Assembly (NCBI GenBank): GCA_002869405.1
Contig: PKSY01000241.1
Location: forward strand, 1 to 36,734
Reading direction: 5' to 3'
Length of the DNA: 36,734 nucleotides
DNA from: Marinilabiliales bacterium
GTDB lineage: Bacteria; Bacteroidota; Bacteroidia; Bacteroidales; BM520
Shown here: piece after piece, positions 1 through 36,734 of the stretch
How positions within the stretch are numbered: position 1 is the stretch's first letter
Layout of the letters: each line of letters begins with the position of its first letter
Notes under the pieces: generated by a model
Seen by the model: only the letters and a program-made list of their open reading frames with translations
Databases searched by the model: none
What the model was told of the DNA's origin: nothing
Position numbers and translations under genes: made by a program

Positions 1-822
1 AAAGACGGTGTATATACCGGCAAATCCCCGGGAGTTAGTGTTTCAACAGATGACGAGGCAGTAAGTGTCAATGTGGGAGATATTGAAGTAAATACCAATG
101 AAGGCGGCACACGTGTTCGTGTTGGTGGCCGGGAAGTAGTTGTTGATGAAGATGGAAACGTAGATGTTAAGAAGATAAAAAAGACCCGTTTTGATGGTCA
201 CTGGGGAGGTCTTCACCTCGGAGTTAATGGGTTCCTTACTGCTGATAATAAAATAGGTGTTCCTGCAGAATATGATTTTATGGAGCCAAAATATCAGCGC
301 TCATTCCAGTTTAACATGAACCTCTGGGAACAGAATATCAACCTGATTCGTAACAAGTTTGGACTTATCACAGGTGTGGGATTCCAGTGGAACAATTATT
401 TCTTTGATAATAATGTGTTTTTCAGAGGCGATTCTTCAAATGTTTATGGTATCAGAGAGAACCTTGACGGCAGATCATATGAAAAGTCAAAGCTTGTTGT
501 GAGTTATCTGACAGTACCATTGTTAATGGAATTTCAGACTAACAAATACTCACGTTTCGACAGTTTTCATATCACTGCAGGTATGGTAATGGGTGTTCAG
601 TTACGTGCTCATACAAAGAATGTATATAATGATAATGGTAAGAATAAGGTTAAAGGCTGGGAGGATTATAATTTATCTCCATTCCGTTGGGATGCGCATG
701 CCGGCATTGGCTGGGGCAAGATCAACCTCTTTGCTTCCTATGCTTTGAACAGCATGTTCCAGGAGGACAAAGGGCCTGAAGCCATACCATTTACTGTTGG
801 TATCACACTCCTCGGATGGTGA
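1..822 (+). CDS. Outer-membrane beta-barrel protein, 5'-truncated by window edge
   Basis: The reading frame is open from base 1, so the start lies outside the window; 273 residues are visible. The GTG at 73 is only an internal valine codon. The first ~60 residues are a charged, valine-rich stretch of short alternating motifs (for example TRVRVGGREVVVDEDGN). From about residue 70 the protein becomes a run of amphipathic strands rich in aromatics and glycine (HWGGLHLGVNGF, LITGVGFQWNNYFF, FHITAGMVMGVQL, WDAHAGIGWGKINLFASYAL), and it ends in FTVGITLLGW. This is the pattern of small PorT/OMP_b-brl barrels of Bacteroidota. The role is probably structural or transport in the outer membrane; no specific function can be read. 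A strong terminator follows 20 bp after the stop. Confidence 0.75.
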   Translation, partial: KDGVYTGKSPGVSVSTDDEAVSVNVGDIEVNTNEGGTRVRVGGREVVVDEDGNVDVKKIKKTRFDGHWGGLHLGVNGFLTADNKIGVPAEYDFMEPKYQRSFQFNMNLWEQNINLIRNKFGLITGVGFQWNNYFFDNNVFFRGDSSNVYGIRENLDGRSYEKSKLVVSYLTVPLLMEFQTNKYSRFDSFHITAGMVMGVQLRAHTKNVYNDNGKNKVKGWEDYNLSPFRWDAHAGIGWGKINLFASYALNSMFQEDKGPEAIPFTVGITLLGW

Positions 823-842
823 TACATTCGATTCCAAAATAG

Positions 843-877
843 AAAAACGGCTGCCGGGTGTGCAGCCGTTTTTTTTT
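843..877 (+). terminator. Rho-independent terminator of the barrel gene
   Basis: A perfect 12-bp stem (AAAAACGGCTGC at 843-854 with GCAGCCGTTTTT at 862-873) has a 7-nt loop and a T run to 877. It lies 20 bp after the stop at 822. From here to 1111 I see no convincing gene. Confidence 0.9.
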
Positions 878-1111
878 GGGGGAGGGAGTGGGTTAAAATG
901 CAATTAGTGGTCGAGGATAAAGAGTTTACAAGGTCATTAAGGCGGGAACAATCTTTAAAAAATCAATTATCTTCTCTATATCTCATTGTAAAAGTACAGG
1001 AATATCAAATACAGGCAAACCGGTCAGACACTTATTGTATGAATACACTAATTTGGTGTATGAACTACACCTTTTTCTTAATAAAGGAAAATTTAAAAAT
1101 TGTTAAAAAGG

Positions 1112-1870
1112 TTACTTGATTAACATATCAAGCTTTTTAAGTGCTTTGAGAGGAACAGAAATATCCATCTGTTTATCGCCACCAAGAAGGGTCAGTGATT
1201 TACTTTTTCTGTCAAAGCCGGCTAAATGATTAAGGTTGATGAGGTATGAACGGGAAATTCTGAAGAATGTATTTCCGCCTAACATTTCTTCAACTTTCCC
1301 AATATTATGGGTAATGACAGAACGCTCACCATTGGTAGTAGTGAGGAGCGTATAATTACCTTCGGCTTCGCAAAAAACTATCTCCTCAGGATCGAATAAC
1401 TTAACGCCTGTTCTGGTAGGGACAGTAATTTTTGAGAAGGTCTTCCTCCCGCTGATTTGTTCAATCAGTACGTCAATTTTGGATTGAAGGTTGCTACCAC
1501 TTTTTTTTACCCTGTACCGCTCAATTGTTTCCTCCAGGGCGTCAATATCCACAGGTTTCAAAAGGTAATCAAAGGCTGAGACCTTAAATGCCTGAATAGC
1601 AAACTGATCAAAGGCTGTCACAAAGATGATATCCGGGATTGTTTCCGCTTTTTTTAATTCAGTAACAAGATCAAAACCATCCTTTCCGGGCATCGAAATA
1701 TCCAGAAAAAGAAGGTCGGGCTTTTTATCCAGCACCATACTTATTCCTTCGTCAGCACTTGAAGCAGTTCCCAACACAGAAATATCGTCAAAAGTTTCCA
1801 GCATTTTTGACATTAAACTGCGTGAGTTAAACTCATCATCAACTATTAAAGCTCGTATTTTTCTTTCCAC
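1112..1870 (-). CDS. LytTR-family response regulator (orphan)
   Basis: A two-domain transcription factor of 252 aa. Residues 5-120 form a CheY-like receiver with acidic pair D11-D12, phospho-acceptor D57 in LLFLDISMPG, T85 in FVTAFDQ and K105 in DYLLKPVD. Residues ~145-250 are a LytTR DNA-binding domain, seen in FCEAEGNYTLLTT and FFRISRSYLINLNHL. It should bind promoter repeats when phosphorylated. No histidine kinase is adjacent; in this family the partner is usually a His_kinase (LytS/YehU-like) membrane protein. The only in-frame start is GTG at 1870, because an in-frame TAA lies six codons upstream. A consensus Bacteroidota promoter sits just upstream. The target genes are not visible here. 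Confidence 0.92.
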   Translation of the reverse strand: MERKIRALIVDDEFNSRSLMSKMLETFDDISVLGTASSADEGISMVLDKKPDLLFLDISMPGKDGFDLVTELKKAETIPDIIFVTAFDQFAIQAFKVSAFDYLLKPVDIDALEETIERYRVKKSGSNLQSKIDVLIEQISGRKTFSKITVPTRTGVKLFDPEEIVFCEAEGNYTLLTTTNGERSVITHNIGKVEEMLGGNTFFRISRSYLINLNHLAGFDRKSKSLTLLGGDKQMDISVPLKALKKLDMLIK

Positions 1871-1894
1871 CTTGATTAGTGACTGTTAAACACA

Positions 1895-1925
1895 CAAAAT
1901 TAAAAAAATAAGTGCATATAGCAAA
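1895..1925 (-). promoter_or_regulatory. Bacteroidota-type promoter of the LytTR regulator
   Basis: Read on the minus strand, TTTG (1925-1922) is followed after exactly 19 nt by TAATTTTG (1902-1895). This fits the Bacteroides sigma-ABfr consensus TTTG-N19-TAnnTTTG with no mismatch. The start codon is 25 nt downstream of the -7 box. Confidence 0.75.
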
Positions 1926-2023
1926 TCACTAGCTATGGATGAAGCGCAAAGAAAAGATGAAAAAAATTTGTACTTTTACACGCTCAAAAAGGTTTTTAAA
2001 TCACATTTTTAAACTACAAATTT

Positions 2024-2767
2024 ATGTCAGGACATAATAAATGGTCAACCATTAAAAGGAAAAAGGGCGCCAATGATGCGAAGCGTTCGAAGATCTTCTC
2101 AAAGATCATTAAGGATATAACAATAGCTGTTAAAGAGAGTGGCCCTGACCCGGAAGCAAATCCGCGCCTTCGTCTGGCAATTGCCAATGCAAAAGGAGCC
2201 AGTATGCCAAAGGATAACATCCAGAGAGCTATAAATAAAGGTAAAGAAAAAGATGCTGCCAATTTTGAAGAGCTATCCTACGAAGGTTATGCACCTCACG
2301 GAATTGCAGTGTTTGTTGAGGCCATGTCGGATAATACCCAACGTACGGTATCCAATGTCAGGGCTATTTATAACAAGTATAATGGCAGTATGGGCAAAAA
2401 CGGTTCTTTAAGCTTTCTGTTTGACAGGAAAGGCGTTTTTACCATCAAGCAGGGTGAGATGGATATTGAGGAGTTCGAGCTTGAGATTATTGATGCCGGA
2501 GCTGAGGATTTTGAAGTCGAAGATGATGTAATCACCATCACTACCGGCATGGATGATTTTGGGAATATGATGAAGAAGCTCGAGGAGATGGGTATCGAAC
2601 CTGAGAATGCAGAGCTTCAGCGTATTCCAAACAACACAGAGAAACTCGATCTTGAATCTGCTAAAAAAGTGATGAAAATGATTGATGCATTTGAAGAGGA
2701 TGATGATGTCACGAACGTTTATCACAATTTGGAGATGACGGACGAGCTAATGGCAGAGCTGGACTAA
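2024..2767 (+). CDS. yebC: YebC/PmpR (TACO1) family protein
   Basis: A 247-aa protein matching the YebC family over its full length. It starts with the invariant MSGHNKWSTIKRKKGANDAK and carries the typical second-domain motifs EELSYEGYAPHGIAVFVEAM and DNTQRTVSNVRAIYNKYNG. Members are described as DNA-binding regulators, and some as ribosome-associated factors that help translate proline-rich stretches (TACO1/YebC); the sequence cannot tell which applies. It is slightly acidic at the C terminus. The -7-like TACTTTTA at 1971-1978 may be its promoter. It stands alone and is followed by its own terminator. Confidence 0.95.
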   Translation: MSGHNKWSTIKRKKGANDAKRSKIFSKIIKDITIAVKESGPDPEANPRLRLAIANAKGASMPKDNIQRAINKGKEKDAANFEELSYEGYAPHGIAVFVEAMSDNTQRTVSNVRAIYNKYNGSMGKNGSLSFLFDRKGVFTIKQGEMDIEEFELEIIDAGAEDFEVEDDVITITTGMDDFGNMMKKLEEMGIEPENAELQRIPNNTEKLDLESAKKVMKMIDAFEEDDDVTNVYHNLEMTDELMAELD

Positions 2768-2789
2768 GAGATTGTAAATATGATATTTG

Positions 2790-2821
2790 AAAGGCTGTAC
2801 CTGATGGGTATGGCCTTTTAT
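2790..2821 (+). terminator. Terminator of yebC
   Basis: A 12-bp stem with two central wobble pairs (AAAGGCTGTACC at 2790-2801 with GGTATGGCCTTT at 2807-2818) has a TGATG loop and a short T/A-rich tail. It starts 22 bp after the yebC stop. Between it and the repeat at 2926 there is only non-coding DNA with two small hairpins: 2833-2845, and TTCCGAT/ATCGGAA at 2860-2877. Confidence 0.7.
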
Positions 2822-2925
2822 ATTATAGATAAGGACACGGAGTCCCTGAGGAAGCACAGTTCCGATAATCATCGGAATCACGGGGGAAATTTGATCGCTA
2901 TCAAGAGCCACACAGCATATCTGTC

Positions 2926-3101
2926 ACCCCGAGCCGCGATGAATCGACGGCTCTCCAGGCCACATTATATTAAACGTTATGCCGGAGAGAAGGCCATTTA
3001 TGGTGTCTCGGGGTAATATGGAGATATCGCAACGAGAGCCCCATGGCGATGTTTCATGATTCGATTGAGCGCCCCACGGCGGTGGGGCTCTACCGGACAA
3101 C
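2926..3101 (+). repeat. Structured intergenic repeat, copy 1 (left flank of hipBA)
   Basis: Bases 2928-3084 recur at 4838-4994 with one difference in 157 (A2947 versus T4857). Bases 3071-3101 recur at 5014-5044. The element is made of nested hairpins. Hairpin one is GAGCCG-CGAT/ATCG-n-CGGCTC at 2931-2953 with one bulged base. Hairpin two is CTCTCC-a-GGC/GCCGGAGAG. Its outer arms ACCCCGAG (2926-2933) and CTCGGGGT (3007-3014) are complementary, like terminal inverted repeats. A second half has AGAGCCCCA (3035-3043) opposite TGGGGCTCT (3083-3091). A 78-codon frame at 2780-3016 crosses it but has no coding character. From 3102 to the hipB start there is no gene, only the candidate operator. Confidence 0.9.
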
Positions 3102-3169
3102 CCATCCCGGTAAATACGCACCGACGTGCGTATCTTAAGGTTCGGAGAACAAGGTTAGTAGAGATGATA

Positions 3170-3231
3170 AACAGATAATATTTTGTCTATATTGGAATTA
3201 TTCCGTAGATTTGGATAATATTTTATCTGTT
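3170..3231 (+). promoter_or_regulatory. Candidate hipBA operator region
   Basis: AACAGATAATATT (3170-3182) is mirrored by AATATTTTATCTGTT (3217-3231), allowing a 2-nt indel, and the second arm abuts the hipB start. Between them lies the 11-bp palindrome GGAATTATTCC (3194-3204). HipB proteins repress their own operon by binding inverted repeats, so either dyad could be the operator. This is inferred from symmetry and position only. Confidence 0.45.
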
Positions 3232-3513
3232 ATGGGAAAATTTAGTGTTAACAAATTGCCATCCGATGTTTTAATATCAACAGCATCAAATACTGCTGCC
3301 TTACGAAAGGAATTGAAACTTACGCAAGCCGACCTTTCAGTAAAATCCGGTGTTTCATATGGTAGCATAAAACGCTTTGAACGTACCGGCCGTATATCTT
3401 TTGAGTCTTTATTAAAAATAGCAGAAGCTTTAGAACGTCTTTCTGATTTCGAGGAATTACTTTTACCAAAAGGAAATAAAAAAGTTGAAGATTTATTTAA
3501 GTCATACCAGTAA
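3232..3513 (+). CDS. hipB: HipB-like XRE-family antitoxin
   Basis: A 93-aa helix-turn-helix protein. Residues ~20-75 carry the Cro/C1 fold (LRKELKLTQADLSVKSGVSY, then GSIKRFERTGRISFESLLKI). It is the expected antitoxin and autorepressor for the HipA kinase encoded next. ATG at 3232 is preferred: a TTG at 3211 is in frame but would add seven residues inside the putative operator. The stop codon shares one base with the hipA start (TAATG), so the two are translationally coupled. Unlike E. coli HipB, the C-terminal tail is short and charged (KKVEDLFKSYQ). The pair lies between two copies of a 157-bp repeat, which suggests horizontal mobility. Confidence 0.9.
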   Translation: MGKFSVNKLPSDVLISTASNTAALRKELKLTQADLSVKSGVSYGSIKRFERTGRISFESLLKIAEALERLSDFEELLLPKGNKKVEDLFKSYQ

Positions 3514-4772
3514 TGAAGATTAAACGTTATATAAATTCACCACAAGGGACTAAATCGCTGAATGTTTTTACTCAATTCTCAAAAGGTGAAATACTTGTTG
3601 GAAAACTGATTCTTGAAGATAGGTTAATCCACTTTAAGTATGATGATGAATTTTTAAACCTTCATTTAAACCTTTCTCCATTCAGATTAAAATTCAACAA
3701 TAGCATTCAGGTAGCTGATCCGGTTCCCTTTCGAGGGATTTTTGGTTTATTCGACGATTCACTTCCTGACGGTTGGGGTATGTTACTATTAAACAGGGCG
3801 CTTGAAAAAAGAGGGTTTTCGCTAAATGATATCAATATTTTGGACCAACTTGCATATGTGGGCGAAACGGGCAAGGGAGCGCTTATATACCGTCCGGCAA
3901 TTACCGAACCTGAAAACCTTGGCAATGAAATTAATATCGATCTCATTAAAACGGCAATGGATGATGTGTATGAAGGCACTACTCCGGAACTTATTGATGA
4001 ATTAATGTTCCTGGGAGGTTCTTCCGGTGGTGCAAGGCCAAAGGTAAATGTTGGTTATAATCATGAAAAGAATAAACTAATTCATGGCCGTTCTACTTTA
4101 CCTGATGGGTTCCAATACTGGATAGTAAAATTCCCCAGTTCTTCTGATCCAAAAGACATTGCCAATATTGAATTTGCTTATTACAAAATGGCCAAGGTTG
4201 CAGGAATCGAAATGAGCGAATCAATGCTCCTTGAAAGTGCAAAAGGAATGCAGGTATTTGCAACAAAACGTTTCGATAGAATTGGAAATAAACGACTACA
4301 TATGCATTCAATGGCCGGGCTTACTCATGATAATTTCAGAGTAAGCAATATCGATTACGGACATATTATTGATGTCGCATACCAGTTAGAAAAAAATGCA
4401 GCAGCCCGGGAAAAAGCTTTACGCAGAGCTGCTTTCAATGTATATAGCTATAATCTGGACGATCATTCCAAAAACTTCTCCTGGTTAATGGACGAAAATG
4501 GAAATTGGTCCATGTCTCCAGCCTATGATTTAACCTATTCATCAACTGCAATCAACGAACACAGTACCTTAGTGAACGGTGAAGGAGCAAATCCTGGCAG
4601 AAAACAACTTTTGGAATTAGCTGATATCTTTAGCATTAGAAATGCAAATAACATTATTAACCAGGTTCAGGAGGCAATTTCTTATTGGCCTGATTTCGCT
4701 GCTGATTGTGGTGTGAGTAAAGTTTCCAAGAATAGAATTCAAAAGAGACTTAAGTCGATTAGTGATAAATGA
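3513..4772 (+). CDS. hipA: HipA-type serine/threonine kinase toxin
   Basis: A full-length HipA of 419 aa with a fused N-terminal couple_hipA subdomain (~1-105) and a kinase domain. Signature motifs are intact: the glycine-rich GGSSGGARPKV at ~168-178, FATKRFDR at 249-256, HSMAGL at 265-270, the catalytic loop NLDDHSKNF at 314-322 (D316 aligns with the catalytic Asp), and the metal-binding PAYDLTYS at 336-343. Family members phosphorylate aminoacyl-tRNA synthetases (GltX for E. coli HipA), which halts translation and induces dormancy; the substrate here is unknown. Since all kinase motifs are present, the toxin is probably active. Codon use looks more AT-rich than the neighbouring core genes, which fits acquisition by transfer. 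Confidence 0.93.
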   Translation: MKIKRYINSPQGTKSLNVFTQFSKGEILVGKLILEDRLIHFKYDDEFLNLHLNLSPFRLKFNNSIQVADPVPFRGIFGLFDDSLPDGWGMLLLNRALEKRGFSLNDINILDQLAYVGETGKGALIYRPAITEPENLGNEINIDLIKTAMDDVYEGTTPELIDELMFLGGSSGGARPKVNVGYNHEKNKLIHGRSTLPDGFQYWIVKFPSSSDPKDIANIEFAYYKMAKVAGIEMSESMLLESAKGMQVFATKRFDRIGNKRLHMHSMAGLTHDNFRVSNIDYGHIIDVAYQLEKNAAAREKALRRAAFNVYSYNLDDHSKNFSWLMDENGNWSMSPAYDLTYSSTAINEHSTLVNGEGANPGRKQLLELADIFSIRNANNIINQVQEAISYWPDFAADCGVSKVSKNRIQKRLKSISDK

Positions 4773-4837
4773 TTTCCAATCAAGGAGCTTTTATGACTTC
4801 CTAAAACTCACAAAAACTCCAAATTAAACAGAGCACA

Positions 4838-5044
4838 CCCGAGCCGCGATGAATCGTCGGCTCTCCAGGCCACATTATATTAAACGTTATGCCGGAGAGA
4901 AGGCCATTTATGGTGTCTCGGGGTAATATGGAGATATCGCAACGAGAGCCCCATGGCGATGTTTCATGATTCGATTGAGCGCCCCACGGCGGTGTCATTC
5001 ATTTTATGTGAGAGCCCCACGGCGGTGGGGCTCTACCGGACAAC
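4838..5044 (+). repeat. Structured intergenic repeat, copy 2 (right flank of hipBA)
   Basis: A direct repeat of 2928-3101, in the same orientation as copy 1 and exactly 1,910 bp further on. It is identical over 156 of 157 bases to 4994. It then has a 33-bp extra segment (4995-5027) that duplicates GCCCCACGGCGGTG, before rejoining the copy-1 sequence to 5044. The extra segment creates a perfect 10-bp hairpin (AGAGCCCCAC-GGCG-GTGGGGCTCT, 5011-5034). The stretch 4773-5116 contains this repeat, a terminator and no gene. Confidence 0.9.
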
Positions 5045-5061
5045 ATCTCTCAGTACACCAC

Positions 5062-5099
5062 AAAAAAAGGCTGTCCGGAATCCGAACAGCCTTTTTTTT
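5062..5099 (-). terminator. Bidirectional terminator after ackA
   Basis: AAAAAAAGGCTGT (5062-5074) pairs with ACAGCCTTTTTTT (5086-5098), and the loop holds a small inner CGG/CCG pair. A- and T-runs on both sides allow it to work for ackA on the minus strand and for anything reading through from hipA. Confidence 0.88.
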
Positions 5100-5116
5100 A
5101 TATATCTGAAATAAAA

Positions 5117-6316
5117 TTATTGAGCAACAAGGCCATAGGTATCGGATGCAATAACCAGCTCTTCGTTGGTAGGAACTACCATCACCTTAACTTTGGAACC
5201 TTCGCGGGTAATGGTTTTCAGTTTACCACGGGTTTTCAGGCTGAGGTCATAATCGAAATCAATACCGAGGTATTCAAGGCCTTCCATGATTCTGTTACGT
5301 GAACGGGTATCATTTTCACCAACACCACCGGTAAATACAATAAGGTCAACGCCACCCAGGGCAGCAGTATAAGCACCGATATATTTCTTCACGCGGTAAG
5401 CATACATCTCAAGCGCAAGCATTGACATTTCGTGTCCTTCGTCGCCGGCTATTTCCACATCGCGCATGTCAGAACTAAGACCGGAGATACCAAGAATACC
5501 ACTCTTTTTGTTTACCAGCACGTTCACATCGTCGATAGAGAGGTTTTCAAGGTCAGCAATTGAGAGCACTGCACCGATGTCAAGATCGCCACTTCTTGTG
5601 CCCATCATAACACCTTCGAGAGGAGTAAGACCCATTGAAGTATCAATGGATTTTCCGTCTTTAATTGCAGCTAAAGAGCTACCATTTCCGAGGTGACAAG
5701 TAATAATTTTTGCAGAATTATAATCGATACCGGCCTCTTCACAAGCTTTTTTCGAAACATATCGGTGCGAAGAGCCATGGAAGCCATAACGACGAACAGC
5801 ATATTTTTCATAATATTTATAAGGAAGGCCGTAGAGGTATGCTACTCTTGGCATTGTTTGATGGAAAGCAGTATCAAAAACACCAACCTGTGGAACACTT
5901 GGCAGCACTTCAGTAATTGCATAAATACCTTCAAGGTTTGGAGGGTTATGCAGCGGAGCGAGGTGGATACACTCTTTCAGGGCATCAATAACGGCACCGG
6001 TAATTTTTACTGAGCCATTAAATTTTTCACCGGCATGCACAACGCGGTGGCCAACAGCCTGAATTTCTTCAATACTTTTAAGGCTGCCATGCTCAGAATC
6101 TGTGAGCAGACCAATAACTTTCTGAATACCGGTCTTATGATCCGGAATTTCGTCAGTAAGAGTAACTTTATCAGCGCCTTCCTTCTGATGCTTGATGCAA
6201 GAGCCACTAATGCCGATCTTGTCAACAAGACCTTTCGCTAAAACGGTTTGCTCCGGCATTTCAAAGAGTTGATATTTGATCGAGGAACTACCGCAGTTTA
6301 GCACAACAATTTTCAT
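5117..6316 (-). CDS. ackA: Acetate kinase
   Basis: Catalyses acetyl phosphate + ADP to acetate + ATP in the cytosol, the substrate-level phosphorylation step of acetate overflow. At 399 aa it is the usual family length. Visible motifs are the N-terminal VLNCGSSSIKYQLF, the H-rich YGFHGSSHRYVS, the phosphate-binding CHLGNGSSLAAI, then MGLTPLEGVMMGTRSGD and the adenosine loop VFTGGVGEN. It lies 32 bp downstream of pta and is presumably co-transcribed with it; the convergent side ends in a strong terminator. No residue looks abnormal. Confidence 0.98.
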   Translation of the reverse strand: MKIVVLNCGSSSIKYQLFEMPEQTVLAKGLVDKIGISGSCIKHQKEGADKVTLTDEIPDHKTGIQKVIGLLTDSEHGSLKSIEEIQAVGHRVVHAGEKFNGSVKITGAVIDALKECIHLAPLHNPPNLEGIYAITEVLPSVPQVGVFDTAFHQTMPRVAYLYGLPYKYYEKYAVRRYGFHGSSHRYVSKKACEEAGIDYNSAKIITCHLGNGSSLAAIKDGKSIDTSMGLTPLEGVMMGTRSGDLDIGAVLSIADLENLSIDDVNVLVNKKSGILGISGLSSDMRDVEIAGDEGHEMSMLALEMYAYRVKKYIGAYTAALGGVDLIVFTGGVGENDTRSRNRIMEGLEYLGIDFDYDLSLKTRGKLKTITREGSKVKVMVVPTNEELVIASDTYGLVAQ

Positions 6317-6348
6317 TTCTTAATTTTTTAGACGTTAAGTAAAAGTAT

Positions 6349-7362
6349 TTATAATCCTGCAGCCTGATTAGCAGTAATAGCAACCAGGTTAACGATATCA
6401 CTAACGGAACAACCTCTGGAGAGGTCGTTAATAGGAGCGGCCATACCTTGTAAAACCGGGCCGATAGCTTCAGCTCCGGCGAGGCGCTGCACTAATTTAT
6501 AACCAATGTTACCAACTTCAAGCGTTGGGAAAACCAGCACATTGGCATTTCCTGCCACCTCGCTGTCAGGAGCCTTCTTTTTACCAACAGCTTCAACTAT
6601 AGCTGCATCAGCCTGAAGTTCACCATCAATAACCACATCCATATTTTGCGCTTCAGCCATTTTTTTGGCTATGGCGGTTGCTTCCACTACTTTATCAACC
6701 ATTTCATGTTTTGCTGATCCTTTGGTCGAGAAGCTCAACATGGCCACACGCGGACTGATTCCGGCAATAGATTTAGCGGTCTGTGCTGTACAGATAGCGA
6801 TTTGTGCCAGTTCTTCCGCTGTAGGATTGGGATGCACGGCGCAGTCGGCAAATACGAGAAGATTACCGGGAACATAAGGGTTATCCTTCAGCATCATCAG
6901 GAAAGCACCTGAAACAACGCTGATTCCGGGAAGCGTTTTTACAATCTGGAACGCTGGGCGAAGTACATTACCTGTAGCATTCATGGCACCGGCAACTTCA
7001 CCATCAGCATCACCATTTTTAATCATCAGGGTGGCAAGATAGAGTGGATCATTAACCAGTGTCTGAGCCTTTTCCTCATCAACACCTTTATGCTTACGTA
7101 ATGAAACCAAAAGATCAATATATTCGCGGCGTTTGGGGTGATCAACAGGATTGACAATCTCTGCGTTTTCAATGTTTTTCAATCCCCATTCCTGTGCCTG
7201 TTTTTTAATAAGGCCAGGGTTTCCAATCAGAACCGGGAGTGCAAGTTTTTCAGCAATAATCTGATCTGCAGCTCTGAGGGTTCTTTCTTCTTCAGCTTCG
7301 GGGAGAACAATACGTTTTTGGGCTGTTCGTGCATTTGCCCAAATTTGATCTAAAAGTTCCAT
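6349..7362 (-). CDS. pta: Phosphate acetyltransferase
   Basis: Converts acetyl-CoA and phosphate to acetyl phosphate and CoA, feeding AckA. At 337 aa it is the short, single-domain form (PTA_PTB fold only), without the N-terminal DRTGG/BioD-like regulatory domains of E. coli Pta. Family motifs seen are RIVLPEAEEERTLRAA, SGAFLMML, LLVFADCAVHPNPTAEELA and RVAMLSFSTKGSA. It is the first gene of the pta-ackA operon. The 203-bp divergent region upstream carries two sets of exact 12-bp direct repeats that may control it. Confidence 0.97.
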   Translation of the reverse strand: MELLDQIWANARTAQKRIVLPEAEEERTLRAADQIIAEKLALPVLIGNPGLIKKQAQEWGLKNIENAEIVNPVDHPKRREYIDLLVSLRKHKGVDEEKAQTLVNDPLYLATLMIKNGDADGEVAGAMNATGNVLRPAFQIVKTLPGISVVSGAFLMMLKDNPYVPGNLLVFADCAVHPNPTAEELAQIAICTAQTAKSIAGISPRVAMLSFSTKGSAKHEMVDKVVEATAIAKKMAEAQNMDVVIDGELQADAAIVEAVGKKKAPDSEVAGNANVLVFPTLEVGNIGYKLVQRLAGAEAIGPVLQGMAAPINDLSRGCSVSDIVNLVAITANQAAGL

Positions 7363-7402
7363 TAAATTCTATATTAAAATAATACAAATAAAAACAAAAT
7401 AC

Positions 7403-7470
7403 GCAATTTGAAAAGCAATTTGAAAAGTTTAATCAGGCAAAATGCGCCCCTCTACTGTCAAAATGCGCCC
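7403..7470. promoter_or_regulatory. Two pairs of 12-bp direct repeats between pta and the DUF4271 gene
   Basis: GCAATTTGAAAA occurs twice head-to-tail (7403-7414, 7415-7426). CAAAATGCGCCC occurs twice at 7438-7449 and 7459-7470, with starts 21 bp apart, about two helical turns. Position and spacing suggest binding sites for a regulator of the divergent genes. No matching regulator is known from this sequence. Confidence 0.45.
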
Positions 7471-7565
7471 AAAAATAGAATATTATTAAGGTATCTCCTA
7501 AACTGAAGCAGAAATAATTTCCAAATGAAGAAAAAGATAACGTGAAAATGTGTTATTTTGCATAA

Positions 7566-8339
7566 ATGGTGATGACAGAAACCTTAATCAGAGACCTTAC
7601 AGAGACCTTTCAATCCGCTATCATTCAGGGTAAAGGAGGAATAGTATCAGGTGATGGCTCAGCATATCCACACATGCGGATAATGCCTGAAGGTACCAGT
7701 GACTGGATTTTCATTCTTTTAGTTCTGTCGCTTTGTGGTATCAGCATCATTTTATACAATTTTAATCACCGGTTTCGACAGTCAATACAAACGTTTTTTC
7801 AGTTTTACAATCTTCATCAATTTACAAGAGATGGAAATTTCATCTCAGAACGGACCGGAATTTTTCTATACGGAATTTTTCTTATAGGTCTGAGTATGTT
7901 TACATATCAGGCAAATTTCTTTCTTGGCGACAGCTATATATTTGTTGACAGCGGCATCAGTCTATTTGTCAAAATATTCATTGGATACACACTGTTTTTT
8001 CTAACAAAATCGGGGATATACTTTATTTCAGGTCGTATTTTTGAAACCAGAGAGGCCAGTTTTCTGGTCATTTTGGACGACTTTATCATAAGTTGTGTCA
8101 ACGGACTAATATTGCTTCCCATATTATTTATTACAACATACTCTCCTACCCCGGCAATTTTTATTGCGGGGTTAAGCATTCTGGGCCTGACCTTTATATA
8201 CAGAATGATAAGAGCAGTAGCAATAGGTTTAAGTGTGTCGCAGTTTTCCCTTTTCTATTTATTTTTATATCTTTGCAGCCTTGAAATTGTACCTGTAATG
8301 GTTATAGGAAAAATCCTTGCAGGAAACAGTCAGATATAA
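7566..8339 (+). CDS. DUF4271 multi-pass membrane protein
   Basis: A 257-aa integral membrane protein. Hydrophobic spans are visible at about residues 30-48 (WIFILLVLSLCGISIILY), 95-115, 128-150, 162-182, 187-210 and 225-250. The family is confined to Bacteroidota and is regularly found directly before hemD, as here; its function is not known. The start is ATG at 7566 or the in-frame ATG at 7572; neither has a clear ribosome site. A -7-like TTATTTTG at 7553-7560 sits six bases before the start, hinting at a very short leader. The gene ends 28 bp before the hemD start. Confidence 0.8.
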   Translation: MVMTETLIRDLTETFQSAIIQGKGGIVSGDGSAYPHMRIMPEGTSDWIFILLVLSLCGISIILYNFNHRFRQSIQTFFQFYNLHQFTRDGNFISERTGIFLYGIFLIGLSMFTYQANFFLGDSYIFVDSGISLFVKIFIGYTLFFLTKSGIYFISGRIFETREASFLVILDDFIISCVNGLILLPILFITTYSPTPAIFIAGLSILGLTFIYRMIRAVAIGLSVSQFSLFYLFLYLCSLEIVPVMVIGKILAGNSQI

Positions 8340-8357
8340 CAGAAACAGGGAACAAAC

Positions 8358-8365
8358 AGAGGGAG
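8358..8365 (+). promoter_or_regulatory. Ribosome binding site that fixes the hemD start
   Basis: AGAGGGAG lies just before the GTG at 8368, with 5 nt between GAGG and the start codon. It supports the GTG over the TTG at 8317, which lies inside the upstream gene. Confidence 0.6.
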
Positions 8366-8367
8366 TC

Positions 8368-9117
8368 GTGAAAATTAAAAATGTCTTAATTTCGCAGCCG
8401 CAGCCTGCAGATCCGGAGAAGTCACCATATTTTGAATTGGGCAAGAAGCACAATTTAAAGATTGATTATTTCAAATTCATTAAGATTGAGGGAATAAGCG
8501 CCCGTGATTTCAGGAAGGATAAAGTATATATCCAGGAACATACTGCAATAATATTTACCAGCAGAAATGCCGTAGATCATTTTTTCCGTGTCGCTGAAGA
8601 GATGCGTGTGGAAATTCCTGATACCATGAAATATTTCTGTGTCAGTGAATCCATTGCGTTTTACCTTCAGAAGTATGTTCAGTACCGGAAAAGAAAGATT
8701 TTCCACGGACAGCAATCGTTTCTTGACTTGATGGATATCATCAAAAAGCACAAGAATGAAACATTCCTGCTTCCTTGTTCTGACATCCATAAAGCAACAA
8801 TTCCAAATCTGTTAGCAGAGAATAACATAACCTTTAATAAGGCTGTGCTATATCGTACTGTAGCAAGTGACCTGTCAGATCTGAATCTTTCCAAGTACGA
8901 TCTGTTGGTATTCTTCAGCCCCAGTGGTGTAGCATCATTATTCAAAAACTTTCCTGACTTCAAACAGGAAGATAAAATGATTGCTGCATTTGGTCCAACG
9001 ACTACCAAGGCTGTCGAAGAAGCCGGGATGACACTGAACATCACAGCACCGACAAAGACTGCCCCGTCTATGAGTATGGCCATTGATGAATACCTGAAAA
9101 AGAATAAAAACAAATAG
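8368..9117 (+). CDS. hemD: Uroporphyrinogen-III synthase
   Basis: Cyclises hydroxymethylbilane to uroporphyrinogen III in haem, sirohaem and cobalamin synthesis. With the GTG start the protein is 249 aa and opens KIKNVLISQPQP..SPYFELGKK, the usual N terminus of Bacteroidota HemD. Other family features are HTAIIFTSRNAVDHFF and, near the C terminus, LLVFFSPSGVASLFKNFP and AFGPTTTKAVEEAGM. It sits in the recurring DUF4271-hemD-rnpA-yidD order. Cobalamin is also needed by the NrdJ reductase in this window, although no other cobalamin gene is present. Confidence 0.92.
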   Translation: MKIKNVLISQPQPADPEKSPYFELGKKHNLKIDYFKFIKIEGISARDFRKDKVYIQEHTAIIFTSRNAVDHFFRVAEEMRVEIPDTMKYFCVSESIAFYLQKYVQYRKRKIFHGQQSFLDLMDIIKKHKNETFLLPCSDIHKATIPNLLAENNITFNKAVLYRTVASDLSDLNLSKYDLLVFFSPSGVASLFKNFPDFKQEDKMIAAFGPTTTKAVEEAGMTLNITAPTKTAPSMSMAIDEYLKKNKNK

Positions 9118-9133
9118 CTCTTCGGAGCGACAT

Positions 9134-9562
9134 ATGAGCGGATTTACCTTTACGAAAGAGGAACGATTATGTCACAGAAAGGATATAAGTACTCTTTTTC
9201 GTGAAGGTAAATCAGTTTTTACACCCGGGTATTCTGCAAAATTCCTCATCAGCAGCAAACCACAGACCTATCCGGCAAGGGTTCTCTTCTCAGTTCCAAA
9301 GCGAAACTTCAAACGTGCCGTCGACCGGAACAGAATCAAAAGATTACTTCGCGAAGCTTACCGATGCAACAAAACAGAGATTTATGAGTTCTTAAATCAA
9401 AAAGGTATTACACTGCATATAGGAATCGTATATAGTGGCAGATCAATACCATCATACGGGCTGGCAGATGAAAAAATATCCTTAATTTTACATCAGATCA
9501 AAAAAGAAATTAAGAAACAGAATATTTCCGGAAGCGAGCATTTCGGAAGCAATGGTGAATGA
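9134..9562 (+). CDS. rnpA: Ribonuclease P protein component
   Basis: The protein subunit of RNase P, which helps the RNA subunit cleave 5' leaders from pre-tRNA. It is 142 aa. The RNR signature is complete in [20 protein letters not shown], and the N terminus has the typical [20 protein letters not shown]. It starts 16 bp after hemD and overlaps yidD by 4 bp (ATGA). In most bacteria rnpA follows rpmH; here it lies in the hemD-linked cluster typical of Bacteroidota. Confidence 0.96.
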
Positions 9563-9780
9563 GAAAAATCATTTCATACATAATGATACTGCCAATCAGG
9601 TTTTACCAGGGAGCAATAAGTCCACTATTACCTCCATCTTGCAGGTATACACCAACATGTTCGGTGTACAGCATTGAGGCGATTAAAAAGCACGGGCCGC
9701 TGAAAGGAGGCTGGCTGGCAATAAAAAGAATTGTTTCCTGTAACCCCTGGGGAGGATCAGGACATGACCCCGTACCATAA
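9559..9780 (+). CDS. yidD: Membrane protein insertion efficiency factor YidD
   Basis: A 73-aa protein with the family core [32 protein letters not shown] and the terminal [13 protein letters not shown]. It is membrane-associated through an N-terminal amphipathic helix ([15 protein letters not shown]) and assists YidC-dependent insertion. Coupling to rnpA by a 4-bp overlap is conserved across bacteria. Confidence 0.96.
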
Positions 9781-9793
9781 AAAAACTTTTACT

Positions 9794-11434
9794 ATGCGCA
9801 TAAAATCCAGTTTTATTGTATTCATTCTCTTGATAATGGCTGTTCCATCTATTGGGCAGCAATACAATGCTTTTGAGATTTCAAAAAACCTTGAAATTTA
9901 TGCAGATGTTTTTAAGCAGCTTAATAACAATTATGTAGATGAGATAAAGCCGGGAGAAATGTCAAAGGCTGCTATTGATGCCATGCTTAAAACACTTGAC
10001 CCATATACTGTTTACAAGTCGGAATCTGAAATTGAAGATTTCCGTTTTATGACTACGGGACAGTACGGAGGTATGGGAGCACTGATTCAGCAACACGGAG
10101 AGTATGTGGTGGTTTCTGAACCATACAAGGATTCTCCTTCCGACAAGGCCGGTCTTAAAGCCGGTGACCTGATTATTGAAATTGACGGTCATGACACAAA
10201 AGACCTCTCCACACAGGAGGTCAGCAATATGCTTAAGGGTCAGCCGGGAACATCTTTTGAGCTTAAAATCAAACGTTACGGTGAAGAGAAACCACTGAAA
10301 TTTGAGATTGAAAGGGAAAAAATTCAGGTGGATGATATTCCTTATTACGGAGTGACTGATGAGAACATAGGATATATAACACTCTCTTCGTTTACACAAC
10401 ATGCTGCAAGCCATGTACGGAAGGCGTTTATTGAATTAAAAACCGAGAACAATCTTGAAGGGATAATCCTCGATTTACGGGGTAATGGCGGCGGACTTCT
10501 GAATGAGGCAGTGGATATTGTCAATCTGTGGGTCGACAAAGATGAGCTTATTGTAAGTACAAAAGGGAGACTTCCTGAGAAGAGTAAAGATCACCACACA
10601 AGAATGGGTGTTATTGATCCGGATATACCTCTGGTAGTTCTGGTAAACGGTGGAAGTGCATCAGCAAGTGAAATTACAGCAGGGGCAATCCAGGATCTCG
10701 ACCGCGGAGTAATCATTGGATCCAGAACTTTTGGGAAAGGATTAGTCCAGAATATTGTTCCGGTGATTTATAATTCACAGATAAAAATTACGGTAGCAAA
10801 ATACTACATCCCCAGTGGCAGGTGTATTCAGGCAATAGATTATTCTGATGACGGGGATAATGGAAAAGGAAGAATTCCGGATTCACTGATGACAGCCTTC
10901 AAAACAAAAGCCGGCAGAACTGTATTGGACGGAGGAGGTATTATTCCCGACATTGATCCTGACAATGGTGAGTTACATGATATTACTGCAAGTTTACTCT
11001 CACAGCAGTTGATTTTTGACTTTTGCACCCAATGGTACTGGGAAAACCCTGAGGCTCCTGAGCCGGATAAATTTGAGGTTTCAGATGAAATGTACGCTGC
11101 CTTTGAGGAGTTTTTGAAACAACGAGGCTTTGAATACAAAACTGAAAGTGAGTTTATTCTGGAGAAGCTTGAAAAAGCCAGTAAGGAAGATAAATATCAT
11201 GACGCGATTAAGGAGGAGTTAGAGGCTCTGCATCAGGCACTGGCTCACGACAAGCAAAGCGATCTCTATGAATTCCGTGATCAGATATCAGAATTTATCC
11301 GTCTGGAGTTGCTGCCACGATACTATTACCAGGAAGGAATGCTAAAGGCAAATCTGAATTTTGATCCTGTAGTCAGGGAAGCAGTTTCAGTAATTCGCGA
11401 CAAAGAGCGCTATGAAGGCATTTTAAAACCCTAA
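9794..11434 (+). CDS. C-terminal-processing peptidase, S41 family
   Basis: A periplasmic serine protease of 546 aa from the ATG at 9794. That start places a signal peptide first (FIVFILLIMAVPSIGQ); upstream in-frame starts at 9731 and 9764 lie within yidD. A PDZ domain spans ~90-165 (GGMGALIQQ, SPSDKAGLKAGDLIIEIDGH). The S41 core follows with LDLRGNGGGLLNEAV, the nucleophile region NGGSASASE (S290) and RTFGKGLVQ (K315); the 25-residue Ser-Lys spacing matches CtpA/Prc. A ~150-residue C-terminal helical extension is present. Substrates are probably C-terminal tails of envelope proteins. Confidence 0.93.
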   Translation: MRIKSSFIVFILLIMAVPSIGQQYNAFEISKNLEIYADVFKQLNNNYVDEIKPGEMSKAAIDAMLKTLDPYTVYKSESEIEDFRFMTTGQYGGMGALIQQHGEYVVVSEPYKDSPSDKAGLKAGDLIIEIDGHDTKDLSTQEVSNMLKGQPGTSFELKIKRYGEEKPLKFEIEREKIQVDDIPYYGVTDENIGYITLSSFTQHAASHVRKAFIELKTENNLEGIILDLRGNGGGLLNEAVDIVNLWVDKDELIVSTKGRLPEKSKDHHTRMGVIDPDIPLVVLVNGGSASASEITAGAIQDLDRGVIIGSRTFGKGLVQNIVPVIYNSQIKITVAKYYIPSGRCIQAIDYSDDGDNGKGRIPDSLMTAFKTKAGRTVLDGGGIIPDIDPDNGELHDITASLLSQQLIFDFCTQWYWENPEAPEPDKFEVSDEMYAAFEEFLKQRGFEYKTESEFILEKLEKASKEDKYHDAIKEELEALHQALAHDKQSDLYEFRDQISEFIRLELLPRYYYQEGMLKANLNFDPVVREAVSVIRDKERYEGILKP

Positions 11435-11444
11435 AACTACGGTC

Positions 11445-13094
11445 ATGCCACACAAAAGAGTTAGTCTGTACCTCTACCTGTCGGGAATCGCCATAATGCT
11501 TTTGGGGCTTCCGACTTCCAGGTTTTTAATGAGTATATCTCAGTTTATCCTTGTCGGAGCCTGGCTTAGTTACGGTATTGAACGGGTTTTGGAAGAAGGC
11601 GAGCACCCCGGAATAAAGTGGCCATTGGTGTTATTCGGCAAATTATTCTCCGGTTTATGGAGACAGAAAGAAGCCCTTATTTTTCTCTCGATTATTGGTA
11701 TTCATATCATCGGGATGTTATGGACGCAGGATTATGCCTATGGATTCAGAGATCTGAGGATAAAACTTCCAATGCTACTTTTACCTGTAGTTTTCAGCAC
11801 AATGCCGGCACTGTCGAAGAAGCAGCTTAACAGTTTGATGGGAGTCTATCTTTTTGCTTTGTTTGCAGCTTCAGCTGAAGGGATTTTTATTCTTTTCACA
11901 AAAGACATTACTGATATTCGTGAAATCTCGCCGCACATCAGTCATGTAAGGCTTGCCCTGAATATTGTGTTGGGAGTTTTCATCACAATATATCTGACCT
12001 TATCCCGCAAAAGCGGATTAAAAAATATTTACCGTCTTGTGGCACTCATTTTGGGAGTCTGGCTTTTTCTTTTTCTATTGATAATGAAAAGTCCCACAGG
12101 ATTACTAATCTTTGCTATCACTGCAGGCATAGTATTTTTAATGTATGTTTTCGGTTTACAAAACAGGGTATTACGAACAATCATTCCGGTTTTTCTGGGA
12201 CTCATGGTAATGGTTGCCGGGTATTCATTATACACTATGATACATGAATATACTTCTGTGGAATCATTTAGATATGAGGATCTTGATACGAAGACAGCCC
12301 GTGGCAACACCTATACACACGATACAATACATTTCCCGGGAGTTGAGAATGGTAGTTACATCGGATTATATATTTGTCCGGAGGAGCTGGAAGAGGCCTG
12401 GGCCGGGCGCAGCGGGATGGATTTTCATGGCCACGACCACAAAGATCAGGAGTTAAAGGTAACACTGATAAGATATCTTAATTCACGGGGGCTGCGGAAA
12501 GATGCCGACGGAATAGCTGCATTAAGTGATGCTGATATCCGAGCCATTGAGGGCGGTGTTGCCAATCACTATTATATTTCAAAGTTTAGTGTCCGTGGAA
12601 GGATATACCAGATGCTTTTCGGGATGGATCTTTTCCGAAGAACAGGAAATCCAAATGGAAACAGCATGCTACAGCGTCGCGAGTACTGGAAAGCGGGATG
12701 GAATATTTTCATGGCGCATCCTGTTTTCGGAGTTGGTACGGGAGACCTTAAAAAGAGTTTCAAACAATATTACATTGAAACTAATTCGAGACTTTTACCT
12801 GAATACAGACACAGAGCTCATAACCAATATCTTTCTATAGCCATTGCACTTGGGGTGATGGGTTTACTGGTATTTTTTGCAGGTTTTTTCTATCCCCCAT
12901 ATAAATTAAAGCGACACAGAGTCTGGTATTTCACAGTAATTCTGAGCATAGTAGTATTATCATTTATTGCGGAAGACACGCTTGAGACACAGGCGGGTTC
13001 AACATTTACCGCATTCTTTTATAGTCTCTTTCTTTGGGGAACGTTATCACCCAAAGGGGAAAAACCTAAAACACAAAGTGATGAAAACATATAA
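11445..13094 (+). CDS. O-antigen ligase (WaaL/Wzy_C) family membrane protein
   Basis: A polytopic inner-membrane protein of 549 aa with about ten hydrophobic spans. They cluster at ~1-175 and 195-275, then come a long periplasmic loop at ~275-425 and two or three spans at the end. The loop holds the Wzy_C signature region (RREYWKAGWNIFMAHPVFGV, GTGDL, then YRHRAHNQYLSIAIALGVMG). Such proteins transfer or polymerise undecaprenyl-linked glycans at the outer face of the inner membrane. No sugar gene lies beside it. It begins 10 bp after the protease and its end overlaps cdd by 14 bp. Ligase and polymerase cannot be told apart from sequence alone. Confidence 0.85.
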   Translation: MPHKRVSLYLYLSGIAIMLLGLPTSRFLMSISQFILVGAWLSYGIERVLEEGEHPGIKWPLVLFGKLFSGLWRQKEALIFLSIIGIHIIGMLWTQDYAYGFRDLRIKLPMLLLPVVFSTMPALSKKQLNSLMGVYLFALFAASAEGIFILFTKDITDIREISPHISHVRLALNIVLGVFITIYLTLSRKSGLKNIYRLVALILGVWLFLFLLIMKSPTGLLIFAITAGIVFLMYVFGLQNRVLRTIIPVFLGLMVMVAGYSLYTMIHEYTSVESFRYEDLDTKTARGNTYTHDTIHFPGVENGSYIGLYICPEELEEAWAGRSGMDFHGHDHKDQELKVTLIRYLNSRGLRKDADGIAALSDADIRAIEGGVANHYYISKFSVRGRIYQMLFGMDLFRRTGNPNGNSMLQRREYWKAGWNIFMAHPVFGVGTGDLKKSFKQYYIETNSRLLPEYRHRAHNQYLSIAIALGVMGLLVFFAGFFYPPYKLKRHRVWYFTVILSIVVLSFIAEDTLETQAGSTFTAFFYSLFLWGTLSPKGEKPKTQSDENI

Positions 13095-13575
13095 AATTGA
13101 AGTTCCGGTACAGATGTATGATGGTATTGATGAATTGAATTCCGATGACAGAAAGCTATTAGAGGATGCGATAACAGCAATGGAGGGTTCTTATGCTCCA
13201 TACAGTAAATATCATGTTGGTGCTGCTGTTTTACTGGAAAACGGGGAGGTATTTCCCGGAAGTAATCAGGAGAATGTGGCATATCCCAGCGGTTTGTGTG
13301 CCGAGAGGGTTGCACTTTTTGCTGCCGGAGCACGATACCCGGATGTGGCAGTAAAAGCTATCGCTGTAACTGCTGATGCTGAAGATTTTGAAATCGAGGG
13401 TCCGGTGACACCATGTGGTGCCTGCAGGCAGGTGATGGCTGAAACAGAAACGCGTCACAGCAGCCCTGTAAGAGTTATTATGGGAAATAAGAAAGGTAAG
13501 ATTTACGCCATAGAAAAGATTGGCGATCTCCTACCCCTGATGTTTGAAGCTGAAGATCTGAAAAAGAGCAAATAA
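13081..13575 (+). CDS. cdd: Cytidine deaminase
   Basis: Deaminates cytidine and deoxycytidine to uridine and deoxyuridine in pyrimidine salvage. It is 164 aa from ATG 13081. Zinc ligands C73, C112 and C115 and the catalytic E75 are all present in GLCAERVAL and TPCGACRQVM, and the substrate loop is YSKYHVGAAV. An upstream in-frame start at 12967 would lie deep in the ligase-like gene and would add unrelated sequence, so it is rejected. The true start still overlaps that gene by 14 bp, which suggests co-transcription. Confidence 0.95.
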   Translation: MKTYKIEVPVQMYDGIDELNSDDRKLLEDAITAMEGSYAPYSKYHVGAAVLLENGEVFPGSNQENVAYPSGLCAERVALFAAGARYPDVAVKAIAVTADAEDFEIEGPVTPCGACRQVMAETETRHSSPVRVIMGNKKGKIYAIEKIGDLLPLMFEAEDLKKSK

Positions 13576-13603
13576 AAAAAGCTGCCCCAATAAGAAGCAG
13601 CTT
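13574..13603 (-). terminator. Terminator of the bamA-ompH operon
   Basis: AAGCTGC (13579-13585) pairs with GCAGCTT (13597-13603). The A-run 13574-13580 becomes a T-run on the minus strand, so it chiefly serves the ompH side. The plus-strand tail is poorer in T. Confidence 0.7.
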
Positions 13604-13627
13604 AAAATATTTTCATGACTTAATCGG

Positions 13628-14143
13628 TTACAGACCAAGTTTCTTTTTAACCAAAGGCATAATATCCTGTGAAGGTTCAGCATAAAGCAACAGTCCTTCA
13701 GTGCTGTTTAAGATGTAGGTATAACCATTTTCTTTAGCAACTGCTTCAACAGCTTCTTTAGCTTTTTCAATGATTGGCGCTGTTAACTGAGCTTCTTTAT
13801 TTGCAAGTTTTTCCTGTGCGCTATACTGAAAATTCTCGATACGAGTCTGAAGGTCAATAATTTCTTTTTCCTTTGTTTCACGAATAATATCCGACATGGT
13901 AGCGGCATTACTTTGATAATCTGTCAGCTTTGATTCATACTCAGTTTGCATGGCAGTAAACTGAGTTTGAATATCTCTGGCATAAGATTCATATTGAGTT
14001 TTGACAGTATCCTGACCGGGCATCATTGAATAGAGTTCGGCGAAGTTAAGGTGACCGAATTTAGCTTTAGTCTGCGCGTTAGCATGAAAAGAACCCGCAA
14101 CTACGAGGGCTACAACAACAAAAATTTTAACAACGTTTCTCAT
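13628..14143 (-). CDS. OmpH/Skp family periplasmic chaperone (second copy)
   Basis: A 171-aa exported protein: signal peptide NVVKIFVVVALVVAGSFHANAQ, a short beta segment KFGHLNFAELYSMMPG, a long coiled-coil hairpin (~45-130, rich in Q, E and K), and the closing strand GYTYILNSTEGLLLYA. OmpH/Skp trimers hold unfolded outer-membrane proteins for BamA. It is the second of two tandem ompH genes of identical length but clearly different sequence. The 76-bp gap before it contains a possible -7 box (TAAATTTG, 14175-14168), 25 nt upstream of the start. Confidence 0.9.
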   Translation of the reverse strand: MRNVVKIFVVVALVVAGSFHANAQTKAKFGHLNFAELYSMMPGQDTVKTQYESYARDIQTQFTAMQTEYESKLTDYQSNAATMSDIIRETKEKEIIDLQTRIENFQYSAQEKLANKEAQLTAPIIEKAKEAVEAVAKENGYTYILNSTEGLLLYAEPSQDIMPLVKKKLGL

Positions 14144-14167
14144 TTCTTCTATTTGTTAGTATGTCGG

Positions 14168-14175
14168 CAAATTTA
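14168..14175 (-). promoter_or_regulatory. Possible internal -7 box before the second ompH
   Basis: TAAATTTG on the minus strand matches TAnnTTTG and lies 25 nt before the start, the same distance as at the LytTR gene. No TTTG box is found 19 nt upstream. Confidence 0.3.
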
Positions 14176-14219
14176 AATAAAAAACCGTTTAAACCACAAG
14201 AGTTATAATTCTTTAACAA

Positions 14220-14735
14220 TTAATAGGAGTAACCTAATTCGTCGAGTACTTCATCGCTGATATCATATCTGGCATTGACGTACAATATTGTAGTACTTCC
14301 TGCTTTATCGAAGACCATTCCATAATTGTTGGCATTGGATATTTCTTCGATTGCATTATATACTTTTTCCTGAATAGGTTTCACAAGTTCCTGTCTTTTT
14401 TTAAAGAGATCGCCTTCCTGCCCGAAATATTTTTTCTGCAGATTTTTGGCATCTTTTTCCATTTGAATAATCTCTTCTTCGCGCTTACGTTTCATATCTT
14501 CGGGGAGAAGAACAGCATCGGCCTGATACTTTTTGTAAGCTGCGTCAATTTCACTAAATTTCTTTTCGATTTCTTTTTGCCATTGTGCTGCCAGGTCATC
14601 AATTTCAGCCTGGGCATCGTTATAGTCGGGGATATTTTTCAGAATGTAGTCGGTATCGACATAGGCAAATTTCTGAGCGTTAGAGATGCTGAAAGCACCA
14701 ATTACGAGGGCGATGATTAGAATGATCTTTTTCAT
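14220..14735 (-). CDS. OmpH/Skp family periplasmic chaperone (first copy)
   Basis: A 171-aa protein with a signal peptide (KKIILIIALVIGAFSISNAQ), then KFAYVDTDYILKNIPDY, a long charged coiled coil (~35-125), and the ending NYGMVFDKAGSTTILYVNAR. This is the OmpH/Skp layout. It lies 62 bp after bamA, the conserved bamA-ompH arrangement, and should chaperone barrel precursors in the periplasm. Confidence 0.93.
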   Translation of the reverse strand: MKKIILIIALVIGAFSISNAQKFAYVDTDYILKNIPDYNDAQAEIDDLAAQWQKEIEKKFSEIDAAYKKYQADAVLLPEDMKRKREEEIIQMEKDAKNLQKKYFGQEGDLFKKRQELVKPIQEKVYNAIEEISNANNYGMVFDKAGSTTILYVNARYDISDEVLDELGYSY

Positions 14736-14797
14736 ATTTTTTCCTTTTGATTTTTATTCACGAAGCAGGGAAAACCAAATTTCGTACCAAAATATCA

Positions 14798-17425
14798 TTA
14801 ATCAATAGATCCGTTAATAGAGAAGTGGAACTGGCCTTTATTCGCAGAAGGAATTCCCGGAACATCGTCAAACCCATAACCCCAGTCGAGGCCTAAAACA
14901 CCAAACATCGGCAGGAAGATTCTCACACCGAAACCTGCAGAGCGGTAGAGTTTGAAAGGGTCAAATTCGGAGAATTTCAGCCAGGAGTTACCGGCCTCCA
15001 GGAATGTCAGTGCATAAATTGTTGCAGAAGGATTCAGAGAGAGCGGGTAACGTAACTCCAGGGTATTCTTATTATAGATAGTACCACCGAGGTTTTCATT
15101 ATAGTAATACAATGGTGTAAGGCTTTCGTTTGAATAACCTCTCATACCAACAATTTGCCGTCCATCGAAGTTGCTGTATCCGCTCAGCCCGTCGCCACCA
15201 AGATAATATCGTTCAAATGGCGTCACACCAATATCCTTGTTATAAGCACCCAGGAAACCATACTTCAACCTTGCCATCACAACCAGGTTTCCTGCAATCT
15301 TCTGGTAGAAAGCAGCTTTAAAATCCCATTTATGGAATTCGATCCATTTATACTTATCGATGTCTTCCATTGCAGAATAATCCTGCTGAGAGAAGAGAGA
15401 ATAAGGAGGTGTAACTTCAAGCCCAATGCTTACTTCAGAACCACGGCGTGGATATATTGGGGCATCGACAGAATTTCGGCTGAGAGTAACACCGTAGCTC
15501 ACGCTGTTATAGTCACCATTACCATCACCAAAAGCAAAAATACCGGCATAGTTATCGAGGCTATAGCGCATAAGGTTAATATTCTGATAGAGCGTAAAGA
15601 AGTCATCAGGCCACTGAAGTCTTCTTCCCAACCCGAAAGAGAGGCTGTTAATGTTCAGCCCGCGGTATGTGGCATCATCTCTTGAAACACCATTGGAGAA
15701 AAGCGAATAATAATATGTTACACTGAAAGCATTAGGTCGCTTACCGCCAAGCCAGGGTTCTGTAAAAGAGGTGGAAAAACTTATATAACCAGTTCCATAC
15801 GATTGAGCACGAATACTAAGTTTCTGACCATCACCGGTAGGAATTGGTCTCCATGCCTTTTTCTTAAACATATTCTTAACGGAGAAGTTATTGAAAGAGA
15901 CACCGATGGTACCGATAATTCTTCCGTACCCCCATCCGCCGGAGAGTTCTACCTGGTCAGAGCTGGTCTCTTCCACGCCATAAGAAATATCCACAGTTCC
16001 GTCGGCAGGATTAGGCTCAACATCAGGAGTAATAGTTTCAGCGTTAAAATAGTTGAGCTGCGACAACTCACGTGTAGTACGGATAATATTTGACCGGGAG
16101 AAAAGATCACCAGGTCGGGTACGGACTTCACGAATAATCACATGGTCGTTTGTACGCGAGTTACCAATTATGGAAACATCATTTATTGTTGCCTGTTTCC
16201 CTTCACGAATCTGAAGTTCAAGATCAATACTATCGTTTTCAACATTCACTTCCACAGGAGTCACATTGAAAAACAGGTATCCGTCGTCCATATAAAGAGA
16301 AGAAACATCGAGCCCGTTAGGGTTAAAACTAAGGTTTGCATCAAGTTCTTCCTGATTATATACATCCCCTTTCTTAATCTTTAGAATGGAGTTAAGGGTT
16401 TCAGAATCATATTTTGTATTACCAATCCAGTCGATATTTCTGAAGTAGTATTTATTTCCTTCATCAACAGTTATATCCAGCTGAATACTGTTCTCATCAT
16501 GAGGATAAACCGTATCACTAGCGATCTGAAAGTCACGGAATCCCAAAGAGTTATACTTTTTTGTCAGCAGGAGTTTATCCTCTTCATAGTTTTCTTCAAT
16601 AAATTTTGAGCCTTTAAAAACCCTCAGCCTGATATTATCGGTTGCATAATTGGTAAAGACAGCAAGGATTCTTCCCATATCAAATGATGGAGCAGCTTTA
16701 ACAGTAGACAGGAACAGTGTATCCAGGTAAGTCAGTGGTGTAAAATGACTTTTCTCTTTTGTCTCTTTAAAAACAGCTTTAGCCTTATTATCTCTAAGGT
16801 TTTTATTACCCTCAAAACTAATATTATGAATTCTAACCTTTTTCTTTTTATCCACAAGTATATTGAGGATAGCAGAATTAATTTCTGTGGTATCGCGTTC
16901 CTGATTTATGGTAACCTCAGCATTCAGAAAACCTTTTTCAGTATAATAATCTTTAATTTGAGTTTTGGCTCTTACAACAAGGTTGTCGGTAATCACATCT
17001 CCCCGGACAACTTTAATTTCATCGCGCAGTTTATCAGCTTCAGATTTTTTCACGCCTTTAATAGCATATTTAGACAGGCGGGGTCGTTCGAGGAGTTCAA
17101 TGTTTAGAAATATCTGTCCTTCGGTAATTGCAGTAGCGGTGATACGAATATCTTCGAATAGTCCTTGTTTCCAAAGGTTTTCCACTGCCCGTGTAACTTC
17201 TTCTCCGGGCACCTGAATTTCGGCACCAACGGTTAAACCGGAAACCATTTTAAGTACATTTTCATCAAGATACTGAACACCACTGACAGTTAAACCGCCG
17301 AGGATATATTTTTTGGGCGACAAATAGTCAATGTCGTTGAGGTCATCACTTAGTGTAACCTGCCCTGACAACACTGTTGGTAAAGAGAATAAGAGGGCCA
17401 GAAATAAAAGAATGCGGTATTTCAT
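14798..17425 (-). CDS. bamA: Outer-membrane protein assembly factor BamA
   Basis: The 875-aa central subunit of the barrel-assembly machine. A signal peptide (ILLFLALLFSLPTVLSGQ) is followed by about five POTRA domains (~40-470; for example ILGGLTVSGVQYLDENVLKM and KVRIHNISFEGNKNLRDNKA). An Omp85 barrel runs from ~490 to the end. The conserved L6 lid motif appears as MRGYSNE (VRGF/Y type), preceded by YLGGDGLSGY. The last strand ends FHFSINGSID, slightly unusual because the terminal residue is Asp, not an aromatic. The start overlaps the uppS stop by 4 bp (ATGA), so the two are coupled. The ompH genes follow. Confidence 0.97.
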   Translation of the reverse strand: MKYRILLFLALLFSLPTVLSGQVTLSDDLNDIDYLSPKKYILGGLTVSGVQYLDENVLKMVSGLTVGAEIQVPGEEVTRAVENLWKQGLFEDIRITATAITEGQIFLNIELLERPRLSKYAIKGVKKSEADKLRDEIKVVRGDVITDNLVVRAKTQIKDYYTEKGFLNAEVTINQERDTTEINSAILNILVDKKKKVRIHNISFEGNKNLRDNKAKAVFKETKEKSHFTPLTYLDTLFLSTVKAAPSFDMGRILAVFTNYATDNIRLRVFKGSKFIEENYEEDKLLLTKKYNSLGFRDFQIASDTVYPHDENSIQLDITVDEGNKYYFRNIDWIGNTKYDSETLNSILKIKKGDVYNQEELDANLSFNPNGLDVSSLYMDDGYLFFNVTPVEVNVENDSIDLELQIREGKQATINDVSIIGNSRTNDHVIIREVRTRPGDLFSRSNIIRTTRELSQLNYFNAETITPDVEPNPADGTVDISYGVEETSSDQVELSGGWGYGRIIGTIGVSFNNFSVKNMFKKKAWRPIPTGDGQKLSIRAQSYGTGYISFSTSFTEPWLGGKRPNAFSVTYYYSLFSNGVSRDDATYRGLNINSLSFGLGRRLQWPDDFFTLYQNINLMRYSLDNYAGIFAFGDGNGDYNSVSYGVTLSRNSVDAPIYPRRGSEVSIGLEVTPPYSLFSQQDYSAMEDIDKYKWIEFHKWDFKAAFYQKIAGNLVVMARLKYGFLGAYNKDIGVTPFERYYLGGDGLSGYSNFDGRQIVGMRGYSNESLTPLYYYNENLGGTIYNKNTLELRYPLSLNPSATIYALTFLEAGNSWLKFSEFDPFKLYRSAGFGVRIFLPMFGVLGLDWGYGFDDVPGIPSANKGQFHFSINGSID

Positions 17426-18174
17426 GAATTATTATTTTCTAACTGTTCGCTTGTTTTCCCGAAACGTCGTTCTCTTCCCTGAAATTCAAGAATCGCTTCA
17501 AAGAAGTCATCTTTTCTGATATCAGGCCATAATTTTGTGGTAAAACAGAGTTCTGCATAAGCGATTTGCCAAAGCAGGAAATTACTGATTCTTAATTCAC
17601 CACTGGTACGGATAAGGAGTTCCGGATCGGGGATATTATGAGTTTCCAGGTATTGATTTATGGTGTTCTCTGAGATTTGATCAACAGACAAAGTGCCATT
17701 AAGCACATCTGTGGATATTTTCTTCACAGCATTGGTAATCTCCCATCTGGAGCTGTACGACAATGCAAGGATAAGTGTAAGACCTTAATTATTTTTTGTG
17801 GCATCAACCGCTTCTCTGAGTTTTTCTCCGGGACCTTCACCCAGCGATTGGATATCACCAATTGCCTGAAGGCGAATGTTATTTTTCTGGAGGGTTTCAA
17901 CTTCCTTATTGATAGTTTCCACGAGCAGGCCCATAAGAGCCATCACTTCATCTTTCGGGCGGTTCCAGTTTTCTGTGGAGAAAGCATATAGTGTAAGGTA
18001 CTGGATTTGCAATTCAGCTGCAGCTTCAGCACACTCTTTTACAGGTATTACACCATGTTCATGGCCAAAGCTTCTGGATTGACCCTGCTGCATAGCCCAA
18101 CGACCGTTGCCATCCATTATGATGGCCACATGCTTTGGTAGTTTTTTCAGGTCAATCTTTTCTTTCAGGTCCAT
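17422..18174 (-). pseudogene. uppS: Isoprenyl transferase (undecaprenyl diphosphate synthase) with an in-frame TAA
   Basis: UppS condenses IPP onto FPP to build the C55 carrier for peptidoglycan and O-antigen. Codons 1-129 carry HVAIIMDGNGRWA (D21 catalytic) and TLYAFSTENWNRPKDEV. Codon 130 is TAA (17787-17785). In the same frame, codons 131-250 continue with GLTLILALSYSSRWEI and LLIRTSGELRISNFLLWQIA, then ERRFGKT, to a normal TGA that overlaps bamA. No base is lost or gained, so this is a nonsense substitution, not a frameshift. The part after the stop keeps every motif, so the stop is recent, read through, or a sequencing or assembly error. The only in-frame restart is a TTG at 17763, without a clear ribosome site. 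Confidence 0.93.
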
Positions 18175-18193
18175 GAGATTTCAATATTATGTT

Positions 18194-18874
18194 TTAATAG
18201 CCGAATCGGTTTTGGAAATCGGTACATCTTTTCGGGTCTTCGAGCCGCAGGGAATAAGTAAGTGTTAAACCTGCAAATGAGTACCAGTCGTTATTCTGAG
18301 AATTACTAAGCCTGCTGCCGTCAAGGTTGAGGTGCGGCATATCATCCAGGTTATCAGACATGGTTTTGCGATACCCCCATTCACCTCCAAGGCAGAATCG
18401 CTTTGAAAGACTTAGTTTGAAGCCCATACCAAACGGCATTGAAGGCACAAGAATATTGTACCCGCCCTGATTTGAGTTTCCGTTACCAAAAAGAACTGCC
18501 AGGCCACCAAAAAGATAGGGAGAGAAGAAATTATGAGTACCTCCCGTGATATAAGGAAGAAAGTTCACCTCCATTTGGGCCGATATTTCGTTCACGGTAC
18601 TTGAAAAAGCCCACTCTCTTTCGGGAGTATTTCCGGCTGTAAGGTCGCTGTTGTCAAGGTCACCACGCAGGAATGTACCGCGGAGTGTCCAGCGCTGATT
18701 AAAGTTATAGCGGTAAAGGGCTCCATAGGCAACATTTGCAGAGGAGAAGGGCGTTCCGGGATTAATATCACCTACGTAGTAGACAGCACCGAGCAGCGGG
18801 CCAAACTCACCACGTTGGGCAAAAACCGGAAGGCTTAAAACGATAACGGCAACAAAGACAAAAAGTTTCTTCAT
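18194..18874 (-). CDS. DUF6089 family outer-membrane barrel protein
   Basis: A 226-aa exported protein with signal peptide KKLFVFVAVIVLSLPVFAQ. It then opens with GEFGPLLGAVYYVGDINPG, typical of DUF6089, followed by an eight-strand-like barrel pattern (YGALYRYNFNQRWTLRGTFL, FSPYLFGGLAVLFGNGN, FGMGFKLSLSKRFCLGGEWG). The family commonly lies between nadK and uppS-bamA in Bacteroidota, as here, and is separated from uppS by 19 bp. Its role is not established; an envelope-biogenesis link is inferred from context. Confidence 0.85.
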   Translation of the reverse strand: MKKLFVFVAVIVLSLPVFAQRGEFGPLLGAVYYVGDINPGTPFSSANVAYGALYRYNFNQRWTLRGTFLRGDLDNSDLTAGNTPEREWAFSSTVNEISAQMEVNFLPYITGGTHNFFSPYLFGGLAVLFGNGNSNQGGYNILVPSMPFGMGFKLSLSKRFCLGGEWGYRKTMSDNLDDMPHLNLDGSRLSNSQNNDWYSFAGLTLTYSLRLEDPKRCTDFQNRFGY

Positions 18875-18920
18875 AATTCAGGGCGTAAAAGTACGCTATT
18901 TTTTACAAACCACATTACTG

Positions 18921-19799
18921 TTAATTCCGTATATCCAGGCCCCACATCAATTTTTCGCGTATGGTTTTGAAAAACTCTTCACTGTCGGGTATTATCATAT
19001 TAAATGTAAATGCTTCTTTACGGATTATAAAGTCCTCCGGTGAATCAAATTCAGCCTTCCGGCTATCGAGCCCGACGATGTATTTTTTCTCTCTTCCGGT
19101 TACCCGGATCCGGATAATACTGTCGTCAGGAATAACGATAGGGCGTACGGGTAAATTGTGTGATGCTATGGGTGTAATCACAAAGCAATGGCTTTCGGGA
19201 GTGATGATTGGCCCGCCGCAACTCAGCGAATATGCTGTAGATCCAGTGGAAGTTGCTACTAAAAGACCATCGGCCCAGTAAGTATTCAGGTATTTTTCAT
19301 TTACAAAAACCTCCACATTTAGCATTGAGAGGGGTTCACTTTTATTGATACTCACTTCATTAAGGGCGTAGTTTATATCCCCGAAAGGGTTTTCTTTACA
19401 GTCAAGGCGGACCAATGTCCGTTTATCAAGGGTAAATCCTCCGGCAAGCACTTCCTCAAGTGCGGAATTAATGCTCTTTTTCGGCACCGAGGACAAGAAT
19501 CCCAGCCGCCCGAGATTAATTCCAAGTACAGGAATACCTTTATCATGAATCAGAGGCACTGTGCCAAGCATGGTTCCATCGCCACCAATACTAAAGAGGT
19601 AATCAGTATCTGCCGGTATCGAATCACCGGTATTAAAAAAGAGTGGTGTTTTCAGAAAAGTGATATGCTTTTTCAGGCTATCATAAAGGGGCTCATAAAT
19701 GGATAAGCCTGCTCCGGCACCTTCAAGGCGGGAGACCAGCTGCTGCAGATAATAAGCATCCTGTTTATCAACACGGGTACCGAATAGTGCAATTCTCAT
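18921..19799 (-). CDS. nadK: NAD kinase
   Basis: Phosphorylates NAD to NADP in the cytosol; 292 aa. It has the GGDGT motif at 72-76 (FSIGGDGTMLGTV), the NE/SINK segment ALNEVSINKSEPL, and the glycine-rich substrate loop WADGLLVATSTGSTAYSLSC followed by GGPIITP. The start ATG at 19799 precedes the beta strand IALFGTRV. It is the second gene of the minus-strand run, 82 bp after the CBS gene. Confidence 0.97.
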   Translation of the reverse strand: MRIALFGTRVDKQDAYYLQQLVSRLEGAGAGLSIYEPLYDSLKKHITFLKTPLFFNTGDSIPADTDYLFSIGGDGTMLGTVPLIHDKGIPVLGINLGRLGFLSSVPKKSINSALEEVLAGGFTLDKRTLVRLDCKENPFGDINYALNEVSINKSEPLSMLNVEVFVNEKYLNTYWADGLLVATSTGSTAYSLSCGGPIITPESHCFVITPIASHNLPVRPIVIPDDSIIRIRVTGREKKYIVGLDSRKAEFDSPEDFIIRKEAFTFNMIIPDSEEFFKTIREKLMWGLDIRN

Positions 19800-19881
19800 G
19801 GTATTGTTGCTTTGCGATGCAAGTTTACAAAATCCCTTGCAGTCAGTGAGTTCTTTAACAAATATTATGAGCTGAAAAATA

Positions 19882-20541
19882 TCAGATATTTATATACCGC
19901 ATAAGCGCCTGAAAGCGATCCTGCAGTCCGTCATCATATTCATTTTCACCGTATGAAGCTTTTATAGTATAGTTATAACGATGAAGTGTCTGAAGAATGC
20001 TTCCGGCATCAAGTCTGTTCACCTTAAGAGTAACCTCCATCTTCATATTATCTGGTGTGCTGGTGATTGTGGAGCTAAGAATTTTAGCGTCATTGGATTC
20101 CACGATGTGTGCCAATTCTTCCATTGAGTAATCCCGCTGACCAATTTCCAATACGATGACGGTACCCGGGCTTGTTACCGACATGCTGTCCGCAAAATCT
20201 CTCACCAGATCGCTGATAGTTACTACACCCAGGAATTTTTTTTCATCGTTTACCACAGGCAAAACAGAAAGGCTGAAACCTGCCACAAGTTTCAATGCAT
20301 CATAACAATGTTGCGACTCATAAATGCAATGGGTTTCAAGCTCATGAACCAGCGATCCAATGGCTGTACTATCGTCGCCAACAGCGTATAATTTTGATTC
20401 TGATATCAGTCCAAGGTATGATGATCCGTCGACTACAGGCAGATGTGAAACTTTGTTATCTTCCATCATATGCACTGCCAGGCGCACAGGATCTGTGAGT
20501 TTTAACGGAACAATCTTATCAGATATCAATTCTTTAATCAT
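19882..20541 (-). CDS. Tandem CBS-domain protein with ACT-like C terminus
   Basis: A 219-aa soluble protein from ATG 20541. A GTG at 20580 is in frame but would add an unrelated 13 residues. Two CBS motifs are visible (~1-60, VRLAVHMMEDNKVSHLPVVD..YLGLISESKL; ~75-130, LKLVAGFSLSVLPVVNDEKK..LGVVTISDLV). A ~70-residue C-terminal region resembles an ACT fold (GTVIVLEIGQRDYSMEELAH). CBS pairs bind adenosine nucleotides and ACT domains often bind amino acids. It probably senses a small ligand; its partner is unknown. It is found before nadK in many Bacteroidota. Confidence 0.85.
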   Translation of the reverse strand: MIKELISDKIVPLKLTDPVRLAVHMMEDNKVSHLPVVDGSSYLGLISESKLYAVGDDSTAIGSLVHELETHCIYESQHCYDALKLVAGFSLSVLPVVNDEKKFLGVVTISDLVRDFADSMSVTSPGTVIVLEIGQRDYSMEELAHIVESNDAKILSSTITSTPDNMKMEVTLKVNRLDAGSILQTLHRYNYTIKASYGENEYDDGLQDRFQALMRYINI

Positions 20542-20660
20542 TGGAAAAATATTTTTGTAAAAATAAACAAAGCTCTGCACTTACAGTTCATAATAATGAA
20601 AATGATGTGCTGAATACAAAAAAAGCATCAATAGTTGTATTTTAGCTTCCGTAAAGAAAA

Positions 20661-21440
20661 ATGGAACTGTTTTACAGAAAATACGGCAATGGCAAACCGG
20701 TTGTAATTCTTCACGGATTGTATGGTTTGTCTGATAACTGGGCCTGGTATGGCAGACGGCTTGGAGAGAAATATTCAGTTTTTACTCCTGATTTGCGTAA
20801 TCATGGGCTTTCGCCTCATGACAACGGCATGAACTATTACGCCATGGTTTCAGACCTGGAAGAATTTATGGAATTCCACAATATTGCAAAGCCGGTGTTG
20901 ATTGGCCACAGCATGGGTGGCAAAGTTGTGCTTCAATATCTGAAGGAGAACCCGGGAGAGGCTTCTGCGGCAATTATTATGGATATCAGCCCGAAGAAAT
21001 ATCGTGCAAACCAGTCGCATATGAATATCCTGGGAACTATGAGTTCATTAGATCTCACTTCCATAACATCCAGAAAAGAGATTTCGGAAAAAGTAAAGGA
21101 GAAGATTGATGATGAGCGTCTTCAAAACTTTGTATTAAAAAATTTGAATCGTACAGGAAAAGAACTTTTCACCTGGAAGCCGAACGTTCAAGTACTTGAA
21201 ACAGCGCTGGAAGATATTTTTGATGAGATCACTCCACCGGTCAATAAACCCGGTATTCCGGTTCAGTTTATTAAGGGTGAATTATCACAATACATCAAAG
21301 ACGATGATGAAGATATAATTGAGAAGTTCTGGAGCGACAGGCCTATAATCAGCGTACCCGGGGCTTCACACTGGCTGCACGCCGACAATCCGGAATATCT
21401 TATTAATGTGTTGGAACAATTTCTGAAAGAGGTATTCTGA
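20661..21440 (+). CDS. Alpha/beta-fold hydrolase (YbfF-like esterase)
   Basis: A 259-aa cytosolic hydrolase. The oxyanion region is VVILHGLYGLSDNWAWYGRR. The nucleophile elbow is GHSMGG with S84. The catalytic His is probably H237 in PGASHWLHADNP. The DLRNHGLSPH segment after strand beta-4 is typical of YbfF/epoxide-hydrolase-type esterases. There is no signal peptide. The substrate cannot be predicted; acyl-CoA or short esters are usual for the family. It is divergent from the CBS gene, 119 bp away. Confidence 0.88.
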   Translation: MELFYRKYGNGKPVVILHGLYGLSDNWAWYGRRLGEKYSVFTPDLRNHGLSPHDNGMNYYAMVSDLEEFMEFHNIAKPVLIGHSMGGKVVLQYLKENPGEASAAIIMDISPKKYRANQSHMNILGTMSSLDLTSITSRKEISEKVKEKIDDERLQNFVLKNLNRTGKELFTWKPNVQVLETALEDIFDEITPPVNKPGIPVQFIKGELSQYIKDDDEDIIEKFWSDRPIISVPGASHWLHADNPEYLINVLEQFLKEVF

Positions 21441-21509
21441 AAAGAAAAACTGCATCTTTTAATAAACAGAGTATTGTGTTGATTGTTAAAATCATAAGAA
21501 ACACACAAA

Positions 21510-21565
21510 CTGTTAAAGGAACATAAAATAAAACTCAGTTCTCAGAAATATTTTACCTTTAACAG
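21510..21565 (+). promoter_or_regulatory. Inverted repeat upstream of the M20 dipeptidase
   Basis: CTGTTAAAGG (21510-21519) and CCTTTAACAG (21556-21565) are perfect 10-bp arms separated by 36 nt, 44 bp before the dipeptidase start. The right arm contains TACCTTTA (21554-21561), one mismatch from a -7 box. It may be an operator dyad or a leader stem. Confidence 0.35.
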
Positions 21566-21609
21566 CTCAAAAAAAATATCATATTAATAACCCATAAATT
21601 CAATTCATT

Positions 21610-22980
21610 ATGACTTTTATCAATGAATACATCGAAGCGAATAAAGATCGCTTTCTTGATGAACTTTTTGATCTGATCCGCATTCCATCGATCAGCTCAC
21701 TTTCAAAGCATAAGCCTGACATGTACAAGGCAGCAGAATACTGGAAAAAGATGATGCTGGAGGCCGGAGCTGACAAGGCGGAGGTAATGGAAACAGAAGG
21801 TAATCCTGTAACTTACGGAGAAAAGATTATTGATCCTTCACTACCTACAGTACTTGTATACGGCCATATGGATGTAATGCCTGTTGACCCGCTGGAGTTG
21901 TGGGATACAGATCCTTTTGAGCCTGTTGTAAAAGATGGCAAAATCTGGGCCCGTGGTGCCGATGATGATAAAGGGCAGGCTTTTATGCACGCCAAAGCAT
22001 TCGAACTGCTTGTAAAAACCGATAACCTTCCGTGTAATGTGAAATTTATGATTGAAGGTGAAGAAGAGGTAGGTTCTCCAAGTCTGTATAAGTTCTGTGA
22101 AGACAATAAAGAGATGCTGAAAGCTGACGTTATCCTGGTTTCTGATACAGGACTGATTGCTCAGGATATTCCGTCAATAACAACCGGACTGCGAGGACTT
22201 GCATACTGGCAGGTTGATGTAACAGGACCAAACCGCGACCTCCATTCAGGGCTTTTTGGTGGTGCTGTTGCCAATCCTATCAATGTGCTTTGTGATCTTA
22301 TTTCACAGATGACCGACGAGAACAATCATATCACCATTCCGGGATTTTATGATGATGTGCTGGTTGTTTCTGATGAAGAGCGTAAATTAATGGCAAAGGC
22401 TCCGTTTAATGAGGAGGAATACAAAAAAGCTATTGATGTGGAAGAGCTTCATGGTGAGAAGGGATATAGCACAAATGAGCGCACCGGAATTCGTCCTTCA
22501 TTTGATGTTTGCGGTATCTGGGGCGGCTACACCGGAGAGGGTGCCAAAACTGTACTTCCATCCAAGGCACATGCAAAGATTTCTACTCGTCTGGTTCCCA
22601 ATCAGAATCATGAGCAGATTGCCGGGCTTTTCAAGAAGCACTTTGAATCCATTGCACCAAAAAGTGTAAAAGTAGATGTAAAACCACTTCATGGTGGTCA
22701 GGCATATGTTTGTCCTATCGATTTGCCTGCATACCGTGCAGCGGAGAAAGCTTATACCGAGACTTTTGGAAAGCGTCCTGTACCTGTTCGCAGTGGTGGA
22801 TCTATTCCAATCATCGCCGGCTTCAATGATATCCTTGAAACAAAATCAGTACTGATGGGATTCGGACTGGAGTCGGATGCGATTCATTCGCCAAACGAGA
22901 ACTACCCGCTTTTCAATTTCTATAAAGGAATCGAAACCATTGCTCACTTCTACAAGTACTTTGTGGAAGAGATGAAGTAA
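21610..22980 (+). CDS. M20-family metallo-dipeptidase
   Basis: A 456-aa di-zinc peptidase of the CNDP/PepV-like M20 group. Metal and catalytic motifs are VLVYGHMDVMPVD (H86, D88), WARGADDDKGQ (bridging D119) and IEGEEEVGSP (catalytic/metal Glu pair E151-E152). The dimerisation (lid) domain follows at ~190-350 with DLHSGLFGGAVANPINVL. A late metal His is present in LESDAIHSPNENYPL. It has no signal peptide, so it should cleave dipeptides in the cytosol. It stands alone and stops 86 bp before the convergent uspA stop. Confidence 0.93.
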   Translation: MTFINEYIEANKDRFLDELFDLIRIPSISSLSKHKPDMYKAAEYWKKMMLEAGADKAEVMETEGNPVTYGEKIIDPSLPTVLVYGHMDVMPVDPLELWDTDPFEPVVKDGKIWARGADDDKGQAFMHAKAFELLVKTDNLPCNVKFMIEGEEEVGSPSLYKFCEDNKEMLKADVILVSDTGLIAQDIPSITTGLRGLAYWQVDVTGPNRDLHSGLFGGAVANPINVLCDLISQMTDENNHITIPGFYDDVLVVSDEERKLMAKAPFNEEEYKKAIDVEELHGEKGYSTNERTGIRPSFDVCGIWGGYTGEGAKTVLPSKAHAKISTRLVPNQNHEQIAGLFKKHFESIAPKSVKVDVKPLHGGQAYVCPIDLPAYRAAEKAYTETFGKRPVPVRSGGSIPIIAGFNDILETKSVLMGFGLESDAIHSPNENYPLFNFYKGIETIAHFYKYFVEEMK

Positions 22981-23012
22981 TATATTTTGGCGGACCGATG
23001 AGTCCGTACAAG

Positions 23013-23046
23013 ACAAAAAAAAGGGCGGACACACAAATCCGCCCTT
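23013..23046 (-). terminator. Terminator of the UspA gene
   Basis: A perfect 9-bp stem AAGGGCGGA/TCCGCCCTT (23021-23029, 23038-23046) is followed on the minus strand by a T-run from the A-tract before 23021. It lies 20 bp beyond the uspA stop. A smaller hairpin CGGAC/GTCCG at 22991-23006 is adjacent. Confidence 0.85.
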
Positions 23047-23066
23047 ACTTATATTATATGATAGGA

Positions 23067-23912
23067 TTATCTTGATAAAGTCCTGATATACTCTTTAGGT
23101 CTGATGCTTAGCACAGGAAATTCGGAATGGTTAATCATCTGATTTGCAAAGGTTCCCAGGAACCAGTTCATGGCAGTTTTTTCCTGCTCAGTCATAATCG
23201 CAATAAGATTAGCATCAATTTCACGTGCAAATTCAAGGGTTGATTTAGTAATATTGTCTGCTTCCCTTTCTTCAATAATGGTATCAACACCAAATTCGTC
23301 GAAATACTGGACTACCTGACGGGCATAGGCATCCACTGTAGCTCTTACGGCCTCAACAGAAGTGGAGTACAATTTCAACACATAGACTTTAGCTTCAAAA
23401 GCATTTGCCAGGTCAGCTGTAAAAGGCGCCTTTTGGCGTGTTTCCAGTGTGCTGTCAATCGGAAAAACGATAGATTTAAGTTCATTTGTAACCTCGCGGG
23501 CATGACGGATAGTAAGAATCGGGCATGGAGTCATGGAGACAATTTTCTGGGCGTTGGATCCGATCCATAACTCTTCAAAACCGCTGGCGCCATGAGTTCC
23601 CACCACGATCATGTAAGCTTCCACCTCTTCAGCCTGGGCGCATATTCTGTCAAAAACTTTTCCTTCGCGGATATTGAATGAGAAAGCCACATCGGGATAT
23701 TTCTCCATATACACTTCCTGAAGTTCCGAGAGTCGCTCTTTTGCTTCAGAAATGACATCCACAGATTCACCTAAGAGATTTGTACTTCTGTTAGGATTAT
23801 TTACGAAAACCATCAACAGGTCATGGCCGGTTTTCTGAGCCAGCACAGCCGCATGCTCAAGTGCATTGAGACTGCAATCGCTAAAATCGATACCAACAAC
23901 AATATCTTTCAT
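23067..23912 (-). CDS. Tandem universal stress protein (UspA)
   Basis: A 281-aa protein with two Usp domains. Domain one (~1-145) starts DIVVGIDFSDCSLNALEHAA and contains the ATP-binding signature VGTHGASGFEELWIGSNAQK. Domain two (~150-275) starts KSIVFPIDSTLETRQKAPFT and ends with FLGTFANQMINHSEFPVLSI, in which the glycine signature is degenerate. The usual reading is one nucleotide-binding and one degenerate half. The role is probably stress survival or energy-state sensing. Confidence 0.93.
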   Translation of the reverse strand: MKDIVVGIDFSDCSLNALEHAAVLAQKTGHDLLMVFVNNPNRSTNLLGESVDVISEAKERLSELQEVYMEKYPDVAFSFNIREGKVFDRICAQAEEVEAYMIVVGTHGASGFEELWIGSNAQKIVSMTPCPILTIRHAREVTNELKSIVFPIDSTLETRQKAPFTADLANAFEAKVYVLKLYSTSVEAVRATVDAYARQVVQYFDEFGVDTIIEEREADNITKSTLEFAREIDANLIAIMTEQEKTAMNWFLGTFANQMINHSEFPVLSIRPKEYIRTLSR

Positions 23913-23948
23913 GGCCGCAGGTTTTTTTATATAACAAATAAATATGTA

Positions 23949-24425
23949 TTATGGTTCTTGTTCATTAAGCTCATCATCAAAATTATTTTCTTCAGGAGGA
24001 TTAAGTTCCTGATAAGAAGGTATTTGAGGGTTAATAGTTTCCATTACAACAAAAGCTCCCGGATAGATACGTGAGATTTTTTCCAGCTTTCCGGCAGCCT
24101 GCAGCCTGGTATGATAATTACCAACCCTCACACGGTAATAGGGTTCCCGAAATGAAAGATATGCCGGGATTTCTTCAAATTCAAGGATAAAACCTTCGAT
24201 AACATCCTGCGCTTTTCTTTTTGAATTGTTCCCTGCATCGAAAAATACCTGAATACGATACCCTTCCCACATGGGGTTTTCAGTATGATATTTCATGTCA
24301 CGAGCCAGAAGGCTGTCCAATTCAATACTTTGGCTTACTTTCACATATCCATCCGTGTTCTGGGCAATCACAGGAAATGCATAAATACAGAGCACGAGAA
24401 ATATCAGGAATACTTTCTTCATCAT
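23949..24425 (-). CDS. Exported SPOR-domain protein
   Basis: A 158-aa protein with signal peptide KKVFLIFLVLCIYAFPVIAQ and a SPOR fold at ~55-130 (GYRIQVFFDAGNNSKRKAQD, PAYLSFREPYYRVRVGNY, TRLQAAGKLEKI). SPOR domains bind denuded glycan strands of peptidoglycan, often at the septum. The C-terminal ~25 residues are acidic and probably disordered (PPEENNFDDELNEQEP). No lipobox is visible, so it is likely periplasmic. It is divergent from ruvB across 60 bp; the start is ATGATG and either Met is possible. Confidence 0.85.
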   Translation of the reverse strand: MMKKVFLIFLVLCIYAFPVIAQNTDGYVKVSQSIELDSLLARDMKYHTENPMWEGYRIQVFFDAGNNSKRKAQDVIEGFILEFEEIPAYLSFREPYYRVRVGNYHTRLQAAGKLEKISRIYPGAFVVMETINPQIPSYQELNPPEENNFDDELNEQEP

Positions 24426-24458
24426 GTGGAATATTAACGGAGCTAAGATAAGAATTAT

Positions 24459-24466
24459 TACCTTTG
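24459..24466 (+). promoter_or_regulatory. -7 box of ruvB
   Basis: TACCTTTG fits TAnnTTTG and ends 19 nt before the ruvB ATG. No TTTG is found at the expected -33 position. Confidence 0.45.
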
Positions 24467-24485
24467 GTTTTAGAAAGCGAAGTGT

Positions 24486-25511
24486 ATGAATGAAAATCTT
24501 GATCCAAACAAAAACCGCATGACTCAGGTCGAGCAGGAGTATGAGAATGCTTTGCGACCGGCAGATTTTGCCACTTTTGCAGGTCAGCCCAAGGTTGTAG
24601 AGAACCTAAAGATCTTTTGCACTGCGGCACGGCGTCGTGGTGAAGCGCTGGATCATGTCCTTTTGCATGGCCCTCCGGGTTTGGGAAAAACAACCCTGTC
24701 GTATATTGTGGCCAATGAACTCGGGGTAGATGTAAAAATGACTTCCGGGCCTGTACTTGATAAGCCCGGAGCACTGGCAGGACTGCTTACAAACCTTGAT
24801 ACCAATGATGTGCTGTTTATCGATGAGATTCACCGTCTGAATCCGATTGTTGAGGAGTACCTTTACTCTGCGATGGAGGACTATAAAATAGATATCCTAA
24901 TTGATTCAGGGCCCAATGCCAGAAGTGTTCAGATTGAGCTCAACCCATTCACGCTGATTGGTGCTACCACACGCTCCGGCTTACTGACTGCTCCCCTGCG
25001 CTCACGATTCGGAATCACATCCAGGCTAAATTATTACGATGCAGAGACTCTTAAACACATTGTTCTTCGCTCGGCATCAATTCTGGGTGTACCTGTGGAA
25101 GATCAGGCAGCACTGGAGATTGCCAGGCGCTCCAGAGGAACACCCCGGATTGCAAACCTTCTTTTGCGCAGAGTTCGTGACTTTGCTGAGATAAAAGGCA
25201 CAGGTATCGTGGATCTGAAAATCGCAAAATACTCCCTTGAAGCGCTCAATGTTGATGCTTACGGTCTTGATGAGATGGACAATAAAATTCTCAGCACCGT
25301 AATCGAGAAGTTCAAAGGCGGGCCGGTAGGACTTACTACCATTGCCACCGCTGTAGGAGAAGACTCCGGCACTATCGAAGAGGTTTATGAACCTTACCTC
25401 ATCCAGGAAGGTTTTCTGGTCAGGACTCCACGAGGCAGAGAAGTCACCGAAAAGGCTTTCCGCCATCTTGGAAAATTTCCCGGGATAGCACAAAACAGTT
25501 TATTCGACTAA
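24486..25511 (+). CDS. ruvB: Holliday junction branch migration helicase RuvB
   Basis: The AAA+ motor of RuvAB, driving branch migration of Holliday junctions; 341 aa. Walker [10 protein letters not shown] is at 62-70, Walker [12 protein letters not shown] at ~110-120, then sensor [21 protein letters not shown] with the arginine finger region. The C-terminal winged helix ends [20 protein letters not shown] and [15 protein letters not shown]. queG follows after 8 bp, so the two are probably co-transcribed. Confidence 0.98.
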
Positions 25512-25519
25512 CAGAATCT

Positions 25520-26452
25520 ATGGATTTGGAAACCAGAAACAGATTCATAAAAGAAGAAGCTAAAAGGCTTGGTTTTGATGCATGCGGTATAGCACAAGTT
25601 TCATTACTGGAGGAAGAAAAAAGCTATCTTGAAAATTATCTGAACCGGAACAGACATGCCTCCATGCATTACATGGAAAATCACCTTGAAAAAAGGCTTA
25701 ATCCGGCGCTACTTGTTGATAATGCAAAATCCGTTATTTCAGTATTATACAATTATTATTGTCCGATCCCGGAAGATGACAGGCCATACAAGGTGTCGAT
25801 GTATGCCCGCGGTGCAGACTACCATTATGTGATAAAGTCAAAGTTACAGGAATTGGCAGATGCGATAACAACGGAATTTGGCATGCATGAATTTCGTGTT
25901 TTTACCGACTCTGCCCCGGTTCTTGAAAAGTCATGGGCAGCAAAAGCAGGTTTAGGCTGGATCGGGAAAAATACATGTTTGATAAACCGGAATAAGGGAT
26001 CATTTTTCTTTATCGGTGAGTTGGTCACCACTCTTGAAGCAACTTATGATGAACCTGAAGAGGAGCGATGCGGCACCTGCACACGATGTTTGGATGCATG
26101 CCCGACAGGAGCACTCACCTCCCCCGGAGAACTTGATGCCGGGAAGTGTATCTCATACTTAACTATAGAACACAAAAGCGAATTCACTGATAAGACACCC
26201 AAAGATTTAAACAAATACATTTTCGGTTGCGACATTTGCCAGCAGGTATGCCCGTGGAACAGATTTTCCAAAGCTCACCACGAGCCCCGGTTTAACACAA
26301 CACCATTCATCAATGAGCTGGAGAAGCACGGAATAACTTCCGACAGTACAAATAGTTTCCGGCAACGATTTAAAAACACAGCGCTGGAGCGCACTGGTGA
26401 AAAAAATCTAATTAGGAATATCGGGCATATCGACCATAAAGTTCATAAATAA
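25520..26452 (+). CDS. queG: Epoxyqueuosine reductase
   Basis: Carries out the last step of queuosine synthesis in tRNA, reducing epoxyqueuosine with cobalamin and 4Fe-4S clusters. It is 310 aa. The N-terminal DUF1730 domain contains FTDSAPVLEKSWAAKAGLGW with the catalytic D130. Two cluster motifs are CGTCTRCLDACP (C184, C187, C190, C194) and C210 with CDICQQVCP (C237, C240, C244). It is shorter than E. coli QueG because the C-terminal HEAT-like repeats are absent, which is common in this phylum. Confidence 0.96.
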   Translation: MDLETRNRFIKEEAKRLGFDACGIAQVSLLEEEKSYLENYLNRNRHASMHYMENHLEKRLNPALLVDNAKSVISVLYNYYCPIPEDDRPYKVSMYARGADYHYVIKSKLQELADAITTEFGMHEFRVFTDSAPVLEKSWAAKAGLGWIGKNTCLINRNKGSFFFIGELVTTLEATYDEPEEERCGTCTRCLDACPTGALTSPGELDAGKCISYLTIEHKSEFTDKTPKDLNKYIFGCDICQQVCPWNRFSKAHHEPRFNTTPFINELEKHGITSDSTNSFRQRFKNTALERTGEKNLIRNIGHIDHKVHK

Positions 26453-26456
26453 TTGT

Positions 26457-26464
26457 TATTTTTG
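26457..26464 (+). promoter_or_regulatory. -7 box before the hypothetical gene at 26511
   Basis: TATTTTTG is a perfect TAnnTTTG. It is followed by a ~40-nt leader with a strong AAAAGGAG ribosome site (26497-26504), 6 nt before the ATG. No clear TTTG -33 box is present. Confidence 0.5.
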
Positions 26465-26510
26465 GACGATACTAAATAGAAATCAGAGTATTAATTAAAA
26501 GGAGTAATAT

Positions 26511-27290
26511 ATGAAAAGGTATCTTTATTTGTCGATGACTACGGAGGCGCTTATCTCAAGTATGCTTCCGCCACAGGATTTTGGTGATTATCTGGCTGTA
26601 GGTGCCAAGAAGCGCACAAAAGGTCAGGCCATGTTCTTTGAGGTGGATGTGGATAAACTTGATGACAGTTATTTCCCGTTGCATATTATTGAAAAGGAGT
26701 GTGTTCCGCAGGCTGACGGCAGACCCAAGCGTTCCAAGTACCTCTCAACGTATCGTGCACTCGAACATGTTCCATTGGATGCACTGATGGGGCTCTTCCT
26801 TACCACTGAAGATGGAAAAACGCTGGAACTATGTAAGTGTGATTATGTGCCGGAAGACACAACTCCACTACACCTGTATCAGCAGTTATGCCCGGTAAAC
26901 CCCAGAGTTGCCAGTAACCTTAGCCCTGTGGAATATGGTAAATTCATGACAGCTCCCGAGAATGCTGTACGATTTCCAAAACTTGTTTTTGTTGAACTAA
27001 GACTTGGCGAGCTGGCCACAAATCCTATATCCGGATATTCAACCAACCTGCCTTATTCAAATATCAATCACCTGCGTGATTGCCTGATTGACCTTCAAAG
27101 CAAGAATACCAAACCAACAAAAACCATTATTCGTTTTTATAAAGGTGACATTCTGTTCCAGACTATCAAGAACGGATTATTTGTTGCTGATCAGGAGAAG
27201 ACGATATTCTATAAGTATCCATCACTTGATGAGTTACAACGAAACCACTACAGCTGGTGGCGTTCAGCATATCGCATTGAACCATACTAG
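26511..27290 (+). CDS. Uncharacterised protein, 259 aa
   Basis: I do not recognise a domain. The protein is soluble, without signal peptide or membrane span. It begins KRYLYLSMTTEALISSMLPP, carries QAMFFEVDVDKL and a middle LCKCDYVPEDTTPLHLYQQL, and ends with an aromatic cluster LDELQRNHYSWWRSAYRIEP. The opening lines (a Tyr-Leu-Ser-Met strand, then short strands with 'FEVDVDKL') hint at an alpha/beta fold, but nothing catalytic can be named. Its own -7 box, an unusually good Shine-Dalgarno for this genome, and a terminator directly after mark it as a well-expressed single-gene unit. Confidence 0.8.
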   Translation: MKRYLYLSMTTEALISSMLPPQDFGDYLAVGAKKRTKGQAMFFEVDVDKLDDSYFPLHIIEKECVPQADGRPKRSKYLSTYRALEHVPLDALMGLFLTTEDGKTLELCKCDYVPEDTTPLHLYQQLCPVNPRVASNLSPVEYGKFMTAPENAVRFPKLVFVELRLGELATNPISGYSTNLPYSNINHLRDCLIDLQSKNTKPTKTIIRFYKGDILFQTIKNGLFVADQEKTIFYKYPSLDELQRNHYSWWRSAYRIEPY

Positions 27291-27315
27291 AATACAACGT
27301 ATTTATATAGTTTTG

Positions 27316-27343
27316 AAAGGCTGTTCGATAGAGCAGCCTTTTT
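27316..27343 (+). terminator. Terminator of the hypothetical gene
   Basis: AAAGGCTGTTC (27316-27326) pairs with GAGCAGCCTTT (27331-27341) through one wobble, has a GATA loop, and is followed by T-rich sequence. From here to 27552 I see nothing beyond AT-rich spacer. Confidence 0.85.
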
Positions 27344-27552
27344 ATTTGCGGCTAATCCATTTCTGACCACTTATAAAAATATTCAGGTATATCTGAAAAA
27401 AACACCTTTATGAGATTTTTTCAAGTGTAATTGAAAAAAAGAAAGATCCATATGATAAGATAAAGATTACAGGCTAAGGCAAGAGGAAAAATTAAACACA
27501 TAAGACCCTGGGAATTAGTATAAACAATCTATCTCGACAACCTGCAGCCTTT

Positions 27553-28206
27553 TTACTCATACCAGCGTCTGCCGCGGGCAAACATAGTGTAATGCAGGGT
27601 GAAACTAAGCACTTCATTAAGTTGTCCGCGGTTAAAGAAGGTTTGCGCATTTCCTGCATGTGGCCGAACAGGCGTGAGGAAAATTGTATTTGAATATCGT
27701 ACGTTGAGTTCCCAGTTCATCAGGAAACGGAAATTCATACCCAGATCGATTCCAAAATCAAAAAAATTAAAATCACCACCATAAACATCATCGTTTTCCC
27801 ATCCGTTCACCATCTCATAGCTGTCGAGAAGAAGACCTATGCTCGGACCGGCTTCAAAAGAGATGAATTTTGTCCAGTCATAACGATATAATATGGGAAC
27901 ATTAATATAGTTCAGCACAAGTTTGTAATCATAGGTTTGCCCGGCGATGGTATCACCGGCATCAGGTATTTTCCGGCTTCCTTTCTGCACAAAATCAATT
28001 TCCATTTGCAATGCTGAGCGATCGGAAATATAAATATTTGCAAAAGCTCCGGCATATGCTCCCAGTTTATTGGGTCCTGCAAGATAGTCGCCGGAAATTT
28101 CAGATGCGGAGATGCCACCGATAATCCCGCCATTAAACTGCTGGCCATAACCCTCTATTGCAAAACAAAGAGAAAGGAATAAAAAGAAAGAAATATATTT
28201 TTGCAT
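27553..28206 (-). CDS. PorT-like outer-membrane beta-barrel protein
   Basis: A 217-aa protein with signal peptide KYISFFLFLSLCFAIEGYGQ. The barrel pattern is FNGGIIGGISASEISGDYLA, YAGAFANIYISDRSALQMEI, VLNYINVPILYRYDW, FISFEAGPSIGLLL, FGIDLGMNFRFLMNWELNVR and VLSFTLHYTMF. The order 'GG..GG..SEI.GD', then 'EIDFVQKGSR', then 'YINVPILYRY' is characteristic of OMP_b-brl_2/PorT-family barrels. The exact function is unknown. It is divergent from the response regulator, with 156 bp between them. Confidence 0.85.
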   Translation of the reverse strand: MQKYISFFLFLSLCFAIEGYGQQFNGGIIGGISASEISGDYLAGPNKLGAYAGAFANIYISDRSALQMEIDFVQKGSRKIPDAGDTIAGQTYDYKLVLNYINVPILYRYDWTKFISFEAGPSIGLLLDSYEMVNGWENDDVYGGDFNFFDFGIDLGMNFRFLMNWELNVRYSNTIFLTPVRPHAGNAQTFFNRGQLNEVLSFTLHYTMFARGRRWYE

Positions 28207-28362
28207 ACCGCAATCATTTACTAACTTTATAACGAAAACACAGCTATACCATATTTATCGGTAAATGTAAGAAAATATTGAAAAGCATTAATTAAACATT
28301 AATTAACATCACCCTGTTTAATTCTTAATACATTTGCTTCATTCGTAAAATACTAAAATAGA

Positions 28363-29046
28363 ATGGGTAACGAAGAGTATAAAATTCTTTTGGTGGATGA
28401 TGAGCCGGATGTGCTCGAATTCCTGTCGTACAATCTGGAAAAAGAAGGATATCAGGTACATACCGGTATCAATGGAAAAGAGGCCATAGCAATGGCAGAA
28501 AAAATCAAGCCACACCTTATTGTATTGGATGTGATGATGCCGGAGACTGATGGCATAGAAGCCTGTACTGAGATTCGTAAAATCCCCGGTATGGCCTCAA
28601 CAATCATTATATTCCTTACCGCCAGAGGTGAGGATTACAGTCAGATAGCCGGTTTTGATGCAGGAGCTGATGACTACGTAACCAAGCCAATAAAACCTAA
28701 AGTTCTGGTCTCGAGAGTAAAAGCCTTATTACGCAGGTATCGTAATGAAGAAGAAGGAAGTGACAGAACAGAAATCAGCGGTATCACCATCGATAAAGAG
28801 CGCTATATCGTGGAAAAAGACGGCATTACCATTTCTTTGCCAAAAAAAGAATTCGAACTGTTATCTCTTTTGGCTTCAAAACCGGATAAAGTATTTACCC
28901 GGGATGAGATTTTTGAGTGCGTTTGGGGTAATGATGTGATTGTCGGAGACCGAACCATCGATGTACACATCCGGAAAATCAGAGAGAAACTCAATATTAC
29001 CAACATCAAAACCGTTAAGGGTGTAGGGTATAAATTTGAGTCATAA
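28363..29046 (+). CDS. OmpR/PhoB-family response regulator
   Basis: A 227-aa transcription factor. The receiver domain (~5-122) has acidic pair D12-D13, phospho-acceptor D56 (LIVLDVMMPETDG), T86 (FLTARGED) and K108 (DDYVTKPIKP). The winged-helix DNA-binding domain is at ~130-225 (LPKKEFELLSLLASKPDKVF, DRTIDVHIRKIREKL, VKGVGYKFE). It pairs with the kinase that starts 54 bp downstream. The layout resembles the PhoB-PhoR pair, but no phosphate genes lie nearby, so the signal is unknown. Confidence 0.95.
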   Translation: MGNEEYKILLVDDEPDVLEFLSYNLEKEGYQVHTGINGKEAIAMAEKIKPHLIVLDVMMPETDGIEACTEIRKIPGMASTIIIFLTARGEDYSQIAGFDAGADDYVTKPIKPKVLVSRVKALLRRYRNEEEGSDRTEISGITIDKERYIVEKDGITISLPKKEFELLSLLASKPDKVFTRDEIFECVWGNDVIVGDRTIDVHIRKIREKLNITNIKTVKGVGYKFES

Positions 29047-29100
29047 TCTGATATTATACTTTTTCAACAGCAATTAAAAACAGTTAAAGCCCTGTAGGTC

Positions 29101-30165
29101 ATGCAATTTAATTCGCCAAAAAATCTGGCCTTGTTCAACGCAGCTGTAATCACAGCCGTTGTAATTGTATTGCTTGTAGTTTATAATCTCATTTTTGCGA
29201 ATATCACACCCCTTGCAATTGTGGGTTTATCACTCCTGATTTTTCTTGTAGCCTATTTTCTCATCGGTACCACACTGGAGAATTTCTTTTACAAGAAGAT
29301 TAAACTGATATATAAAACCATTCACAGCCTCAAACGTCCGAAGGGTCATAAAACCTCAACTATTGACGTGAATCAGGATAATGTGCTTGACAGAGTTAAT
29401 ACTGAGGTGAGAGAATGGGCTGAAAGCCAGAGACAGAAAATCCAGGATCTTGAACAGAGCGCAAGTTACCGACGTGAGTTTCTGGGGAATGTGTCGCATG
29501 AGCTAAAAACACCCATCTTTAATATGCAGGGCTATGTGCTGACATTACTCGACGGCGGCCTTGAAGACCCGACCATTAACAGGAAATACCTGCTGAAAAC
29601 TGAGCAGAGCATCAACCGTATGATTGCGATTGTCAATGACCTGGAGGCAATAACAAAGTTGGAAAGCGGTGAACTGCAACCTAAAATGGAATCCTTTGAT
29701 ATTCTCAATCTTACCAGGGAGGTGATTGAATTCCTTGAGGTGAAAGCTCGACAGTGCAAAAATATTATATCCATAAAGGGACATCCTGATCGTACAATCA
29801 TGGTATATGCCGACCGTGAAAAAATCCGTCAGGTGCTCACCAACCTTATCGACAACGGCATAAAATACAGCAAGCGTGAAAATGGACGTACAACAGTAAA
29901 CTTCTTCGACATGGAGGAGAACATTCTTGTGGAAGTGAGTGACGACGGAATAGGAATCCCGGAGGAGGCCATTCCAAGGCTATTCGAACGATTTTACCGT
30001 ACTGACAAGGCGCGATCACGCGAACAGGGTGGTACAGGCCTGGGACTGGCCATTGTAAAGCATATAATCCACTCACACGATCAAACGATTAACGTGCGCA
30101 GTAAGCAAGGTATTGGAACTACTTTTGGATTCACACTTGAAAAAGCAAAGGCCGCAAAAATCTAA
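29101..30165 (+). CDS. Membrane sensor histidine kinase (PhoR-like)
   Basis: A 354-aa kinase with two N-terminal membrane spans (~12-33 and 38-58) and almost no periplasmic loop. The signal is therefore sensed in the membrane or through a partner. The H box FLGNVSHELKTPIFNMQGYV has H133. Then come the N box LTNLIDNGIKYS, G1 VSDDGIGIPEEAIPRLFERF and G2 GGTGLGLAIVKHII. No PAS or HAMP domain is evident; a ~50-residue linker joins the spans to the dimerisation helix. The stop overlaps the stop of the convergent YwqK-repeat gene by a few bases. Confidence 0.95.
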   Translation: MQFNSPKNLALFNAAVITAVVIVLLVVYNLIFANITPLAIVGLSLLIFLVAYFLIGTTLENFFYKKIKLIYKTIHSLKRPKGHKTSTIDVNQDNVLDRVNTEVREWAESQRQKIQDLEQSASYRREFLGNVSHELKTPIFNMQGYVLTLLDGGLEDPTINRKYLLKTEQSINRMIAIVNDLEAITKLESGELQPKMESFDILNLTREVIEFLEVKARQCKNIISIKGHPDRTIMVYADREKIRQVLTNLIDNGIKYSKRENGRTTVNFFDMEENILVEVSDDGIGIPEEAIPRLFERFYRTDKARSREQGGTGLGLAIVKHIIHSHDQTINVRSKQGIGTTFGFTLEKAKAAKI

Positions 30166-31460
30166 TCTGTACTATTGCTGATCATACGGTCGTCTTTGTA
30201 CACCACTTTGCGCATCAGCTTCCCTGTCTCATCATAGAATTTCCAGGTTCCCTGTTTCATGCCATTGGTGTATTTGCCTTCTGCACTGAGGGTGTTATTC
30301 ATATGGAATGTTTTCCAGGGTCCGTCGGGTTGGTTATTTATAAAATACTGCTCACGGATTCTAACACCGGCTTCATCATAGAAAGTCCATTTTCCTTCCT
30401 TGGCATCGCTTTTATAATCCCCTTCCCTGATACATATTCCGTGGGGAGACCATTCTACCCAGTGACCGTCGCGCATACCGTTTTTAAAGTATCCCTGGTA
30501 TTTCATCTGACCGTTTTCATACCAGTACTGCGACATCCCGTCGCGCAGATTTCCGGCATAGTTATTTCTGTATTTCAACACGCCATCGGGATACCAGCCC
30601 TCCCATTGTCCGTGCATCTCACCATTTCGGAAATAGCCCTGATAACTCACATTGCCGTCGGCATACCACTGTATCCAGAGCCCGTCTTCCTTATCATTGA
30701 CAAAAGATCCTTTATGGTGCACCTGCCCGTTCTCATACCAGACAATCCATTCTCCTTCCCGCAAATCATTTTCAAAACTCCCCTTCTTCCAGTCCTCGCC
30801 AGTTTCATAATAAAACGACCATTCGCCATTGCGCATACCATCAATAAAAACCCCTTCACTACCCAATTTCCCATTGGGATAATAAAATTTCCACATTCCC
30901 TGCTGGAGGTCTTTGACTACCTCTCCTTCCATTTCCAAAGAGCCGTTCCCTCGATACCATTTGCAATATCCCGAAAGGCTGTCGTTCACAAACTCACCTT
31001 CAAAAGATAAGACACCACTTTCAAACCAGCTTTTTGCTTTTCCCTGCTTCAGTCCCTGCTGATAGTTCACAGAATCTTTTTTAATACCATTGGGATGGAA
31101 CAGCGTCCATATTCCGGATTTTTCACCGTTCACTACCGGACCTGTAGATTTGATGTTTCCAGCTGCAAACCAAACAGTGTCCCTTCCATCACCATAAGTC
31201 TGAGTTTTCCATTTCATTCCAAAGCTATACCAATAGCGCCATTTACCAATAGGTTCACCATTCAGCATTTCACCTTTGGATTCCAGGGCACCGCTTGGGT
31301 ACCAGGTTTTCCACAGTCCGGTTTTTACAGAATCAGATGTCATGGTGCCTTCAGCTTTAAGAACCGTATCACCGGGGAAATACTCTTTAAAAGAAATTTG
31401 AGAAAATCCCTGTACAGAGCAAAGCATGAAAATTATGATGGTCAGAAAAACGTATCGCAT
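30162..31460 (-). CDS. Secreted YwqK/MORN-like repeat protein
   Basis: A 432-aa exported protein with signal peptide YVFLTIIIFMLCSVQGFSQ. It is built almost entirely of ~23-residue units of the form GxWxxWYxNGxxxxxGxFxNGxx. I count 15 recognisable units plus one shortened unit near residue 105. The pattern is that of the MORN_2/YwqK repeats often labelled 'toxin-antitoxin YwqK family antitoxin'. That label comes from Bacillus YwqK and says little here, because this protein is exported and has no toxin neighbour. The repeats likely form an extended beta-sheet surface for binding. The minus-strand -7 box at 31489-31482 is its likely promoter. Confidence 0.88.
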   Translation of the reverse strand: MRYVFLTIIIFMLCSVQGFSQISFKEYFPGDTVLKAEGTMTSDSVKTGLWKTWYPSGALESKGEMLNGEPIGKWRYWYSFGMKWKTQTYGDGRDTVWFAAGNIKSTGPVVNGEKSGIWTLFHPNGIKKDSVNYQQGLKQGKAKSWFESGVLSFEGEFVNDSLSGYCKWYRGNGSLEMEGEVVKDLQQGMWKFYYPNGKLGSEGVFIDGMRNGEWSFYYETGEDWKKGSFENDLREGEWIVWYENGQVHHKGSFVNDKEDGLWIQWYADGNVSYQGYFRNGEMHGQWEGWYPDGVLKYRNNYAGNLRDGMSQYWYENGQMKYQGYFKNGMRDGHWVEWSPHGICIREGDYKSDAKEGKWTFYDEAGVRIREQYFINNQPDGPWKTFHMNNTLSAEGKYTNGMKQGTWKFYDETGKLMRKVVYKDDRMISNSTD

Positions 31461-31481
31461 GGTAATATTTTAATTTTCATT

Positions 31482-31489
31482 CAAAAATA
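31482..31489 (-). promoter_or_regulatory. -7 box of the YwqK-repeat gene
   Basis: TATTTTTG on the minus strand fits TAnnTTTG, 21 nt before the start codon. It is back-to-back with the plus-strand box at 31537. Confidence 0.45.
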
Positions 31490-31536
31490 AAGAAAAAGCA
31501 TTGAGTACGGATATTATATGATAAAACATGATAGTG

Positions 31537-31544
31537 TATCTTTG
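31537..31544 (+). promoter_or_regulatory. -7 box almost touching the start of the 25-aa-repeat gene
   Basis: TATCTTTG fits TAnnTTTG and ends 5 nt before the ATG at 31550. If used, transcription would begin at or just after the start codon, implying a leaderless or near-leaderless mRNA. Confidence 0.45.
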
Positions 31545-31549
31545 CAAAG

Positions 31550-31948
31550 ATGGAAGAATATCCTGTAAAAGTATTGCTTGCCTTTGGAGAAACGTTTAAA
31601 GGCAACCCGGAATTGCATCGCTGGCTAATGGAGAACGGTTATCCGGAGCTTGGGTTATTGTCGAGTTGCATACGTGGCGATATGCGCGCATTCGACTGGC
31701 TTATGAAAAACGGGTATCCGGAGTTTGCGGCACTGGACAGCGCCATAGATAACAAGGTGGGCGCATATTTATGGTTACGCAATAATGATTTCTACATACT
31801 GGCAGCTTTCGCGGATGCCTGCAACCGCAAAATGGAAGCTGCGGCCTGGCTCAAGGAGCAGGGTCTGGAGATTTTTATTCACTTAGCGGATTGCATCAAT
31901 CATTTTCGTGACAACCAGTACTTTGACCATCATAAAAAGCAGTTTTAG
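31550..31948 (+). CDS. Small protein of 25-residue Trp-anchored repeats
   Basis: A 132-aa soluble protein, family not recognised. Tryptophans fall at residues 25, 50, 75 and 100, each followed by Leu, marking four consecutive 25-residue units (for example FDWLMKNGYPEFAALDSAI, then DNKVGA). Each unit reads W-L-x-x-N/Q-G/D-x-x-x-x-x-L/A-x-x-A/C-I/A, which suggests two short helices as in ankyrin-like solenoids, but the period is shorter than the usual 33. A half-unit precedes the first. The tail is HHKKQF. Such arrays bind proteins; no partner is evident. Non-coding repeats lie just downstream. Confidence 0.75.
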   Translation: MEEYPVKVLLAFGETFKGNPELHRWLMENGYPELGLLSSCIRGDMRAFDWLMKNGYPEFAALDSAIDNKVGAYLWLRNNDFYILAAFADACNRKMEAAAWLKEQGLEIFIHLADCINHFRDNQYFDHHKKQF

Positions 31949-31970
31949 GAGGACAGAACCCGGCATTAAT

Positions 31971-32000
31971 CCCCGAGCCGCGATAAATCGCCGGCTCTCC
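31971..32000 (+). repeat. Partial third copy of the hipBA-flanking repeat
   Basis: Thirty bases match 2927-2956 with two differences. One is in the loop (GA becomes AA) and one is at the bulged base (A/T in copies 1 and 2, C here), so all paired bases of hairpin GAGCCG-CGAT/ATCG-n-CGGCTC are kept. The similarity ends after CTCTCC. Confidence 0.8.
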
Positions 32001-32071
32001 GGAAGTTATTTTCCAACAGGTAAAAAATATATAACCAATCTTTCCCAAAATTGTTAAGCAACCAGACTTTC

Positions 32072-32104
32072 AGACCTGTCAGGTTTTGAAAACCTGACAG
32101 GTCT
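32072..32104. repeat. Perfect 33-bp palindrome
   Basis: AGACCTGTCAGGTTTT (32072-32087), one central G, then AAAACCTGACAGGTCT (32089-32104): two 16-bp arms with no mismatch. It lies between the 25-aa-repeat gene and the nrdJ stop. No T-run follows on either strand, so it is not a standard terminator. I recall similar palindromes as dispersed repeats in Bacteroidota, but this is unverified. Confidence 0.85.
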
Positions 32105-32179
32105 CATCACCCGACAGCAATAGGACCATCCAGATCCAAACTTTCACCGCGAGTCTCGATAAATTGACTTATAAAATGA

Positions 32180-34942
32180 TTAACCGCATTTACTGTATCC
32201 GCAGTCGGTGCACAGCAGGCAACCTTCTTTGAATATCAGCGTGCCTTTGTGGCCACAACTGGGACATTCTTCCTCTTCGGATGCTTTGGTGCCGTCTTTA
32301 ATATATTTTTTCAGTGCCCTGACAACACCATTTTTCCATGTGTTGATGGAGTCGTCGTCGAGGGTAAGGTTCTGTATCAGATCTACTGCAAAATGGATTG
32401 GCATACCATGACGGAGGATTCCGGAAATCAGTCGGGCATAGTTCCAGTACTCTTTATTAAAGGAGCGTGAAAGGCCCTGAAGGATCACATTATAACCCTG
32501 TTTATCCTTGTATACAAAGTCATATCTGGCTTTTTTGGATCCATCTTCGCGTTCTTTAACGATTAATCCTTTTTCTACCCATGGGGGCATAAAGAAATCG
32601 TCTGCCAGACCGGTAAAGATCTCGTAAGGTTTACCATCGAGAAGTCCGATTACAGCAATCCACTTCTCATAATCGTTCTGGAAACGCACAATTTCTGCTT
32701 CCAGTGTTCTTGGACGTGGCGGAGCTTTGGTTTCATGGAATTCGGAGTCGTCTTCCTTGTTCTCTTTGGATTTATCCACCAGAACACCTGAGCGGCTTCC
32801 GTCGCGATATATTGTCATCCCCTTACATCCTGACTCCCATGCGGTCTGATAAATATCACTTACCAGGCTTTCAGGAGTTTTTTCAGGGATATTCACTGTT
32901 ACGGAGATACTGTGATCTACCCATTTCTGGATTGCGCCCTGCATTTTTACTTTTGAGACCCAATCGATATCATTGGCTGTGGACTTATGATAGGGAGACT
33001 TAGCTACAATTTCGCTGAGTTTCTCGTCATTCATAGCCTTCACTTCATCAATATCATAACCATTAACTTCCAGCCAGGTCATAAATTTATGATGGAAGAC
33101 ACGATACTCTTCCCATGTATCCCCTACCTCATCGGTAAAGGAAACATTGACATTCTTATCGTTGGGGTTTACTTTTCTTCTGCGGGTATATGTAACAAGG
33201 AATGCAGGCTCGATGCCTGATGTTGTTTGAGTACAAATACTTACAGAACCTGTAGGAGCAATGGTCAGCATAGCGATATTACGCCGGCCATTACGTTTCA
33301 TGGTTTCAATTATGGCAGGATCATTTTCCCCGATACGGTTAATCATTGGGTTATCCTTTTCTTTTTCATAATTGAAGATGGGGAAAGCACCTCTTTCACC
33401 GGCGAGGTTCACTGACGAGCGGTAAGCTTCTGTAGCAAGGAGTTTATGTACATCAGCAGAGAACTCTATCCCCAGGTCGGAGCCATATTGTAATCCAAGA
33501 GCGGCGAGCATATCACCTTCTGCGGTTATACCAATACCTGTTCTTCGGCCCTGAAGGCTCTTTTCACGAATATTCTCCCAAAGTTTTCTTTCGATACGTT
33601 TTGTCTCTGCATCCTCAGGGTCATCATTAATTTTTTTGAGAATAGCGTCCACCTTTTCAATTTCAAGGTCCACGATATCATCCATAATGCGCTGCGTATA
33701 ATGCACATGCTGAATAAACTTTTCGGTATTGAATATCGCCTTATTAGTGAAGGGGTTATCTACGTATGAATAGAGGTTAAGTGCAATGAGACGGCAGCTG
33801 TCGTAAGGGCACAGGGGGATTTCGCCACAGGGGTTTGTTGAAACAGTGGTGAAGCCGTAATCAGCGTAACAATCCGGTACAGACTCATTAATTACTGTAT
33901 CCCAGAAGAGCACACCCGGTTCTGCTGAGGCCCATGCATTGTGGATAATCTTATCCCACAATCTTCTGGCATCAATCTCTTTGGTAAATTTTGGGTTATC
34001 GGAATCTATGGGGAATTGCTGCACAAAGGGTTTATTTTCCTTCACGGCAGTCATAAACTCATCGGTAAGTTTAACGGAGATATTGGCACCTGTAACTTTT
34101 CCCTGTTCGAGTTTAGCGTTAATAAAGTTCTCGGCATCGGGATGTTTGATGTTAATGGATAGCATAAGAGCTCCTCTTCTTCCATCCTGAGCCACTTCTC
34201 TGGTAGAGTTTGAATATCTTTCCATGAATGGAACCACACCGGTAGAGGTGAGTGCAGTATTTTTCACCGGGCTGCCGGTAGGTCTGATATGACTCAGGTC
34301 GTGACCTACCCCACCTCTTCTTTTCATCAGCTGTACCTGTTCCTGATCAACCTTCATAATTCCTCCATAGGAATCAGAAGCTCCGGAGTTACCAATGACA
34401 AAGCAATTGGATAGGGAAGAAGTCTGGAACGGGTTTCCGATACCGGCCATAGGGCTACCGGCAGGGATAACATATTTGAAGTTTTTTAATAATTCGAATA
34501 TCACCTCTTCGCCGAGAGGATTCGGATATTTTTTTTCTATACGTGCGATTTCCGATGCGATGCGACGGTGCATATCTTCGGGTGTTTTTTCGTATAGGTT
34601 GCCTTCACTATCTTTGAGTGCATATTTATTTGCCCAGACATTTGCTGCAAGGTCATCGCCTTTAAAATACCGGGTTGCTTCCCGGATAACCTCTTCATAA
34701 GAATACTTTTGAAGAGGCGATTGCTGTGTTTCTTCCTGTACCATGTATTGTGGATCCTTCAACTGTGTATTTTCCTTATCCTCCTTCTTCATTCCATCAT
34801 TATGGATATCATCCTGCTGACGCGCTTTTAGCACTTCATTATAAAGACCTATTCCGGTATTGTCCTTTTTATCGGCTTTGGGAGTATCCTCCGCAACCTG
34901 AGAGAACAGGTCAGTAGTGTAGGCTATATTCTCATCACTCAT
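32180..34942 (-). CDS. nrdJ: Adenosylcobalamin-dependent (class II) ribonucleotide reductase
   Basis: Reduces ribonucleotides to deoxyribonucleotides using AdoCbl to generate a thiyl radical, without need for oxygen; 920 aa. The predicted redox pair is C180 (SSLSNCFVIG) and C383. The radical cysteine is C372 in STNPCGEIPLCPYDSC; the 11-residue gap to C383 matches Thermotoga-type NrdJ. A late motif is IAPTGSVSICTQTTSGIEPA. The C-terminal tail has CPSCGHKG..CLLCTDCGYSKCG, which should bind zinc and carry the reducing thiols. The first ~78 residues are a hydrophilic, low-complexity extension before the usual start YSYEEVIREATRYF. No ATP-cone is seen. Confidence 0.96.
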   Translation of the reverse strand: MSDENIAYTTDLFSQVAEDTPKADKKDNTGIGLYNEVLKARQQDDIHNDGMKKEDKENTQLKDPQYMVQEETQQSPLQKYSYEEVIREATRYFKGDDLAANVWANKYALKDSEGNLYEKTPEDMHRRIASEIARIEKKYPNPLGEEVIFELLKNFKYVIPAGSPMAGIGNPFQTSSLSNCFVIGNSGASDSYGGIMKVDQEQVQLMKRRGGVGHDLSHIRPTGSPVKNTALTSTGVVPFMERYSNSTREVAQDGRRGALMLSINIKHPDAENFINAKLEQGKVTGANISVKLTDEFMTAVKENKPFVQQFPIDSDNPKFTKEIDARRLWDKIIHNAWASAEPGVLFWDTVINESVPDCYADYGFTTVSTNPCGEIPLCPYDSCRLIALNLYSYVDNPFTNKAIFNTEKFIQHVHYTQRIMDDIVDLEIEKVDAILKKINDDPEDAETKRIERKLWENIREKSLQGRRTGIGITAEGDMLAALGLQYGSDLGIEFSADVHKLLATEAYRSSVNLAGERGAFPIFNYEKEKDNPMINRIGENDPAIIETMKRNGRRNIAMLTIAPTGSVSICTQTTSGIEPAFLVTYTRRRKVNPNDKNVNVSFTDEVGDTWEEYRVFHHKFMTWLEVNGYDIDEVKAMNDEKLSEIVAKSPYHKSTANDIDWVSKVKMQGAIQKWVDHSISVTVNIPEKTPESLVSDIYQTAWESGCKGMTIYRDGSRSGVLVDKSKENKEDDSEFHETKAPPRPRTLEAEIVRFQNDYEKWIAVIGLLDGKPYEIFTGLADDFFMPPWVEKGLIVKEREDGSKKARYDFVYKDKQGYNVILQGLSRSFNKEYWNYARLISGILRHGMPIHFAVDLIQNLTLDDDSINTWKNGVVRALKKYIKDGTKASEEEECPSCGHKGTLIFKEGCLLCTDCGYSKCG

Positions 34943-35273
34943 AAATCCGGTGTATTAGGGGTTTTCGTAAAAAAACAAATTTTGATTAACTGACGTACTA
35001 CGTGTGAAACCATTCTCAAAAATTGGCCTGAGGGCATTTTTCTGAAGTTTCGGAATACGAAGATACATAGAAACCATGTTATCAAATTACTCCATTTATT
35101 AACAAAATTTTTGGCACGGCACGTAACTCTTTGATGTGAAAAACAATACCTGTTGATAAAGTATTTCACATTAAAAAATCAAGACTAAAGTTCTATAAAA
35201 TGAAGTAGCAGATAAATGGCGGGTGTGAAAAGTTATTAACGCTTAAATGTTAATTATCAAATATTTAAATATA
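34943..35273. other. Gene-free spacer upstream of nrdJ with repeated TGTGAAA motifs
   Basis: 331 bp without a convincing gene. TGTGAAA occurs at 35003-35009, 35135-35141 and 35224-35230, and inverted (TTTCACA) at 35164-35170. The middle pair forms an 11-bp dyad with one mismatch (35134-35144 / 35161-35171). An 11-bp palindrome ACGTACTACGT lies at 34993-35003, and ATATTTAAATAT at 35261-35272. I find no B12-box (GCCACTG) that would indicate a cobalamin riboswitch. Confidence 0.5.
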
Positions 35274-36734
35274 TCAGAAGTCTAAACCAAGGCCAAAGTA
35301 CCATTTGGCGGGCTGTACCTCCCAGTCGTGCACGCCCCAGCTCAGGTCGAGGCGCATAAAATATCCGAGAAGCCGTGAGCGAATGCCGATGCCGTATCCT
35401 GCCACGACAGGTTCTTTTTGCACATCAACCACAACCCTGATCGTACCATTTTCGTGAATCTCACGATAAAGTGCATTTTCATCAGAGTAGGGTCCGGGAC
35501 CGGTCCAGGCAGTACCCACATCACCAAACCCCACCAGCTGGAAATTATTTAAAAACTCGGCATTCAACGGACGGTTAAAGAGGTATTGGAACACCGGCCA
35601 CCGGATTTCCGAGTTAAAAAGCATAAAGGAGTTTCCATTACGGATATTCTGATCAAAGCCGTGCATATTTGTCGCCAAAGTCTGGTAGGCATAGTTCATG
35701 TCATAGTCAATAGGTGTATTACTGTCGAAACGTGCTCCAATCCAATTGTCAACACCTCCCATGTAATAAATCAGCCTGTCGGTACCGAGTGAAGAGGATG
35801 CAGAAAATCTGTTTGCCCAGATCAGAGTACGGTGAATACGGTCGTATCTGCGGTAATCCATCCCCACCACATAGAGGTTATGAAAATCTTTATCCACAAG
35901 CTGGAAATATTCGCCAAAAACTTTAAAACGCGTTCCAACAGGGATGTTATCACTAAGGTTATAACTGTTATCAAACACCAGCTCAGTTTTTAATCCGGCC
36001 CAGTTACGGTTTAAATCCTGCTGAGAGAGGTTAAAAGGATCTGTTGCCAGATATACGGTCTTGTCATTTCTCAGTATTCCGGTAGCTGCCACATAGAGAA
36101 CCCGGTTAAGCGGATACGACAGCTTATAAAGCAGCTCATTATTCCTGATGGTTGCGTAATAGGTAGACTGGTAAATATCGTCAGCCTTACGGTGAAGAAT
36201 CAATTCCTTGTCAACACGTCCCGAGAGGTCGGAATAGTTGATAATATACTCGTTATTGGTAAGATCTGAGCCCAGTTTTACACCACCGATTATTCGATAA
36301 TCTTCCAGGAGATCAGTAACGCCGACCTGAGTAAAAACATTAAACCCTGCATTGAGGTAAATGGGAGCCCCGCCACCTGTAAACTGCTGATATGAGTAGT
36401 TCAGCGAATTGAAGTCTATCTGAGTTACCAGCTCATTGATGGAAAACTCCACATAATAATTACGTTTCTTACCGGGGTTAAAGTAATCAACCGGCTCGTC
36501 AATATACGGAGTTAAAGTATCATTTCCCGAGCGGAATGCACTAAGATCCTGCAGTGAATCTCCGGCAGGAATATCTTCCCTGCGGTCGTATAATGGTAAT
36601 CCCGGAGAGAGGTCGGGTTCATACACAGAGACAAAACGCTTTCTGCTGCGCGAAGTGGGTTTCTGCTCATCACTAATTGAAATATCAGTACGCATCAGCT
36701 CATCCATATACCCTGTTCTGGTGATATCATCCTG
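35274..36734 (-). CDS. Omp85-type barrel domain of a large outer-membrane protein, 5' part beyond window
   Basis: The frame stays open to the last base, so the start is outside; 486 codons are visible. Residues up to ~130 are a hydrophilic linker (RKRFVSVYEPDLSPGLPLYD, DEPVDYFNPGKKRNYYVEFS). Then a long barrel begins (FNSLNYSYQQFTGGGAPIYL). Strands and turns such as YMGGVDNWIGARF, FMLFNSEIRWPVFQYLFNRP, LVGFGDVGTAWTG and GYGIGIRSRLLGYFMRLDLS match the surface-antigen/BamA-like C terminus, and the protein ends YFGLGLDF with a terminal Phe. Similar Bacteroidota proteins carry an N-terminal TolB/PD40 propeller; that part is not visible here. Confidence 0.85.
   Translation of the reverse strand, partial: QDDITRTGYMDELMRTDISISDEQKPTSRSRKRFVSVYEPDLSPGLPLYDRREDIPAGDSLQDLSAFRSGNDTLTPYIDEPVDYFNPGKKRNYYVEFSINELVTQIDFNSLNYSYQQFTGGGAPIYLNAGFNVFTQVGVTDLLEDYRIIGGVKLGSDLTNNEYIINYSDLSGRVDKELILHRKADDIYQSTYYATIRNNELLYKLSYPLNRVLYVAATGILRNDKTVYLATDPFNLSQQDLNRNWAGLKTELVFDNSYNLSDNIPVGTRFKVFGEYFQLVDKDFHNLYVVGMDYRRYDRIHRTLIWANRFSASSSLGTDRLIYYMGGVDNWIGARFDSNTPIDYDMNYAYQTLATNMHGFDQNIRNGNSFMLFNSEIRWPVFQYLFNRPLNAEFLNNFQLVGFGDVGTAWTGPGPYSDENALYREIHENGTIRVVVDVQKEPVVAGYGIGIRSRLLGYFMRLDLSWGVHDWEVQPAKWYFGLGLDF

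Follow-up and report, generated by a model that had tools for sequence, protein, structure and literature searches.

A 36,734-nucleotide stretch from a Marinilabiliales bacterium (GCA_002869405.1, contig PKSY01000241.1), which is the window of this analysis, carries repeated hairpins on both sides of a hipBA gene pair, raising the question of what these hairpins are and how they came to be dispersed. A first-pass annotation had described positions 2926-3101 as a structured repeat selected for folding, comparable to REP/BIME or MITE-like elements. Our analysis indicates that the element is very probably a REP/REPIN array moved as single-stranded DNA by a REP-associated tyrosine transposase (RAYT), and that the population either outlived its RAYT or has a RAYT lying outside the assembly. 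The features of the window are as follows.

2926-3014, no strand: REPIN, an inverted REP doublet with tags pointing inward
2927-2957, minus strand: family-1 REP, bulged type, TGGAGAGCCGTCGATTCATCGCGGCTCGGGG (R1, 53.7 bits; included in the R1 alignment)
2928-3084, plus strand: left copy of the 157-bp direct repeat
2983-3013, plus strand: family-1 REP, inverted partner, CGGAGAGAAGGCCATTTATGGTGTCTCGGGG (R1, 29.6 bits, E 1e-6; outside the model-building set)
3067-3093, minus strand: family-2 REP with GTAG tag and CGCC loop, GTAGAGCCCCACCGCCGTGGGGCGCTC
3110-3136, plus strand: family-2 REP, inverted partner, GTAAATACGCACCGACGTGCGTATCTT
3211-4772, plus strand: hipB-like gene (3211-3513) and hipA (3513-4772), between both repeat arrays
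4837-4867, minus strand: family-1 REP, bulged type
4838-4994, plus strand: right copy of the 157-bp direct repeat, ending within a family-2 REP (truncated REP at about 4977-4994)
4893-4923, plus strand: family-1 REP, inverted partner (R1 match; outside the model-building set)
5010-5036, minus strand: family-2 REP, complete, GTAGAGCCCCACCGCCGTGGGGCTCTC
31971-32001, minus strand: family-1 REP, solitary, with convergent ORFs on either side (R1 match)

Model R1 recognised five family-1 REPs in the window, and the left array was found to be two inverted doublets in succession, the first of family 1 and the second of family 2. The bulged hairpin reported earlier in three copies was present at 2927-2957, 4837-4867 and 31971-32001 with the loop and bulge variation described (bulge T, A and G, respectively, on the tag-first minus strand). 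The second hairpin and outer arms of that description also exist, but they are better explained by the first doublet, as its inner tags and its outer ends; the partner REP of this doublet lies at 2983-3013. Its "third half" is likewise present and represents a second, GTAG-tagged REP family, the second copy of which (3110-3136) carries the element beyond 3101. A separate feature at 5062-5098, between ackA and the hipBA side, resembles a bidirectional terminator: an 18-nt inverted repeat, nearly perfect, that carries A and T tracts.

Each REP consists of a 10-bp hairpin, frequently with a bulged base, whose foot carries a 5' tetranucleotide (GGAG or GTAG). The G[GT]AG tag had been passed over in the first-pass annotation, and it was found in nearly all copies as a conserved tetranucleotide at the 5' foot; conservation starts at the tag and, on the other side, ends no more than about 2 bases from the foot of the hairpin. 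A MITE of a DDE transposase, the other kind of element named in that annotation as MITE-like, would have terminal inverted repeats with a target-site duplication; what was seen instead is a hairpin tagged on one side.

The mismatch patterns used to collect the copies made no distinction between paired and unpaired positions, so covariation was not built into the collection. Two-sided compensating cells numbered 17 in A1, 24 in A2 and 16 in A5, values reached by 0 of 500 shuffles, although the REP copies are related by descent and the covarying cells are not all independent events. In the bulged type, three pairs had changed on both sides (C-G to A-T, G-C to A-T and G-C to C-G), and 95.7% of cells were paired compared with 20-54% for slid structures; the unbulged type and family 2 gave the same picture. 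The bulge was G, T, A or C across copies, and the second loop base was variable. The earlier statement that paired bases are kept while unpaired bases vary was therefore only partly borne out: bulge and second loop base do drift, but paired bases change genome-wide, mostly in compensating pairs, and the unpaired G.AG of the tag and the first T of the loop show little or no variation. The proposal of selection on folding is upheld by these compensatory pairs.

Such selection could also act on RNA, the hairpins being kept mainly for a role in 3' UTRs (mRNA stabilisation or transcription stop) and not as mobile DNA. The 176-nt segment folded with z = -4.1 as single-stranded RNA and z = -2.1 as DNA, and the window copies sit 3' of yebC and between convergent ORFs. 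In the unbulged type, moreover, G.T cells, 13 of them at a single pair, occurred on the tag strand and A.C cells were absent, consistent with folding of that strand; this bias, however, may be a single inherited variant and is also compatible with single-stranded DNA. No T-tract followed the window hairpins on inspection of the sequence, as an intrinsic terminator would require, and Rfam returned no match for the element. An RNA role also leaves aside the one-sided conservation of the tag, the tandem arrays and doublets, and the occurrence of the same palindromes within RAYT genes elsewhere, and we consider it improbable as the main explanation.

The distribution of copies across the genome points to a dispersed REP population. 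A 23-nt pattern allowing up to 3 mismatches gave 37 matches in 3.49 Mb, whereas the reversed control pattern gave 0, and a second pattern gave 35 matches genome-wide. Model R2 gave at least 81 matches at E up to 1 and at least about 70 distinct sites at E below 0.01, the site count being a lower bound from 150 scored candidates of 1375. The number of copies exceeds chance by a wide margin. Family 2 occupied about 20 sites among the loci examined, which had been picked for family 1. Only 5 of 61 REPs fell within long ORFs (at least 130 codons), whereas 82% of positions drawn at random from these loci did. The element accordingly has the properties of a REP, namely a palindrome of 20-65 nt with many dispersed, mostly extragenic copies. 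Inward-tagged doublets, the arrangement typical of REPINs and BIMEs, had centres 47-58 bp apart, and tandem arrays occurred at 42-43 bp. On contig C25 (L157, 885-1908), five family-2 REPs were clustered in about 1 kb, with a sixth at 3387. Neither the GGAG form nor family 2 had an exact copy on viral contigs.

A covariance search across 295 same-order genomes gave REP matches in 18, the source genome among them. The relevant RAYTs escape the Pfam Y1_Tnp model, so the transposase was sought with protein and profile searches; the best Y1_Tnp matches in relatives were of the IS200 type, lacked the source-genome REP and were rejected. RAYT genes of related genomes carried REP palindromes in or beside them, several in frame. 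Within same-order RAYT genes we found the palindromes GTAGAGACGC...GCGTCTCTAC, and the RAYT ORFs of genomes G060 and G010 (NHIHG ... YINTNP and YIQQNP) contained GTAGAGACGCGATTAATCGCGTCTC. The in-gene REP core of G060 differed from a source-genome copy at C336 by the tag only. In further RAYTs, related palindromes tagged GTAG lay within the gene itself, in most cases in the stretch that separates the HuH motif from the Tyr motif. The REP model matched 9 of 30 RAYT loci compared with 1 of 30 control loci. The NCBIfam REP-associated tyrosine transposase model matched the G060 and G010 proteins with E of about 1e-12, below the curated cut-off. In-gene palindromes are a mark of RAYT subclass 2.4 (PMC6006769), and the RAYTs of the relatives were provisionally assigned to this subclass on their motifs (NHIH, WQ, YIxNNP-like) and in-gene REPs. 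The REP/BIME reading offered earlier is thus sustained by the tag, the inverted doublets at set spacing, the avoidance of genes and the in-gene association with RAYTs in related genomes.

The RAYT that this reading led one to expect in the same genome was sought by sequence and by profile and was not detected. A search with a RAYT protein gave matches in 44 of 99 genomes, the source genome not among them, and a 17-member RAYT profile gave nothing significant there (best E 0.096). A cognate RAYT in the same genome, which characterises a subclass 2.4 REPtron, was not found; as the assembly is incomplete, we claim no REPtron for the source genome. The only Y1_Tnp match in the source genome was a protein on C26 (L031, 1486-1938). 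Its HVH motif is intact, but we rejected it as the cognate RAYT because it is IS200-like, has Thr at the catalytic Tyr column and lacks flanking palindromic repeats; its neighbour genes are unrelated. A Y1 match in G002, of the same genus, has the same ORF length and a near-equal score.

The REP population is probably orphaned, or its RAYT unassembled. As a sub-question, the population may still be active, with its RAYT located in sequence that the assembly lacks or at a contig break caused by repeats. The assembly comprises 348 contigs and is 96.55% complete, several REP copies are found no more than 500 bases from the end of a contig, and RAYTs are frequent among the genomes searched; on the other side stand the profile result above and the in-frame stops in the RAYT genes of G001 and G002, both of the same genus. 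We regard continuing activity as possible, though the less probable case. In E. coli, too, REPINs are retained in genomes that lack a RAYT (PMC8049555).

The tag itself is unusual. In family 1 it was GGAG in 33 of 38 and 29 of 40 copies and GTAG in 4 and 9, respectively; in family 2 it was GTAG, with the variants GTAA and GTAT. The sole same-genus REP outside the source genome had the tag GTAG. In a public scan permitting GTAG or GGAG, all of the at least 119 loci listed, mostly from Nostoc, carried GTAG, although this list may leave out the source genome and GGAG may occur elsewhere. A text search of the literature found no occurrence of the word GGAG in RAYT papers. Near-identical GTAG REP cores were also observed (L250-L368) in records of Nostoc, Bacteroidales, Chitinophaga, Gammaproteobacteria, Gracilibacteria, Parcubacteria and Delongbacteria. 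The guide tag might have switched from GTAG to GGAG in one lineage, accompanied by a corresponding change in an as yet unobserved RAYT, but we hold this to be rather unlikely. If it is true, one genome would hold two REP families read by transposases of different tags, and under the guide model of PMC8266576 GGAG should keep CT selection but alter CA selection.

The arrays also bracket hipBA, and they could in principle be the recombination ends of a hipBA cassette (integron-like or an integrated circle), with the hairpins as recombination sites. The flanking 157-bp repeats are 99% identical, direct and spaced 1910 bp apart, and hipB-hipA occupies the gap between yebC and ackA, genes that adjoin, with a short gap, in G003, G006 and G011. 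The GC content of hipBA was 36.8%, compared with 41.6% for the window. The best plasmid relatives of HipA (Persicobacter) were 47% identical. G001, of the same genus, offers no empty site because a different gene follows yebC. Against a cassette, about 70 other sites carry the hairpin and the full 157 bp is common to one pair only; the REP model had no match at five hipA loci of relatives, and no attC-like boxes were seen by eye. We therefore give this origin very little credence. The hipBA arrangement would be accounted for either by recombination between the repeats or by insertion into an array that was already there.

A REP/REPIN family mobilised in trans by a RAYT remains the most likely interpretation; we infer the movement in trans from the family, because the RAYT was sought in the source genome and not found. 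A RAYT would have attached to the single-stranded tag strand at the tag and hairpin, cut the REP DNA, and placed doublets between genes by copying or moving them; the REPs seen today would have outlasted it in the source genome, or it is not in the assembly. Points against this interpretation include the missing RAYT, the dominance of GGAG in place of the GT[AG]G of the literature, the GTAG tag of the sole same-genus REP outside the source genome and the shared descent of the covarying copies. A GGAG tag in most copies and no matching transposase gene in the assembly are what is mainly notable about the population. It extends tagged REPs, with an altered tag, to the source lineage. REPs seemingly outliving their transposase provide a natural test of REP persistence without a RAYT, and the changed tag one of how a guide tag can shift.

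Among known systems, the REPINs of Pseudomonas fluorescens (PMC3116915) share the inverted doublet as a unit and its extragenic location, whereas sequence and spacing differ. The E. coli REPs (Y, Z1, Z2) with their TnpAREP (PMC8266576) share a tag and a bulged imperfect palindrome arranged in BIMEs, but stem sequence, tag and RAYT class differ. The cyanobacterial GTAG REPs (GTAG-12, -15 and -16, PMC3733652) appear comparable, with GTAG-tagged palindromes of near-identical core in Nostoc and other genomes; copies sampled outside the source genome had GTAG only, whereas family 1 of the source is mostly GGAG. From the REP/REPIN/BIME elements of RAYT (TnpAREP) subclass 2.4 in Cyanobacteria and Bacteroidetes (PMC6006769), the present elements differ in that GGAG prevails over GT[AG]G, many copies are without the 3' half of the double foot, and the assembly has no RAYT. 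With that subclass they nevertheless share the 5' tetranucleotide at the hairpin foot, the long stem, the inverted doublets, the extragenic placement and related palindromes inside same-order RAYT genes.

Follow-up and report, generated by a model that had tools for sequence, protein, structure and literature searches.

Four tryptophans at residues 25, 50, 75, and 100, and nowhere else, in a protein of 132 residues raise the question of whether such even spacing marks a genuine repeat and, if so, how old the repeat is, to which kind of solenoid it belongs, and what it might do. The protein (P0001) is encoded from an ATG at positions 31550 to 31948, on the forward strand, of a 36,734-nucleotide stretch of DNA from a Marinilabiliales bacterium; we call this whole stretch the window. 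Self-comparison of the protein peaks at a lag of 25 residues (0.97 BLOSUM62 units per residue, 29 identities), followed by lags of 50 and 75; none of 5,000 composition shuffles equals the lag-25 score at any lag from 5 to 79 (maximum 0.42), and none of a separate 5,000 shuffles has 29 identities (maximum 19). Four tryptophans placed at random among 132 residues would form an arithmetic progression with a step of at least 10 with a chance of 1.5e-4. The exact register that an earlier reading of the sequence alone (the original prediction) had described is thus confirmed. The accompanying claim of four 25-residue units sharing one pattern holds in part: each tryptophan is followed by L-x-x-N (W25, W50, and W75) or L-x-x-Q (W100), but the blocks are unequally alike, units 2 and 3 having 12 of 25 residues in common, whereas block 1 and the final 32 residues consist of diverged caps and the tail.

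The original prediction had offered two explanations of this register, recent duplication of a 75-bp unit or strong structural constraint. Of five 75-bp blocks of the gene, the second and third share 63% DNA identity and the nine other pairs 25 to 45%, and Tandem Repeats Finder (minimum score 30) reported no repeat at the locus, which argues for an old repeat kept in register and against recent duplication. Relatives with as little as 27% protein identity retain the 25-residue spacing, and comparison with one relative (L025) gives a pN of 0.11 and a pS of 0.84, the latter saturated; the gene is under purifying selection. We find it hardly credible that the pattern is a recent, selectively unimportant 75-bp duplication or the reading frame spurious: the similarity of units 2 and 3 would suit such an origin, but the low identity of the remaining pairs, the same architecture in relatives at about 30% protein identity, and the disparity between pN and pS contradict it, and we reject it as refuted by conservation. 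The exact 25-residue repeat is real and old.

We further find that the regularly placed tryptophans are the hallmark of a genuine family of bacterial proteins. The window's own genome (3.49 Mb in 348 contigs) has one copy of the gene; a second match there (L002, E 0.19) is due to chance and lies in a 671-residue frame that we take to encode a peptidyl-prolyl isomerase. Counting this genome, the family is represented in 23 of the 60 near genomes; across the order it has a single match in each of 118 genomes out of 393, and in a phylum-wide sample it occurs in 3 of 395. A peptide-pattern scan of a collection of 84,980 species, which requires short exact peptides and therefore misses distant relatives, returned 29 loci; 28 of these are real, all with Bacteroidota names and spanning Bacteroidales to Crocinitomicaceae, Cryomorpha, and bins labelled Chitinophaga, and the remaining one (L053) is a chance match. 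The distribution within the Bacteroidota is patchy. Neither tblastn against phages nor a pattern scan of viral contigs found the protein, and the single plasmid match by tblastn, to a Hymenobacter protein (P0002, E 0.9), is without the repeat and not credible.

The family alignment comprises 45 sequences including the query, from 51 extracted proteins of which seven were left out: the query's own copy (L001), a duplicate (L003), a truncated row (L021), and four near-duplicates (L014, L034, L042, and L052). Exact 25-residue spacing is found in 45 of the 45 sequences between positions W25 and W50, in 43 between W50 and W75, and again in all 45 between W75 and W100. The leucines at 26, 51, and 76 are invariant, and tryptophan itself is kept in 35 sequences at position 25, in 44 each at 50 and 75, and in 38 at 100. 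Four W/F/Y-L pairs at exact 25-residue steps occur in 60 of 70 distinct family-matching frames, the others having three pairs (seven frames), two (two frames), or one (the unrelated plasmid protein), and a search for a second family domain in 75 family-matching frames found none. The repeat number, whose variation among homologues the original prediction had proposed to check, is fixed among the frames examined.

Structure prediction, proposed from the outset as a check, yields a solenoid for the protein and not some other fold. AlphaFold2, run on the 45-row alignment, predicts with high confidence a compact alpha-alpha solenoid of 25-residue units (mean pLDDT 93.9, pTM 0.86) with nine helices, no strands, and helices of about 10 and 9 residues in each unit, joined by turns of 3 residues. 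In the model, residues 1 to 25 (positions 31550 to 31624; this and all following segments are on the forward strand) form the N-terminal cap and first unit up to W25, with helix 6-17 and the start of helix 20-28. The blocks that run to W50 (residues 26 to 50, positions 31625 to 31699), W75 (residues 51 to 75, positions 31700 to 31774), and W100 (residues 76 to 100, positions 31775 to 31849) contain helices 32-41, 57-66, and 82-91, respectively, each followed by the start of a second helix (45-53, 70-78, and 95-103), and residues 101 to 121 (positions 31850 to 31912) comprise the end of helix 95-103 and a C-terminal capping helix, 107-121. The model is confident to about residue 120, with low confidence in the tail beyond.

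A second model, of the relative L049 from 14 mostly flavobacterial sequences, has a pLDDT of 86.6 and a pTM of 0.77, with helix starts at 46, 71, 96, and 121 and at 58, 83, 108, and 133, again a period of 25; its last helix is drawn to residue 159, where confidence drops to about 69 and then to 46. The two models are not wholly independent, since all of the 14 sequences but L052 are also in the first alignment. Both have two helices per unit with short turns between them, and DSSP assigns neither any strand, the connections between helices being 2 to 3 residues long. With the near-invariant spacing in the 45 aligned sequences, the regular predicted solenoid of period 25 supports strong structural constraint, the second of the two explanations offered for the register.

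The original prediction could not name the solenoid, and our searches of Pfam, NCBIfam, PHROGs, PADLOC, and the PDB agree in giving no confident known family. The 132-residue protein has no match above cut-off in Pfam or NCBIfam. Pfam DUF434 is matched by 22 of the 45 members (best E 1.6e-5) and NCBIfam TQXA by 24 (best E 1.4e-5), and we set both aside, the protein's own matches to them being below cut-off and covering just 16 and 13 residues; matches of the 45 members in PHROGs (best E 5.3e-4) and PADLOC (best E 5.5e-4) are short or at chance level. Sequence searches of the PDB, including one with the family profile, gave nothing believable, the best match (E 0.0019) being to a designed protein over four weak stretches. 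Foldseek found no PDB match at E <= 0.001 for either model (best E 1.1, and 0.72 for the L049 model), and the best VIA-align results (Z 5.4, rmsd 5.5 over 117 residues for the first model; Z 4.6, rmsd 6.7 over 103 residues for that of L049) are low for helical models, though this is no proof of a new fold. In the open-licence papers that we searched, we recognised none as describing this family or a hairpin-less ankyrin of 25 residues.

Could the protein simply be canonical ankyrin, TPR, HEAT, Sel1, or another known type of helical repeat that the libraries have missed? Such repeats are common and degenerate, and 9 of the 45 members match the ankyrin family Ank_4 weakly (best E 7.5e-4), with 3 of 45 matching Ank_2. 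However, the period is 25 residues and not at least 30, both models are without strands, the protein falls below every Pfam and NCBIfam cut-off, and even the best E-values among the 45 members are those of DUF434 and TQXA. TPR and HEAT repeats (PF13424 and PF13646) are likewise solenoids of helix pairs, but their units are longer and their profiles score 10.6 and 8.9 against the family, at or below the mean of shuffled ankyrin profiles (10.6). We consider ordinary membership very improbable, contradicted as it is by the period and the predicted structure.

The comparison with ankyrin is closer. Using profiles built from neighbouring genomes (29 of 30 fetched ankyrin segments, L085 being dropped for stops; 23 of 30 for TPR; 10 of 10 for HEAT), hhalign aligns the family with ankyrin at a score of 27.0 (hhalign probability 43.8), whereas none of 150 column-shuffled ankyrin profiles exceeds 16.8 (mean 10.6) and the reversed profile scores 11.2. 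At a single junction the alignment matches helix B, the helix A that follows, and the helix B after that, and eight ankyrin residues are absent from the family in it, seven directly past helix B and one between helices A and B; the seven-column gap falls at the long ankyrin loop and hairpin that lead from helix B into the following helix A. The signal is concentrated toward the N terminus, with scores of 26.5 for residues 1 to 57, 19.2 for residues 32 to 82, and 11 to 14, the level of shuffles, for windows from residue 45 onward. Besides the profile similarity, which exceeds that of shuffled and other-repeat controls, the units resemble ankyrin (Ank_2, PF12796; Ank_4, PF13637) in having two consecutive short helices, with conserved leucines in the second helix followed by an x-G turn. 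Giant-virus ankyrin or F-box proteins are the seven best Foldseek matches in a viral library (BFVD), with E-values of at least 0.16 and TM of about 0.3, and are suggestive only.

In a search with a single 25-residue unit, another of the checks first proposed, the 25-column model at E up to 10 matches six ankyrin-locus frames (best E 0.028) and two TPR-locus frames, and nothing from HEAT loci, which were fewer. The full family model, at the same threshold, matches five ankyrin-locus frames, one TPR-locus frame, and one HEAT-locus frame. The link to ankyrin is weak in absolute terms. Pfam ankyrin families do not match the 132-residue protein itself, a typed consensus reaches 22.0 bits with a cut-off of 22.7, and a typed idealised repeat passes the cut-off with a score inflated by its repetition. 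No ankyrin appears among the matches that the family profile gave in the PDB sequence search; ankyrins are also absent from the VIA-align lists, which proves nothing, as these only re-align Foldseek's picks. In ankyrins, helix A opens with the TPLH motif, forms of which are named TPLX and T/SPLH; the corresponding columns read GLLS in the 132-residue protein and AALS in the family consensus.

Strictly defined, the protein falls outside the ankyrins, differing in period and in the hairpin: its units have 25 residues, compared with the 30 to 34 given for the ankyrin repeat in a passage of PMC4307672, and its models contain no hairpin or strands. As a control, 12 of 78 ankyrin-locus frames longer than 150 residues have a positive self-comparison peak, in 11 of them at 33 to 34. 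The original statement that the period is too short for ankyrin therefore stands for the period, but ankyrin is nonetheless the most similar of the three profiles compared (ankyrin, TPR, and HEAT). On balance we lean slightly toward distant descent from ankyrin, in which the hairpin, and about eight residues in all, would have been lost (33 - 8 = 25).

The units may instead belong to a short alpha-alpha solenoid that evolved independently, in which case the ankyrin score would reflect shared helix-turn-helix constraints only. We regard this as a substantial but less probable alternative. A possible analogue is DUF4116 (PF13475), for which an alpha-solenoid model is reported in an excerpt of PMC8078820, and which may be another repeat of period 25: in one DUF4116 protein from a member of the phylum (L147), lag 25 gives the best self-comparison, weakly (-0.29 per residue, the next being -0.34). 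The lack of PDB fold matches at E <= 0.001 also fits independent evolution. Against it, the ankyrin score clearly exceeds those of shuffled, reversed, TPR, and HEAT profiles, and direct comparison with DUF4116, made with one sequence only, shows no detectable similarity (hhalign probability 0.1). Pfam DUF4116 does not match the 132-residue protein and is absent among 25 of the 54 families matched by the 45 members; it occurs in 2 of 395 genomes of the phylum and in 0 of 21 relatives, where its controls were silent too, so that its absence from them is not proven.

Returning to the reading that we prefer, and hold to be probable as a whole, this single-copy protein would be a hairpin-less, ankyrin-type solenoid that acts as a protein-binding scaffold, with a contact motif in its tail and, in relatives, a radical-SAM protein as candidate partner. 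This small Bacteroidota protein is predicted, with strong support, to stack about four and a half units, each a helix pair of exactly 25 residues with a W-L pair in its second helix and N-G-Y/F, or variants of it, as the turn to the next unit; the spacing would be fixed because these W-L and turn positions are conserved. Each unit would correspond to the ankyrin-type helix-turn-helix less some eight residues, mostly those of the hairpin segment. By analogy with other helical solenoids, a surface of fixed length could bind one partner, and a role in protein binding seems reasonably likely.

Such regular units of 25 residues are close to the shortest possible two-helix repeat. If they derive from ankyrin by hairpin loss, they would be a natural proof that such units can stack without a hairpin, and would give protein designers a very small scaffold.

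The C-terminal tail could supply a second, short contact motif. Residues 125 to 132 (F-D-H-H-K-K-Q-F, positions 31922 to 31945, forward strand) are conserved and modelled with low confidence, and a C terminus that is conserved but unstructured, as this one may be, is usually a short binding motif. The commonest form in the family is FDYHKxHF-like, with D126 conserved in 39, H128 in 37, and K129 in 29 of the 45 sequences, and at 56 of 69 distinct loci the final 16 residues contain [DN]x[HY][KRST], with and without a radical-SAM neighbor.

Gene order provides the best candidate for a partner, in relatives only. The repeat gene stands alone in the window, flanked by an opposite-strand gene for a MORN_2-repeat protein and by a ribonucleotide reductase gene convergent with it, but the nearest upstream frame is a same-strand radical-SAM gene at 18 of 69 distinct family loci. 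Other neighbors, all named from examples as is the radical-SAM gene, are a ribonucleotide reductase gene downstream on the other strand (15 of 69), a "Gate" nucleoside-recognition gene upstream (8 of 69, mostly flavobacterial), and Sua5/YrdC downstream (4 of 69). A C-x3-C-x2-C motif is present in the radical-SAM protein, and in the one example scanned the general Radical_SAM family is its sole Pfam match; two examples scanned reached no NCBIfam cut-off, and a PDB sequence search found no relative. It presumably resembles COG0731, for which a literature search together with radical SAM found no paper.

At E <= 1e-50, 288 of the 393 genomes sampled from the order carry the radical-SAM gene, as do 91 of the 118 family-positive ones, leaving 27 without it, among them all six that represent the window's family. 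An obligate pair is therefore rejected: presence is hardly enriched, and together with the lack of the gene in these six genomes this points to conserved gene order. Among the 150 best-scoring places, 59 of 69 family-positive genomes have the radical-SAM gene on the same strand no more than 600 nt upstream, a share probably too high for the other 22 radical-SAM positives, since the profile was made from eight proteins all adjoining family genes and the ranking by that profile favors linked cases. The distance in the 59 linked genomes has a median of 35 nt and is at most 60 nt in 38; in the other ten genomes the gene is on a different contig (seven) or 1.9 to 3.1 kb away (three). We treat a functional link between the two proteins, in relatives, as tentative and somewhat doubtful. 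A stronger version, in which the repeat protein is the dedicated partner or substrate of the enzyme, the solenoid docking it and the Tyr/His/Lys-rich tail being modified or presented, while lineages without the enzyme gene, such as the window's, kept the protein with another or an unlinked enzyme, seems to us improbable. What was an unannotated gene, present in 118 of the 393 sampled genomes of the order, becomes a defined family with a testable neighbor, the radical-SAM gene, and a testable tail motif.

Several smaller observations concern the surroundings of the gene. An TATCTTTG box at positions 31537 to 31544 (forward strand) starts 13 nt before the ATG, leaving a gap of 5 nt, and presumably fits the Bacteroidota -7 promoter element TAnnTTTG; in two other searched genomes of the genus the corresponding distances from box start to ATG are 14 and 15 nt (gaps of 6 and 7 nt). 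In eight aligned radical-SAM proteins (L032:5207-5980, forward strand, and relatives), FGP..SRR.G.SLG.NL.P...K.C.F.C.YCECG is invariant. Sua5/YrdC, which acts in t6A synthesis, lies near the family gene in 8 of 29 stretches (the window included among the 29), mostly flavobacterial loci, in varied arrangements (L039, L043, L044, L045, L046, L048, L049, and L051; checked with Pfam in L039 and L048). Proteins similar to the MORN_2-repeat neighbor (432 residues, positions 30162 to 31460, reverse strand) are encoded near family genes in L025 and L032, and a 477-residue frame at positions 35274 to 36707 (reverse strand), with no Pfam match at 1e-5, clusters with frames from both L025 and L026. The stretch that separates the repeat-protein gene from the convergent reductase gene contains a perfect palindrome, ACCTGTCAGGTTTTGAAAACCTGACAGGT (positions 32074 to 32102), which occurs with at most two mismatches at 10 places in the genome (0 for the reversed-pattern control) and is a dispersed palindromic element or terminator.
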